Below, piece after piece: positions 1 to 64,000 of a DNA stretch of 64,000 nucleotides. The notes below the pieces were generated by a model. It did no database searches. It was not told the DNA's origin and was given only the letters and a program-made list of their open reading frames with translations. A program made the position numbers and the translations under genes. The stretch is from Atriophallophorus winterbourni (taxonomy: Eukaryota > Platyhelminthes > Trematoda > Plagiorchiida > Microphallidae), in assembly GCA_013407085.1 (NCBI GenBank), contig JACCGJ010008551.1, forward strand, positions 1 to 64,000. Reading direction: 5' to 3'. How positions within the stretch are numbered: the first letter of the stretch is position 1; each line of letters opens with the position of its first letter.

Positions 1-1
1 T

Positions 2-217
2 TCAATACATGTTGATCAATTTGGGCATCAGTTCGACTGGGACCGCACAAGAATATTAGCCAGAGGAAACGACCGACGGGCGCGAGAATTCCTGGAAGCG
101 TGGCATTCAACAACAAATTCAGTTAACCAGCATCTCCAACTGGCTGCAACATATGGACCAATGAAAAACCGCTCACGGAGAAGGCATAACATGAACTCGA
201 ACAATCCGCGGGAGTGA
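2..217 (+). pseudogene. Penelope-like element, C-terminal end of ORF (cut by window edge)
   Basis: An open frame enters from the left edge and stops at TGA 215-217. The peptide holds FGHQFDWDRTRILARG, then REFLEAWHS, then NSVNQHLQLAATYGPM. A histidine-rich FDW/ILAR block followed by an E..W block and an N...H/L..YGP ending is the usual end of the GIY-YIG endonuclease region of Penelope-like retroelements. The reverse transcriptase would lie outside the window. The family call rests on these short motifs only; whether the full element is intact cannot be seen. Confidence 0.6.
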
Positions 218-710
218 CCGTGAACGGACAGGCAAACGGTATAATTCCAGCTACAAGACGCTTCGAAAGACGTTTTGCTGATGATGTCATCTAGCCTGAT
301 GACGAAACGTCGAAGAACAACTAGGCAAGCTTGGCGAACACAAGGTGAACACGAGAGATGCCTTTCAGCTCGAAAGCTACTAGTTATCGCTCCTCAACAT
401 TTCAAGCTTTATCGGAAATATGCGAAAGATTTGAGGGAGGTAGCATTTGGCATCAAAATTGTCATCTAGAACGGAATTCCCAAGAAACCGACGTGGTTTG
501 TTAGATGGCTTATGAAGTCGTGAACATTTTTTCTTTCAATGCTAGTCAGTTCGTTGTGATCTGATGCCAATAGCCTGAAACACGTTAGTCCATCGTTGGG
601 TATTTTCACAGGGACTAAACGATATCCTCGTCGTAGTGATTAGGTTCGAGGACCATTGAAAATTTGGAAGGATATCAAAAGAAAATACTCATTTGCATGC
701 ATTTCCATCG
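218..710. other. 3' flank of Penelope-like element, then unassigned DNA
   Basis: No gene is recognised. Near 291-310 the string CTGATGACGAAACGTC carries hammerhead core nucleotides without a helix II. The rest shows no motif. Confidence 0.35.
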
Positions 711-756
711 CACACACCACAACCGGCTTCGTGCTGTTTGTACTCTGCCAGTTGGG
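711..756 (-). ncRNA. Decayed hammerhead-type repeat (family B)
   Basis: On the minus strand the order is a CTGATGA-like block with substitutions, a GTAC-AAACA-GCAC helix II, a GAA block and CCGGT. It aligns with the intact family B core at 57142-57171. The first core block is mutated, so activity is not expected. Confidence 0.4.
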
Positions 757-1107
757 ATAGAACTATCAGGATACGCATGCCGTGAAAATGCGGAGGAGTG
801 GTAAACAACAATAGAGGAAAATATTCGTATAGATGATGTTTAAATTGTGTTCACTGAGTGTGCGTATTTGGCGTTGGACGATGGTAAAGAAGTTTTGCTT
901 GTAAGACAACACAGGAAGTTCAACTAACATTTAAATAAGTATCCGGCAACGATGCATGGTGGTCAAACACTTGAATAGGCGATCATTCCGGGTTAAGTAG
1001 TGAAAAGTTCATCAATAACAGGATTGTGTTGTTGTTCACATTGACACTTAAATGCGGGTTTCTGGATGTTAGTCCTATTTGGGTGAAGCTTACAAAAGAT
1101 AAAGGTA
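757..1107. other. No recognised feature
   Basis: Apart from the flank of the family B repeat (a GCATGC-containing segment up to about 830), nothing recognisable is seen. Confidence 0.3.
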
Positions 1108-1230
1108 AGGAAGCACAAGCCTGATCCAGCAAAGTGCGGCACAGTCAGAGACTGCACGTGGGCTAGGATACTGTCAGGTTGCCCAGACCTAGACGGATAT
1201 GAGGAAGAAAAGAGAACAACATCACCATGA
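1108..1230 (-). repeat. SINE-A copy (partial)
   Basis: Carries the family core CACAAGCCTGATCC, CAGTCAGAGACTGCACGTGG and GTCAGGTTGCCCAG. Strand is assigned from the shared 3' hairpin and CATAC-type tail, which lie at the low-coordinate end here. Confidence 0.75.
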
Positions 1231-2011
1231 GTCTCGAAACGGTAGGTGGATGGTAGTCGCAGTTTCTATATGTTTCACCCTATCACAATTTAATGTTTTC
1301 ATCGGTTCACATCGAAATAATCGCAAACCAAGTAGTTCATTGAAGCCGTATACGCGGATCGCTAAACCTGATTGTTTGACAAGTCACAACAACTGTTTAT
1401 TGCTATTGATCTAGTAAGCGATTCTGATGTGGGTGTGCGAAAAATCACGGCCTCCGTTTGGAAACATGATGATAAACTGAGAGATGACAAGTCGCACTGA
1501 AGGGCGTTGAAATCACAGGTCGCTAGCTGCAGATAATTGATTGAATAACAATCGCGCATAACAGAAAAGTGTGAGTTTATTTAGCAAATGTAATTTTTAC
1601 TTGCACACTAAACGTCTTTGTCCGTAATGAAACTCTCAGGCACGTGCTTCAGGATGTTGTTGAAAGATAACGGTAAATATAGTTCACCACCGATAAGCGC
1701 TAGATGTAGCTCTAAATAGTTCGATTTCTCTATTAGAGCTTTCGTTTGGCGCAACTTTGCATCGTCTCACAGCACAAAAGCATTATCTAACGCATCAAAC
1801 ATTCATAGAATTAAAACCAAAGCTTGGGTAGTCGTTTTGACAAAATTAGTTATCGCCACCCTGGAACCAACAACTCGGCCTCTTCTTAAACAGCAGTTTC
1901 ACGAAAATTCCAGGTAGACCGCCAACATTCAGCAAAGTTAGATAAAACATGTAACTGGACAACTATCGATTCCGGCACGTAACCCATCCAGCACCATTGT
2001 CGTTTCAACGA
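1231..2011. other. No recognised feature
   Basis: Read on both strands. Only short spurious frames; no motif, tRNA or repeat was identified. Confidence 0.3.
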
Positions 2012-2220
2012 TGTATGTATGTATGAAAGCACAAGCCTGATCCAGGCAAAGTGCAGCACAATGACAGACTGTACGTGGGCTAAGATACAGTCAGGTTGCC
2101 TCGGCCCAGACATATATAAGAATGAAAATAGATATAGTAGTGAGACTTCAGTGTGTTTCAGTATGCAGCTCACTACCGGTAGCCAATCAATTTAGCACGA
2201 TATTAGCCGCACAGCTTGTA
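2012..2220 (-). repeat. SINE-A copy, near full length
   Basis: Begins on the plus strand with a GTAT microsatellite and ATGAAAGCACAAGCCTGATC. It runs through the GTCAGGTTGCC block to CAATCAATTTAGCACG and the head segment. The microsatellite is the 3' tail of the minus-strand SINE. Confidence 0.85.
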
Positions 2221-5175
2221 ATCAAGCATAGTGAACGTGTTCAACCACATTTAAATCACACAGGAAATCTGATGATACTCAAAAATATGTGATGCTTCCC
2301 CTTTTCCCAACACCACTTTTCACACTGACACAAAACCCGGCCTTATTGTCACTGCACTCGAAACGACGCGACAGCAAGTACTCCACCTGTTGCCGGCGAA
2401 GTGTGGTGTTGTGAAAACAGATGTATGATGATTTAATGAGGTCGAATGTCCTGGCTTGCTGGATGCACGATTCAAAATCGGCATAGCAGTGCCAATTAAG
2501 GCGGCAAACGACAGGTGTGCGGAGTGCTATAGACGTGGGGAGATTGATGGTGGTCGTAATATAAGGGCATTGTTATAAGCTGCTCGATAAACAAGGGAAA
2601 ATGCAAAATATGTGAGCCAATACATATACACTGCGGATGGGTTTTTATATCGATGAACGGTAATATCACATACACTTTGAAACTAGTGGTTGATATACCG
2701 ACAGGAATGTTGGTTTCCCATCCAGTATGCCTCAGGTCTCAGCAGCAGAAAGCAGTACAGACATTAAGATTGCATCCACTGGACTATCGAATTGCGTTAT
2801 TTCCTGATTACTGTGTTTACAACATTTACATCCAGCATGGATGGAAATTGGGGGTGAAACCTTATATCGTTATCCATGCAAGAAAAGATGTCATCACAAT
2901 GTGTGAAAGGAATCTTACAGTCAAACTGTTCAATGCAGCAAAACTTTGAAGGCAGTACACGAAGCATAATGTTACATAAGATTTTTTAAACAATACGAAA
3001 AATGACATTTAAATTCAGTGTATTTACTAGAGTCTGACAACGAGTTTTCAATCTCAATGACCAAATCAGTAGATAGTCCGAATACAACAGAAAGGTGAAA
3101 CAAAAATAAATTCCATCAAAATTCGTTGCTCAAGCGGAACAACATGCCTTCGAGACGAGAGAGGATTATATTGTTGAGCAATAATGATCGCTACGTGCCG
3201 GCTTAGTCATAATTCTCGTTTGCTCAGGCTAATCCAATTAGACGTGCCTGTGAAGAACACAGTGCCATCGCCACAACGAACAAACCATTCGTGCGTGAAA
3301 GTTGCACCGTTAAGCAACCGCAATAACAGGATATTATTTTCCACTTGAGAAAATCTTCCTCCACTAGGCGAGTATTTGAGCTGTTTTGGTGTGAGAGGTC
3401 CAACACGATACAAGACTATAAAAACCCGCAATTTTTGGTCACCTAGAGTACCGTCAAGAGTGAGATATGTAGAGCGCCAGACGGAATGAGTCATCCACAT
3501 GTATATCTGCATAAATCTTCTGTAGACCTAGGTCAACGTAAGGTCAGCTTAATATTGAACAGTAAGACACCGAAACACTCTTGAGGACACGTTAGAAGTA
3601 ACAACAAAGAGAATTTTTGTAAATTTTTAGTTAGATATGATACATATTACAATAAAACAAATGATTGCTTCAGTGTACTTGCATTTGTCAATATCTGTAT
3701 ATCTACTTCGAAATTGAAATCAGATGAGTAAGTACGTTTGATCAAAATAAATTTTGCTAATAATATAATTATACCAACCCAATCCAGACGTTCGGATGAG
3801 TATCTGCAATACAAGTCTACCATGCTACCCGTAGGTTGAATGACCAGCATTTGTGATTCCCGCAAAACAAAGACCCCAACAAAAGTAGCAACCAGGAAGA
3901 TCACGACGAATTTCACTTAGAGCTTTAGTTAACAACATTTGAAAAGACTCATATGGGCAATGTGTGATCACATATACAAAAATGGAAGGAATATTACTAT
4001 ACACATGTAAATAGTTAGAGTACCTACACCTTAGTCGAGATGTAGTAAGTTAGTTAACACCAAGAATCGTGTTACGTCGAGATGCAATCAATGTGAGGCT
4101 TTGCACAGGCTTCAGATTGGACAAGATATTCGAATGTGAATGTTTTCGCTCTCTGTGTTAATGAGCGTGTTTAATATTATGTGTTACCATCGAGAACAAG
4201 GAATATTTAAAAATATATAACACAAGAAAAAAATACACAAAGAGTAACACATAGATTTTCACTGGTCAAAATACACGTTAATGAATTTCAGATTAACGGA
4301 CGAAAATCACAATCCTTGAGTGTGATTTTTGATTTATTCAGAAATCCAGAAAACTGCATACTTAGTAGAAAAAACTTGTTAGGTATCTAGTGTAGAAAAG
4401 TCAAGATCTACATCTAGGTTGACCATTTCCTGATACATTATCATGGACTTATCATCTTATGTTTATGCTCACTAAAGTACGTAGGCTCTCGTTGTACACC
4501 TTCCATTATGCGCTCTCTTAGCGTGAGCCCTGAGTTAATTTCTCACTTTACTGACTCTTATATCATGCCCTGTCTTGTGGACTGTTCTCGTACAATTTAC
4601 CCGTACACCTTCCTAAAGCTGTAATAATAAGACGTTGTATTAATATTATTGTTCACTTCAGTTCTAGCTCCCACGAACATCCTGAAAATTATTTGAAGCA
4701 ACGCTTTTCTTATTGCACTTGGCTTACTAATACTATTCTCAACGATATATCCCAACCACTCCACAACGAACGCATCAAATCCCATTCTCCATCTATTAAT
4801 CGTTTGAAGCATATTATATTATTATTAACTAGAATGCCACTATATTGGCGATCCTTGATACGAATCTCTGCAAGGTATCTGTCAAAAGTAGGTTGCCAAA
4901 GATCAATCACGGAAACAGTTGTATCGTTGATATGCTGTGTTATGGGTTGTTGTCTCTGTAATTATGAACCGTTTTTATTGAACATTCTTACATTCTTATC
5001 CATTTCCCGCAAAATAGAGAGCTTTCTCGATATTCTAGGTGCATACAAATTTAGGCTTTGAAGCCATTATCCAATAGAACTGTTGCAACGAACCACGACG
5101 TTCGGATGCAGATTTACAGCGTCCATGGTGCATCTAAATGACCAATAAATTGGGTTGTTGCTGTTGTAAGTTCCG
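2221..5175. other. No recognised gene
   Basis: Frames of 98-122 codons at 2653-2949, 3207-3512 (minus) and 4693-5061 have no recognisable domain, and the sequence is AT-rich. I see no mobile-element motif I would defend. Confidence 0.3.
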
Positions 5176-5640
5176 TGGATGTGAGCAACAGAATACATGT
5201 TCGTCTTTACCGAAAATCTTCACTTGCATGCAGTTGCATCACACACACCCCACGACCGGTTTTGTGGTGTCTACACTCACCAGGTAGGAACGGTAGGATC
5301 AGTATTCGCATGCGCTTTAAACAGTGGAAGAATGGTAAACAAGTTGCGCGTGTAAGCCACTATTGGATAAGGTTGGCATGACCAACTTGTTCAATCACAT
5401 GTGCCGACGCACATGTAGAAAGGTTAAACCCATGGACATGTAATATAAATCCGTATTTGCATGCATTTTCATCAAACACCGCACGACCGGTTTTGTGCTG
5501 TTTGCCCTCCCCAGGCAGTAACAGTACAATCAGGACTAGCATGCGTTGAAACAGTAGAAAACGGTAAAAAAGTTTAGCTTGGAAGCCACTGTTAGGAGAA
5601 GTTGGCAAGACAAACTTGTTTAATACTTGCATTAAGAAAG
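5176..5640 (-). repeat. Tandem pair of hammerhead-type repeats (family B)
   Basis: Two similar units lie head to tail, with equivalent points at 5251 and 5482 (period about 231 bp). Each has, on the plus strand, GCATGC, a CACAC run, CACGACCGGTTTTGTG and a CAGG end. On the minus strand this is a hammerhead layout with the self-complementary ACCGGU of helix III. Both units have lost core bases (CTGGTGA and CTGGGGA in place of CTGATGA, AAAAC in place of GAAAC), so they are relics. Confidence 0.6.
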
Positions 5641-8600
5641 ACGCACGTATCTTAATTTCAAAAGTGACTTAAGAAGTTACGTCAAGTATAACATGATTTG
5701 TAATAGTTATAGGCATTCAAAACAAATTTGTTTCTCCCAAATAAACTGCGATGCACTCATTAAGCAAGGCTGATATGTTTTAATTCAAACCCTGTGTTGA
5801 ATGCGGGATTGTGGTCACTTTCATTATTTTCGATGTCAACAACAAACAATCATTATCGTCGACTTCACCTTGACGCGCGTCTACTATATTTAACTAAATG
5901 ATTTTATAAATCCATCGAAACGATAAAACTTTAGTGATACACACAACAACAACGTATGCAGTTCCCGAGAACAACAACGACGTCATGCTCTAGCAAACGT
6001 ACCATGTAAAAAAATATCAGTCAAATTAAACCAGGTTATCAGACAGAACAATCTCACAATGGAGAGAACATTGACAGCACGGTGTACAACGCTTGAGGAA
6101 TTTCGACAAACAGATGTCAGTGACGGGAATGAACCTGAACTTAAGTGTAATTTAAACACCCAGCAAACCTCACTTGACGTTAGATACCCGTCCATTTTAC
6201 GTGACAACCCTCATTTATCAAAACGTGGAGGACTAGCACCGGGCCACGTGAATGTCAACACCGTGGAGGACTCAAACCTGTCAAATTTATACACTGCGCT
6301 CAAACTACGGTCGCATTATCAATGTTGTGCACACTGCGTAATGGCTTTTGATAATGCTAGTACATATGTGATACCCGCATGCTGATAATACACATCGATA
6401 ACAAGCGAGAAAAAAGCACGTTCGGTTAGAAAATGCTGATAGCAAAAACTAGTTCAAGGAAAAGGCGCACCGATCAGTTATATCGCACACATCAGGTTAA
6501 GAAAACAAGCTTAATGGACCATTGATTGTCTACCTTCATCTTAGAAATGTTGATAATAATAATAATAATTACACGACATTGGCATTGGATCGCACATGTA
6601 TGACCGTCAATAACATTATGGCGATCTGTATTTAACGAGGACGATGTGCCTATGTATGTTTTGCGAACTAATCCGGTGCTAAACAAACGCGGGTGAGTCA
6701 TAAACAGATGAAATCCTACACGACGCCGCTTCGAATCAGAATCAACCTACCGGGAACGACAAGACGAGGATGAGATTTACGATTGTCACCCGGTCAGTGA
6801 GGCGGAAGAAAACATGAAAATGGGCGTGGAGAGGAAATGATTTTCGGCGATGAGGTGGGCCAAGATAAGAACTACACTTAGAGCAGCTGAAGCTGTCATA
6901 CGATACCACCGGGGACTTACTTAGCCTTGTGAGCCTGATAATCCGGCTGATTTTGGAATACCGAACTGGCTGAGAATGCAGATGTGGGTAATTTCAATGG
7001 TCCAATATCCGCGTGAATTCGTTTAACACCGGCCGAATCTGAGAAACAAAACGAAAGTAGAATAGAGAAAATGCAGCTAGAATAAAAATTGAGAATAAAT
7101 TTAAATGAAGATAATGTACCATTTGAGATTTCACGGTATAGTCTAAAAAGTAATTCGGAGTATTAATACCTTTGTTGTATGTACAGCATGTCGCTGCAGA
7201 AACCGTCAAACATGGTGTGCAATGATCGTAAAGGATTTGAAATAATGCAGAGGAATTAAAGGAAAGCAGGAGAATAAGTAGGTAATCACTTCAGACTTAA
7301 CATTGAGGAGATAAATTTGGGAGAGGGCCTTGATAACAGAACAAAAGTAAGTCGTCAGAGTTGATGAGACATGAATGAAACTTTTTCCCATTAAATTCGA
7401 TACCCCAAACAACAGTAGTCATGTCAGAAAGGTCATTTCGAATCAAGTGTAAGTAATTTTTCGTGGCGTTTGCTGAGGTACTGTTCAGCAGCGAACTGCC
7501 GATAAAAAGATGCTCAGAATATTTGAGATGGTGGATGGCACCTTGAGACACGTGGAGGGGAGCTGCCTGTTGTGAAAAATTAACATCATAGTACTAACTC
7601 GGCTGTTATTATCAGTGTAGCTGAATGCTCGATTGCAGCAGGTTTATAAAATATATTCTACAGAAACCTGAAGCAAATTATATTATTTCTATGAGACAAA
7701 TGAGGATACCTACGTGTAAACTTACACACGCATCCGGTGGTGCGTAGAATGGTATTAACAAGACGACTTTCTTTCAATTCTTATAATTTTACTAAAATAT
7801 GATTTCGTGGGATAATCAGCAAATAAAGTTACGCAAACAAATGAAATGGTGTCCAAAAAGAGACCAACTCAAAATAGGACTGGGAGATGTGACGCTAATG
7901 TTTAATGACCTTTACGATATGGCATCTCAACGGTTCATTTATAAACCCATCGAACTCCGACCTTCTTAAATTTCCCAGTTCGAACCTTCTTTGTCATAAA
8001 GCCAAGCCAGCCTGACCTCGGTAGATGAGAATTCGATAGGGAAGATAGAAACAACTGTTTTTACTCTTTCAACTATCGTCCAATATTATAATGTTAGTGT
8101 TACCAGGATAGAATTTATCTTCCATGATTTCGCCAACCCTCCGAAACGGCTATCTCAAGTTTCGACTTTGTATATCATTCAACCATAAAGTTCTTAGGTT
8201 CACGGAACTTGATCATATTGACCAAACGGGATACAATCGAGTATGTATTTTGAATCATGGGGAAGTGATACACGATTGAGCATTAGCTGGCCTTTTGACA
8301 CGAATGACAGTACGGAACTTGATTAGCGAGGTAAATTTACTGAGATATAGATTTAAGAACTACATGGAACGCAATATTTTAAACAGAATTGAAAATCAGT
8401 GAGGCTTACAGATCACGCACTGAACAACGTATGCAAAATATGGCATTATACGATGTTAGAAAATTAATCTTCCTGACTTTACGTGAAGACAGTAAAAGCA
8501 AGAGCTCGGTTGAGACATGCAAGAACAGTGGATCACAGCGATCCATTATGTGGTCATCATCATTGATTTGATTGGTTGATTTATAGCTTCTGTGCGGATA

Positions 8601-11600
8601 GGTCATCCAAAAGAAGAACGCATTAAACCTGTTTAATAGTAACTTTAAAACAAAAACTTATTCACTCAAGATTAACTGAACCCAATCTTATTGACTCTAC
8701 GTGAAGACGGCAAACAGCTAGAAATCGATGATGGTGGAGTGTAAGTGCAAAGGATGATAGAAATCCAAAATAATAGTAAAAGTTGCACTTTTGCTTATAC
8801 AACACATTTGAGTCAACTGACATGTGCCGCATTTATCCGCATTTAATCAATGCGAATGTGTTAGTTGAGATAAGTGATGTTAGTCTTGCCTACATGGCTT
8901 GACACTACATGACGGTTTTTCTCTGTTGAGTAGATTATGCGGTGGTTTGAGTACTACTCAAACATGTCCAATGCTCTGTATATCACCTTTGTTCTAAGGA
9001 GGCATCAACGTTAGAAACGAAACCTTGTATAAACGATTTCCTTAAAATTTAGTTTAATAAGGGTTTATTGTCGGTGTTTTCATTAAACCCATGTGAAAAA
9101 CTACACTTCAGTGCAAAAGTTTTAGGATATGAATAAAAGAATAGATTGGCTTCTTGCAGGAAAATCTGCATCAAAACGGGGTCAATGCGTTATGAAAATC
9201 GAATAAAAATTACGCAAGAGCTAAATTCTGATTGCGGATAAAGTTTCGACTGAAGATTTTGAAAAAAAAACAAGAAAGGTCAGATGAAGTTAGAACTTGA
9301 TTTGATAACCTATGCTGTTTGTTGGATGGGAAATAGCAGTAATTATGTAGCGCCTGTCATTATAATCTCCTTCGAAATAACAATCGAAAGCTATATTGTA
9401 CAGTGGGATAAATTCATGAATGCAAAATAAACCGACAGACAGGTTAATCCCAGTCAAATACGACTTTAAGATAACCCGAATGAATGACTGATTTATGGAT
9501 TAAAATATATTTCAAATAATATTGCTATTGCTATTAAAAATGTGCAACGCATAAATAAAGACAGCACTAATGGCTGACCAAATCACAATAGACTATCACC
9601 ATATGATAGTGAATCATTGTTTTCAATATCAACACCCACGATGCGATATGATTTCAAAAGATTGTGAAATGCATTCGCTAAATACTTAGATTTAATTGGA
9701 ACGTGAACCGTGCGCGAGCAAGGGTGTTTGTGTTTTTCATTGCCCAAATGTGTACAAAACAATTGTTCAATTAGATCAATGTGCGGACGTAGAAAGAAAT
9801 TAAGCAGCGTGTACAACGAGAAAACATTTATTTTGTTAACGAATTGAAACATGGCATGTGTAAACACCACGTCGGATTAGGCAGCGGTTTTGTAGAATGA
9901 TGAGGGTGAAAGTTGATGTATCCTTGAACAAGAGCTTACACAATAATGGGTTTGTTGCAGAAATATAAGGACGGTTTAAAGGCGATTTTAATGAGCGGTA
10001 TACATTAGCACTGCTCCGATATATATCGCTGCGTCAGCACCTTGTACGATACACATAACATCAGAGATAAGGCCAGATCCTGACCGTCAACCCGTCAGCA
10101 TTGCGTTGCATGTGATCAAAATTCATTCTAATAGATTGTGTAATTTTCTTGTTTTCAGATTATGGGGGTTGTGTGATAATTATGCGCAAACGGTTTGTCA
10201 CGGAAGCCTCGATATTAGATATTGCAATGTTCGCTCTCAGAAGCTCATGCTTGCCGAATGGATGAAACTGATTATATTGTACATCAAGAGGTTATCCGAG
10301 TGTGTTTAAATTTATTTTCAAATGATATATATATATATGTGTGTAAAGGCCTACAAATACATTCCGACTACCATTCAGCCAGTGCTACATAGCTCAAGAA
10401 ACTTTTCTACACTTAGTGTACGAGTAGAGCGCGAAAATTTTCATAGATTTTCAAAATTGAGCCTTCTATTATTAACTATTAAAATGTCAACATTATTTCC
10501 CTTTCGATTTCAAAATCCATGAGCAACATATAACTTTCAATGTGGGCACCTTTGCACATAGAACAAAAATAAGAGCAACACTTTTTTTCAAAATCCTGTA
10601 ATGTCTCTGAGAATATAAATTGTTACACAGCTACGCTATCGATCACACCCTTACGACGGACCGGATGTTTGATTAACCAGACAACTGACACTGATAAGGT
10701 TGTTGCGACATCCTCTGGTGTAAGGTAAACAAGATTTTACTACGAATCGCGTTTCGATACATGCTAGAGACCACCATCTTGAATTCCCACAAATCGCGTC
10801 TCTCTCTCACACACACAAACGGAGATTGGGTCCATGTTCTGCTCGAAACGTTAGCCGAGGGTTCCCTGAATATTGTCCGTCACGTACGTGTCAATCACGA
10901 TAAACATGTGTATATAAATTTTGGCAGGTCAGATGGTTATTTCCGTGTGACACACGAACCTCATAATGTAATATTCAATTCGTGTAATCACTTCAATTTA
11001 GAGAAATAAAGGGTTTCATTCCAAATTTCTTACTTCAAAATTGCTTGAGTTGAGGCATCTACCAATGTGCTCAATGAGGCTCATAGAACGCATCAATATT
11101 TTGCCACCACTCCAGAGTTCAAATTATTTCTAATCGAAATTCGAAAAGACTTCCTACACTTCATCACGGGTGTGTGTGATGACATGGAAGCGGCTTCCAA
11201 GATTAATGGTTAAAAAAGCGAACAATTTACAACAACCACATGATTACGGTATGAATGAAAATGTGAAAAATAATAGTATGGCTCATGAATGACGTTCGTA
11301 TGCATATATAAGTCCTAGTTCACTTTTAATATCGTCTTACAAGGAAAGTCCCCCACATGTTCAGGTAAGGACATCCAGGAAAATATAGCACGCGCGACAT
11401 CAAACGCCACCGGCAATCAATACGTTCAATCGGGATGCAGAGCGATAGGGTACGTTCGCTTGTGACACATTTTCATCACACTCTTAAAGCAAGTGGCTTA
11501 GTGGGTGACCTTAAGTCGACACGTTTTTTTCAGAAAATAATAATATTGTGACGTATCCTTCTTTATGTAAAGTCACATAGACCCAGACGTCGCAATTTTT

Positions 11601-12331
11601 CAGTGTATGGAACGTGTTTACACATAGTGCGGATTGAAATGTTTTGCGGACAAAACACGGCAATGGGCGGAAATCGGAGAGCGAAGTGATTGAAGTGGAA
11701 ATGAGGCTGCATCTCGTACGGTGATATATATCTGCTCAACGTGTCAAAAATCAGATTATTTCGGGGTCTGTAATCTTGACGAAATATGGGAATATTAAAT
11801 CTCGACTGTCCTCACGATAAAAATATCTAGACGAATATGTATTTCTGGATACAAAACTGGCTACCATAATGGATGCAGGCGACCAGACGAACGTTATTGT
11901 TTCTGATCAAGCGCCTGCTAAGCCAAGATAATAAATTCTACACATTAACACCATCCATTAGCAATGGGCGCGCCAGCACAGTTTGTATTTTACGAGTTTC
12001 GAACCAACCTTGGTTGTTTATAGTCTAGCCACAATTAGCAACCTTTGTGCATGATCGCCGCGAACAGTTGTTTTTGTTATTGACGAAATCTCGCCAAGGT
12101 CTCAAGTCATGGTTGACCTGAAAACTGCGTCGCATCGATTGTAGGTCAAACTACATGAGACGTAGTGAAAAGCACAAGATGAAAAAACACGTATTTTAGT
12201 GTCTTTATTCACGATCACATTAAAGAAATGTCCCGAGAAAGATAAAAGTGAACCTCATTTGAACGCTCCAAAGATGTCCGAATATATCGAGCTATTAATC
12301 GGCATCTAGCCTTCAAGTATACAATCTGATA
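5641..12331. other. Long stretch without recognised genes
   Basis: About 6.7 kb with only short frames. The 108-codon frame at 6059-6385 has no recognisable domain. Simple repeats occur at 6552-6569 (TAA) and 10323-10336 (AT). Old repeats too diverged to recognise by eye may be present. Confidence 0.3.
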
Positions 12332-13002
12332 TTGTTCAACAAGGGCAAGCAATGGGTATTAGAAGCATTGCGTGTTCCAATAGCAAAAAGCAAAATCCAA
12401 CAAAAGTCGGTGCCAGTTGTGTATGCGATCTACCTACATGTTTCTAGTTTTGCTTGTGATCTACCTCATAATAATAAGCGAGGTCAAATGGTGGGAACTG
12501 AAGCAAATCCTTTTGAAATAGACGAAGCACGCTCTGCTGGAGGAAGAAAATACAACCGAGGTCGTCTTTTTAATGGTGATGAAAAAGCTGAATCAACGGA
12601 CAACGAAGCAGACGTAGTGAACAACAGGAACCACAAACGAAGTATAGACGGACCATGGGTTTTTGGCCTTAACAATGTCTTGGATTGTCGTTACTTTTAT
12701 GTTGCAAAAAGTGACCGAGCTACTTTAGAACAAATTATTCGAAGAGAAGTTCAAGAAGGTTCCGTCATCCACTTAGATGAATGGCCCCCTACTCGACTCT
12801 AAATCGCTATTTCAGTCATTCCATCGTCAACCACCAGCAAAGCTATATTAATCATCAAGATGGAACACATACGCAAAACATTGAACGATCCTGGCTAGAA
12901 ACTAAAATTAGTATTCTCAAAAAGATGAGAGGAGTTCCAATACACACATTGAAATCCCATTTAGACTTTATTAACTGGAAAACTCTACGCCCAAATGAAT
13001 AA
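12332..13002 (+). pseudogene. Merlin-superfamily transposase, frameshifted
   Basis: A DDE transposase of the Merlin/IS1016 (IS1595, ISXO2-like) group. The first frame has NPFEIDEARSAGGRKYNRGR (first Asp at residue 64), IDGPWVFGL, RYFYVAKSDRATLEQIIRRE and GSVIHLDEW (second Asp at residue 149). It stops at 12802. The reading continues in another frame from about 12790 with YSTLNR, YINHQDGTHTQNIERSW (third acidic residue in QNIE) and a K..RGVPIHTLKSHLDFI ending, stopping at 13002. One missing C in the C run at 12784-12788 explains the shift. The upstream part is short compared with typical Merlin transposases, and terminal inverted repeats were not found by eye. The copy is probably dead. Confidence 0.88.
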
Positions 13003-13269
13003 AATCTTGTTGTCTCTTTTTTAAATGATATTCACACGGTATATTGTTAAGTATGATTGTATTAAATAAATTCTTTTTTATAAGATCATATTTCTTATGT
13101 AGATCACATACTAAAGCGGCACCCAAAAGCCTATGCATTTCGATTAATCAGACAATAGGCATTGCGATGAAAATGATAATCCACGAATCGAGTGTAATTT
13201 CAGTTTGACTTTTGAATGTTACGTTCACGTAAATTTAATTCGGTAGAATAATAAAACGCTAAAGTAAAG
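13003..13269. other. 3' flank of Merlin pseudogene
   Basis: AT-rich, with AATAAA-like runs near 13061-13066. A terminal inverted repeat of the transposon could lie here but was not found. Confidence 0.3.
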
Positions 13270-13420
13270 TGTTGCTCACATCCCCCGCAATTACACACCA
13301 CTACAGGTTTCTGGCTGTTTGCCGTCATCAGGTGGAAACAGTGGATAAGTGGTAAACAAAGTTATACTTGAATGCCACTGTTACATAGGGTTCGTACAAT
13401 AAAACGCTAACTTTATAGGC
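13270..13420 (-). repeat. Hammerhead-type repeat (family B), better preserved copy
   Basis: At 13298-13335 the minus strand reads helix I CCAC, core CTGATGA, a GGC-AAACA-GCC helix II, GAAAC and GTA, then GTGG closing helix I. The core blocks are intact. Helix III is reduced to about two pairs, and the first position of helix II is mismatched. The flank shares the CACTTGAATGCCACTG-type segment also seen near 5350 and 42000. Confidence 0.6.
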
Positions 13421-13439
13421 TGATTCACATAACAAAGTC

Positions 13440-13870
13440 AACAATAACCCTTTACCAGTAGCAATTCAAAAGTCTTCCAGGCTGGCGTCCTCGCGATCAG
13501 ATATCGCAGTGGTTTATTACGCTTCAGGATATGTCCCGAAACCGTGTTCACTGGAGGTCTTGAACTAAGCATCTTCTTGAAGTGTTTGCTTAACCTTGTA
13601 TGTTGTCAAGCGGAGTGACGAGAAAAGCTTGTTATGATGCCCGGTAGTGAAAACCGCCAGAAAGCTGTCGTGCTGATGGCGCGAAACTTGATTAAATGCA
13701 CGTTCAATTCGAGGTGTAGGCCCCACATCCCAGTTTGTTTGTGCTTACTCTTCTATAAATATTATAACTTTTTAAGTTCCACCATCCCCTATCTCTTAGC
13801 ATTATAATTTTTCATGGTTTTATGACAGTTGAGCATTCGGTACATGCTTCCGTGCTACAACAAAAACACC
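13440..13870 (+). mobile_element. LINE beta-2, 3' end with UTR
   Basis: Starts with coding remnants (LPGWRPRDQIS, then a W(F)ITLQDMSRN block) that match the C-terminus of the RTE-like ORF at 55174-55962. It then runs into a 3' UTR with GAGGTGTAGG. The same UTR recurs on the minus strand near 41.5, 44.7, 48.3 and 52.2 kb. Confidence 0.7.
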
Positions 13871-16464
13871 GATGGTTAGTTATGCTGATGATATTAGATC
13901 TTACGAGGGATATTGCAATGTGAAACGTTTTTGCAAAGATATACAATAATAACCACCAAACAAATGTGTGGTTAGACTGATAAACCGAGACCTACTACTA
14001 GTAGCCTTGATAGCCCTGTAGTTTTACTATCTATGATCAGCGAAACATGTATCAACGTAGCGTGGAGTTATGCACACTCTTAAGTTCGATCGAAATTTTC
14101 TTTGAAATCTAGCAAATGGCAGTGATAATATGACGGTCTATAAAACAACTTGGGTTTTATCTACACAAACAGACTTCGCCGTTTATATTATCAAGACTTT
14201 GGGTTCAAACTCTGACATGAAGCCAGTTGTTAATTATTTTCCAAACCGCTGTATCTAACCCGTATTTAAACGCTGTATTAGTGGAACAAGTTCGCACCCA
14301 CTACCTACGTGAAAGTATTGCACTTTTTACATCTCGACTGAATGGTTCATACATCACCATGGCGTTGCCACGGCTCCCAAATCCAATAGTTCCAAGTGTA
14401 TAAGTTCCTTCGCGTTTAACCAACGATAATTATATCGAAATATTATATAATCAGTCGAGACTGCGCTCAAAGCAAAGTGTATTGTATCTCGATTTTCTGT
14501 TATCCTCGTTCGCTTATTTAGAGTATTCGGCTAAGATTGAGGATAAGCAGGATAAAATTGATAATGACAGATAAATGAAATTATTTTAATACAGTTGGTA
14601 AGGTATGTTCGGTTTGTATACCATCTCGGTAATCGTGAGTATATTAAGCAACGCTGATCTACACTCTCAGCTTTTATAGATACTTATTCATGTTCTCCTT
14701 TAAATTCATGACCGACATCATACTTCAAAATAGGAACAATATGAAGTGAACAAATCAAAATATTCCCTCGGAGTACTCTAAGACAAAGCATGCAAATCTG
14801 AATTACTCAATATGCAAACAAACGTCAGTCACAGTTCAAAGAAAATCGGACAGAATATTCGTCGACAGGGTGAAATTCCGTATGCAATAAAGCCGCTGTT
14901 GCTATGGCAGTGTATGAAGGAAACGATAAAACTAGCGTTGAATAAAATACGCAGTGGAGCAGCTGGGGGAGATATATTGTGGGCAAGGTTAGATTGGAAA
15001 TTTTAACAATGTGCTTTGAACATTTCCACGAAAGATGGTTATGCTGGAGCAACAAAAATCAATAATCTGTCTGTTGTTAAAATTAATAGCAAAGAGTGAA
15101 AAAAGACGAAACTGAGAGCAGTTAGAAATAAGGTTGATAAAAGACAGCTAACTAGTTAGAGACGACATTTTATGAAATTTATTGAGGACAGTAAGTAGTA
15201 TATTCGATGGGTGGAAAAATTAAAATGATTGAAACATTCTAGTGACAATCTTTATGGAAACAGCAAAATATTCGACGATAACCCTACCTATTCATTAAAA
15301 CTTGAAGAAATCTTCATACATCGATGTATTTTGAGGTGTATATAGTAATCTTGCTTTATCAAGCCCCCAATCATTTCCATCTTCAACTAAAACAAGCTTC
15401 CTATCAAACACAGCCGCAAATTTCGCATTACAAATCAGCAGGTAGAGAGATGACGGAACTTAAGCAACAGTAAGATGAATAATATTATATCATATCGTGA
15501 TTGAAAAATCAAGTGAAGAATATTGTCAATGGAACTAACCTGCTGTAGAGACGGTTAACACAAACGAAGCAAAACAAACAGTCCGCAGAATATGTTGAAA
15601 ATTAACCGTGGAATGTGTTTCGATTGATAACATTGTGTGCTATCCGCGATCACGAATGATGTACCTCAATTATCCTGAGGTGTTTCAAGAGATTGCGCAC
15701 GAATGGAGAATATTCCAATGCCATCTGTAACAAATAACATTTACGCATTGACACAAGTGATGAAAACGAACACTTCAATTGTACGAAATTCAAGAATTAG
15801 TTTTCAAAAACATTTAATCAAAGGTTTGTAATTGTTCAAAGTACGAACAGAAAACATATTGATTTGGTGGCACTAAATCGGTTATTTTAATGATTATGTG
15901 GTTTCAAAACTTCATTACATTGTAGTGGCAATGTCCGTTTATTCAGAAGAAATTGTTTTGGGAAACGAGAAATTTTCGTTCGCAAGCATAATTCATAATA
16001 TTCATGGTAGAAAACATAAAATGTCAGTGTACTTAAAATCAGAATATGTTGCAGACCTTGCAAAGAGCAGCGGCTGGCAACCGTGTATTAGGATTTCTTC
16101 GATTTTTTATTATCACTAACAAGCAGGAACGATGAATTATGATAATTCGGGAATATTTGTGTCCTAGGGCAATTTAATGCTAACAAATTCTCTTATAATG
16201 CACATCATACTTCAGAGTTGATAATTTTTGAGATACTCAGCTTGCAATTATGATGCATATATGTTATGCTTTTTATATAATAAAAAGCCTCTGGTGGCTT
16301 GTTAATGTGTACAGATTGGAAAACGGTCGTATTCTAGAAGATCAACTTCATGATTAGTTGATATCACAAAGTTTACTATTGGGCAGAGTGAATTAGTGGT
16401 ACAAAGAAGTGTGCAATAGTTATGAAAACTATTGACATTCACCCCACGCATTAAGAAGAACTTT
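13871..16464. other. No recognised feature
   Basis: AT-rich. Frames under 80 codons at 14812-15055 and 15898-16119 show no domain. A YADD-like triplet near 13880 is isolated and was not accepted. Confidence 0.3.
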
Positions 16465-16465
16465 T

Positions 16466-16715
16466 CTTCAAAGCGTCGTCTGCGAGCTCTGGAAGTGCAG
16501 ATGTTACTTTGGTTTGATAATGGTAGATCAGGCCATTATTGTGCAACTGTTTTCGATCGCCCGAGAACCGCCTATCGTTGTAAGGGCTGAAAAAATATTG
16601 TCCCTCCCGAATCGGAATGTTTAGCCATTCAAAAAGCTGTGAAGCATGAGATAATTATGCGCTTGTGATGTACAAACTTGGTTGATATCGCTGAAGGATG
16701 CCAAGAACAGCAATA
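16466..16715 (+). mobile_element. LINE-alpha, 3'-terminal fragment
   Basis: Matches the end of LINE-alpha at 51076-51300 in nucleotide order: AAGCGTCGTCTGC, then the coding remnant of the terminal zinc finger (SRIG-type, from TCCCTCCCGAATCGGA), then TTGTGATGTAC. Decayed. Confidence 0.65.
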
Positions 16716-16802
16716 AAATCACATTTCTAGGTATAAATCGATTTAAAATGGGATAAGACATTATTATTTTGATTAATTAAAAGTAGTATCAGTAGAATTG
16801 TC

Positions 16803-16826
16803 ATATATATATATATATATATATAT
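16803..16826. repeat. AT dinucleotide microsatellite
   Basis: About 12 AT units. Confidence 0.95.
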
Positions 16827-17699
16827 GCGTTTATTTGTGCTGATCGGAAACAGAATAGGCTGAGGCATATAGGCCATGTTTCAACAACCAAGTAGAGTGA
16901 AGTTGAATCAGGGAATTTAAATTGTATCAAAATGGATTCAATGTATCTGATTGAGGTTCTGTGTTTTTTACTTCCTCGTGTTTCATCTCACTTGAACAAA
17001 AACCATTGGTTTGCGAAATCGATAATCTAGTGGTACTGCTACTAAAATCGTTGTAATAATTTTGAAAGATTTTAATAATCAAATTTTTCCAAGGATTACA
17101 ATTTGATACTGATGAGGTTGATATGAAAAGGAACAGTTGGACTGTGAAAAGTTTAAAATTTACAGGCGAAAACGAATTCTACATTAGAATCAATTCGAAC
17201 TTGCACAGCACACATTCGGGGCTAATAATAGCAGAGCAATCGTTTAAGTTGATGCTATCTTTGTGAGAGGAAAATTAGTACCACAATCGATACCCTGCGA
17301 AACTGCTTCGCTAGTGCAAAATTAAGAATCTTGTTTGATTAATATAGCGGAATGAAACTTATTAATTTAACATAGACCGAACAGTTACTGCTTAAAAAAT
17401 TTCAGTCATTAAGAATATTCGCACAAATATATCATCATAGCGCTTAGCGGCATATGACGCCTATTGCATTGTTGGAAAACGTTTCAGTGAGAAACGGTCG
17501 TTCAGTGCAAACAAGTGAGTTGAGATCGACAAAATTTTAAGCGTGATTAACCGCCTCACGACCTAGCCAGCGTAAATGGCACCGTGTATTGGGAAATATC
17601 TCGTCTATGATGAGTCAAAATTAGGAAGCTGACCACTATACAAAGGATACGTTCGATGTTTATGAAATAGCAATGTTGTGAACGATAATTTTGAAGGCA

Positions 17700-17935
17700 A
17701 TGGTAAAGAGTCGTCTGCAAGCTGGGTAAGTGCCGATATTATTCTCGGCTATTAATAGTAGATCACACTGCTTGCGTACAACTTCTGCCGTTCTCCGAGT
17801 ACTATTCATCGCTGTGAGTGCTGCAGGAAAGAATGTTGCTCCATAATTGGATCTCGTTTATTTGAAACCCTATAGAGCATAAAATCTTCATTGTGATTTA
17901 CATCCATGGTCGACATCGACCAGAGTAGGCCAACA
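17700..17935 (+). mobile_element. LINE-alpha, 3'-terminal fragment
   Basis: Contains AGAGTCGTCTGCAAGCTGGG, diverged zinc-finger codons, and the terminal GTCGACATCGACC with the AACA-type end seen in the 24.9 and 51.3 kb copies. Confidence 0.65.
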
Positions 17936-18368
17936 AGAAACGGCTCACGAGTAAAAGAAAATATTCATGGAACTCGAATTGATCAATTTGTATTTCAAAT
18001 ATACGACCCGTTGGTCACTTTCTTACAGGATTATTGACCACCTAGACTACAAAATGAATTTTTGAGTTTGACAGACTGATAAACATTTAAGTCATTTTCC
18101 AATCAAGAAAGATGGAAAACTGGTGTTCAATTTTAATAAAGTTTTCTTAAAAACATCAACACAATATTACGTGTAACATAATTATTCTTCTTGATAGATG
18201 TCAGAGGGTCAAGCCCTTGTGAGCCGCAAATTAAATTAGTGAATAAATAAATGAAGTGTTCACATGTTGACGAAGAAGAAGAAGAAAATGATTTTATTCG
18301 TGTAAACGAATTTTCAGTAATTATAATAATTTATCCATCAAGCTGCAAAAAAGTGAAATGTATAAAAT

Positions 18369-18470
18369 TACACAAGTCTGATCCCGGCAAAGTGTCGCAC
18401 AATTCATAATGTACGTGGGTTAAAATACTGTTACGTTACCCAGTTATAGACATACATGCGAAGAAAATTA
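18369..18470 (-). repeat. SINE-A copy, degenerate
   Basis: ACACAAGTCTGATCCCGGCA and GTACGTGGGTTAAAATACTG align with the family core. The head half is missing. Confidence 0.6.
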
Positions 18471-18529
18471 GAAAATGAAGTTAGAAAATGAAAGAGAAGA
18501 TTTCAAAATCGGTCATCAGATTGTCAGGC

Positions 18530-20690
18530 GCATCGTCAACTCTGAAACAGCCATCGATTGATTAACCATGTATCGTGCCGGATAAGGAGCATAAGAGATT
18601 CTGAATTTATTATTTCTTGAATGATGAATAAAATGTTGGTTTCGGATTTAGGAAAAAGATTTGCAGGCAACGTTGGTCTTGGTAAGTGGATGTGAACTAT
18701 CAGATGAAATGTTTTTGATCGATCTCTTGCATTCAGGGAAGTGACGATCGTCAATATTGTCTGGAATTAAATCCACGGAGACAGCTCAATCTTGAGATAA
18801 TCTTAATACCTCTTCTGATCAGCAGAAAATTCTTTCTAAAAGTCCAGAAAAAATTACAGAGGATGCGTATAGCAGGTGTGGAACGACGCAAGAAAAAACA
18901 AATAGTTGAATTACATTGGGTGGGATAGAGTGAAAACTGAGGCGAAGAGCATAGAATAACAACCGGTCAACTTTCTAGAATTGTTCAGCTAAGACTTTCG
19001 GATATTGTAACGCCAATTTACTTGAAGCTACTACATCTTGCAAACACCGATACATTAAATGAAACACGATGAATGTTTTGATGCAGAGCTAAACATCGAT
19101 ACCCGGTCATGTTGAAAGATACCATTTTGTTGCAAGTGTGGATTACCGTTGACCAATGCTTGCAATAATCGATTCTGAAGCATCTTGGTCGACTAAACTA
19201 TTGTGGTTCAATGCAACGGCAACGCCCTCGAAGTCTTTAATAGTAGGTCACAATGGTTGCAAAGAAGATCAGAAATGTAAATAGAAAATAAAAATGGGGA
19301 TATTATTGCACCCTGCAGGACACCAAGAGTAATCGGTATCGCAAGGAAGGTTTTGCCTTTCACCGGATGTTGAAAACCACCTTCGAATTAGGATGCAATC
19401 CCATGAATAATGTTTGATGAAACACCACATTTAGATAGTTTTCGGAAAAACAAACTTCGTACAACACTGTTAAGCGCATTAGTATAATCCAAAAAACAAA
19501 GTTGTACAGCTTTCTATTTACTGTCCAGAGAACGTTAAATATGATCCGTAAGCAAAGTGACTGCTTCATCTGTTGAACTATACTTACAGCAGGAAATCTG
19601 ATAAGCATAATGTAGCTGACAACTGGAAGCCATTCGTTCTAACACAATACTCTCAAGTTCTTTAAACAATTGCGAATCGGGTTACACAGAGAGATTTCCA
19701 ACAGTCAGGCTTAATTGCTGTTTCCCTGCAACGATTAAAAATGAATGAGATAGGTGCCGAAAGTACGCCAGCGTATTCCTTCAATACAATGGGTGAGAGT
19801 TTATCTATTTCTGCGGCCTTAGAGCGTGAATGCACACAAGACCTCAGGAACATTAGTGAAGGATGAATTGTAGAAATAAGAAGGGGTAGAACTAAGTTCT
19901 GCTGACTGTCATTATCAGCCAGTTGGGGCATTAAAAGATTCATTCAAGGAATTAATGTCGGAAATAGATGGAGATTGTTCAATGTCTTTTCGGCAAATTT
20001 ACTTAAGCGCACGCCATAAGTGACGACTGTCTTTGGTTCCAAGAAATGTATTTGTATACACACTCTCGAGACGTCGAATTTTAACCTTAATTGACTGGGA
20101 GAGTTGCGCAACAGCATTTCCATCATGTTTCCAAAAGGTTTTTTTAGTCTGCTTAGACGCTTTAAGTGGGCAGAAGGAAAACGCTGAGGACTAAATACAA
20201 ACGTCCAGACAAAATTGAGACAGGATGTTGCAGCACCACATTATTGGAGATAGCTTGTTCATGAAAAAATTCGAAATCAGTGGTATCAAGCAGTTAATAA
20301 CAACATTGTCGTGTACGCAGGCTCCAGTAGTCACGTTTCTGCCATAGCTACGGGTTAGGTATTTGTGCCCAGTACCTCCCTAAATTTTAGAGAGACATTT
20401 GATAACACAGTGATGCGAATTACTAGATGGATCAATCTTGCGAGCATAAAACATTTCGCGTGCATTGGTGAAAGCGAAATCCTGACAGGCTTCAATACGT
20501 GTTGAGAAATGAACAATAGTTTTTTTTAAACAAGAAAGAAAACATAGATAAATTGGAATTACTGAGGTCATCAACAAGTAGACAGAGGCTACTTGAGATA
20601 AAAAGATGACGTTGAAAAAAATAAAAGGTTTTGACATCAACCCTTGTAGTTGAAATAAAAATGTCGTGAACGATAAATTTGAAGGCACTT
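18530..20690 (-). mobile_element. LINE-epsilon, decayed endonuclease/RT element
   Basis: Reading the minus strand from 20690 down: an endonuclease-to-RT linker region (20688-20380), a linker with SIKVKIRRLES-type residues (about 20100), then the RT entry IDKLSPIVLKEYAG with PISFIFNRCRE (19943-19662). Next come FLDYTNALNSV (about 19480) and GVLQGAIISPFLFSIYISDL (about 19330-19270), the GxPQGxxxSPxLF motif of LINE reverse transcriptases. The catalytic YADD is eroded (TIKD near 19220). The 3' part has DRHFPECKRS and SDSSHPL, the cysteine/SHPL tail of this LINE type. Many stops and frameshifts; inactive. The clade is not assigned. Confidence 0.7.
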
Positions 20691-20750
20691 AGTAAAGAGT
20701 CGTCTGCAAGCTGGGCAAGTGCTGAAATTGTTCTCGGCTGTTAGTTGATG
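20691..20750 (+). mobile_element. LINE-alpha 3' fragment
   Basis: AAGAGTCGTCTGCAAGCTGG followed by a short diverged stretch matches the 17.7 kb copy. It abuts the start of LINE-epsilon. Confidence 0.55.
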
Positions 20751-22239
20751 TATTTCAATAATACACCACAACGCCATTTACATTCGTTAACATTATAGGT
20801 GATAATTGAAGTAACAAACGGAACTCCGTCGTACAAATAAATTTTAGGATGAAATTTATTATTTTGCCGATTGATTTTTTTCACTTTTCTTAAGAACAAA
20901 GGTTAAGATTTAGAACTATGATGATATATACGTAACAGTATACGCCAAATTGAAAATGAGATGATAAATCAGTTAAAATTATTGATATGGAGTTTGGAAG
21001 AAAACAGGAAAAAGATATATTGCGACCAAGCATTGTTCCTATACACAAGGATTTGCAATTTAGTAAAATGAGATTCAGAGTCTCAAGTAAATAGATTACA
21101 AATTTTCGGGATAGTATTAAAGTATTGTTAATTTTGAAACATTTGAAAATAATGAATATTGAAGTGAAAACGAAATATACATATATTTTGAAGAAGTATC
21201 TGTATTAATGCTTGTACAAAAATATACTTTTTGGCGGTTAATACAACCATTTCTCGTCATCAATTATTTAAAAATGCATTCGGGATACTTGATAGTCAAT
21301 AAAGTTAATTTGATACATAATAACGTTGAAAGGCAAATGATTCCTAAAATCACTAGGGGATAGCGATTTTTTAACGTTGTTCATTGATGTCACACTCGTT
21401 TAAATTTACAGGTGAGGATATACAAAACACTAGCAGCTAAAAAATTCAAATAAAATTTTTGCAAACAGTGTCATTCAAATTATGTAATAATACAAGAACC
21501 AACCCATAAAATGTAAATTACCGTTTAAAAGATAACAAAAGGAATTTCCATGCTTACCGCATTCCTCGGATCACTGGTTTACGATGAAATTTAAATAGGT
21601 GCGACCTTGAAACATGAGTGAATTAGAATACAAAAACAGCAAACTTGACAGTAACCTTTCTACGCGACACTAATTAAATGATTACAATTTTCAATTGCTC
21701 GATTATTTTTGATTAAAAATCATCTAATATTTTGATCGTTTCAGTCTATGAAACTTTGCTACGTTGTTTGATTTTTTCATTAATTATTTTTTATGCACTG
21801 ACATTAGACTAATGAATTGCTAAAAACGTAACGTTGTATTTGTTGACCAATCCATCTTGGTTCACTCGATCATTTTTTATGGTATGATATTTCTCCTAAA
21901 GAATTGTTTGATCAATATTCCCGGCATCATAACTCAAATATTGCTTACATGCAGAAAACAAACTTCATTCGAAGTCAGTATCAGTAAAAATATCACAAAG
22001 TGTAGTTGAGCAAGTCTAAACGAGTGCCTATATTGTTTTGGAGGTATGCTTGAAAACACACGCCACTACCATCATTGATTCGTATTGAGCACATGCGTAT
22101 GTACGTGCGAATGGAAGATGGTAGAGGTCTTATCACCGAAAGGTGGGAGAGTAAATGCATGTAGCATGTCCAATCGAATGAAAAGACGATTGACAGCAGC
22201 TTATTTCAACATTTGAGGACTAAACGTAGTCGAAAGAGA
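20751..22239. other. No recognised feature
   Basis: AT-rich, with only very short frames. Confidence 0.3.
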
Positions 22240-22610
22240 TCCCTTCAGGCCCTTTGAGCCGCAGCCGCACATTGGTCGAACACTTAAAGTTTTCCGAGAA
22301 TAAGATTTCTAAGTCCGTATTAGATTTTACCCCACGGAACTCCGTGTGGGTTGAGGGCATAGAGACAATAATGTTGCCTGTCAGTGTAGAAAGCAAGTGA
22401 ATCTTCTCTAGGTTAAGGGAAAGGTCCCACTAAACCACCCATGTCGTCACAGCTACTACGTCACTTATCCGACCTGTCGACAATTTTTACGTCGTCAGCA
22501 AAAATATAACAGGGTGGTTGGCTAGATCATCGACAAGAATGAGGAACATCAACGGTCGTTTCAAATGATTTTTATCCTGGTACATGGAGTTCATTGAGGC
22601 GATGTTCTCG
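22240..22610 (-). mobile_element. LINE-delta, RT fragment
   Basis: The minus strand gives FADDVKI (FADD at 22502-22491), then a VVAVTTW block, LNLEKIHLLSTLTGNIIV and a TEFRGVKSNTDLEI block. These match the delta element at 62800-63060 residue by residue. Here the catalytic FADD is intact, but the fragment is short and frameshifted. Confidence 0.7.
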
Positions 22611-22879
22611 TTCTTAAAACATCTACTTAAATTCTATCATTAGTTGTAGTTATGAAAATTTGACAGCAATAAATGAATTTATTCCGCGATATCCAACTAC
22701 TCATTATGATATACATGGAGAAAGGTAGAGCACTTATCTTCATTTTAACATTGCATAATCAAATAATTCATCCATAAAGCCATTTGTTACATCTATCCCA
22801 CAAGACACATATTCGGGTTATTGATCTAAACTTTACCAATAGCATAGCAGTTTAGGCTGAAGCAAATACGCATGTTCCC

Positions 22880-24975
22880 TTCGCAATGAGCAATTGTGGA
22901 ACAGCTTAAATATTCACGTGGTACAATCTGAAATTAGCCTCAATATCCCAAAAGCTGCGGATACTGAAAAATTTCACGGTATGTATGATGGGATCAAGCG
23001 AGCCAATAATCCAAACAAATTTAAAACGGCTCCCATTAAGTCTATATCTGGTAACTCGATTTTCGACCAACCTCAACAGATGGAATGCTCGGTAGAGCAC
23101 TTCTCCTCTCTCTATGCTAGGGACAGTATGGTTTTACCGCATGTACTTGAAAATGTCGAGCGGTTGCCTACCAACGAATATCTGGATCCTACCATACTCC
23201 TGATGAGCTAAATGGGGCAATCGACCGCTTAGCGAATGGGAAGGCCCCCGGTGACGTCGGAATTCATCTCGAGGTCATCAAATGCTGTGCAACAGCATTA
23301 CTACAACCACTTCACCATGTTCTTCTTCGGTGCTGGCAGAAGGAGTGTGTCCCACAAGAGATGCGAGACACAAAGATCATCACGCTTTCAAAGAATAAGT
23401 GTAATAGAGGCGACTGAACCAATTACAGAGGAATCTCCATTCTAAATGTTGTAGGCAAATTGTTTGCTACAGTCTTACAGATCCGGCTGCAAGTTTTATC
23501 CGATAGAATTTATTTCGAATCTCAATGTGGCTTTCGCAAGGGAATATCAACCGTTGACATGATCTTCTCGTAAAACGACTTCAAGAAAAGTGTCGGGAAC
23601 AGCGTATGCCATTATACGCTGTTCCTATAGATTTAACGAAAGCATTCGACTACGTCAGCATGTAGGGTCTGATCAAAATGCTTGATCTGATAGGCTACCC
23701 CCGAGGCTGCACAAACCCGTCATTTCGTTCCACTCAGGCATGAAGGGCTCACTTTATTTTGACGGTTTCAGTTCAGAAGCCTTTGAAATTCGCCGAACCA
23801 TCAAACAAGGGTGTGTTCTTGCTCCCACGCTGTTCGGCATTTTCTTTGCTCGGCTTCTGAAGCACGCCATTAGGACGAAGACAGAATGTATTTACCTACG
23901 CACGCGAGTTGATTGTTATCTTTTTAACCAGAATCAGTTAAGAGCACAAATCAAGGCACGAAATGTGCTAATCCTTGACCTGCTGTTTGCTGACGACCAG
24001 CCTTAATTGCTCATTCCTAAGAATAATTCTAGTCATTGATGATCTGATTTTCGTCGCCATGCAAAGTCTTTTGGCTAACAATCAGCACGAGCAACACCAA
24101 AGTCCTTGGTCAAGATACTGTATCGCCTCCAATCATCACTGTTGGAAACTGTCAGCTTGAACCACTACATCATTTCACATATCTTGGTTCAACCATTGAG
24201 GATAAACTCTCGCTAAACAGAGAGTGATAAGCGGATTGACAGAGCAGCTGTCATTTTGTCCCGATTAAACTCTCGTGTTTGGGGTAACTGCAAGCTGACT
24301 ATATTCAGCGCGTGCGTACTAAATGCTTTACTTTACAGCAGTGAAACCTGGACCACCAGCGCGAGACACGAGAGCAAGCTGGATGTTTTCCATCTACGAA
24401 GCATTGTCATATCTCGAACATTTCGTGGATCGACAGAGTGAATTATGCTAAATTGCTTTCGAAAGCTGGTATACAGAGCATGTTCACCCTATTGCGACAG
24501 CGTCGCAAGCGGTGGCTTGGTTATGTCTACAGAATGGAAAATTATCGTATTACGAAAGACCCACTCTATGGTAAGTTGCAATTAGGAAGTCGACCATTGG
24601 GCAGACCTCGCTTGTGGTACAAAGACGTTTGCAAAACAGATATGAGAGCTCTTGTTATCGACCCGCCTAGTTGGGTAGAACTTACACTTGACCGCTCATA
24701 TTGGAATCATTGTGTAAAGCGTCATCTGCAAGCTGAGGTTTAGCAGAAATAGATCCTGACTGCTGAACGCAGATCTCGCCGCCGTCGTGAAACTAACGCC
24801 GTACAGCCGAGTTCTGACTATATTTGCAAGCGCTGTGGGAGAGATTTTTCCTCCAGAATCGGACTTTTTTGTCATTAGAAAAGCTCTAGAACATGAACAT
24901 ACATGCGATTGTGATGTATATCCATGGTTGACGTGGACGCTAACAACAACAATCGGGAACCTGGAAACCACATGA
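22880..24975 (+). mobile_element. LINE-alpha, 5'-truncated, RT to C-terminal end
   Basis: A linker frame (22894-23211) is followed by RT pieces in shifting frames: NGKAPGDVG, YRGISILNVVGKLFA, ESQCGFRKG with TVDMIFS, and DLTKAFDYVS-type codons near 23630. Then come FEIRRTIKQGCVLAPTLFGI (23785-23844), the catalytic LLFADD (23985-23996), YSSETW (about 24340), the RRKRWLGYVYRME block (24500) and the LWYKDVCKTDMRAL block (24610). The sequence ends in zinc-finger remnants and an AAC-rich tail at about 24945-24960. Several frameshifts and stops make it inactive. Clade uncertain; this ORF type ends in a C-x2-C...H zinc finger. Confidence 0.85.
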
Positions 24976-26444
24976 TACCCATACGGCTAAGTATGTTTTC
25001 ACGTTTGCTAGTAATGCTTATTTATATTTTTTGTTATTTTTTACCATTCGACCCGATGCACAATTTTGTGAGTGTTGTTAAACGAAGCTTTTTATAGCGT
25101 ATTATCTGTGAATACATTAATAAGCATCTAAACTGATTTGATCATGCTCCAGCGTTTTTCAGGACGAATAATGTTTCTTCAAGGTTTTCTACTGTGGGCT
25201 ATTAATATTGCTTGTAGTTGAACCACTTTCAGCGCATTGCAATTACGTTAATTGTCTCGTTGTCATTTCATTTTTTATATGCAATATATTTCACGTCATA
25301 TTTTTTATAATCCATACTTCAAATATGCACTCAATTTAAATTTTTCAAGTGGTCTGCTCTGAGGCTTTTCTGTTGTGTGACTTTATTCCATTTTATTCCG
25401 TGTTATGTTTGGAATTGTGCTTTAATTAATTTGGCACAAACATCAACAGGACTACTTGACAAGTTTAATTTTGTTGCCACAAAGTTGGTCTCCTGACATA
25501 GAAATTTGCCTTTCAAAGAATATTAAAACTATATATGCACGATTTTACCCAACGACGGATACCGAGTAACCTCTTGTTGGCATTCATAATTTTGCATTCT
25601 GACAATCACACTCTATACACTGGCTAACGCCCAATGGCATTAGTCGTACACGAGAACATTCGAAGGCATAAAGCATTCAGCATTCTCCATCGGATATTCG
25701 TCGTAATTTTTTCCATATCAGAACTAGTTTCACTTGGAACATCTTGCTTGAAGAATTCATACGTTTGGAATCCGTTGAGGTTTTCTCCTGTAAACTCGGT
25801 GAGTATTTGACGAACCATGCAGTATGTGACTGTCCCAATTAATTAATGGATGATTTTATATTCTTACACGATATACCTCGTAATCCTATGGTTATTGTTG
25901 ATCTTAGTGCTTTTCTACCATAAAAACGTTGTGAGTTATGAGTTATTAGTTAGTTATGAAATATCCGTTGAAGACCAAAACGCAGAGACCGACTGGGAAG
26001 TAAAAATTACATATGCCGAAATCCTCTCAACAAAAATCGAGCATCAATGGTCCCGTGAGTTTGAGAAATCAAAAGCACGAACATAGTGATTAGTTAATAC
26101 ATTTTATTCTTTATTTAAACTCCTGAAATGTTTTCGTAATCATATTAGAAACACTCCTCGAGATGGTTATCTCAGTATTTTTTCTCAAAACTCTTTAGGT
26201 AAACATGCTCAACTCATTGTGTTGACAATGGTTGACTTTATTTACAAAATCTTTATACTTTTCATACGCGCATTATTTTGAGCTGCAGATCATCAGGTTA
26301 TACTATTCTAACTCTTACCCGTATGTCATATATTAGACCACATTGGAATCCCCCAACTCAGGTTTCTGTATTTACCACTTAAGTATCGGTCTCCGATAAT
26401 ACGAGCAATTTCGGATTTATTGTTATTTTCCTTAATGGACTTAC
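24976..26444. other. No recognised feature
   Basis: AT-rich. A 78-codon frame at 25850-26086 has a hydrophobic start but no recognised domain. Confidence 0.3.
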
Positions 26445-26530
26445 GAGTGAATAGCTGATAAGCCAATCGAGCGTCCAGAATTTCTGTCGGTGGAAAGCTT
26501 CAAAGGAGCGTCCACCACTGCTAAATTTTT
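26445..26530 (+). repeat. Dispersed repeat C
   Basis: CCAATCGAGCGTCCAGAATT, then GGAAAGCT and GTCCACCACTGC. The same segment is at 59470-59560 and, inverted, at 31085-31165. Confidence 0.6.
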
Positions 26531-27109
26531 TTCATTCTTCACTGGTATCTTCGTCGTATGCGATGGTACGTCAGGTGTTTTTCACGCCGTCCTTCGGTAT
26601 CAGAATATGTAGCCGCGACTGAGAAAAAACGGAAAGCGTTTCTCTTCACCAAGCGCGATTGACTGGTTATATTTTGAACATCGTGCCATCAACAACAGAA
26701 GCGTATAGCAAGATTCAATTCTATTTTATCTCATATTCGTGATCACCGCATTTTCATCGTGCTAACGATATGCATCATTTATCGCTCGACGCAATCACTG
26801 CATGTGCAAACACCACTGTACAGTGCTGCTCACAATTATGATAAAATGATATTGGAAAAAAACGAAGCTTACGAGATGCATGTCTTCGGTTTACCAAAAG
26901 GATATAAGTCCTTAGCCGGGGTCTGTCACGTGCTACGTTTATTTTCAATAGTGCATGTAAAATGCGACAAAAATTGCTGACCTCCTTTATTATTAAAAAT
27001 GTTTGTCCTGGTGTTTGTTATCTCTGCCAGGCATACATGCCAGACCAACAGTGACATTTTCTGAAGCAAACACTATTGACAACAAAATTGCAAGCTCTTC
27101 AGCTCATGT
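26531..27109. other. No recognised feature
   Basis: A 73-codon frame at 26759-26980 has no recognised domain. Confidence 0.3.
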
Positions 27110-27431
27110 AGGAATGGGGGAGTGGTTCCTAGTGTGTAGAAAGAATCCATAATAGAACCAATACAGAAGGGTGGTTACAGGTCAACTCTCGGTAACTATA
27201 GGCCAGTCAGACTTATTAGAATCGTCTCGAACGTATTGGAAAAACTATTGTATGACAAAATCTGTCAGCATCTTTGTTGGCATTCTTTACTGAGTCTAAC
27301 TCAACATGGATTTCTTAAAGGTCGGTATAGCCTGACTAACCTTCCCAGTTTCTCCAATACTGTCACTAAAGGGATGGATGAAGGAAAGATAGTCGAAATC
27401 CTCTACCTGGATTTCAGCAGGGTTTAGATTC
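27110..27431 (+). mobile_element. LINE-delta, RT fragment
   Basis: Codes for NYRPVRLIRIVSNVLEKLL, QHGFLKGRYSL and a VEILYLDFSRV block, which are RT motifs 2-4. QHGFLKGR also occurs in the delta copy at 62450. It ends abruptly where LINE-gamma begins. Confidence 0.7.
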
Positions 27432-29800
27432 AGCATTGCTTGCAAATATACGCTTAGCGGCTACCAGATACCGCGGCAGACTTATTCTGATCAGAGACTA
27501 CAATCTGCCGAATTTTAAGAGAAATTCAGTTCATTCAGAATATTCCTTAAATGCTTTATATCAGGAGTTGCTGGATGAAATTCCACTCTACAACCATATT
27601 TTCAACAATACCCGATTTCGATACTGACAAATGAAGAGCACGTGATTGAAAGTCTCACTTATGACGCTCCGTTGGGACTCAGTGAGCACTTAGTTATTAC
27701 GTTTGATTATATTTGCCGAGCAATCAGATCAAGTTACATCAACAAATTAATTAGAATAATTGACTTTTACAACTTGAAACTACTCTTAAGAACGCCACAT
27801 GCCCGGGTCTGAAGTCCGACAACGTGCACGATCAGTGGCAGTGGATTACAAACGAACTTGAATTTGCCGTTGAAATGCACTCTCATCTGGTTTCAAAGGT
27901 GCAAAAAATGGATATACATTTAAGCTGAGAATCCGAATACGAAAATGGTTGACCTTGCGAAATGCTGCATGGCGGGCTTATCGACATGATACCACTGTTG
28001 AGAGTTGGGAGACATTCCGTTTGCTGAGAAATAAGGTAAACAAACTTCTTGTTGATGACAAACTGAATTATCAAGAACATTTACTCAAAAAATGGAATCA
28101 AACCACAAAATTCTCTACCAGATCATAAATAACCGGTCTAGTGGGAAACCAGGGGTTGCCGCTCTAAAGACACGTGATGGAACAACAACCACAGCATCGC
28201 AATCGGAAGAATTCCTAGCCAATTCCTTCTCCACTGTCTTCAGTTCACGCAACACCGTTACCTGTCCCTTAACTCCAGTCATCTCACCCGAAAATGTTTT
28301 ACAAAAACTAACTATTACCTCGGAGAGTGTCCTCCTCTCAATACGAGAAAGTCTCCCATAGTTGACGAAATTACCCCGCTGATTCTTGAAAACTGTGCTT
28401 ATACTTTGTGTACGCCTCTCATCTACTTGTTTAAGCTCTCTTCAACCCAAAGTTTCGTTCCCTGTGATCGGAAGAATGGTATCATTACCACATCCACGAT
28501 GGAGGAAACCGTTCCGAAGTATCCAACTACCGAAAGTAACACTACTACCAGTGATCTCTAAAGTGATGGAGCGCCTCGTAGCAAACAGCGTCACAAAACA
28601 TCAGAAAGACAATTGCTTACTCGCAATCGAACAACCCGGCTTCAGAAAAAGACAATCCTGCCTTTCAAACCTTCTGCTCACCCTCGATGACTGGACACAA
28701 GCTGTAGACAAAGGTCTCACCGTACACGCTTGTTATCCTGATATGTTAAAAGCATTGGATCGTGTCAACCACAGTCTGTTACTACAAAAGATGGAGCTAT
28801 TTGAAATCAAGAGTTCATACTAGCCTGGTTTGGGGATTATCTCCGCGACCGTGTCATTCGAATAAAGGTTGATGGTGCTTTGTCACGACTTAATGCAGTA
28901 ACGAGTGGGGTGCCACAGGGATCAGTGCTTGGACCATTTCTTTTTCTAATCTATGTTAACGACTTACCTAAACTTGTTCGCTGCAAAATATTGTTATTTG
29001 CGGGTGACATCAAGCTGTGGACACAAGTACGCACAACTGAGGATTACAGACAGCTTCAGCTGGACATCGATGCCTTACAGGACTGGTCAGTTTGAAATAA
29101 ACTACCTTTCAATGTCAGAAAATGCAAAGTATTGATTGTTGGGAGACATTTCGAGTTCTCTTACACCCTTGGTTCCCATATTCTTGAAAGAACTGACAAG
29201 GAGGTGGACTTGGGTGTGTGGGCGAGCAGCACTTTGAAACCGTTACATAACGCCACAGCTGTATATGAAAAGACGTCACGAGTACTGCTTCTGCTAAAAC
29301 GCGTGTTCTGGAGTTTCACGAAGCAAACCGTTCATCGAATAATTAATACGTACTTGAGGCTAACCATGGAGTATGTGGTTCAGGCTGGGTCACCCTGGCT
29401 ACAGAAGGACATCAGCCTCTTGCAGAAAATATATCATCGAACCACCAAGCTCGTACGCGGTTCGAAGCACAAACAATACGAAGATCGTATTGCAAGTCTC
29501 AATATCTTTGACTCTCGTTACCGCCGTCTTGAAGGTGATTTGATTCTTATGTTCAACATACTGCATACCCCCAACCATCCCCTAAATAAACTATTTACAC
29601 GACTACCACACAGAACCAACCGGAGTCACGACTATACAGTACTTATTCCCGACTCGAGTACGTGTATGCTTTACCTGGAACACCCAACCATGTAATATTG
29701 CACATTCACCCAACTTTGATATATTCAAATCGAATTTAGACAATTTCATGTCGACCAACCCAAACATTGAATCTATATATTCCACATCATAAAGGCTTTG
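27432..29800 (+). mobile_element. LINE-gamma (CR1-like), endonuclease remnant plus RT
   Basis: Starts inside the endonuclease (RGRLILIRDYN, then LYNHIFNNTRFR, matching GDFN and LYNHVQQPTRFR of the 35 kb copy). A linker follows (RKWLTLRNAAWRAY, ILYQIINNRSSGKPGVAAL). RT pieces then include SGVPQGSVLGPFLFLIYVND (28904-28963), LGVWASSTLKP and the QKIYHRTTKLVRG block. The catalytic motif is FAGD (28997-29008), so one aspartate is lost. Stops and frameshifts occur between 28360 and 28900. The longest frame is 29132-29695. Inactive. Confidence 0.85.
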
Positions 29801-29959
29801 AACTTTAAAAAACAGTTTCTGCCCTATGGATTTTTACTTGATTCCTGAACTGCTCAGTAAGCAAACAAATCCCGTTTTACTACAAATGTTATTCGTAATT
29901 GCCATATTATTTTGTGGTTTTTGTTGAGCTATATGCTTTTTAGACCATTAAAATTGAAT

Positions 29960-30880
29960 TGAATTTATTCCGTAAATCACCGCCTTCTAGAGATTGAGCT
30001 AGCAGTAAAAGGCATACGGGGTAGTCTACTTGCTTTGATAAAGGCCTTCCTTACAGGTCGGACATACAGAGTTCCGGTAGGATCTACGCTGTCGAACCAA
30101 ACCTACGTGATCAGTGGGGTACCCCAAGGGTCGGTCTTCTGCTATTCCCGATTTTCATTGAAGTCTTGTTGTCTGCATCAAATTCCCCATGCTTCATTTT
30201 CGTGAATGATGTGAAGTTCATCAGATCAATAGATGAAGATACCTTGATGCAAGACCTTAAACGCCTCATAAACTGGTCATACCAGTGGGATATCTCATTG
30301 AACCTTAATAAGAGCCAACTCTTGTCAGCACTGGCTGATAAAATTTCAGTCCAGGTGTCAGGAAATTCTTTCAGTCTTAACGCCACTTTACAAGGCATTA
30401 GTTCGGTCGGATTTATAATATTGTGTCCAGGCGTGGTGCCCTTATTACAAGAAGGACATCGTTCAACTCGAAAGCATACAGCGTCTTGCAACTCGCATGA
30501 TTGATGGTCAGCGAGGAAAACCTTACGCTGCACGCCAGAAGTCCCCCATGTTTTCTCACTTACGTGCAGTCGTTTGAAAGTTGACTTAATTGAAACCTTT
30601 AAGATCTTGAACGACTTCTTCGCCTTAAGTCCCAAGCTGGGAACATGCGGGCATTCACTCAAACTTGCTAAGGAGCGATGTAGACTAGACTTCCGGAAAA
30701 CGTTTTTCAGCCTCAATGTGATAAATTTCTGAAACCGGCTTCCAGAAGAACTTATACCCTGCAATTCTGTTGCAAGTTTTAAGAATGGTTTGAACCCCAT
30801 CTGGAGTAAGCTTTTCCTGATTACTCCCTTTAGTTGCTCTGCGAGATTAAGTAGTTCACTATTTTGAGCGTTATCTGGTA
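29960..30880 (+). mobile_element. LINE-delta-like, 5'-truncated RT to 3' end
   Basis: Encodes SGVPQGSV near 30115, then FIFVNDVKF (FVND at 30199-30210 in place of FADD) and LNLNKSQLLSALADK. In a shifted frame come YYKKDIVQLESIQRLATRM, DLIETFKILNDFF-type codons and FWNRLPEELIP-type residues near 30730. KDIVQLE is shared with the delta copy at 63190. Inactive. Confidence 0.75.
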
Positions 30881-31084
30881 AATAAAGTAAATGCTAGAGT
30901 TCTGTTTTTTTAAATACACAACTCTTCTTTAGCTGAACTCTCACAATACTGTTGAATAGAAATTTCTTTTCATTTTTCCAGCCTCATTCCTAACGAATGG
31001 CTTCCTAAATACAATTTGCATATTCACTTGGCTTCGCGAACGTCGAGGATATCCAACGCAAAATATGAAAAAACGTTTTGGCAG

Positions 31085-31165
31085 TGGTGGTTGCTTCTCT
31101 GCAGCTTTCCAGCTAAAGAAATTCTAGACGCTCGATTGGCCATTTAGCCTTTTTCTGTCCCGTGC
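31085..31165 (-). repeat. Dispersed repeat C, inverted copy
   Basis: The reverse complement gives CCAATCGAGCGTCTAGAATT and GAAAGCTGCAGAGAAGC, matching 26445-26530 and 59470-59560. Confidence 0.65.
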
Positions 31166-31199
31166 AACTGAACTGAAATGAAATGAAACCCTTTTAAAT

Positions 31200-32560
31200 G
31201 GACTGGAATCAGGATTTCGTCAATTGACTGAACTGCTAAAAAGCGTCATTGATGTACCTTGGATTTCAGACTCAGAGTTTACTACCAAAGAGCCCGAAGT
31301 GCATGCGTCCCACTTAAACAACATAACATTTGCCGAGATGGTGACTGAAGCAGGTAGGAGTTCGACGGTAGCACTGATGCCTAAACTTCATGCAAAAGAG
31401 GAATTTCTGAGTAAAACCGCCTCACATTATAAAGAACTGACATATTCTATAAAGCATGGAAAGATATTAGCGTAGTATGGCGACAAGCGTCGGTGATCCG
31501 TGGGTGGCGCGTGTCACGGTTTCCACAGCGAGAGGTGCATGTGTACCGGAAAGGATACACGAAGGATGCGGGTATTTCGGGCTCTCGGGTAGGATGGCGA
31601 CAAGAGTCGGTGATCCGCGGGTGGCGTTTGCCACAGTTTCAAAAGTGGGAGGTGCATGTGTACCAATTTGTAGTGTACCGGAAGGGAATACACGAAGGTT
31701 CAGCGGAAGCAATTACAGAACACGAATCAACCGGAAAAGTACATCGAGGTCAATTGTTAGGTAGAGTAAAACAATGTTGTTACAAGTAAAACCGCCTAAA
31801 ATTATAAAGAACCGACATATTCTATAAAGCACGAAAATATTTTCGCGTAATCAGTACTAATCTTCCTGAATCAGAATTCACGGTGTACCTAGCAAGGTAA
31901 AAACATGACCTTGAACATTGGTTCGGTATTTGCAATCGAATTGGTTCAGATATTATACACCCGGCATCAGTAACTCGGCTCGCTCGCGAAAAAATTCCCC
32001 TAATTAAGACACACCACGTTTGTTCAGGATAACTTTATCAAGTTAGTCACACCACCATATATATGCTGACATACCTTGGTGGGAAAGATAACGAACACCA
32101 AATGATCGGGGTTAAGCAGCATCAATATGTATTATTCTTCTCGACGTTCCAGAAAATACAGGGGCCACAACGGTTTATGAAATAAAAGAGCACGATCGTA
32201 AACAGTTGTCATTAATTGTTGAGAATATCGGTTCCCCAAATCCGGTGGTCACTCACACAAACAATACCTTTTAGCCAATCACGCAAGGAAATGGCTCGAA
32301 TCCACTTAAGGTTACATTTTTGTCAATTAGCGTGGCGGATGCTGTCCGAAGCAAAACTGCACAGAAACAGATTACCTGAAAACGTTAGACGTGCAAACCC
32401 GGTGCTGATGTTAAATTACAGCTGTTCATTGCAAAATCATCCGAGACAGACAGAGAGTAGCTAGCGAAATACCTCAAATTGTTTCAAAAAAGGCAAAAGT
32501 CTGACGTCGACAGCATCAGACTAATAAATACTGTTAATGATTTATTTTTAGATGCTTAAA
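31200..32560 (+). mobile_element. LINE ORF1-like relic, split by a tandem repeat
   Basis: A first frame (31224-31475) is followed, after the tandem repeat, by broken codons for VPENTGATTVYEIKEHDRKQ and a VTFLSISVADAVRSK block (about 32140-32350). This nucleic-acid-binding style of region often precedes the endonuclease ORF in CR1-type LINEs. Assignment to the delta lineage is a guess from position. Confidence 0.4.
31415..31850. repeat. 117-bp tandem duplication inside about 64-bp direct repeats
   Basis: Two GC-rich units begin at 31477 and 31594 (ATGGCGACAAGCGTCGGTGA and ATGGCGACAAGAGTCGGTGA). A 64-bp AT-rich segment starting AAAACCGCCT flanks them at about 31412-31476 and 31786-31850. The period is 39 codons. 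The plus frame 31477-31764 and the minus frame 31712-31467 are both open through the array. Confidence 0.8.
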
Positions 32561-32984
32561 GATCACTCAAATGTATCTATAGGAATGTCTTGTATGTCTG
32601 AAACAAAATGTCGACTTTAATTAAACAAATATTAAAATTAGTGATTTCTTGATGAACGACGGGTAAGCGACTTTTGCTTTAAGCTTCGTAGTCTGACGAA
32701 AAAATGGACCGGGCAGAAGTACTCTGCTGGGTTCAACACAGATATACCAGGACTGATGCTTCCTGACAACAATTCTGCATAATTCGAAACAAGGTAAACG
32801 CTCTCATCAAGGAAGACATGCAAAATTACCACAGGAAACTAACATACGAATTCAAAAACTGAGACTTCCCACTCCCCTTCATTGAAGCCATCGTAGTGAT
32901 GTGATAATAACATATTAAATACCCCACATCATTCTCTAAAAAATTCATACAAGTACCGTGAGTCATAACATACAAGCAGCCACT
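32561..32984. other. No recognised feature
   Basis: A 64-codon minus frame at 32638-32832 is unrecognised. Confidence 0.3.
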
Positions 32985-33180
32985 CAGCGCACTACGAATT
33001 CCCCAATCCTGTATCAGCTGTTGCCGATATTTTTATTGTGTACGTGTCTGTTTCCTTTGGAATGCCCTCCCTGAAACTCTAGTCATCGCTCCCAGCGTCG
33101 AAACGTTCATTCGAAATTTGGATACTTATCTGTTGCATAACGATTTAACGACACCTGCGTATTGAGTCATGATAAGTATT
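32985..33180 (+). mobile_element. CR1-type LINE, 3' coding end
   Basis: Codes for FLWNALPETLVIAPSVETFI and RNLDTYLLHNDL, the W..LP..V..A.S...F...LD ending typical of CR1-like ORF2 proteins. It stops at about 33163. Confidence 0.6.
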
Positions 33181-33639
33181 CAACTGTACTACACATGACA
33201 TTACATAAACGATTAACTGAACAGACTACGGTGTGGACGTGCAAATTTGTGCTCACATACTTTTGGATTTTATTGCTCTAAAAGGTTTTATTATCATTGA
33301 ACTTGTCTCAACTTCCTCATTTGGAATATACTATTTTCAAGTCTGAGAAACGTGAATCCTTGAAAATCAAAATTTTCCAGTTTCAAACCAACGTTACATA
33401 CGTGTGCTTCCAATCCAGAATAACGCAACAACTCGGATACCATCAGGAAGATCTCGCTATTTGATATTTACAGACAGTTCAACACTGTCGGATTAAATCT
33501 CACAGAACAGCCCCGCTTTACTTGAACGTGTACGTCTTTTACTGTCCGTTGGAGCGCAATGCATCGCATCCACTCGTTCTTGCACTCCACTGAGAGACAC
33601 CGATCAATAAACCACCGCTTCGTCCGGTGTATCGACTCG

Positions 33640-34985
33640 CTCTCGAAAAATTGTAACGATGACCGACAAAGTGACCTTAAACGGATCTGACGACGAGGTA
33701 AACTTTGTGCAAACTTTGTCAAAAGCTGATAAGTCACAGATCGTGTCAAGTTAAATGTTACTTGTGTTCAATTGCTATTCATGCGAACTGTGACAAGTGC
33801 TTATCACCCGAATTGGTGACTCTAATTAAAAAATAAAAATTACCAGACATCTGCTATATATGTAATCCATGCAGATTAAAAGTAACTAGTTATTTGTCAA
33901 GAGCCGAAAACTCTGATTCAATTATGGAAAGACGCATGTTCGCTGTAGAGGCGAACCTTAAACGGCTTGAAAACACGTTAGAGTCTTTCCAAACATTTGC
34001 GTGTCAGAAAGCACTGGAGCCAGTTCAAAACGCAGTCCTTAACCACACTAACCGTAAGTCTTACTGGGAAGCTGTAACTACTACGGAAACACTGATTTCT
34101 CCAGAAATCGGCCACACTTCCCTTCCAACAGCTCGGTACGACCAATGGTTCTGTGAATCAGACCAGTATTCAAGTGAATGAAAGTGCTAAATTATCGAAG
34201 CATGTGCATAAGCTAAGACCGAAGAATTTGAACACTAAAATTTACCAAAAGATAAAAATGATAGATCTAACGGTAATGTGTAGTAATCTCTTTGAATCAA
34301 CTTCGCCATCGCTAAAGCAACGTGAGGCAGATGACAGGAAACAATGCAATGACCTTTGCCGAAGCTTAGTCATCACTTGTGCCGTTGACCCGATTATTTA
34401 GACCCCGAACTCACCTCGTGCAAACACACCCAGTTTACTGCTAATGTCCGTCCAAGATGCCGAAAATATGTTGCTCGCCTCATCCGTCTTAGTTATAAAC
34501 AAATCGGCATTGCGAATATTTCCGGAATTTCCGTGGGAATAACGGCAAATTCGTCGTAATAATCCGGAACTAGCAAAAGAGGCTATAAATCGCAGAGCTG
34601 TTATAGTTCATGGTATACCCAGTTCAAACGAAGAAGAATCCAGTAAACGTCTGCAACACGATTGCGGTGAATGGAGATTTTTATAAGTGATCCTAAGTTT
34701 GAAGGATTTAATAACGACTCATATTATGCGCCTTAAACCGAAAAAGGAATCGCATCAGCCTCCTCTCAAAATATCATTCAGCACAGGTGAGATGAAGGAT
34801 AGAATATCAATGCCGAAAATTTGCACCTCCTGAAATTCGTATTCGGGCTGTGTACGACATAAAACGCACGAACACTATATTTCCTGAAATGACTTCGCTA
34901 TTAAGTCAATCAAATGCACCTGAGATGAACAACCTGGAGCAGCCGACCAATTCTGGGTCGGCGAATCCACTACTATGAGCTCTTC
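33640..34985 (+). pseudogene. LINE-gamma ORF1: PHD-like zinc domain plus coiled coil
   Basis: A frame from ATG 33660 gives VTLNGSDDEVNFVQTLSKAD. In a shifted frame comes VKCYLCSIAIHANCDKCLSP, one stop, then LPDICYICNPCR. The C-x2-C, H-x2-C-x2-C, C-x2-C-x2-C spacing resembles the PHD finger found in ORF1 of CR1-like LINEs. An IMERRMFAVEANLKRLENTL helix (33922) looks like a coiled coil, and AINRRAVIVHGIPSSNEEES lies at about 34585. It has at least three frame breaks. The order ORF1 then ORF2 fits one element with the next feature. Confidence 0.65.
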
Positions 34986-34989
34986 ATCG

Positions 34990-36905
34990 TCAACAAAAAT
35001 CAAATCTCTATCATGCTGTTACACCAATGCTCAGAGCCTTCTGGCAAGTTTACTGAACTGTATTCACGTGCGACCGTGGCGTCTTGGGATTTGATTGCAG
35101 TGACAGAAACCTGGTTGTGTAATTCTATACACGATTCTGAACTTAAAATCCCTCATATGATGATTTACAGAAAAGATCGAGCAACAAAAGGTGGCGGTGT
35201 CCTCCTCTACTTACATGAAAGCATCAACTGCACTATACTTCTCTCCCCCGAGTTAGATGTCCCAGATACATTGTTTTGCTCTTTTGACTTACATGATAAA
35301 CGTAAGTGCCTCTTAGCATTGATTTATCGACCCCCTTCTTCATCATCTGCCGCTGACACTGTTCTTGCTAATGCAATACGTTTTGCATTGAAGCTCACAT
35401 ATTCACATTCGCTCATCCTCGGTGATTTTAATGTACCGACCCTTGCAACACACATTACTGGTGACGATTCATTCAAAAGCTTTCTTCAAGAAATAATGAC
35501 TTGCACCCCTCTTTACAACCATGTGCAACAACCAACGCGATTTCGATCTGAACAAACCCCATCTAGCCTGGACCTCATACTTACAAACGAAGAACTCATG
35601 ATAGAATCTGTTTCCTATACAGCTCCACTCGGATTGAGTGATCATGTTGTCATGACATTTGATTATATTTATCAATACGAACCAGTAGGAAATACTCAAC
35701 GAACGTATACAACTCTGAACTATGACTTGCTTCGAGCTCTTACTACTGCAAATCGATGGGATTTCCTTGAACTTAAATCAGCTAAGGAAATCTGGAAAAC
35801 GTTTTACAACCAACTCCGTATTATCATTTATTTATCATCGAACGTGAAAATAATAAGCAGCAAACGGCGTCAAAAAGCTTCTCAGAAGCAGTACTCGGAA
35901 ATGGATGTGTAAGCGCGACAAGGTCTGGTACAAATAATTGGACGATCCGTCAGGGCTAACTTGGCGCAACTACATCTTATTGCGAAATAAGTGTGTCCGC
36001 CTCATTCGAAATGATAGAAAACATTACTACTAGTCTACAGTCTAGTCGAAAAATTCGTTATGAATCCCAAAGCATTGTACAAACACGTCAACGACATCCG
36101 GGATTTTAAAATGGGAATACCACCACCGGCCTCTACTACTGGCATAGTGACATCAGTTGTAGATTGTGCAAACGTTTTCCGACAACAATTCGCATCACTA
36201 ATCTCACAAGTGTCGACCCATGGAACGTCTTTAAACTCTGACAGCTGCAGCTTGCCAATTCTTTACGGGGTGGATTTTCCCCCCAACGTTGCTTAAACAA
36301 AATTAATGATGATGAAGAAAACTGCTTCACCCGGTATAGATAATAAACACCCAAACCGTTTGTATAATCTATCTTCCGAATTGGCAATACCGACATCTGA
36401 CGTGTTCACGATAATGTTCGGGCAGAGCTTTGTGCCAGAAACTTGGAAAACTGACCTGATTAGTCCCATCTACAAGGGTGGTGAGAGAAGCAATCCATTA
36501 AACTATCGTCCTATAGCTTTATTAGAATTGCTATCAAAAGTAATGGAGTCCATCATAGCTCCTGCCTTGCGGAATCACTTTGAGATTAATAATTTAATCT
36601 CCGAGTCACAGCATGCATTCAGGAAAAAACGATCGTGCCAGACAAAATCGCTATTAGTAAAAGAGGTTTGATCTGAGCTACTGGATGCCTGCAACTCCGT
36701 GGATCGATTACTCAAAAGCTTTCGATCATGTGAATCACGAAATACTTTCGTCGAAACTACTCATCTACTGAGTACGGGGTAAACTCCATGCATGGATTAA
36801 AGAATGGTTGACATCTCGTGAGATGTACGTGAGAGTGAAAAACGAACTATCCGAGTCGATTAAAGTTGCCCGTGGTGTCCCACAAGGATCAGTCCTCCGA
36901 TCCGA
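34990..36905 (+). mobile_element. LINE-gamma ORF2, endonuclease plus partial RT
   Basis: The endonuclease is followed by a linker (ALYKHVNDIRDFKMGIPPPA) and RT motifs: SPGIDNKHPNRLYNLS, LISPIYKGGERSNPLNYRPI (about 36455) and SESQHAFRKKRSC (36600). ARGVPQGSVL (about 36870) closes the readable part. The sequence breaks off before the catalytic FADD. A LINE-alpha piece follows from 36985. Confidence 0.85.
35013..35912 (+). pseudogene. LINE-gamma endonuclease reading frame (299 codons)
   Basis: Longest frame of the window, an apurinic/apyrimidinic-type endonuclease. Visible motifs are VTETWL (Glu32), GGGVLLYL (60-67), IYRPP (104-108), ILGDFN (Asp138, Asn140), SLDLILTN (Asp187) and LSDHV (Asp210, His211). 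All catalytic positions expected for a LINE endonuclease appear present. The true N-terminus, with the YTNAQSLL motif near 35022 in another frame, is frameshifted, so the element is still broken. Confidence 0.85.
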
Positions 36906-36984
36906 TGTACATTTTTGTGGGTCTTTTAAAGCACAGATTTTTACCCGCATATCTTCTATGAATAAATCTATGAATAGACAATCT

Positions 36985-37160
36985 CTCGCTAGATACTGAG
37001 ATTGATAAAGGGATTGTCAGAGCAGCTGCTATTTTTCCAGATTAATCGGTTACGTCCAGGGTAAGCTCAAATTGTTTGTGAAGACAACGATGATGGCATA
37101 CAGCGCGTGCGAGCTAAATGCAGCGAATCCTGAAACCTATATGCAAGACACGAATGATTA
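36985..37160 (+). mobile_element. LINE-alpha internal fragment
   Basis: Nucleotide order GAGATTGATAAAGGGATTGT, CAGAGCAGCTG, then GCGCGTGCGAGCTAAATGC and TGAAACCT matches 24230-24350 of the alpha copy (EIDKRI...ACVLNAL...ETW). Decayed. Confidence 0.65.
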
Positions 37161-37554
37161 AACGCATCGATTTATCAACCATCAAATTCAGTAAAATAAT
37201 TATAAGTAATAAGAAAGTCACTAAGACACTTTTATATATAGAGAGAAGATTCCAACTAATTTTAAAACGGTTTTGATTGGTGGAAGACTAGAAGATTTAA
37301 TCCATATTTGGCCGAACATCTTACCAAGTTGCTCAGAACACCACTGCGAGTCTATTTAATAAGTGATTTCAACCTACTGGGACATTCAGACGACTTCTGA
37401 TAGAACTTCCCAGGTCTATCTGGATTGGCTACACTCCAGTGCTTCATCGGCACTCACCATTCACCAAGAACGACCAGAATAGTTTACTCTCACGTTTGCA
37501 GCCACTTTCTTCCCGCGACTTATCGGTAATTTTGTCCTCAATCGTACAGTACTT
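37161..37554. other. No recognised feature
   Basis: No frame or motif of note. Confidence 0.3.
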
Positions 37555-37770
37555 TTGTGCTGTGCGGCTAACACCGTGCTAAATTGATTGGCCAGAGGTA
37601 GTGAGCCGCATGCTGAAACACGCTGGGGTCTCACTACCATCTGTATTCTTTATTTCTCATATCTGTCTAGGCCTGGGCAACCTGACAGTAACATCGCCCT
37701 CGTGCAGTCTCTGACTGTGCGGCACTTTGCTTGGATCAGGCTTGTGCTTTCATACCATACCATACCATAT
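37555..37770 (+). repeat. SINE-A copy, near full length
   Basis: Head GCGGCTAACACCGTGCTAAA, middle TAGGCCTGGGCAACCTGACA, 3' hairpin region TTTGCTTGGATCAGGCTTGT and a CATAC tail at 37751-37768. Confidence 0.88.
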
Positions 37771-38374
37771 TGTCCTCAACACAGCCCAACGTCTTTCTGC
37801 AGACACATTTCCCCAGTGTAATACAAAACGCGATACACTCACAGCTACGTTGGAACAAAGTGGACGCTAGTGGATACAGTTGAGAAGAAACAGTGAAACA
37901 CAACGTGTAGAAATGGATGGATCTATTGACGGTGCGCAGTGGACGCAAAAACATGCAGAGAGAATGTTGATAAAATACAGAGATTGTGTATACAAATTCC
38001 AAAGAGCACAAAATCACAGTGTGTGTGTGTGTATGTTGCGATGTGCCAGCAGAAACATCACCGGTGCAAGGGGAACGCGGGAATTCAACGTGGTTGCTGT
38101 TGTTGACCGTTTCGTAGGTAGAATATCAGCAACACCAGGATCCCAGCGAGTAGTGGGATGACGTAGAAATCCCAATCCATGGAAGTTTTGGGATCCAACG
38201 GTAGGCTTTGCGTATCCGATTCGGAAGAGCTACCGAACATTTGTGTCAAGTATTTGACCTAGCATTGAAAACGAACGAGGTGTTTATCTAAAGGACGACG
38301 TAGCGTTTGAAGAACAATCAATAGTCACGCTGGTCATGTGACAAAAGCAAGTTTGCAAAAGTGTGATAGAAGTG
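37771..38374. other. No recognised gene
   Basis: A 93-codon frame (37880-38161) lacks a recognised domain. A TG run lies at 38021-38033. Probably DNA beyond the 3' end of SEL1L. Confidence 0.3.
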
Positions 38375-38570
38375 GATGTATATATGTATGCACGTATGTA
38401 TGGCTAAAATATTGTTAGGTTCCCTCGAAAGATAAGAAGGTGAAAATAGAAATGACGGCGAGACTCCAGCGTGTTTCCGCATGCAGCTCATTACCGGTGG
38501 CAAATCAATTTAGTACGGTGTGAGCTGTACTGCACAGAAGTACTGTACGACTACAGATCCGTGGAATGCA
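38375..38570 (-). repeat. SINE-A copy, diverged
   Basis: GAGACTCCAGCGTGTTTCCG, CAATCAATTTAGTACGG and the head segment are clear. The tail half is diverged. Confidence 0.65.
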
Positions 38571-38654
38571 GGCGAAACAAAAATAATGTTCAATCGCAAT
38601 ATTTTAAAGGTTCCCTGGGATTCCTGGTCGGAAAAATAAACAGGCGGCTGTACT

Positions 38655-38895
38655 GCTGAATATGGTATGGTAAGAAAACACAAGCCTGATCCAAGCAAAG
38701 TGCCGTACAGTCAGAGACTACACGTGGGCCAAGATGCTGTCAGGTTGCCCAGGCCTAGAACGATACGAGGGGGGAATAGAAATGGCAGTGAGACTCCAGC
38801 GTGTTTCAGCATGAAGCTCAATGCCGTTGGCCAATCAATTTAGCACGATGTTAGCCGCACAGCACATAAATGCTGCACGATTGCACATCCGTGCC
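38655..38895 (-). repeat. SINE-A copy, near full length
   Basis: A GGTATGGTA tail, CACAAGCCTGATCCAAGCAA, GTCAGGTTGCCCAGGCCTAG, CAATCAATTTAGCACG and GATTGCACATCCGTGC are present in order. Confidence 0.88.
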
Positions 38896-38994
38896 GAATA
38901 ATACCTGATCGAAAATGATGACCTGGTAAGTTATGACAGTCAAGCTTCTAGTTAGCACATTTTCGAATATTACGGGAAAAAGTCGCCGCGATTG

Positions 38995-39117
38995 CTACAC
39001 AAGCTTCATTACGAGCATGACAAAAGATGATAGCACACATGAGAGTAGAACCAGTATGTGACGAAGCAGCCACCCGGAAGCACAGAAACCAAAAAGAATT
39101 GAAAGTCGGAACTGGAG
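38995..39117 (-). CDS. SEL1L: SEL1L exon 11 (tentative): C-terminal membrane anchor and stop
   Basis: After an acceptor CACCTCAG the frame is in phase 0, as required by exon 10. It gives 40 residues rich in Leu, Val and Ser (SILFGFCASGWLLRHILVLL, then more of the same) and TAG at 38997-38995. Position, phase and hydrophobicity suit the C-terminal transmembrane segment of SEL1L. There is no sequence motif to prove it, and the conserved W-D-L-Y that precedes the anchor in vertebrates is absent. Confidence 0.4.
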   Translation of the reverse strand, partial: LQFRLSILFGFCASGWLLRHILVLLSCVLSSFVMLVMKLV

Positions 39118-42100
39118 CTGAGGTGCCCGGCACAAGAACGGACATAATATGATCAGTGAATTGATCGGTAAAACTTGGAACAAGGATAGATAATAAACAA
39201 GGTTGTGTGTTTGACGATACTGTTACGTAAGATTGGAAACCCAATTCACAAGAAGTGCAAACAGCAAATTCAAGAAAAACGGTAAAATGTTGGCCGTTAA
39301 CCAGCCAAATTTTCTCACTCTCCATGACACCCAACAACTTAACTAAAAGATGGAAGAAAGCGTGAGGAAATATCTTAGGGTTCAGAATCGCTGTGACAAA
39401 TGCGTTCCCTTTGAAATTCGCATTTTATGCCAGCCCGAGTCATATTCCTTGAAGGAATTGAAAAACGGTAATAAAACAATGCAAAGAAATTTGAGTGCAA
39501 TCGGTTAGAGCCGGTTTCGCGTAATGTTTCACTTTTGACACAAGCTTCGTCAGACCATCGGTGATAGTCAGGACAGGGAACATGATTAAGTAGTAGTCAC
39601 CCCCACCACCACTGATTTGATCTTACCTTACCGTGTTCACTTGTATTAGATTGATATGAATACACACTAGTAGGAAAGTCGACCAAACATATTCCAATCG
39701 ATTGGTAATAAAGCAAGTTGGCATTATAGTTTGCATGGATGTGCGATGGTGTAGTGCTTCTATCATGCGTCGGTAACACCGTAACAAATTGCTTTGCCAC
39801 TGGTATTGAGCTGCATGATGACACACGCTGGACTCCCAATCCCATTTCTTAAATCTACCCTGACTTGTGTGACATGTCAGCCCAAGTGCAGAGAATAACT
39901 GTGCGGTAATTTGTTTGGCTTCAGGCTTGTGATATGACACATACCAACAATCTTCACTTGGCAAACAACATTAGACTTTAAAGCCGCTGTTGAAACGGGT
40001 TCGTATAAAGAACCAGCGCGAAAGACGCTTACAATATACATTGTCGTGTTCACACGAGAAGCGTGCATTAACTCGAAACATATTGATTAATTGTTCAACG
40101 TTTAGGCTGAAGAAGACGAAATTCGCTTACCAAGGAAAACTCCCGCATATATTCCGATCCGAATGCGACGGAGAGCTTCAACAATGCCAGCTGGACAGGA
40201 ATCTTTGCATCCATGGATGATTCCGCAGCCAAATCGTAGTACCGTTTGGCCAGATGAATGTCCTGTGTGAAACAACAAAATGGGTCAATCGGTGTTGTGA
40301 CGATAATCACATTGTTCAACCTTCCGATGGATGCGGTATGTAGGTATTGAAACGACGCCGAAACACCAGCATCATCGACAGGTTCCTAATCGCAAGTCGA
40401 TTTGGGGCTGTCATTGATTCTTGCTTTCAGTGATATGACTCAAAATCGTGTTCAGTGGTGGCCTTGTTGTGCGTATACTCTTGGAGTGTTTGATTAATCT
40501 TGTATGCTGTCAAGTATGATTGGTGAGGATGGCTTGTTATGATTCCAAAGGTTGTCATATCCGGGGGTGGCAGTGGGGATAAGCTCCGCTGTTTATAAAA
40601 TGCCCCCATATGGCGCGCGTCTCAAATACCCTCCGACAACCAAGTATAGCTTCTGGCCTGCACGAGTGCACGGATGTGCAATTACGCACGGATGTGCAAT
40701 CCTGCAGTACTTCTGTGCTGTGTGGCTAACACCGTGCTAAATTGATTGGCCGCCGGTAGTGAGCTGCATGCGAATACACGCTGGAGTCTCACTACCATTT
40801 CTATTTCTTTTGTCATATCTGTCTAGGCCTGGGCAACCTGACAGTATCTCAGCCCACGTGCAGTTTCTGACTGTACGGCACTTTGCCTGGATCAGGCTTG
40901 TGCTTTAATACATACAAGTGCTAAATTGTTGTTAAAAGTCCTAAAATGAGGGGAAACGGTGGACGAAAAATCTATTGACCTGTGGAAGATAGCACAGGCA
41001 TACCTTATTCGCAGAGCCTAGCAGAAGCTGGGAGAAACGATCGGGTGGCCCGTCCATGACGTGGCGCGTTGGGACGAAGAAACTCAACGTAGCGCTAGGC
41101 TCAGTTGGGCGTATTCGTTTGCCTGGGTGGGGTCCAAAAGACCCACCTAATAGCTAGCTGGAAACCTTACGAGATATGGCTTCGAACTGAAGTCAGTGGC
41201 GGCAGTGTATTTTATTATGTGTGTCATAATTTTTTATCTGGTATTATTTTATATAAAAACACAAAAAACAAAAAATCGCATGCAGTGAAACTACAAAAAC
41301 AAGCTGTAATTTGCGCATTTATTTTCGCATATTCCGCTTGCCTGCTGTCCCTTCTTCACGCGCTTGCTTATCTGCTTTTCCTGCTTCATACTGCTTGGCA
41401 CTTTGTCTGGCTCCAGACTTGTGCTTCATGATGATGATGATGAGGTGCCTACACCTCGAATCAAACATGCATTCAAGCAAGTGTTGTGAACAAGTAGAAC
41501 GACATCCGCATGACACCTTCCTTGTGGCTTTCACTATCACGCATCATAACAAGCTTCCCTCGTCACTACGCTTGACAACATACAAGGTTAAGTTAACACT
41601 CCAACTTTCGAATTCTGACTTTGTCTTCTTCTACAATCGCGAAGTTTGTGTGCGTTGTTTCGTGAGGGGGAATTGTGATTAACGGATCCTACAACATTTT
41701 AGCGCATTCTACATTGTTGGACTTAATTGGATCTTTCGTTGGACTATTGGTCTTTTAGTAAGTTCATTCCATTTTTGTTGTATTTTATGTAGTGCAAACT
41801 TTTTTGGTTCACTACAAAAATCTGACAATCTGTCGAAAAAACGAACATGATTCTATAGGCATCGTGATGACTACATCCCCCAAAGCTATACTCCATAACC
41901 GGTATCTGGGCGCTTGCCCGTATCAGATGGAGAGCGAGTAAGATTAGGTTCAGCGAGCCTTGACATAATAGAAAAGTAAGAAAGAATGTTACACTTGAAA
42001 GCCACTGTTGAATAGGGTTCGTACAACGAGCCACAACGTTCGAATACACGTTTAAAATGAACGTATTCTATAGGCTTCAACTTATAAGACAAGGAACGAC

Positions 42101-45100
42101 TGCGCTCTCTGAAGTAAACTTACAAAACACCAAAATGCATATTGGGACACAAAGGTAACTTACGCGTTTTAAACCTAAGCCTTGTTCGTGCATGTAGGCC
42201 AGGTTGAACATGGCTTGCGAATTATGGCCAAGCTCCTGCGCAAGCCGGTAATGTTGTACCGCCTTGGCAAAATCGCGCTCCGTACCTGAGCCGTAGTAAT
42301 AGCAGTCACCGAGTTTGACACGTGAGGTTGATGAGCCTATCGAGTGGAAAAGTGGACAAGATGTAACATGCTACGAGTGGTAAACAACATGACACAGCTA
42401 TCACAAGAAAACGTTGAGATTGAGGGAAAATATGGGAGTATTTACACACGGTGCAGATGACACACTTGAATAAATTTGCAGCGATTCTAAGCTGTTCTAC
42501 CAATCTGGTAACCCGACAGTAGCTAACTCACATGCAGTCTATGAGTGTGTGATCGCTTGGCTCCAGGCATATACCGTCCATACGAGTCGATGGAGTGTCA
42601 ATGTACGACAATGAAACAGTCAGAGATTATATGTACATGGGTTATGCTATACTCTGACAGAACAAACGCTCGTTAAATGCTGTTTCCAACATTAGAAAAA
42701 ACCTGATGGGAGTGAGATGGCTTGGAGGGTTTCGAAATGGTTTTCAGCCTACAACGGAAGCTATCGATCGTGGATGCACATCGTAAACGCACAGTATCAT
42801 GTTCCACAGCGACTCGGTCGATCAGCGGTATTTGCACCTTATCGACGTCAACTAAGTTCAACAGCTGCCCTTCTCCGGTATGAAGATGACGCTTCATACA
42901 GCACATCCAAAGTAAACGGTCAAGAGCAAGTTCTTTTCAATTTATCCAGTCAATGTCAAGAGCTTTTATTTCATAGCGCAAGTGCAGCATGCACAACTGA
43001 TTACAACATCCAAAGTAGATTTTTTTGAACTACGACTATTTCCCATTCTATACTCAGCCAGTGTAGGCGAATTCAAACTCACAGAATCATTAAAAATGGG
43101 TACGAGGAAGGGGGCAGATTGATGCATTCGCCTACTCAATGAGTCTCTAAGATGTCACAATAAAAATGCGCATCAAGTTTCCTTGGAGAGGATTACATAA
43201 ATGGACCTGTCTCAGCCACCCGCCAAAGGCCTACTGGGTTATTACACGACATCCACGAATGTATACTCACACAGACCAGTTCAATTTGTCTGAAGAAATC
43301 ACCCAAACAATGAAAATAATAAACTGTTTAACAATGGAATTTAACTGATTTAAAGAGAACAGTCACCATGCTCTGAGGGTAAAACACTACCAGCTGAATG
43401 ATCGTCAGTCATGAGATTCGAAAAAACTTGCCGAGTTAAGCAAGTACTACGGTGCCCAGTCATTAACTACCCAGATCAATGAAGTTAACAACTCTAACCA
43501 GTTGACCGGAACATGAAGCGACGCAAAGATTCTTCGTCGTTTTAGTTTGAAAACAGACAGACAGAGAGAGTTAGTTAAGTTTGAAAACCAAACTTGACCC
43601 TTATTAAGTTCAACTTGTACGAGTAAGTCCGCCACCATGACCACAGACAATGGTTGTTGTTGGTCTCCTTCGATCATGGATGCACAAACACATGCCGGTT
43701 TCATGTTCCACATAGTTTCAGATTAATAAACAGTTCGATTCGGGGAACAGTCTTTCCAGCAGCGCTCATAGCAATGGTATGGTATGAAAGCACAAGCCTG
43801 ATCCAGGCAAAGTGCCGCACAGTCAGAGACTGCACGTGGGCGACATTAGTGTCAGGTTGCCCATAGCTCATAGCAATAGGCAGCAGTCGAGCGATTGGTG
43901 ACGGCATGATTTACGTTCAGCCGCTGAGAGTGGTAGCTGCTCTTTCTCAGCCTGGAAATAACGCAATGGACTCCAAATTGAGCGATCAAATGCAAGTTCT
44001 TCCCAGCTCGTAGGGTTAATATCAAGAGATTCGATATCAAAGATAGTATTCCAGGAATAACAGGCATCGATTGTTAACTACCACAAAACTTCAGCAAAAT
44101 AAGTCGAAAGATCGATAATTCTTAATTTCTCTCGGGGGTGCCAGAGACTAGTCTACAAACGAGCCAGTCACTGAAATATGAAACAATAGAAACCATGGGA
44201 TCGAAACGAGCAGAAAGTAAGCAAAGCGACCAGTTACGCAAAAACGAACCTTGAGCAGCCGACCGCTGCCATTGAACAAACGCACGTGATGCAAACTCTT
44301 CACGCGGAACAGCGGTAATTTTACCTGGAATCAGGAGAAAAATCACCAAAACATGGCAGTAAACCGCGTGCTTAATGTTTAACAATCTTCGCAAGACAAA
44401 ATGTGTACAGTGAAAGGAACAGAAAAGTGGTTCACAGCAGACAAATTGCACTGGATACGAACCCGAAAACCGAGGCATTTTTCACAGCGCATGCTACCGA
44501 AAACAGGTGACTAGCGTATGCTTGAATAGCACAGACTAGTTGGGTCCCCATTACTAGAAAGTCGGAGGTCATCATCATCATCATCATGGAGAGTATTAAA
44601 ACGGCAGCGAGTACATAATGCTCAGCTTTCATACAACCAAAGACGTTAAAATTCTAACAAGACGAGGAAGGGTACGACCTAAAAACCTACTGAACCTGTC
44701 GTAGATTAGACACAGACACACAGGGATGAGGTGTCTACACCTCGAATGAAATATGCATTCAAGCAAGTGTTGTGAACGAGTAGAGCGACATCAGCATGAC
44801 AGCTTCCTTGCGGCTTTCACTGTCACGCATCATAACAAGCTTTCGTCGTCACTTCAATTGACAACAGACAGGGTTAATCAAACACTCCAAGAAGATGTCT
44901 ACATTAAGACCATCAGTACACACCATTTTGAGCTAAGGGTAAGAAGCGATTACGAATTCTGATCACTTGGGCCGCCAGCCGGAAGACGGGTCGCCCAAAC
45001 TGCAGCTAGTTTAACAATCAATTTTCCTCTGCTTGAGCAAAATCAGAGTTTGGCCACCCTTACAACGGCACCATTTCAAGCTAACCCTTTGTCTACGGTA

Positions 45101-48100
45101 ATTGATATACGTATTTTATGATATTTTTGTGTTATTCGGCTTAATTATGACATAAATAAAACACATGATTAATTTCTATGGATCAGATGCCAGACGCCGC
45201 ATGACAAGTGCAATTCGATGGTGACTGAAGGTACCGACGGAAGCTACTGAGCAATCGACTGCTTGTTTGAGGTGGTAACTAGAGTTACCGTCAGTAGACA
45301 AAGGGTTAAGAGTGACAAACAAATCGCGTTGGGAAATCGATGATTAACCATTCGCAATATGTGACCTGTCTATGCACGTCAGCTTGTTTTTCGATATCTA
45401 CGTCGCTACCAAAGATTCTGTAACGGATAGTTGCGTTACGTATCCGATGGTGCCAAGTAACTTCAAGAATGGTGCGGAGACAGTGATTGTCGAATATCTG
45501 CAGACATCTTATTTATCCTTTCCTCAGGGTCCAGATTTAACACCCGTACAGTAAAACCGAAGGTATTCATGTAGGTATGGTATGAAAGCACAAGACTGAT
45601 CCAAGCAAAGTGCCGCACAGTCAGAGACTGTCAGGTTGCCCAGGCCTAGACAGATATGAGGAAGAAAAAAGAATAGGAAATGGTAGAGAGACTCCAGCCT
45701 GTTTCAGCATGCAGCTCACTACCTCTGATCAATCAATTTAGCACGGTGTAGCACTAGCAGATGGCACAAAAGACCGACAGAAACAAGCACAAGCAAACAA
45801 GAAATAAAGGTACGGAAGAATGATATGAGAACGATACGAATAACAATGGATCCAGAGGCAGGAACAGACGAAGATCTCCTATGTGTAGATATGCATGTAT
45901 GATGTATGAAAGCACTAGCCTGGTCCAGGCAAAGTGCAGCACATTATCACGGACTGTACGTGGGATGAGATACTGTTAGGTTGCCCATGCCTAGACAGAT
46001 ATGAGATTGAAAATAAAAATGAAAATTGTAGTGAGACTCCAGCGTATTTCAGCATGCAGCGCACTACCGGTGGCCAATCAATTTAGCACGGCGTCAGCCA
46101 CACAGCATCAAAGTACCGCATGATTGCACATCCGTGCATATACGTGTAGGTAGAACAGGTCAAGTGGATAGTCTCAAATAAATGCTCAATATTCAACCGT
46201 GGAAAATACACTTACAAGAAAATATGATGGAAAACTGGATGTTAAAAAAACCCACCCTCTTCGAGCATGTATGCAACATTGCTCTGAGCGATCTCGAAGC
46301 CTAATTCCGCGAGTAACTGATACGTCACAAACGCCTCGTCGTACCGACGAGCACGGTAGGCAGCATGGGCGTACATGAGCCACTTGGACCAACGACCACG
46401 TTCCGCGACGTTTTTAAACAGCTGAAGGGACAAACAGATAACCCGGTGGATGGGAAACACAAAAGGACATGATCACAGAGTGAATTGGCTACGAGAACAA
46501 ACCTCGGCTGCTGTGAAACAAGACCGCAAAACACCCGAACCGGTAGCATGCATTTCACCCAGATAGAAGAGCGCCATCGTGTTGCCCTGATTCGAGGCGA
46601 GTTCCAGAAACTTCAAGGCCAGTTTATAATTGACTTTCATGCCGTAATTTCCTGCGAAAAAGGGGGCACCCTCGAGTGGAAGCGATCGAGTGAACACGAA
46701 AGGTAGGAAACGGCGGAAAATCCACTTACCGAGAAAAATTCGCCCCAAGGTTAACTGGGCGTCCACCCAACCAGCATCGGCAGCTTTCACTAACAAATCC
46801 ACCGCAATCGAAAGGTTCGGAGAGATGCCAGCTTTCCCGTGTAAGTAAACCAGTGCAAGGGCTGTCTGACCAATAGGATTTTCTTGCTGAGTAGACTCAT
46901 TCAGGTAGTGGAGGGCTTTCTCGTAGTCCGCCTTGAACAGTTCGTTATCGGTTAAGTACATCTGTAGAAAAACGAGAAAAGCACGGAGTGACGGAAACGC
47001 TAGTGCGCGGCATTGCGCTTCAAGAAAACCGACGCATAACAATTAGAGAATCAGAGAAATAGTTTGCATGGCCCCACGGAGAGTAGAAGTTATACAAAAT
47101 CCATATTTCATCATTTTTAGTGACAGCATTATGCATAGCTAATAGCAAGCATCCAGAGTGCGAGAATTGATGAATTATACAGTCCTGATTTCAAACAATC
47201 GTCGCATGTACTGATGGTGGACTCTAACACAAAATTTGATTGAATGAAACTTCCGCGTCAGCGGATAAGCGTTACCCAAAACTGCTCTAATCGATTGTTT
47301 TCGAATTTCATTTCCATGGCAATGATTCACCGAGCAGTTCCTAAATATTTTTCAATACATTTTCGATTCAATGCACCAAGGTGTAAGAATGGGAACCTAA
47401 AATGTGGGTGACTGCACAGATTCAGTAGATTTTTAAGCTTCATCCTCCCCCAGCTATTGGGGACTTTTTGGGTCACGGAGATATGAAAGTGAAGCATGTG
47501 GTACTTGCTATGGATTTGATACCGCAAACACACAAAGCAACATTGCAACTTACGGCGCGAAGCCATTGGTGGGTTAAACTTCATAATGGATAAAAGTCGA
47601 GCTAGTTTTACCTGTCTATTATCAATTTCACACCGCTCATGTGTAACGACATCAAACAGTGAGACTCAATTCGATCAACATCGAAACAACAATGGTACGG
47701 TATGAAAGTACAAGCCTGATCCAGACAAAGTGCCGTACAGTTAGAGACTGCACGTGGGCTACGATACTGTCAGGTTGCCCAGGCCTAGACAGATATGAGG
47801 GGGAATAGAAACAGTGGGCTAGACGACAAACGAAATTAGGGATTAAGGCAACAGACCAAACGGAGACTGGACAAAAATTGAACGAGACCATCTTCGTTGT
47901 GTAAACCGGTCACGCTTGGTACACAGCGTTCGTTCGAGATAGCAAGCCCTCAACAGTGAAATTAGCACAATGCCGTTTGCATAAACTTCAACATGATTGA
48001 CAAATAAATTGATGAATCGATGATCTAAGCTTAATAGTTGTAGTAGGTCCAAGCAATAAGCTGAATACCCGGGTTTGGTAGTTCAGTCTACGGGTCGATA

Positions 48101-50652
48101 CGAATGAGACGACGGCTATGTTTGTGGCGGAAGGGGATTAAACATAAACCATAGGATAGTACGAGATTCCAGTATCACAGACAGCATTACACCGGTAGCA
48201 CGTACCGAATGCTTAACTGCCACACAACCATGAAAAAGTAAAATCCTAAAAGATGGAGAAAGGTGGGACTTAAATAGCTACGGAGTCTATAAAAGAGTAA
48301 GCACAAACAAACTGGGGAGAGGTGCCTACACCTCGAATGGAACATGCATTCAAACAAGTTTCGTGAACGAGTAGAGCGACATAAGCATGACAGCTTCCTT
48401 GTGGCTTTCATTGTCATGCATCATAACAAGCTTTTCTCGTCACTCTGCTTGACAACATACAAGGTTAAGTAAACACTCCAAGAAGATGCTTAGTGCAAGA
48501 CCTCTACTGAACACGGTTTCGGGACATATCCTGAAAGAGTAACTAGCCATTGCGATATCTGATCGCGGGGACACCAGCCAGGAAGACGCGCTGCGCCGAC
48601 TTTGGAAAGGTTACTAGTAAGGGTTTTTAACTGCCTATGCCATGTGACGGTTTGGCCGACCCGAGATTTACGCCAATCAGCATAAGCATCATTCTGATGG
48701 TGACTTACTTCGCCGAGAAACGCCTTGGCGAGAGCAGATCCAGCTTCCGATGCCATCGAGAAATAGTAGTGAGCCTTTTTCAGGTCCTTCGTGAGGCCCT
48801 CTCTGCCGTAGTAGTAAAACTGACCGAGAACAACCTGAGCACTCGTGTTACCCTTGTCAGCCATAAACTGGTAATAGTGAAACAAATCCTCGTTGATGGC
48901 GAGCCCCCCGGTGGAAGAATCAGCGCTTCCCGAACCGTCACCGAACAACATGTTGAACAGACCGGGATTTTGATCAGCCTCGTCCAATAAACGAACACGT
49001 CGTACCATTGGACCGAGAAACGTTGTCCCCCCACCCGTAGCAGACTCGTCGGAAACCTGCTTGACAACGTGTTTCGCGACTCGGTAGTAGTACGTCAAGG
49101 CGGATTCGCAACTTTGTTCCACACCAGTGCCGGTCCAATAGCGATACGCCTGAAGGATATAAAAGTGTCCGGTTGAGGATGAAGTAAGACTGCGGGTATG
49201 GACAATAAATTTAGCGGATCATCGAGTTAAGGTACAACTTCTGAGTGGAAAATACAAGCATATCACAATGGAAAAATATCCTGCATTCAGGAAACAAATT
49301 TGACAAATATGACACATGCTTAAAATAACCCGATACAGAGTCAAATTTTACGTGGCAAGAATTCGTATTTAAGTCTCACAGATCCGGCTACAAGTTCAAG
49401 CTCATAAAATTTACTCCGAATCTCAATGTGGCTTCCACAAGGGAAGAATAACCGTTGACATGATCTTCTCCCTGAGACAACTTCAAGAAGAGTGTCGGGA
49501 ACAGCGTATGCCATTATACGCTGTTTTTATTGATTTAACTAAGGCATTCGACTACGTCAGCAGGGATGGTCTCTTCAAAATGCTCGATCTGATAGGCTGC
49601 CCCCCAAGGCTCTTCAAAACCTCGTTCTTTCGTTTCCACTTAGGGCATGAAAGGCTCAGTCCATTTTAACGGTTGCAGTTCAGAAGCCTTTGAAATTCGC
49701 CGAGGCGTCAAACAAGAGTGTGTTCTTGCTCCCACGCTGTTCGGCATTTTCTTTGCTCTGCTTCTAAAGCACGCTTTTAGGACGAGGACAGAAGGCATTT
49801 ACATACGCACGCGAAGTGATGGCAAGCTTTTCAACCTGAACCGGTTGACAGCACAAACCAAAGCACGGGGTGTGCTAATCCGTGACCTGTTGTTTGCCGA
49901 CGGTGCAGCCTTCATTGCTCACTCTCAAGAGCACCTTCAATCTCTAATGGATTGTTTTTCGTCGGCATTCAAAGACTTTGGGCTAACAATCAGCATGAGC
50001 AAGACCAAAGTCCTTGGTCAAGGGACTGTATCGCCTCCAATCATCACTGTTGGAAACTGTCAGTGTGAACCAGTACATCATTTCACATATCTTGGTTCAA
50101 CCATTGCGGATAACCTCTCGCTAGACACGGAGATTGATAAGCGGATTGGCCATCGGTGGTGAGCTGCATGCTGAAACAGGCTGGAGTCGCACTACCATTT
50201 CCATTTCTATTTTCTTTCTCATATCTGTTAGGCCTGGGCAACCTTGACCGTATTTAGCCCACGTGAGTCTTGGACTGTACCTACACTTTGCCTCGTCAGG
50301 CTTGTTCGTTCCATAATTCAAGATTGAATCTTGTGCTTTGGGGTCGGTAACCGAAAAGCTGCCTGTAATAAAGACAAAGATGACGTTATACAGCGCTGTG
50401 CCGTACTAACTGCCTTTACTCTACGGCAAGGAAACTGGGGTACCCCAAACCACGCAAGCCACGAACGGAAGCTGAATCATCACCATTTCATCATGAAGCA
50501 CAAGTCTGGAGCCAGACAAAGTGCCAAGCAATAGGAAGCAGGAAAAGCAGATAAGCAAGCGCGTGGAAAAGGGAAAGCAGGCAAGCGGAATACGCAAAAG
50601 CAAATGCACAAAAAGCAGCTTGTTTTTGTAGTTTCACTGCATGCGATTTTTC

Positions 50653-50685
<33 letters not shown>

Positions 50686-53600
50686 ATGTAAAATAATACC
50701 GAATAAAAAATTATGACACATACTAAAATTACACGGAAGCTGAATGCTTCCATCTACGAGCATCCGTCATATCTTGAAAATATCGTGGATGGACCGAGTG
50801 CCTAACGATGAAGTGGTTTCAAAAGCTTGGTCTACAGAGCGTGTTCCCCTTATACGCTCAGCTCCGCCTGCGGTGGCTTGGTCATGTCTATAGACTGGAA
50901 AAATGGTCGTATTCCGAAAGATGTACTCTAAGGTGAGTTGCAATTAGGAAGTAGATCATTGGGCTGACCTCGCTTGTGGTACAAAGACGTTTGCAAAAGA
51001 GATATGAAAGCGCTTGGCATCGACCCCGCGAGCTGGGAAGAACTTGCACTTGACCGCTCACTTTGGAGGCATTGTGTAAAGCGTCGTCTGCAAGCTGGGG
51101 CGGAGCAGATACAGCTCTTGGCTGCTGAACGCAGATCACGCCGCCGGCGTGTAACTGACGCCCTACAACAGAGTTCTGACCATCGTTGCAAGTGCTGCGG
51201 GAGAGATTGTTCCTCCCGAATCGGACTGTTTAGTCATTCAAAAAGCTGTAAAACATGAAATTCATGCGATTGTGATGTACATCCATGTTCGACATCGACC
51301 GAAGGAGGCGACCACCACCAACAACAACAGAATTACAGCACAATTGAACCCCCGTGTTGTTACGAGATGACGCTGTGAAGGTTCTGCTAAGGCACGCAGA
51401 ATAACGTTTTAACTTACCAAGGCCATGGACGCTAATTCATCACCACCCAACGCTGAGAATGTGTAATACACCAGTGCGTGAGGTATACTCGCGTTGACCC
51501 AGAGTCCCGAGGAGTACATCAGTCCTAGGCCAAATTGGCCACGAGGGTTGCCTTGAAGGGATAATTCCGTGAGCTCTGCGTGGGCACGAGGTAAGGATTG
51601 AAAAAAATTCCAGCCCAGAAGAGTTCCGATGGCCACCCATTCGCGCGCTTTCAAATGACCGCGTTTAGCAGCTTCATGTAAAAACTGAAAGGCACTAAAA
51701 CCAAGAATGATAAGGTTTCAATTGAACTGGTTGTATAAAAAAACAAGAAATCACTAAATCGCATGCAGCTAAATTACAAAACAAGCTGCTTCTTACACAT
51801 TTGCTTTTGCATATTCCTCTTGCACGCAATTTCGCGAGTTTGCTCATCTGCTTTTCCTGCCCCATGTTGCTTGGCACTTTGTCTGGCTCCCGTCTTATGC
51901 TTCATGATGATGATGATTCAGGGGAATTACATTGCGGCTGGAGGTAAATAGATATTGATACTCAATATGAAGGTAATACTTATCTGACGGCAGAAAAGGT
52001 GCCGCAGACAGGTTGCTGACTAACGGCAGCAACCAATAAGCATGGAGACCCGTGCAGCGGAGAAGCATTCCAATGCCTCATCAGATACAAGATTAGACCG
52101 GTAGCATGTACCGAATACTTAACTCTCATACAACCATGAAAAATTCTAAGAGATGGGGAAGGGTGGGACTTAAATAGCAACGGATTCTATAGAAGAATAA
52201 GCACAAACAAATTGGGATGAGGTGCTTACACCTCGAAGAGAACATGCATTCAATTAAGTTTCGTTAACAAGTAGAGCAACTTCAGCATGAAAGCTTCCTC
52301 GCGACTTTCATTGCCATGCACCATTGCAAGCTTTCCTCGTCACTCCACATGACAGCATACAAGGTTAAGCAAGCACGACAAGAATCTTAGTGTGAGACAT
52401 CCATTGAACACGGTTTCGGGACATATCCCAAGCAATGAGCACCGGAAAGCTAGAAGCATGTAAAAAATTTCTGTTAAACGTGTATGAACTATGAGTGTGC
52501 GCACGGATGTGAAATCGTGCAGTACTTTGTGCTGTGCGGCTAACACCGTGCTAAATTGATTGGTCAGAGCTGCATGCTGAAACAGGCTGGAGTCTGACTA
52601 CCATTGCTTGTTCTTTTTTTCTCCTCATATCTGTCTAGGCCTGGGCAACCTGACAGTATGTTTGGCCCACGTGCAGTCCTTGGTTGTGCGGCACTTTGCC
52701 TGGAGCAGGCTTGTGCTTTCATACATACATACATACATAAGTTCCGCAAAACATGGATTTGACCACAAGTTTATCACATAACTAAATTAGAAAATTTGAA
52801 TGATGTTTAAATCGAGAAAAGTAAAGTTGCGAGAATTGAATTTACATTTTTCGCTTGTTCAATTGAGAGTCCGAATCGTTCAGAATTTGCATTCCGGCAT
52901 CGTAAAGTCGTTGTGCTATCGGAAAGTGTAACAAATCATTAGCTTCATTACCTTCAGGAGATTCCTGTTCAGCGGCAACTGTCGAAGTTGAATCGTCTTC
53001 AATTGGGGACGAATCGGTCTCAATGGGTGATTGAGGAGAATTTTCTTCTGTAGGAACATCTGGATCATCTGTGTTGTGAGCAAAGTTTAATAAAAGCGAG
53101 AGGATTCAAATGGCAACAAATATTTAAAACAAGGAACTTGCTAACGATGGTACAAAACATATCTTCAAATGACCAGAATAGCAAGCAGTGAACTTGATAA
53201 TGAGTTTCGTGAAATACAGTTAACACGGTGCGTAAACAGCATTTGTCCGAAACCCATAAACTTTCTTCATCATCCAGGTTTTACATATGTGCAATAAGAT
53301 TACACGAAGTGTTGCTTTGTTTACTCTGTTCTTGGTGTCAGTGAGGAACCACACTAATGCCATAGATGAGCTTATTTACAAAGCGCTATCGTCTCTTTAC
53401 AAATGCGAAAGGACATCTCGGCACTTGAACAAGAATTACGATTAATACGAGTGGGTAAAGCAGTCAACAGTATCCCAAGTTTCACATTGTTGAGAATTAA
53501 TACTATTTTTGCAGGGCTATATACTGTAACAAAACTTTTCATATACGCTCCAAAGAAATCTGCGAATTGATAAAACAACTGGTATGGTCAAAATCGGAAA

Positions 53601-56600
53601 GTTTTGTATCACAGCCTAACGGAATACCGGGCGACAATATACATGTATGTATGGATGAAATCACAAGCCTGATCCAGGAAATGTGCCGCACAGTCATAGA
53701 CTGCAGTGTGCTAAGATACTGTCAGGTTGCCCAGGCCTAGACAGATATGAGGAAGGAAAATAACAGTAGCAGTGAGACTCCAGCAGCTCAGTACCGGTCG
53801 CCAATAAATTAAGCACAGTGTTAGCTGCTCAGCACAGAATGCTCCCCGATTGAACATTCGTGAATGGAAAATGTGGGTGACTGTAAATCTGCATAATTTT
53901 GCACAAAATTGAAAATCAATGTGGAAAACTGGTACACTTTTCGAAAACCAGAGACGTTTTGGATGACAGGCGAGAAGATGTGATGTGAAACCACAAGCCT
54001 GATCCAGGCAAAGTACCCCACATGGAGATCCCCCTCGACAGGACTCTGGACACAAATTGATCACATTGCGATCAGTTATCGATGGCGTTCCAGTGTGCAA
54101 GACTGCAGATCATATTGGTCGACCTGCCTATCATCAGACCACGCGTTAGTCTGTGCAAACTTAACTATGCGTTTCAGCGGATCGCGTAAGAAAAATATCA
54201 CGAGGCTGGATACGCTTAAACTATCAGATAGAGCAGTGGCAGAGAACTATCTAACGGCCCTATCTAATGCACTTGGACCCCATCCTGATAATATTGAGGA
54301 GAATTGGGCTCAAATCCAAAGCGCAATGTATCATGCTGGCCTGGAAAGCTGTGGAACATCCAAGCGAACAGATTCCAACTGGATATCTGCTGCTACAGCC
54401 AAATTAATTGACCAACAGCGTTCCTTACCTCCGGGGAAAGATATGATGAACAGCGCAGGAAAATTCGCCACCAGTTGAAGACCAGCCTCAAAACGGACCG
54501 AGAATCATGGTGGGAAGAGCGGGCAAGCGAGATGGAAGCAGCCCAATCAGTTGGCAACACCCGCAAAATGTTCCAGCTTATACGCTCCACGGGACCCCGA
54601 ATGCCTAGCGTGAGCGAACTCATCACGGATGCAGATGGGTCGTTGATTACCAACAGAGAAAGGCGAATGGACCGCTGGAGGGAACATTTCGCTAGCCAAT
54701 TCAATCAACCGCGACCACCCTCTGTTGCTCAGCCCAGTCTCTCCACCACTCAGTGGCCGGCCCCATAGGGACCACCTACAGAGGCAGAAATTCGCTCACA
54801 CATAATGAAGCTTAGACGACGCAAGGCCCCTGGTTTAGACGAGCTACCAGCCGAACTATTCGTTGAAGGTGTCGACGTTTTGTGCAGTGAGCTGTCAGTG
54901 CTCTTCGGAAAGATCTGGAACGAGGAAACCATACCCAGCGCGTGGGGACCGTCAGCCATCGTCCCAGTATTCAAGAAAGGGTCGAGGAAAGAGTGCAGGA
55001 TGTCCGATCTCCCCATTCCTATTTAACTTTGCGATTGACGATGTCATGCAGGCAGCAACAGCCCAGGTACCGAATTGTGGGATCGACCTGCTCCCCGGTC
55101 GACGAGTTATGGATCTGGACTATGCTGACGACATTGCCTCCTCGGAGAGGATGCTTGCGCCATACAAAGCGCTTTGGATCTACTCGTTGATCAGTTGTCG
55201 CTGTATGGATTACATTTCTCTCCGTCAAAATGCAAAGTGTTCCTACATGATTGGACAGACCCAACACTTGATTTGACGATCGAAAACCATAAACTGGAAG
55301 TGACTGACAGATTCACCTACCTAGGGAGCTGCATCACCACTGGGGGCGATATCGAAGCTGAAATCACAGCACGGATTGCAAGAGCACGCCATGCTTTCGC
55401 GGGGCTACGGTATCTGTGGCGCCGACGCGATGTTGGATTACGCTTGAAGGGCAGAGTGTACCAGGCCACCGTACGAGCAGTTCTACTGTATGGCTGCGAG
55501 ACGTGGACGCTGCGACAAGCCGATAGTCAACGATTATCGACGTTTGATCATCGCTGCCTGCGGAGTATAGCTCGTTTAAGCTGGCAACAGAAAGTCAAAA
55601 ATGATGACGTCAGGAGGGCAGTCCTCGGCGATCGCTCTGTGCCACTCTCCGATCATATATCCATGTGCCAGCTGAGATGGCTGGGGCACGTTCTCCGTAT
55701 GGATGAGCGACGCCTTCCTCGCCTAGCTCTTTTTGCTCTCGCTGGACCTGATTGGAAACGTCGCCGTGGCGGACAAAGGAATACCTGGCGGAAGACCCTC
55801 AAGCGTCTAACAGCCCCACTAGCCATCGTGGGAACATCGCGCTTACCCGGGTGGGGTCCAAAGGACCGTGAAGATATGTGGCTGATAACACTCAGTGTGA
55901 TGGCAACAGAAAGGAACCAGTGGCGAGAATCCTGCCGTGCTTGTGTTCCCGTTTATCAATGACCCTCCCCATCCCTTATTCCAAAAAAGACAAAAAATCC
56001 CCCCCCTCTTTTTTTTCTTTCATCATGTACCTTCTTCATGGTATACTTGTTGGCACATCGTCTGTAAAGACTTGTGTGATAATAATAATAATATACCGCA
56101 CAGTCAGAGACTGGTTCCAAAGGTTGTCATAGCCGGGGGTGGCAGCGGGGATAAGCTGCCACTGTTTATAAAATGCTCCATTATGGTGCGCGTCTCAAAT
56201 AGCCTCCGACAACTAAGTCCAGCTTCTGGCCTGTATGAGTGGCTCCCCGAGCCCGGCGGAACTGCATCTACCAACAGGAGAACGGGCGAGAGTGAGTGAC
56301 TTCCGCCTGAAAACCAGTTTCTTTCGGGCAGATGGAGCTCGTTAACCTGGGAGGGCATTTCATATAAGGGAAGGAAAAGCCTGATTTTACTTCCCCTGCC
56401 TTGCTGGATACCCCGTCACGGGAAAGGCTTCGGGAGAAAACGTTGAGGAAAAACCTGGAACAGAGTCTGGTAGACGGTTAGTTAGTGCACATCACCTCTT
56501 TCTGGCAACTCCCTGCTGCCTTGCAGGTCGCACTTGGTTGTGCAAAGGCTCGAGAACAAACGCCGAGTGGTGACGGGGACGCCGCTTTGTACACAAATTC

Positions 56601-59363
56601 CCAGGAATCTTCATTCAAGCCGACTCATCCTCCAGGAGATATATGTATGTATGAAAGAACAAGCCTGATCCAGGCAAAGTGCCGCACAGTCATAGACTGC
56701 ACATGGGCTAAGATACTGTCAGGTTGCCCAGGCCTAGCCAGATATGAGAAAGAAAAAACAGGAAATGGTAATGAGACTCCAGCGTCTTTCAGCATGCAGC
56801 ACACTACCTCTGGCCAATCAATTTAGCACGGTGTTCGCTGCACAGCACAAAGTATTGCACGATTGCACATCCGTGCAACATTGCACATCCGAGATAGTCG
56901 CACACAAGACAAGACAGTCAGAGACTGCACGTGGGCTGAGATGTGCAGTCTACGATTGTAGGGCACTTTATCTCGCGAGACTTGTGGTTTCATAAGTAAA
57001 AATATATACATCATCTAAACAAGGAGCGCTTGTATGCCACTGTTGGATAAGGCTGGTACGACCAACCTGTTCGAAGCATGTGTCCAAACACATTCCTCCA
57101 CTGTTTCAAGCGCATGCGGATCCTGATCTTACTGTCTCTAACTGATGAGTGCAAACAGCACGAAACCGGTCGTGGGGTGTGTGACGGAAAAGCATGCAAA
57201 TGAATATAAATCATGTATTAAAAGTATTTAAGCACGCAATGTTAAAAAAGCTTTAGGTTCGTATATGCCGAGCTTCAAAAAATTCAGGTCAGTCGCTTAT
57301 TACACTTGAAGATGGCAATGTTTAAACGTTGAGGGAGTAATAAAACGATGGAAAAAGACCAGCAGTAGGCCATTTTGCGTACCCGCCCCAACGTAAGCAG
57401 CAAGTAAGGCGATTTACGGGGGGCGACGGCTGATGCACAATGAACTTATATTTAGCTGTCATTGTCAGGGTTGTATGTGGGCTGGGATACTGCCCAGCAA
57501 TAAACTATAATTCATTTATGTGAAAAGAATGAGAAAGCAGAACCTTACGCAGTTTCGTCCTCGGTCTGCGCTACGACCTTTCGCTAATCTGTCCCATTAT
57601 ACTGTGTTCGGTATAATGGAAAGTCAAAAACCCACTGTCATGATCTCAAGCTTAAAAACGTAAGACCATGCCACTGCGTTTTGGGCAGGCATCGAGTTTC
57701 AAACCTACGGAACGCGTTGCCGCATGAGGCATCTGCGAAGGATTCGGAGTCAGTTTGAGCAGCTTGTAGACAATGCATTGTCACCAATGTGCAATCAAGC
57801 AGAACTTTTGTGCTGTGGGGTTAAAACCATGCTAAACTGATTTGTCACCGGTAGTGAGCTGCATGCTAAAACACGCTGGAGTCTTACTGCTAATGTTATT
57901 TTCCTTTCCCATATCTGTCTTCGCTTGGGCAACCTGACAGTATCTTAGTCCACATGCAGTCTATGACTGTGCGGCACAGCCTGAATCAGACAAGTGTTTT
58001 CATACATACATTGTCAATCAACAAGATGGACCACAATGTACAAGATATCTTCTTAACCCTAGCTTGACCCTCACTCATCCAATCAAAACTGTAGAAAGGC
58101 TAATGAAATTATTACTACCAATACATGGCAAGTGTGCTTTTTTCTTTTAAATGTTGCTTACCCTTACGTTTCGGATTTATTGAAAAGTGGCACAGGTATG
58201 GTATGAAAGCGCAAGCCTGATCCAGGCAAAGTGACGCACAGTCAGAGACTACACCTGGGCGATATTATTGTCAGGTTTCCCAGACCTAGTGGCATAGGAC
58301 CGGTCGACAAAAGGGCAGTGGTGAGACAGCGCCATTGAAAGCAACAGCTGACAGTTCAAGGAATAAGAGGAAATTTGTAAAATATAATGCGTGGCCCACA
58401 TGTAAGACCAATCCTTCAGAAGGAACTGCAGTTGCGTACTCACTGCACGACAAGAGAGTGCAGTGAACTGAAACAGGTGCAGTGTTATGTAGCTTTGGTA
58501 ATGAAATAATTGAGGAAAGAGGAATATTGAGCAAAAGTGAGCTACTTCCCACTCAATCCTAGCTAAGTACGATTTGACAAGGCAATAATTGTCCAAGAAT
58601 AAATGGGATTTACTGCGAAGTTTTCAAGTCCACAACAACTGCCAGAGTCAAACGCCTTATGTAGCCGCAGGAAAGCAAATGTTGGAGTATAAAAACCAAA
58701 TTCACTGAATTCACATAGAAATTCTACCTTCGGAATGTTTACTCAGAAACAATTGTGGTTATTGAGACGGAAGATACGTTGAGGCATACACTTGACATCT
58801 ACATACTGCAATTTCGTATCATATGGTATGAAAGCACAAGCCTGATCCAGGCAAAGTGCCGCACGGTCAGAGACTGCACATTGGCGATATTATGTATGTA
58901 TGCATGAAATCACAAGTCTGATCCAGGCAAAGTGCCGCACAGTAAGCGACTGCACATGGGCTAAGATACTGTCAGGTTGCCCAGGCCTAGACAGATATGT
59001 GGAGGGATATAGAACAAGAATTGGTAGCGAATTCAATTTGAAAACATGGTTGGACATTTGGGATTTAGATGATAGTCAGAATCATTGGAAACACTAAAAA
59101 TTTGTGATGGAAATAGATAAATCATGGCTTTTACTAAATATGCACAGTTATACTGAATCGATAAGCTTGAAATTTAAAGAGTATAGATGTCAAAATTGTG
59201 TGGTTTTTAGCTGGAAAACGCTTCCATCGATTTAAACTGCATACAAAATACGAAACACACCTTTCGCGGTAATACTTTTCTCATCTTGAGTGAGAACGTT
59301 CGCAACGAAGAGAAAAAGAATAATACAAGCGAGTATCCGACAGATAGGGGCGATAAGCGACAT
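38995..59363 (-). CDS. SEL1L: SEL1L/HRD3 orthologue (11 exons, complete gene)
   Basis: Adaptor of the HRD1 ubiquitin ligase complex in the ER membrane. In other animals it receives misfolded lumenal proteins and stabilises HRD1 for ER-associated degradation. The exons join with GT-AG sites in consistent phases to about 697 residues: signal peptide (1-26), acidic Ser/Glu linker (27-80), Sel1 repeats in groups from about 85 to 650, and a hydrophobic end (662-693). Landmarks nearly identical to vertebrate SEL1L are [59 protein letters not shown] and DIHLAKRYYDLAAE. The vertebrate fibronectin type II module is not seen, consistent with a product shorter than the roughly 790 residues of human SEL1L. 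Nine middle exons are secure, the first is probable and the last is tentative. Introns hold nested mobile elements. Confidence 0.92.
39118..39724. other. Putative SEL1L intron 10, distal part
   Basis: No protein frame recognised. At 39507-39555 (minus) CTGACGA and GCGAAACCGG resemble hammerhead core blocks but lack a sound helix II. Confidence 0.3.
39725..39950 (+). repeat. SINE-A copy, degenerate
   Basis: GTAACACCGTAACAAATTG, GAGCTGCATG, CCCAAGTGCAG and GGCTTCAGGCTTGTG keep the family order with many changes. Confidence 0.65.
40131..40262 (-). CDS. SEL1L: SEL1L exon 10
   Basis: 132 bp, phase 0 at both ends; acceptor TTTCACACAG, donor GTAAGC. It encodes residues 614-657: DIHLAKRYYDLAAESSMDAK, then PVQLALLKL and YMREF. 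This is the last Sel1 unit, next to the membrane anchor. It is the closest match to vertebrate SEL1L in the window (DIHLAKRFYDMAAE there). Confidence 0.95.
40263..40417. other. SEL1L intron 9, proximal part
   Basis: Intron sequence without recognised repeat; the intron runs to 42163. Confidence 0.5.
40418..40546 (+). mobile_element. LINE beta-2, 3' coding/UTR fragment
   Basis: GATATGACTCAAAATCGTGT, GGAGTGTTTGATTAATCTTG and TGGCTTGTTATGAT match 13535-13640. Orientation is opposite to the host gene. Confidence 0.65.
40547..40663 (+). mobile_element. LINE-beta 5' UTR fragment
   Basis: TTCCAAAGGTTGTCATATCC followed by GGGGGTGGCAGTGGGGATAA and TTATAAAATG is the same segment as 56112-56235. It begins at the same base in both places, so it probably marks the true 5' end of an RTE-like element. 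Confidence 0.6.
40664..40920 (+). repeat. SINE-A copy, full length
   Basis: The complete family order is present: CGGATGTGCAAT head, GCTAACACCGTGCTAAATTG, GGAGTCTCACTACCAT, TAGGCCTGGGCAACCTGACA, hairpin GCCTG-GAT-CAGGC, CTTGTG and an ATACATAC tail. A good reference copy. Confidence 0.9.
41020..41165 (+). mobile_element. RTE-like LINE, C-terminal coding scrap
   Basis: GGGTGGGGTCCAAAAGACCC matches the WGPKD codons of the beta ORF at 55850. Flanking codons are diverged. Confidence 0.45.
41214..41448 (+). repeat. SINE-B copy
   Basis: Starts TGTGTGTCATAATTTTTTAT, then GCATGCAGTGAAACTACAAA, AACAAGCTG and TGCTTGGCACTTTG. The hairpin GTCTG-GCTC-CAGAC, CTTGTG and an (ATG)n tail follow. The same element, inverted, is at 50478-50732. 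Confidence 0.85.
41449..41690 (-). mobile_element. LINE beta-2, 3' end
   Basis: The plus strand shows GTGCCTACACCTCGAAT, ATGCATTCAAGCAAGTGTTG and CATACAAGGTTAAGTTAACA, the reverse complement of 13550-13720. It lies in SEL1L intron 9 in the host orientation. Confidence 0.7.
41985..42090. repeat. Flank of family B hammerhead repeat
   Basis: ACACTTGAAAGCCACTGTTG with AGGGTTCGTACAACGAGCCA is the segment that also sits beside the 13.3 kb and 5.0 kb family B units. The ribozyme core itself is not present here. Confidence 0.45.
42164..42336 (-). CDS. SEL1L: SEL1L exon 9
   Basis: 173 bp; acceptor CACTCGATAG, donor GTAAGT. Residues 556-613: SRVKLGDCYYYGSGTERDF, AVQHYRLAQELGHNSQAMFN and [13 protein letters not shown]. 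Two Sel1 units with the usual A/G/Y spacing. The first two bases complete a glycine codon with exon 8. Confidence 0.96.
42710..43035 (-). mobile_element. LINE-alpha 3' coding fragment
   Basis: The plus strand at 42840-42980 follows the reverse complement of 50990-51120 (codons around SWEELALDRS). Strongly diverged. Lies in SEL1L intron 8. Confidence 0.5.
43036..43771. other. SEL1L intron 8, middle part
   Basis: No gene or clear repeat; an 88-codon minus frame at 43447-43713 is unrecognised. Confidence 0.35.
43772..43866 (-). repeat. SINE-A copy, short form
   Basis: A GGTATGGTATGAAAGCACAA tail and hairpin half, then TGGGCGACATTAGTGTCAGG and a sudden end. The same short form, with GGGCGATATTA in place of GGGCTAAGATA, recurs at 58193-58292 and 58826-58892. 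Confidence 0.8.
43868..44065 (-). mobile_element. LINE-alpha 3' coding fragment
   Basis: The reverse complement codes for NPTSWEELAFDRSIW, matching DPASWEELALDRSLW of the 51 kb copy. It directly adjoins the short SINE-A. Confidence 0.65.
44250..44324 (-). CDS. SEL1L: SEL1L exon 8
   Basis: 75 bp; acceptor CTGATTCCAG, donor GTTCGT. Residues 531-556: KITAVPREEFASRAFVQW then QRSAAQG. It equals the vertebrate segment ending LLHWNRAASQG. Both borders split a glycine codon after its first base. Confidence 0.93.
44568..45010 (-). mobile_element. LINE beta-2, 3' end with (ATG)n tail
   Basis: The minus strand runs from an LPAGGPSDQ coding remnant (about 44985) through GAGGTGTAGACACCTC to CTCTCC and an (ATG)n run at 44586-44568. 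It shows the natural 3' terminus of the family. Host orientation, SEL1L intron 7. Confidence 0.7.
45011..45572. other. SEL1L intron 7, middle part
   Basis: No recognised feature. Confidence 0.35.
45573..45755 (-). repeat. SINE-A copy
   Basis: A GTATGGTATGAAAGCACAAG tail side, CAGTCAGAGACTGTCAGGTT (internal deletion of the CACGTGGGCTAAGATA part) and CAATCAATTTAGCACGGTG. Confidence 0.85.
45893..46150 (-). repeat. SINE-A copy, full length
   Basis: All blocks from ATGTATGAAAGCACTAGCCT through CAATCAATTTAGCACGGCGT to TTGCACATCCGTGCATATAC. Confidence 0.88.
46256..46421 (-). CDS. SEL1L: SEL1L exon 7
   Basis: 166 bp; acceptor TCCCTTCAG, donor GTGGGT. Residues 476-531: [36 protein letters not shown] and AYMLEE. 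LFKNV.ERGRW and AQSN.A are signature strings of SEL1L. It ends one base into a glycine codon. Confidence 0.97.
46503..46651 (-). CDS. SEL1L: SEL1L exon 6
   Basis: 149 bp; acceptor TTTTCGCAG, donor GTTTGT. Residues 426-475: NYGMKVNYKLALKFLELASN, QGNTMALFYLGEMHATGSG and VLRSCFTAAE. Sel1 units matching vertebrate HASGTGVMRSCHTAVE. Introns on both sides are tiny (78 and 81 bp). Confidence 0.97.
46730..46961 (-). CDS. SEL1L: SEL1L exon 5
   Basis: 232 bp; acceptor TTTCTACAG, donor GTAAGT. Residues 349-426: ALHYLNESTQQENPIGQTAL, ALVYLHGKAGI, SIAVDLLVKAADAGWVDAQL and TLGRIFLG. Two full Sel1 units. Ends one base into a glycine codon. Confidence 0.96.
46962..47689. other. SEL1L intron 4, proximal part
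   Basis: No recognised gene or repeat. Confidence 0.4.
47690..47812 (-). repeat. SINE-A copy, partial
   Basis: Tail GGTACGGTATGAAAGTACAA through GTCAGGTTGCCCAGGCCTAG and ATATGAGGG; the head half is absent. Confidence 0.85.
48165..48615 (-). mobile_element. LINE beta-2, 3' coding end plus UTR
   Basis: The minus strand codes for AARLPGWCPRDQISQWLVTL (about 48600-48540), stops, then carries the common UTR (GAGGTGTAGGCACCTC at about 48320). Host orientation. It ends about 95 bp from exon 4. Confidence 0.75.
48709..49149 (-). CDS. SEL1L: SEL1L exon 4
   Basis: 441 bp, phase 0 at both ends; acceptor ATCCTTCAG, donor GTAAGT. Residues 202-348: [75 protein letters not shown] and MASEAGSALAKAFLGE. 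A Gly/Ser-rich insert (GDGSGSADSSTGG) sits before the YYQF repeat. Corresponds to the vertebrate [20 protein letters not shown] block. Confidence 0.97.
50148..50322 (+). repeat. SINE-A copy nested in LINE-alpha
   Basis: GTGAGCTGCATGCTGAAACA, TTAGGCCTGGGCAACC and a damaged hairpin (CCTCGTCAGGCTTGTTC). It replaces LINE codons normally read as RAAVILSRLNS at 24240. Confidence 0.8.
50478..50732 (-). repeat. SINE-B copy with 13-bp target-site duplication
   Basis: Flanked by ACGGAAGCTGAAT at 50465-50477 and 50733-50745. The duplicated bases are LINE-alpha coding sequence, so the SINE landed in the LINE. Minus-strand 5' start AGTATGTGTCATAATTTT, 3' hairpin GTCTG-GCTC-CAGAC, and a CATCAT-type tail next to the first duplicate. 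Confidence 0.92.
51418..51694 (-). CDS. SEL1L: SEL1L exon 3
   Basis: 277 bp; acceptor CTTGGTTTTAG, donor GTAAGT. Residues 109-201: AFQFLHEAAKRGHLKAREW, GNPRGQFGLGLMYSSGLWVN, HALVYYTFSALGGDELASMA and L. A second AG ten bases downstream would break phase with exon 2, so the first AG is preferred. First Sel1 group of the protein. Confidence 0.95.
51735..51920 (+). repeat. SINE-B copy, 5'-truncated
   Basis: ATCGCATGCAGCTAAATTAC, ACAAGCTGCTTC, TTGCTTGGCACTTTGTCTGG, GTCTTATGCTTC and (ATG)n. In SEL1L intron 2. Confidence 0.8.
52085..52440 (-). mobile_element. LINE beta-2, 3' end
   Basis: GAGGTGCTTACACCTCGAA, CATGCATTCAATTAAGTTTC and CATACAAGGTTAAGCAAGCA (plus strand) match the reverse complement of 13550-13720. 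Host orientation, SEL1L intron 2. Confidence 0.7.
52490..52740 (+). repeat. SINE-A copy, near full length
   Basis: GCGGCTAACACCGTGCTAAA head, TAGGCCTGGGCAACCTGACA, hairpin GCCTG-GAG-CAGGC, CTTGTG and a (CATA)n tail 52719-52737. Confidence 0.9.
52846..53068 (-). CDS. SEL1L: SEL1L exon 2
   Basis: 223 bp; acceptor CACAACACAG, donor GTAAAT. Residues 35-109: an acidic, Ser/Pro-rich linker (PTEENSPQSP, ETDSSPIEDDSTSTVAAEQE) followed by PIAQRLYDAGMQILNDSDS, the L-Y-x-x-G helix that opens the SEL1L repeat region. Begins two bases into a codon completed by exon 1. Confidence 0.93.
53069..53639. other. SEL1L intron 1, proximal part
   Basis: AT-rich, no recognised repeat. Intron 1 extends to 59260 and holds the next mobile elements. 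Confidence 0.4.
53640..53860 (-). repeat. SINE-A copy
   Basis: An ATGTATGTATGGATGAAATC tail side, CACAAGCCTGATCCAGGAAA, GTCAGGTTGCCCAGGCCTAG and a diverged head. Confidence 0.85.
53980..54020 (-). repeat. SINE-A 3' fragment
   Basis: CACAAGCCTGATCCAGGCAA only. It abuts the 5' border of LINE-beta. Confidence 0.7.
54036..56098 (+). mobile_element. LINE-beta (RTE-like), truncated and internally deleted
   Basis: Starts at the end of the endonuclease (TQIDHIAISYRWRSSVQDCR, SSDHALVCANL). The linker codes for MFQLIRSTGPRMPSVSELI. RT entry RRRKAPGLDELPAELFVEG and IPSAWGPSAIVPVFKKGS (to about 55000) is followed at once by SPFLFNFAIDDVMQ (55015), so a block of RT motifs is deleted. The catalytic DYADDIAS (55121-55132) is intact. 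The C-terminal frame 55174-55962 is open: YGLHFSPSKCKVFLHDW, FTYLGSCITTGGDIEAEI, AVLLYGCETWTLR and ARLSW..., ending RLPGWGPKDREDMWLITLSV. A short 3' UTR ends in a hairpin and (TAA)n at 56080-56093. In SEL1L intron 1, opposite strand. Confidence 0.9.
55174..55962 (+). pseudogene. LINE-beta ORF, C-terminal 262 codons
   Basis: Longest undamaged piece of the beta ORF. It covers the region after the RT active site: the thumb-like YLGS segment, the YGCETW motif, the QLRWLGHVLRMDERRLPRLA block and the tail ending VPVYQ. It has no stop over 262 codons, which suggests the copy is not very old despite its deletion. Confidence 0.85.
56113..56639 (+). mobile_element. LINE-beta 5' UTR of a second copy
   Basis: Begins TTCCAAAGGTTGTCATAGCC then GGGGGTGGCAGCGGGGATAA, the same start as 40547. 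About 525 bp, GC-rich, no long frame; cut by a SINE-A at 56640. A 13-base SINE-A scrap (CAGTCAGAGACTG) lies between it and the 3' end of the preceding copy. Confidence 0.6.
56640..56890 (-). repeat. SINE-A copy, full length
   Basis: An ATGTATGTATGAAAGAACAA tail side, all middle blocks, CAATCAATTTAGCACGGTG and TTGCACGATTGCACATCCG. Confidence 0.9.
56895..56998. repeat. Inverted SINE-A scraps
   Basis: CAGTCAGAGACTGCACGTGG (minus-type) is followed by a plus-type end GGGCACTTTATC...GACTTGTG. Two short pieces in opposite orientation. Confidence 0.5.
57011..57230 (+). repeat. Family B hammerhead repeat unit
   Basis: Single unit with the flank GTATGCCACTGTTGGATAAG, CGCATGCGGATCCTGATC, the ribozyme core and AGCATGCAAATG. 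The order is the reverse complement of the 5.2-5.5 kb units. Confidence 0.75.
57136..57178 (+). ncRNA. Hammerhead ribozyme motif, family B, intact core
   Basis: Core CTGATGA (57142-57148), helix II GTGC-AAACA-GCAC (57149-57161), GAAAC (57162-57166) and the self-complementary ACCGGU of helix III, with the expected cleavage after GUC at 57171. Helix I pairs only partly (about five pairs with wobbles and one mismatch next to the core). All invariant core bases are present. Located in SEL1L intron 1 on the strand opposite to the gene. Confidence 0.8.
57231..57769. other. SEL1L intron 1, no recognised feature
   Basis: A segment similar to the middle of SINE-A is hinted at near 57470-57500 (GGGCTGGGATACTG) but not enough to call. 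Confidence 0.3.
57770..58012 (+). repeat. SINE-A copy, near full length
   Basis: ACCGGTAGTGAGCTGCATGC, GGGCAACCTGACAGTATCTT, a partly lost hairpin and a CATACATACA tail. Confidence 0.85.
58193..58292 (-). repeat. SINE-A copy, short form
   Basis: GGTATGGTATGAAAGCGCAA, CACAGTCAGAGACTACACCT, GGGCGATATTATTGTCAGG. Same short subfamily as 43772-43866. Confidence 0.82.
58293..58825. other. SEL1L intron 1, no recognised feature
   Basis: A 115-codon minus frame (58249-58596) overlaps the SINE end and has no domain. Confidence 0.3.
58826..58892 (-). repeat. SINE-A short form, cut by a second SINE-A
   Basis: ATATGGTATGAAAGCACAAG to CACATTGGCGATATTA, then broken by the tail of the next copy. Confidence 0.85.
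58893..59012 (-). repeat. SINE-A copy adjoining the previous one
   Basis: TGTATGTATGCATGAAATCA, CAAGTCTGATCCAGGCAAAG, GTCAGGTTGCCCAGGCCTAG, ending near ATATGTGGAGGG. Confidence 0.85.
59261..59363 (-). CDS. SEL1L: SEL1L exon 1: start codon and signal peptide
   Basis: 103 bp; ATG at 59363-59361, donor GTGTGT after 59261. Residues 1-34: MSLIAPICRILACIILFLFV, then ANVLTQDEKSITAK. A short positive n-region, a 12-14 residue hydrophobic core and a likely cleavage around ANVLT give a secretory signal. It ends one base into a codon, as exon 2 requires (joined codon GAT). No other start exon in phase was noticed upstream of exon 2. Confidence 0.82.
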
Positions 59364-59469
59364 GCCCAATCTAATTATTTATATTTCGCGGGCTAACTTA
59401 CGCACACGCTTCCAAGGTCTTCAGCTCAGTTCAGCATCAGTTATAGTAGTTCAGTTCAGTTTCGCACAG
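59364..59469 (-). promoter_or_regulatory. Immediate upstream region of SEL1L
   Basis: About 100 bp between the start codon and repeat C. It contains several CAGTTCAG-type repeats on the plus strand at 59425-59460. No TATA box or other defined element could be assigned. Promoter role inferred from position only. Confidence 0.3.
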
Positions 59470-59560
59470 GACAGTAACTGGCTAACCAACCAATCAAGCG
59501 TCTGAAATTTCTTCATGTAGAAAGCTGCAGAGAAACACCCACCACTTTATAATTCTTGGC
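59470..59560 (+). repeat. Dispersed repeat C
   Basis: CCAATCAAGCGTCTGAAATT, AGAAAGCTGCAGAGAAAC and CCCACCACTTTA match the 26.4 and 31.1 kb copies. Confidence 0.6.
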
Positions 59561-59656
59561 GCCAAGTTTAAATTTTGTTTCGACGTGGACAAATTTTTGT
59601 TTAAAGTCAGATTTTTATTAATAAGTAGTATATGACGTTCGAAAAGCAGGACAGAA

Positions 59657-59699
59657 GCACACGACCGGTTTCGCGGTTATTGCCGCTCATCAGGTGTGC
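59657..59699 (-). ncRNA. Hammerhead ribozyme, type I, all helices intact
   Basis: Read 5' to 3' on the minus strand: helix I GCACAC, core CTGATGA, helix II GCGG with loop CAATAA and CCGC, then GAAAC, then helix III formed by the self-complementary ACCGGU. Cleavage is expected after GUC, and GUGUGC closes helix I with six perfect pairs. Every invariant hammerhead nucleotide is present. The two- to three-pair helix III without a loop suggests action as a dimer or in tandem transcripts, as known for short type I hammerheads. Confidence 0.93.
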
Positions 59700-59814
59700 G
59701 TATCCGTGACCTTTTTGACTTTGTGCTAAACCCATTTATTTGCGATTTCGAGGATAAATCCTCATTTGCAAATTGAAATTTAGCGTAATCTAAGTCCCAA
59801 AATGCAGCGAGCAA

Positions 59815-59857
59815 GCACACGTAAAGGTTTCGCGGTTATTGCCGCTTATCAGGTGTG
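59815..59857 (-). ncRNA. Second hammerhead unit, decayed
   Basis: Helix I (GCACAC with GTGTGC) and helix II (GCGG-CAATAA-CCGC) are preserved. The core reads CTGATAA and helix III is broken (ACC opposite UUU, cleavage triplet lost). Not expected to cleave. Confidence 0.8.
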
Positions 59858-60078
59858 CGTATCCGTGACCTGACATTCGAACGCCGTTCTGACTTTGTGC
59901 TAAACCCATTTATTCGCGATTTCGAGGATAAATCCTCATTTGCAAATTGAAATTTATCTTTTGATATGGGGACTAATCTAAGTCCCACAGTTGGTGCAAA
60001 CGTAGCACCGATAACTGTTTGGAATATTTTTGCAACATTCCAATAACAGCAAGATGTTAGTTTTTGTTTAAAGTCAGA

Positions 60079-61290
60079 CAAATTATATAAATTCATTTAT
60101 TTTTGAGTTCATCGATTATATGTGCAAAATAATACGAAATTCATCTCTTTGCCTCTATTCTAGCTGCAAGGAAAAGATTTCTACATGTATAGAGTTTGAT
60201 GTGTGCTTGCGTAGCGCACATCCCAAATGCTCTGGACTTTCGCCAACTCACTTTAATATTTATGCAGCCCAACGATGGCTTACATAGCTATGTGCAGGCT
60301 GAATGATATCCGTAGAAACTTTGTTTTAGGAACATCAACGTTATTATCTACATCTATTTCCGAAGCCAAAAACCTTTGGTGATGTAGATACTGTTTGTTG
60401 TCACGTCTGCCTCTAGCCAGTATAACACTCCGTTGAGACCACAGAGGGCGAAACCATCGCCATCCTCCTTTCCTCCGAAGTCTCCCTGAAACAAGTTACG
60501 GAAAATCGAGGTGAGCCTACTAGCCCATCAAAGGAGTTTCTCACATTGCTCGGGGATTCTACAACTTGAGAAAAATGGTTGTTGAGGTGCGTGCTATAAA
60601 CCAAGGTGGCTCAACACGGTTAAGAAATGTCTTAATCATGACACAGGTTAAGCCTTTCATCCGAGACTCGAAGGCTCTTCAGGAAAGTTACCGAAGGATG
60701 GTCATCGACCTACACCGTGCTTCAGGCATGTGTCCTACTACTGCGTCGTAGCGAGTTCACCGGTTCGGCAAATGGAGAGGAGGCTCAAACGACGCATCTA
60801 CCAGATCCCTGCAGTCAATTGTATTCGAATTCATAAATTGTGACTACTTTTTCTCAAAAGCTGTGAATCTTCACTTCGTTGAAGGTATGTGCGTGGTGCA
60901 ACTTGATACCACTCTCAAGAAGAAAACTTTTTTTCCCAAATAGAGCTAGAAAATCGAAGTAAGGTGTAAATCGTAGCTCACCGTATTCGCTCCCGTGGCG
61001 AAACTCAGTAAATGGCAGTAGTATAACGATGACGCTAACTCAAGAAAATTGTACTCCAAATTGAAGAGCACCACTGTCGTGCTACAACCTTTAGAGTAGG
61101 AATCGTTGTTGAGCTGCCGTGACTCAGACCACGAAGACGAAACTGGACGCCAGGAGTTGTCCTCTGTTTCAAATAAGAATGTTCTGTTTTCTGATGAAAT
61201 AAACCTTCAAAAAACACGAAACAGCCTGGGGCATAACGCCCGAGGACAATGTGCTTTTAAGTTGCCCGAACACCGGGAGACGGCCTAAGT
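60079..61290. other. Unassigned; possible ORF1 part of LINE-delta
   Basis: Frames 60566-60751 and 61106-61288 contain basic, charged peptides (RLRNVLIMTQVKPFIRD) that could be ORF1 remains because delta ORF2 follows. No motif confirms this. A hairpin GATGTGTGC...GCGCACATC lies at 60199-60222. Confidence 0.3.
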
Positions 61291-61299
61291 AATAGTGGA

Positions 61300-63545
61300 C
61301 TTATGTTCTAAACATTCGCTTGTAATATTAGAAATATATAGATTGAACTTCTTCGCAGAGTTAACTACACTCACTACAAGATTTTTGGTGTTACGGAATC
61401 ATGGTTGTCTAATGATGACCACGTACCCGATGCAATAGCTGACAGGTTTAGCTCCGTAAGCAGCGACCGACCTCTTGGTAAGCTGGTAGGAGGTGCGCTG
61501 CTCCTTAGTGATCATGCGAGTCCTCTTTAAAAAACTATTTCTCGTACAACGACGAACGTGCAGACAGGATCTGCCTTGCTCGTGCAAAGGTGCACCCGTA
61601 TAGCGGTAAGTTGAGTTTACCGTAGTCTGAACACTAGTTCGGAGTAAGATGCTCTTCTGCAACTTAGGCTTTCGTCTCTTCTGGTCTTAGCACCGCGTAT
61701 TGTAATCCTTGGTGATTTTAATCACCTCGAAATAAACTGGAAGTACTAAACCTCGCATGCACAAGGGGAAGCGAACTACGTTTCAGACTGTATATACTCC
61801 CATGCACTACACAAACACTTAAACGAACCAACTAGACTGCGCGAGAGCCAGTTTCCATCGACTCCCGACCAAGTTATTTCAACTGCTAAAAGCGGTATAG
61901 AAAACATTTTTCTTTCAGCCACCACTGGGAAAGAGCGACCATGTAGTGTTAACCTACAAGTTACTCTTGTATTTTGGCACCTCCCACTTGAGGTATCTCA
62001 GAAAGAAAAGAAGAAAAAATCCGTTGACATCAGGATCGATTTTCTCTTATGTTAACCGTTCACAAAAAAGGTAAAAAGTGTGCATTCACTGAACGCCCAT
62101 CATGCAGCGAGTTTACATTCGAGGTACACAAAATATATTGGCCAACCTAGCATACAACAAGGCGGCAGGGACCGATAAAATCCATCAACGAATGATCAAA
62201 CTGCTAGGTCTTAGATTTGCTGCTCTGATCACAGAACATTTTAGAACATCCCTCAGACACAGGTCCCTTCCTTTGGGTGGGAGAACAGTTGTTGAAATGC
62301 TTATTTATAAAGAAGAAGCTTCTTAAGTGATCAAAAATTACCTGCCGTTTAGAATCACTAGTGTACTATGTAAGGTTATGGAAAGGTAATCCGCGACGAA
62401 ATTTGTGGATACTTAAGCAAACATTCTCTACTGAATACCGCACAACACGGATTTCTAAAAGGTAGGTCAAGTCTGACTACATTATTGTGCTTTCTAAACT
62501 AGGTCACTAAGAGGTTTATGATGGTATATTTGTAGAAGTCTTCTATCTTGAATTTAGGAAGGCCTTTCATTCAGTCAACCACATGCTCTCGCTTTCCGAG
62601 CTCTCAGTCATAGAAGTATCAGGAGTCCAACTGGGTGGATTCGCGCATTCCTCAGTGACCATTCAATAACCATCGAGGTAGATTATTTAAACTCCGCGTG
62701 TGCGCATATAACGATTGGGGTTCCACAGAGCCAAGCGTGTTGACCGTTCCTGTTCATCATCTTTATTGATCATTTAGCTAACCAACTGCGCTCACCCTCT
62801 TTTACGTTTGCTGACAACGTAAAACTTGTCTGTAGGTAGGATAACTCTGATCTGATAAATGACGTAGTGGCTATGACGAAATGGGCGGATAATCGGTACA
62901 TTCTACTTAACTTAAAGAAACGTCACTATCTCTCTACCCTGGCCGGCAACATTATAGTCTTTACGCCCTCAGCCCACATATATTTCCGTAGGGTGAAATC
63001 TACTAAGGACATAGGAATCATAGTCTACGAAAACTTCTATTTGAGCCGATCAATGTGTTGCTTCTGCTCGCATGGCCGGGAATGAACACTTCCGAATACG
63101 TTCAGCCCATACACTCAAAAAAGCTAAGATGAGGTTTACACTCTACATGGCAATAGTAAGGCCGCATATAGAATACGGTATTTTGTCTTATCAGAAAGAT
63201 ATAGTGCAACTAGAAAAAACACCGAAGCTGGCCACTCGCATGTCTAAGGGTTTAGCATACACGAACTATGATAAAGGTTTCGTAGCATTAGTTCTGCAAA
63301 GGAATAAGCTGCTTCTAATTCGATGATTTCTTCCGGTTCTCTCCTCTGGTTGGTACACGATGGCGCAGTCTCAAGCTAAGTAAACAGCATACAAGACTAG
63401 ATTCCGGATCGCACTTATTTGGCATTCGCTAAGCGAACGTTAAGAACTCACTGCACCGAAGAACTCGTCTCGACAGCTCCAGTAAATGCATTCAAACATG
63501 AACTGGACGAGAGTTTGCAGTTGATCTTTCCGGAGAATTAACGTT
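61300..63545 (+). mobile_element. LINE-delta, endonuclease to 3' end, decayed
   Basis: Endonuclease pieces GVTESWLSNDDHVPDAI (61390), VGGALLLSD and IVILGDFNHLEINW-type codons (61705) and LNEPTRLRES lead into RT: AYNKAAGTDKIHQRMIKLLG (62150), QHGFLKGRSSL (62450) and GVPQ-like codons at 62720. The catalytic motif is FADN (62807-62818). Then WADNRYILLNLKK, STLAGNIIVFTPSAH, AIVRPHIEYGILSYQKDIVQ (63150) and a final VNAFKHELDESLQLIFPEN stop near 63540. Many stops; inactive. Confidence 0.8.
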
Positions 63546-64000
63546 ATTATTAAATCCTTCTCATTTACTATAAAACAAACAGCAAAAACTTATGAAAATC
63601 TTTATGAAATACACAAAAATCGTTTCTGTTCAAATTGTTCGTTTTGTCGAAATTAATTTCTTTTTGTCGTTTTTTCTTTCGATTAGACATGCAACATGCA
63701 TTCACACTCTCACCTTTGGGTTATGAGACCTTTCCAAATTTTTATTCAAATGCATAGTCGCCTGGGCTCCCTACGGAACAATACTTGTGGTGGCTGGTGT
63801 TTTCAAGCACAGCTGCGAAAGAATCCAGGCACTCGTCTCGACTTGTTCGATTATCTCCCTATGATTCTGGTACTGTTACCGGTTCATGCCAATAAGTTTT
63901 TTCTTTCTGTCCGTTTAAAATCAATAACGATCATTAGGCCAGGAGATTATGCGAATTGTATTTTGGGAGCAACGCGTAATAACCGACGCAGGAAAACGAA
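63546..64000. other. No recognised feature
   Basis: AT- and T-rich sequence after the LINE end; no frame or repeat identified. Confidence 0.3.

Follow-up and report, generated by a model that had tools for sequence, protein, structure and literature searches.

A probable decayed retrozyme-like insertion with two tandem hammerhead ribozymes in the genome of the trematode Atriophallophorus winterbourni

The window analysed here is the 64,000-nt stretch at positions 1 to 64,000 of contig JACCGJ010008551.1 of A. winterbourni. Near its end lies a 449-bp insert (59612..60060; 41% GC), bordered by two identical copies of an 18-bp direct repeat, TTTTTGTTTAAAGTCAGA, at 59594..59611 and 60061..60078. 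These copies represent a candidate target-site duplication, with A or T at 14 of the 18 positions. Read in the sense of the minus strand (60060 to 59612), the insert is made up of a 74-nt 5' leader (59987..60060), a hammerhead ribozyme (HHR) termed A2 (59799..59868), a 158-nt unit extending from the A2 cut position to that of a second hammerhead, A1 (unit at 59663..59820; A1 at 59640..59714), and a 51-nt tail 3' of the A1 cut site (59612..59662), with the terminal letters AATAAAAA. A sequence-only reading of this DNA had described two hammerheads at a spacing of 158, perfect 18-bp direct repeats and the lack of an ORF, all of which were recovered: the distance from cut to cut is 158 nt on the minus strand, the repeats are exact, and the five ORFs of 31-86 aa that overlap the region are not of note, the longest beginning outside the insert. 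The 'A-rich 3' end' of the same reading proved to be merely ...TTATTAATAAAAA.

The analysis covered the window together with a sample of the same assembly, consisting of 20 stretches of 10 kb (200 kb, or 190 kb effective, as stretch L014 contains only N). The 18-bp word had no further occurrence in the whole window or in the 200 kb. When 3000 random pairs of 80-bp stretches were drawn from the window at a like distance, a shared 18 bp was found in one pair, which was possibly this element itself; a chance origin of the direct repeat is thus unlikely at this length. A satellite was also rejected, as Tandem Repeats Finder gave no array at the locus, and the repeat does not extend into an ordinary satellite, an extension that the earlier reading had named as evidence against an insertion. 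On the left flank, a dispersed repeat (59448-59546) ends 47 bp short of the left 18-bp copy and therefore leaves the insert boundaries unaffected. It has four other matches (31083-31177, L011:2359-2451, L011:8353-8450 and L017:249-317), the first of those in L011 lying directly behind an array of hammerhead family C (see below). We take it to be an abundant neighbour, although one that deprives the outer left flank of uniqueness. The right flank had no other match in the window or the sampled loci.

The internal composition of the insert was less regular than two plain tandem units, as which the block had been described. The tandem hammerheads are present; however, with a threshold of E 1, the leader gave no match to the 158-nt unit, and the tail showed only a weak one, limited to its first 21 nt (71%, E 0.25). 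The two units themselves differ by indels of about 15 nt, with body repeats 174 apart and HHRs 159 apart. The insert is therefore not composed solely of copies of one circular unit, a composition that is an expectation from the circle model and not part of a stated definition. Since leader and tail are not matched by the unit, the RNA that was copied would have exceeded a 158-nt circle.

A1 matched the Rfam family RF02275 (HH9) with 44.0 bits (E 5.5e-8 in the 64-kb window) and has an intact core, whereas A2 matched it with 25.2 bits (E 0.063) and is decayed. HH9 is a hammerhead type of amniote introns. A default Rfam scan reported nothing for the locus, because both scores are below the gathering score of 52 of the family. 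A1 consists of stem I (GCACAC/GUGUGC), CUGAUGA, stem II (GCGG-CAAUAA-CCGC), GAAA and helix III, A(CCGG)U, which is a single closing pair with a palindromic CCGG tetraloop; cleavage would be expected after GUC. In A2, CUGAUGA is replaced by CUGAUAA (G8 to A) and GGUC by UUUAC, with loss of the cleavage triplet, in agreement with the earlier description of one intact and one decayed unit. The UUUA of A2 could also be the leftover of a longer helix III loop (compare 'uauuA' in HH9) rather than a sign of decay. In the window, a descriptor for type I HHRs that requires a perfect core and a loopless helix III was satisfied by A1 alone, and 20 first-order Markov resamplings contained no such site. 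In addition, a model, R1, built solely from five other HHR copies of the window (57136, 5289, 13337, 5520 and 8695), found A1 at E 3.6e-6; A2, at E 0.67, was not significant. A chance hammerhead at A1 was rejected on the HH9 score, the descriptor scan and this independent model. Among the viral contigs of IMG/VR, no exact match was found to a 27-base piece of A1.

In a Penelope element of Anolis, a G8C change abolished cleavage (PMC11167929). As A2 lacks both G8 and the cut site, neither site of a dimer formed in cis would be complete: judging from the sequence, this copy could cut once at most and would be unable to release its own 158-nt circle. Moreover, with helix III of A1 consisting of one pair and a palindromic CCGG loop, two HHRs would probably have to pair for cutting to be efficient.

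Folding predictions gave a mixed picture. The minimum-energy fold predicted for A1 by itself, for the 158-nt circle and for an A1:A1 pair differed in each case from the catalytic fold; the sole pair that folded as a double hammerhead was that of the 57-kb ribozyme of family B. The predicted 158-nt circle was 65% paired, with a modest excess of stability (z -2.06; 5 of 200 shuffles were as stable). The leader and the next 24 nt (59963-60060) folded into back-to-back hairpins of -34.9 kcal/mol, versus -17.4 kcal/mol in shuffles (z -5.7; 0 of 200 as stable), for which no Rfam family was reported. For the whole insert, z was -5.76, and for its complement -4.35 (0 of 100 shuffles as stable in either case). 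As the complement is also stable, though less so, the stability of the insert is owed in part to inverted repeats that can fold on either strand. Across nine aligned HHR copies, in an alignment that had been fitted to the structure before pairs were counted, 83.5% of the cells were paired versus 72.6% in shuffles, and nine cells were double-changed versus 3.3 (0 of 500 shuffles as high for each). Structures slid along these copies reached a pairing of at most 56%. Overall, three of five measures of stem support exceeded the shuffles and the other two did not (29 and 198 of 500 shuffles as high).

Elsewhere in the window, R1 detected seven further HHR-like sites (E < 0.01), of which those at 716-757 (E 1.1e-5) and 41892-41932 (E 0.0088) were, like A1, independent of the building of the model. 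These copies, assigned to families B and C, represent a second, older HHR retroelement family, scattered over the two strands of the window. Family B comprises a tandem pair on the minus strand (5214..5624) with decayed HHRs at 5249-5289 and 5480-5520, a copy on the plus strand (57016..57207) with an HHR at 57136-57176, and the decayed HHR at 716..757 (minus strand). In the plus-strand copy, the 5' piece (57016-57093) is inverted, a pattern seen after twin priming or in Penelope copies. Family C includes a single unit on the minus strand (13263..13397; HHR at 13297-13337) and the decayed HHRs at 8695..8735 (plus strand; part of the model set) and 41892..41932 (minus strand). The single C unit is flanked by 13-bp direct repeats (13250-13262 and 13398-13410), at most 2 nt from the homology limits of the copy; among the candidate duplications of B and C, only this one was used, as it agrees with those limits. 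In random placements, shared words of at least 9 bp occurred in 29 of 150 and of 13 bp in 5 of 150; with a narrower geometry, 13 bp was reached in 18 of 3000. The B copies at 5.2, 57 and 0.7 kb shared no word of at least 8 bp in the flank stretches compared.

In the 200-kb sample, R1 with default filters gave 15 matches at E < 0.001, found in 7 of the 20 stretches, and 18 matches up to E 1. The family A insert, by comparison, had no match at 1e-4 in the sample (190 kb without L014) and no second copy in the window, so that the case for its mobility comes from one locus; families B and C thus appear to be commoner than family A in the same genome. Two C units lie 241 bp apart in L011, with 175 nt alike at 94%, and a second pair with the same spacing is present in L019 (97 nt at 86%). 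In these tandems (L011:1937-2352 and L019:9536-9873), the cut triplet was GUA in most of the copies displayed and the closing pair of stem II was a C-A mismatch.

Family C also provided information on 3' ends. With the L011 unit as reference, 13 C copies were compared, and the ends of the local alignments were taken as copy ends, which decay may have shortened in some cases. Eight of the 13 copies stop between +40 and +47 nt past the cut, with 5' ends ranging from -36 to -375; such fixed 3' and ragged 5' ends are the expected product of reverse transcription from one start site. Two others (L011:2036 and L019:9550), each the leading member of a pair, continue into the next unit, one (L010:7638) extends to +91, and those at 8.7 and 42 kb are old copies that lose similarity at +6/+7 and are therefore uninformative on the 3' end. 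Agreement among copies, calculated without a reference, fell at the same place, from 0.77 to 0.48 in family C and from 0.93 to 0.62 and then 0.50 in family B (per ten columns). The C copies that exceed one unit in length are in keeping with a template that was circular or multimeric, and family C seems to behave like a retrozyme. The single family A copy has its 3' end at +51 past the cut, one observation that is consistent with a fixed start.

By analogy, the C pattern resembles the internal starts of reverse transcription of Penelope-like elements. For the element of Anolis, PMC11167929 places the cut at +26 and the start of reverse transcription at +111-118; an optional tail of 30-40 bp separates two such starts. 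By our subtraction of these positions, the start is 85-92 nt past the HHR cut. We put forward, tentatively and at somewhat less than even confidence, that a Penelope-type enzyme, working in trans, reverse transcribes HHR circles or multimers in this genome from a fixed internal position some 40-50 nt 3' of the cut. A fixed 3' end of animal retrozymes was not found in the literature covered, part of which was available as excerpts, and may be in print in work on the HHRs of Penelope-like elements.

The insert was compared with known systems. Animal non-LTR retrozymes are described as having type I HHRs, tandem repeats of 150-450 bp, low GC and duplications of over 4 bp, with 15 bp in Nematostella (PMC7229834, PMC4918200), and platyhelminths are named among their hosts (PMC7229834). 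The insert is similar to the metazoan non-LTR retrozymes of Cervera and de la Pena 2020 (PMC7229834) in its type I HHR, short tandem units, non-coding nature, low GC and duplication of well over 4 bp. Its 158-nt unit is just below the circles of about 170-400 nt given there, and it differs from these elements by a unique leader and tail and by the presence of only two units, one of them dead. An axolotl HHR family, described in the same paper as cutting better as a dimer, shares with A1 a one-pair helix III with a palindromic tetraloop (PMC7229834). HHRs also occur in a short non-autonomous retroelement in the SINE-like SM-alpha repeats of Schistosoma, and a possible target-site duplication has been reported for a Schistosoma W-element (PMC8490949, PMC4918200, PMC6155905). 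By description, the insert is set apart from SM-alpha by the lack of a tRNA part, its loopless helix III and its best Rfam match, HH9.

Based on these data, the locus probably, albeit with considerable reserve, represents the decayed copy of a small, non-autonomous retroelement of the non-LTR kind that carries tandem type I HHRs and for which a circular RNA is predicted. We describe it as retrozyme-like rather than as a full member because the leader and most of the tail are unmatched by the unit. The retrozyme reading first given to this DNA is thus supported in part: the type I HHRs, the 158-nt spacing, the lack of a notable ORF, the GC content and the 18-bp repeat agree with published animal retrozymes, but the leader and tail beyond the unit and the dead A2 do not fit a simple copy of a circle. 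In the proposed mechanism, the RNA of the element would be the minus strand, with a structured leader, A2, the 158-nt unit, A1 and the 51-nt tail. HHRs would cut the multimeric transcript, presumably with two of them pairing with each other for efficient cutting. As the related C family suggests, and in the manner of Penelope-like elements, reverse transcription would begin at a constant position some 40-50 nt 3' of the cut, and the enzymes of another retroelement would presumably carry out both the copying of the RNA and its insertion at an A/T-rich site. Insertion would leave the 18-bp target-site duplication, of which both copies and the boundaries are present at the locus.

The same features could also belong to a fragment of an autonomous Penelope-like element, that is, two pseudo-LTR copies with minimal HHRs and a 3' tail, without an ORF. 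A minimal helix III, tandem HHRs and an A/T-rich target are shared with these elements (PMC7761336, PMC11167929), which are also marked by a 3' end tens of nt downstream of the cut, as the single +51 end of the insert may indicate; the Anolis start site and optional tail point in the same direction, and the inverted 5' piece of the 57-kb B copy would be in keeping. However, no reverse transcriptase or GIY-YIG coding part was found attached to the insert HHRs. Six-frame searches of 52-64 kb, 1-15 kb and L019 yielded no GIY-YIG domain at E 0.01, and no reverse transcriptase joined to one between or near the HHRs; at 15-52 kb, the scan for reverse transcriptases and endonucleases covered seven ORFs. 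Six RVT_1 matches were obtained, three of them with an APE-type endonuclease beside (35.0/36.3 kb, 61.6/62.6 kb and L019) and three (28.4, 49.6 and 54.9 kb) with no endonuclease identified. Moreover, the unit has no ORF of note, family C is arranged in head-to-tail repeats of 241-nt units, and the loops of stems I and II of A1 (UAC and CAAUAA) fit HH9, whereas minimal Penelope HHRs are said to be without helix III or loop-loop contacts. We therefore consider a Penelope fragment unlikely. As GIY-YIG was not found and half of the RVT_1 matches adjoin an APE-type endonuclease, even a Penelope-type helper is one that we infer rather than observe.

If a LINE had copied the linear transcript of a SINE-like element, with the HHRs as passengers and no circle, this would account for a leader and tail unique to the insert, for the 3' end AATAAAAA and for an 18-bp duplication, the size of which is likened to that of LINE insertions in PMC4918200; LINE domains are also present in the window. 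This origin is nevertheless quite unlikely, given that C copies stop at a constant position, in sequence that has no poly(A) end, and that a strict search of the insert for Pol III boxes detected neither an A nor a B box. A tRNA-derived SINE in particular was rejected, since ARAGORN, in addition, found no tRNA in the window. A decaying hammerhead that was duplicated locally, its 18-bp repeat being owed to chance or a repair event, would agree with the single-copy state of family A in the window and the 200 kb, but this origin is very improbable, as 18 bp was reached in only one of the 3000 placements and copies of related HHRs lie scattered over both strands. Among other features of the sequence analysed, we observed a LINE on the plus strand (about 61600-62940) whose APE-type endonuclease and reverse transcriptase domains do not share a frame, a short dispersed repeat around CCTGATCCAGGCAAAGTGCC (1111, 2027, 58212, 58837 and 58918), and homologues of SEL1L and innexin, which indicate an animal host and probably an invertebrate one.

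The retrozyme-like element is of a known kind, animal retrozymes with large duplications, including those of platyhelminths, being already in print, and the locus itself, as a dead copy, adds little alone; the surrounding C family is more informative. For the return of animal retrozymes into the genome, a primed circular RNA should, according to PMC7229834, be recognised by the enzyme of a LINE or Penelope element. The proposed mechanism, if true, would account jointly for the tandem copies and for their fixed 3' and ragged 5' ends, and would connect animal retrozymes with their helper; the C family, with its fixed 3' ends near the ribozyme, offers a concrete and testable start site.
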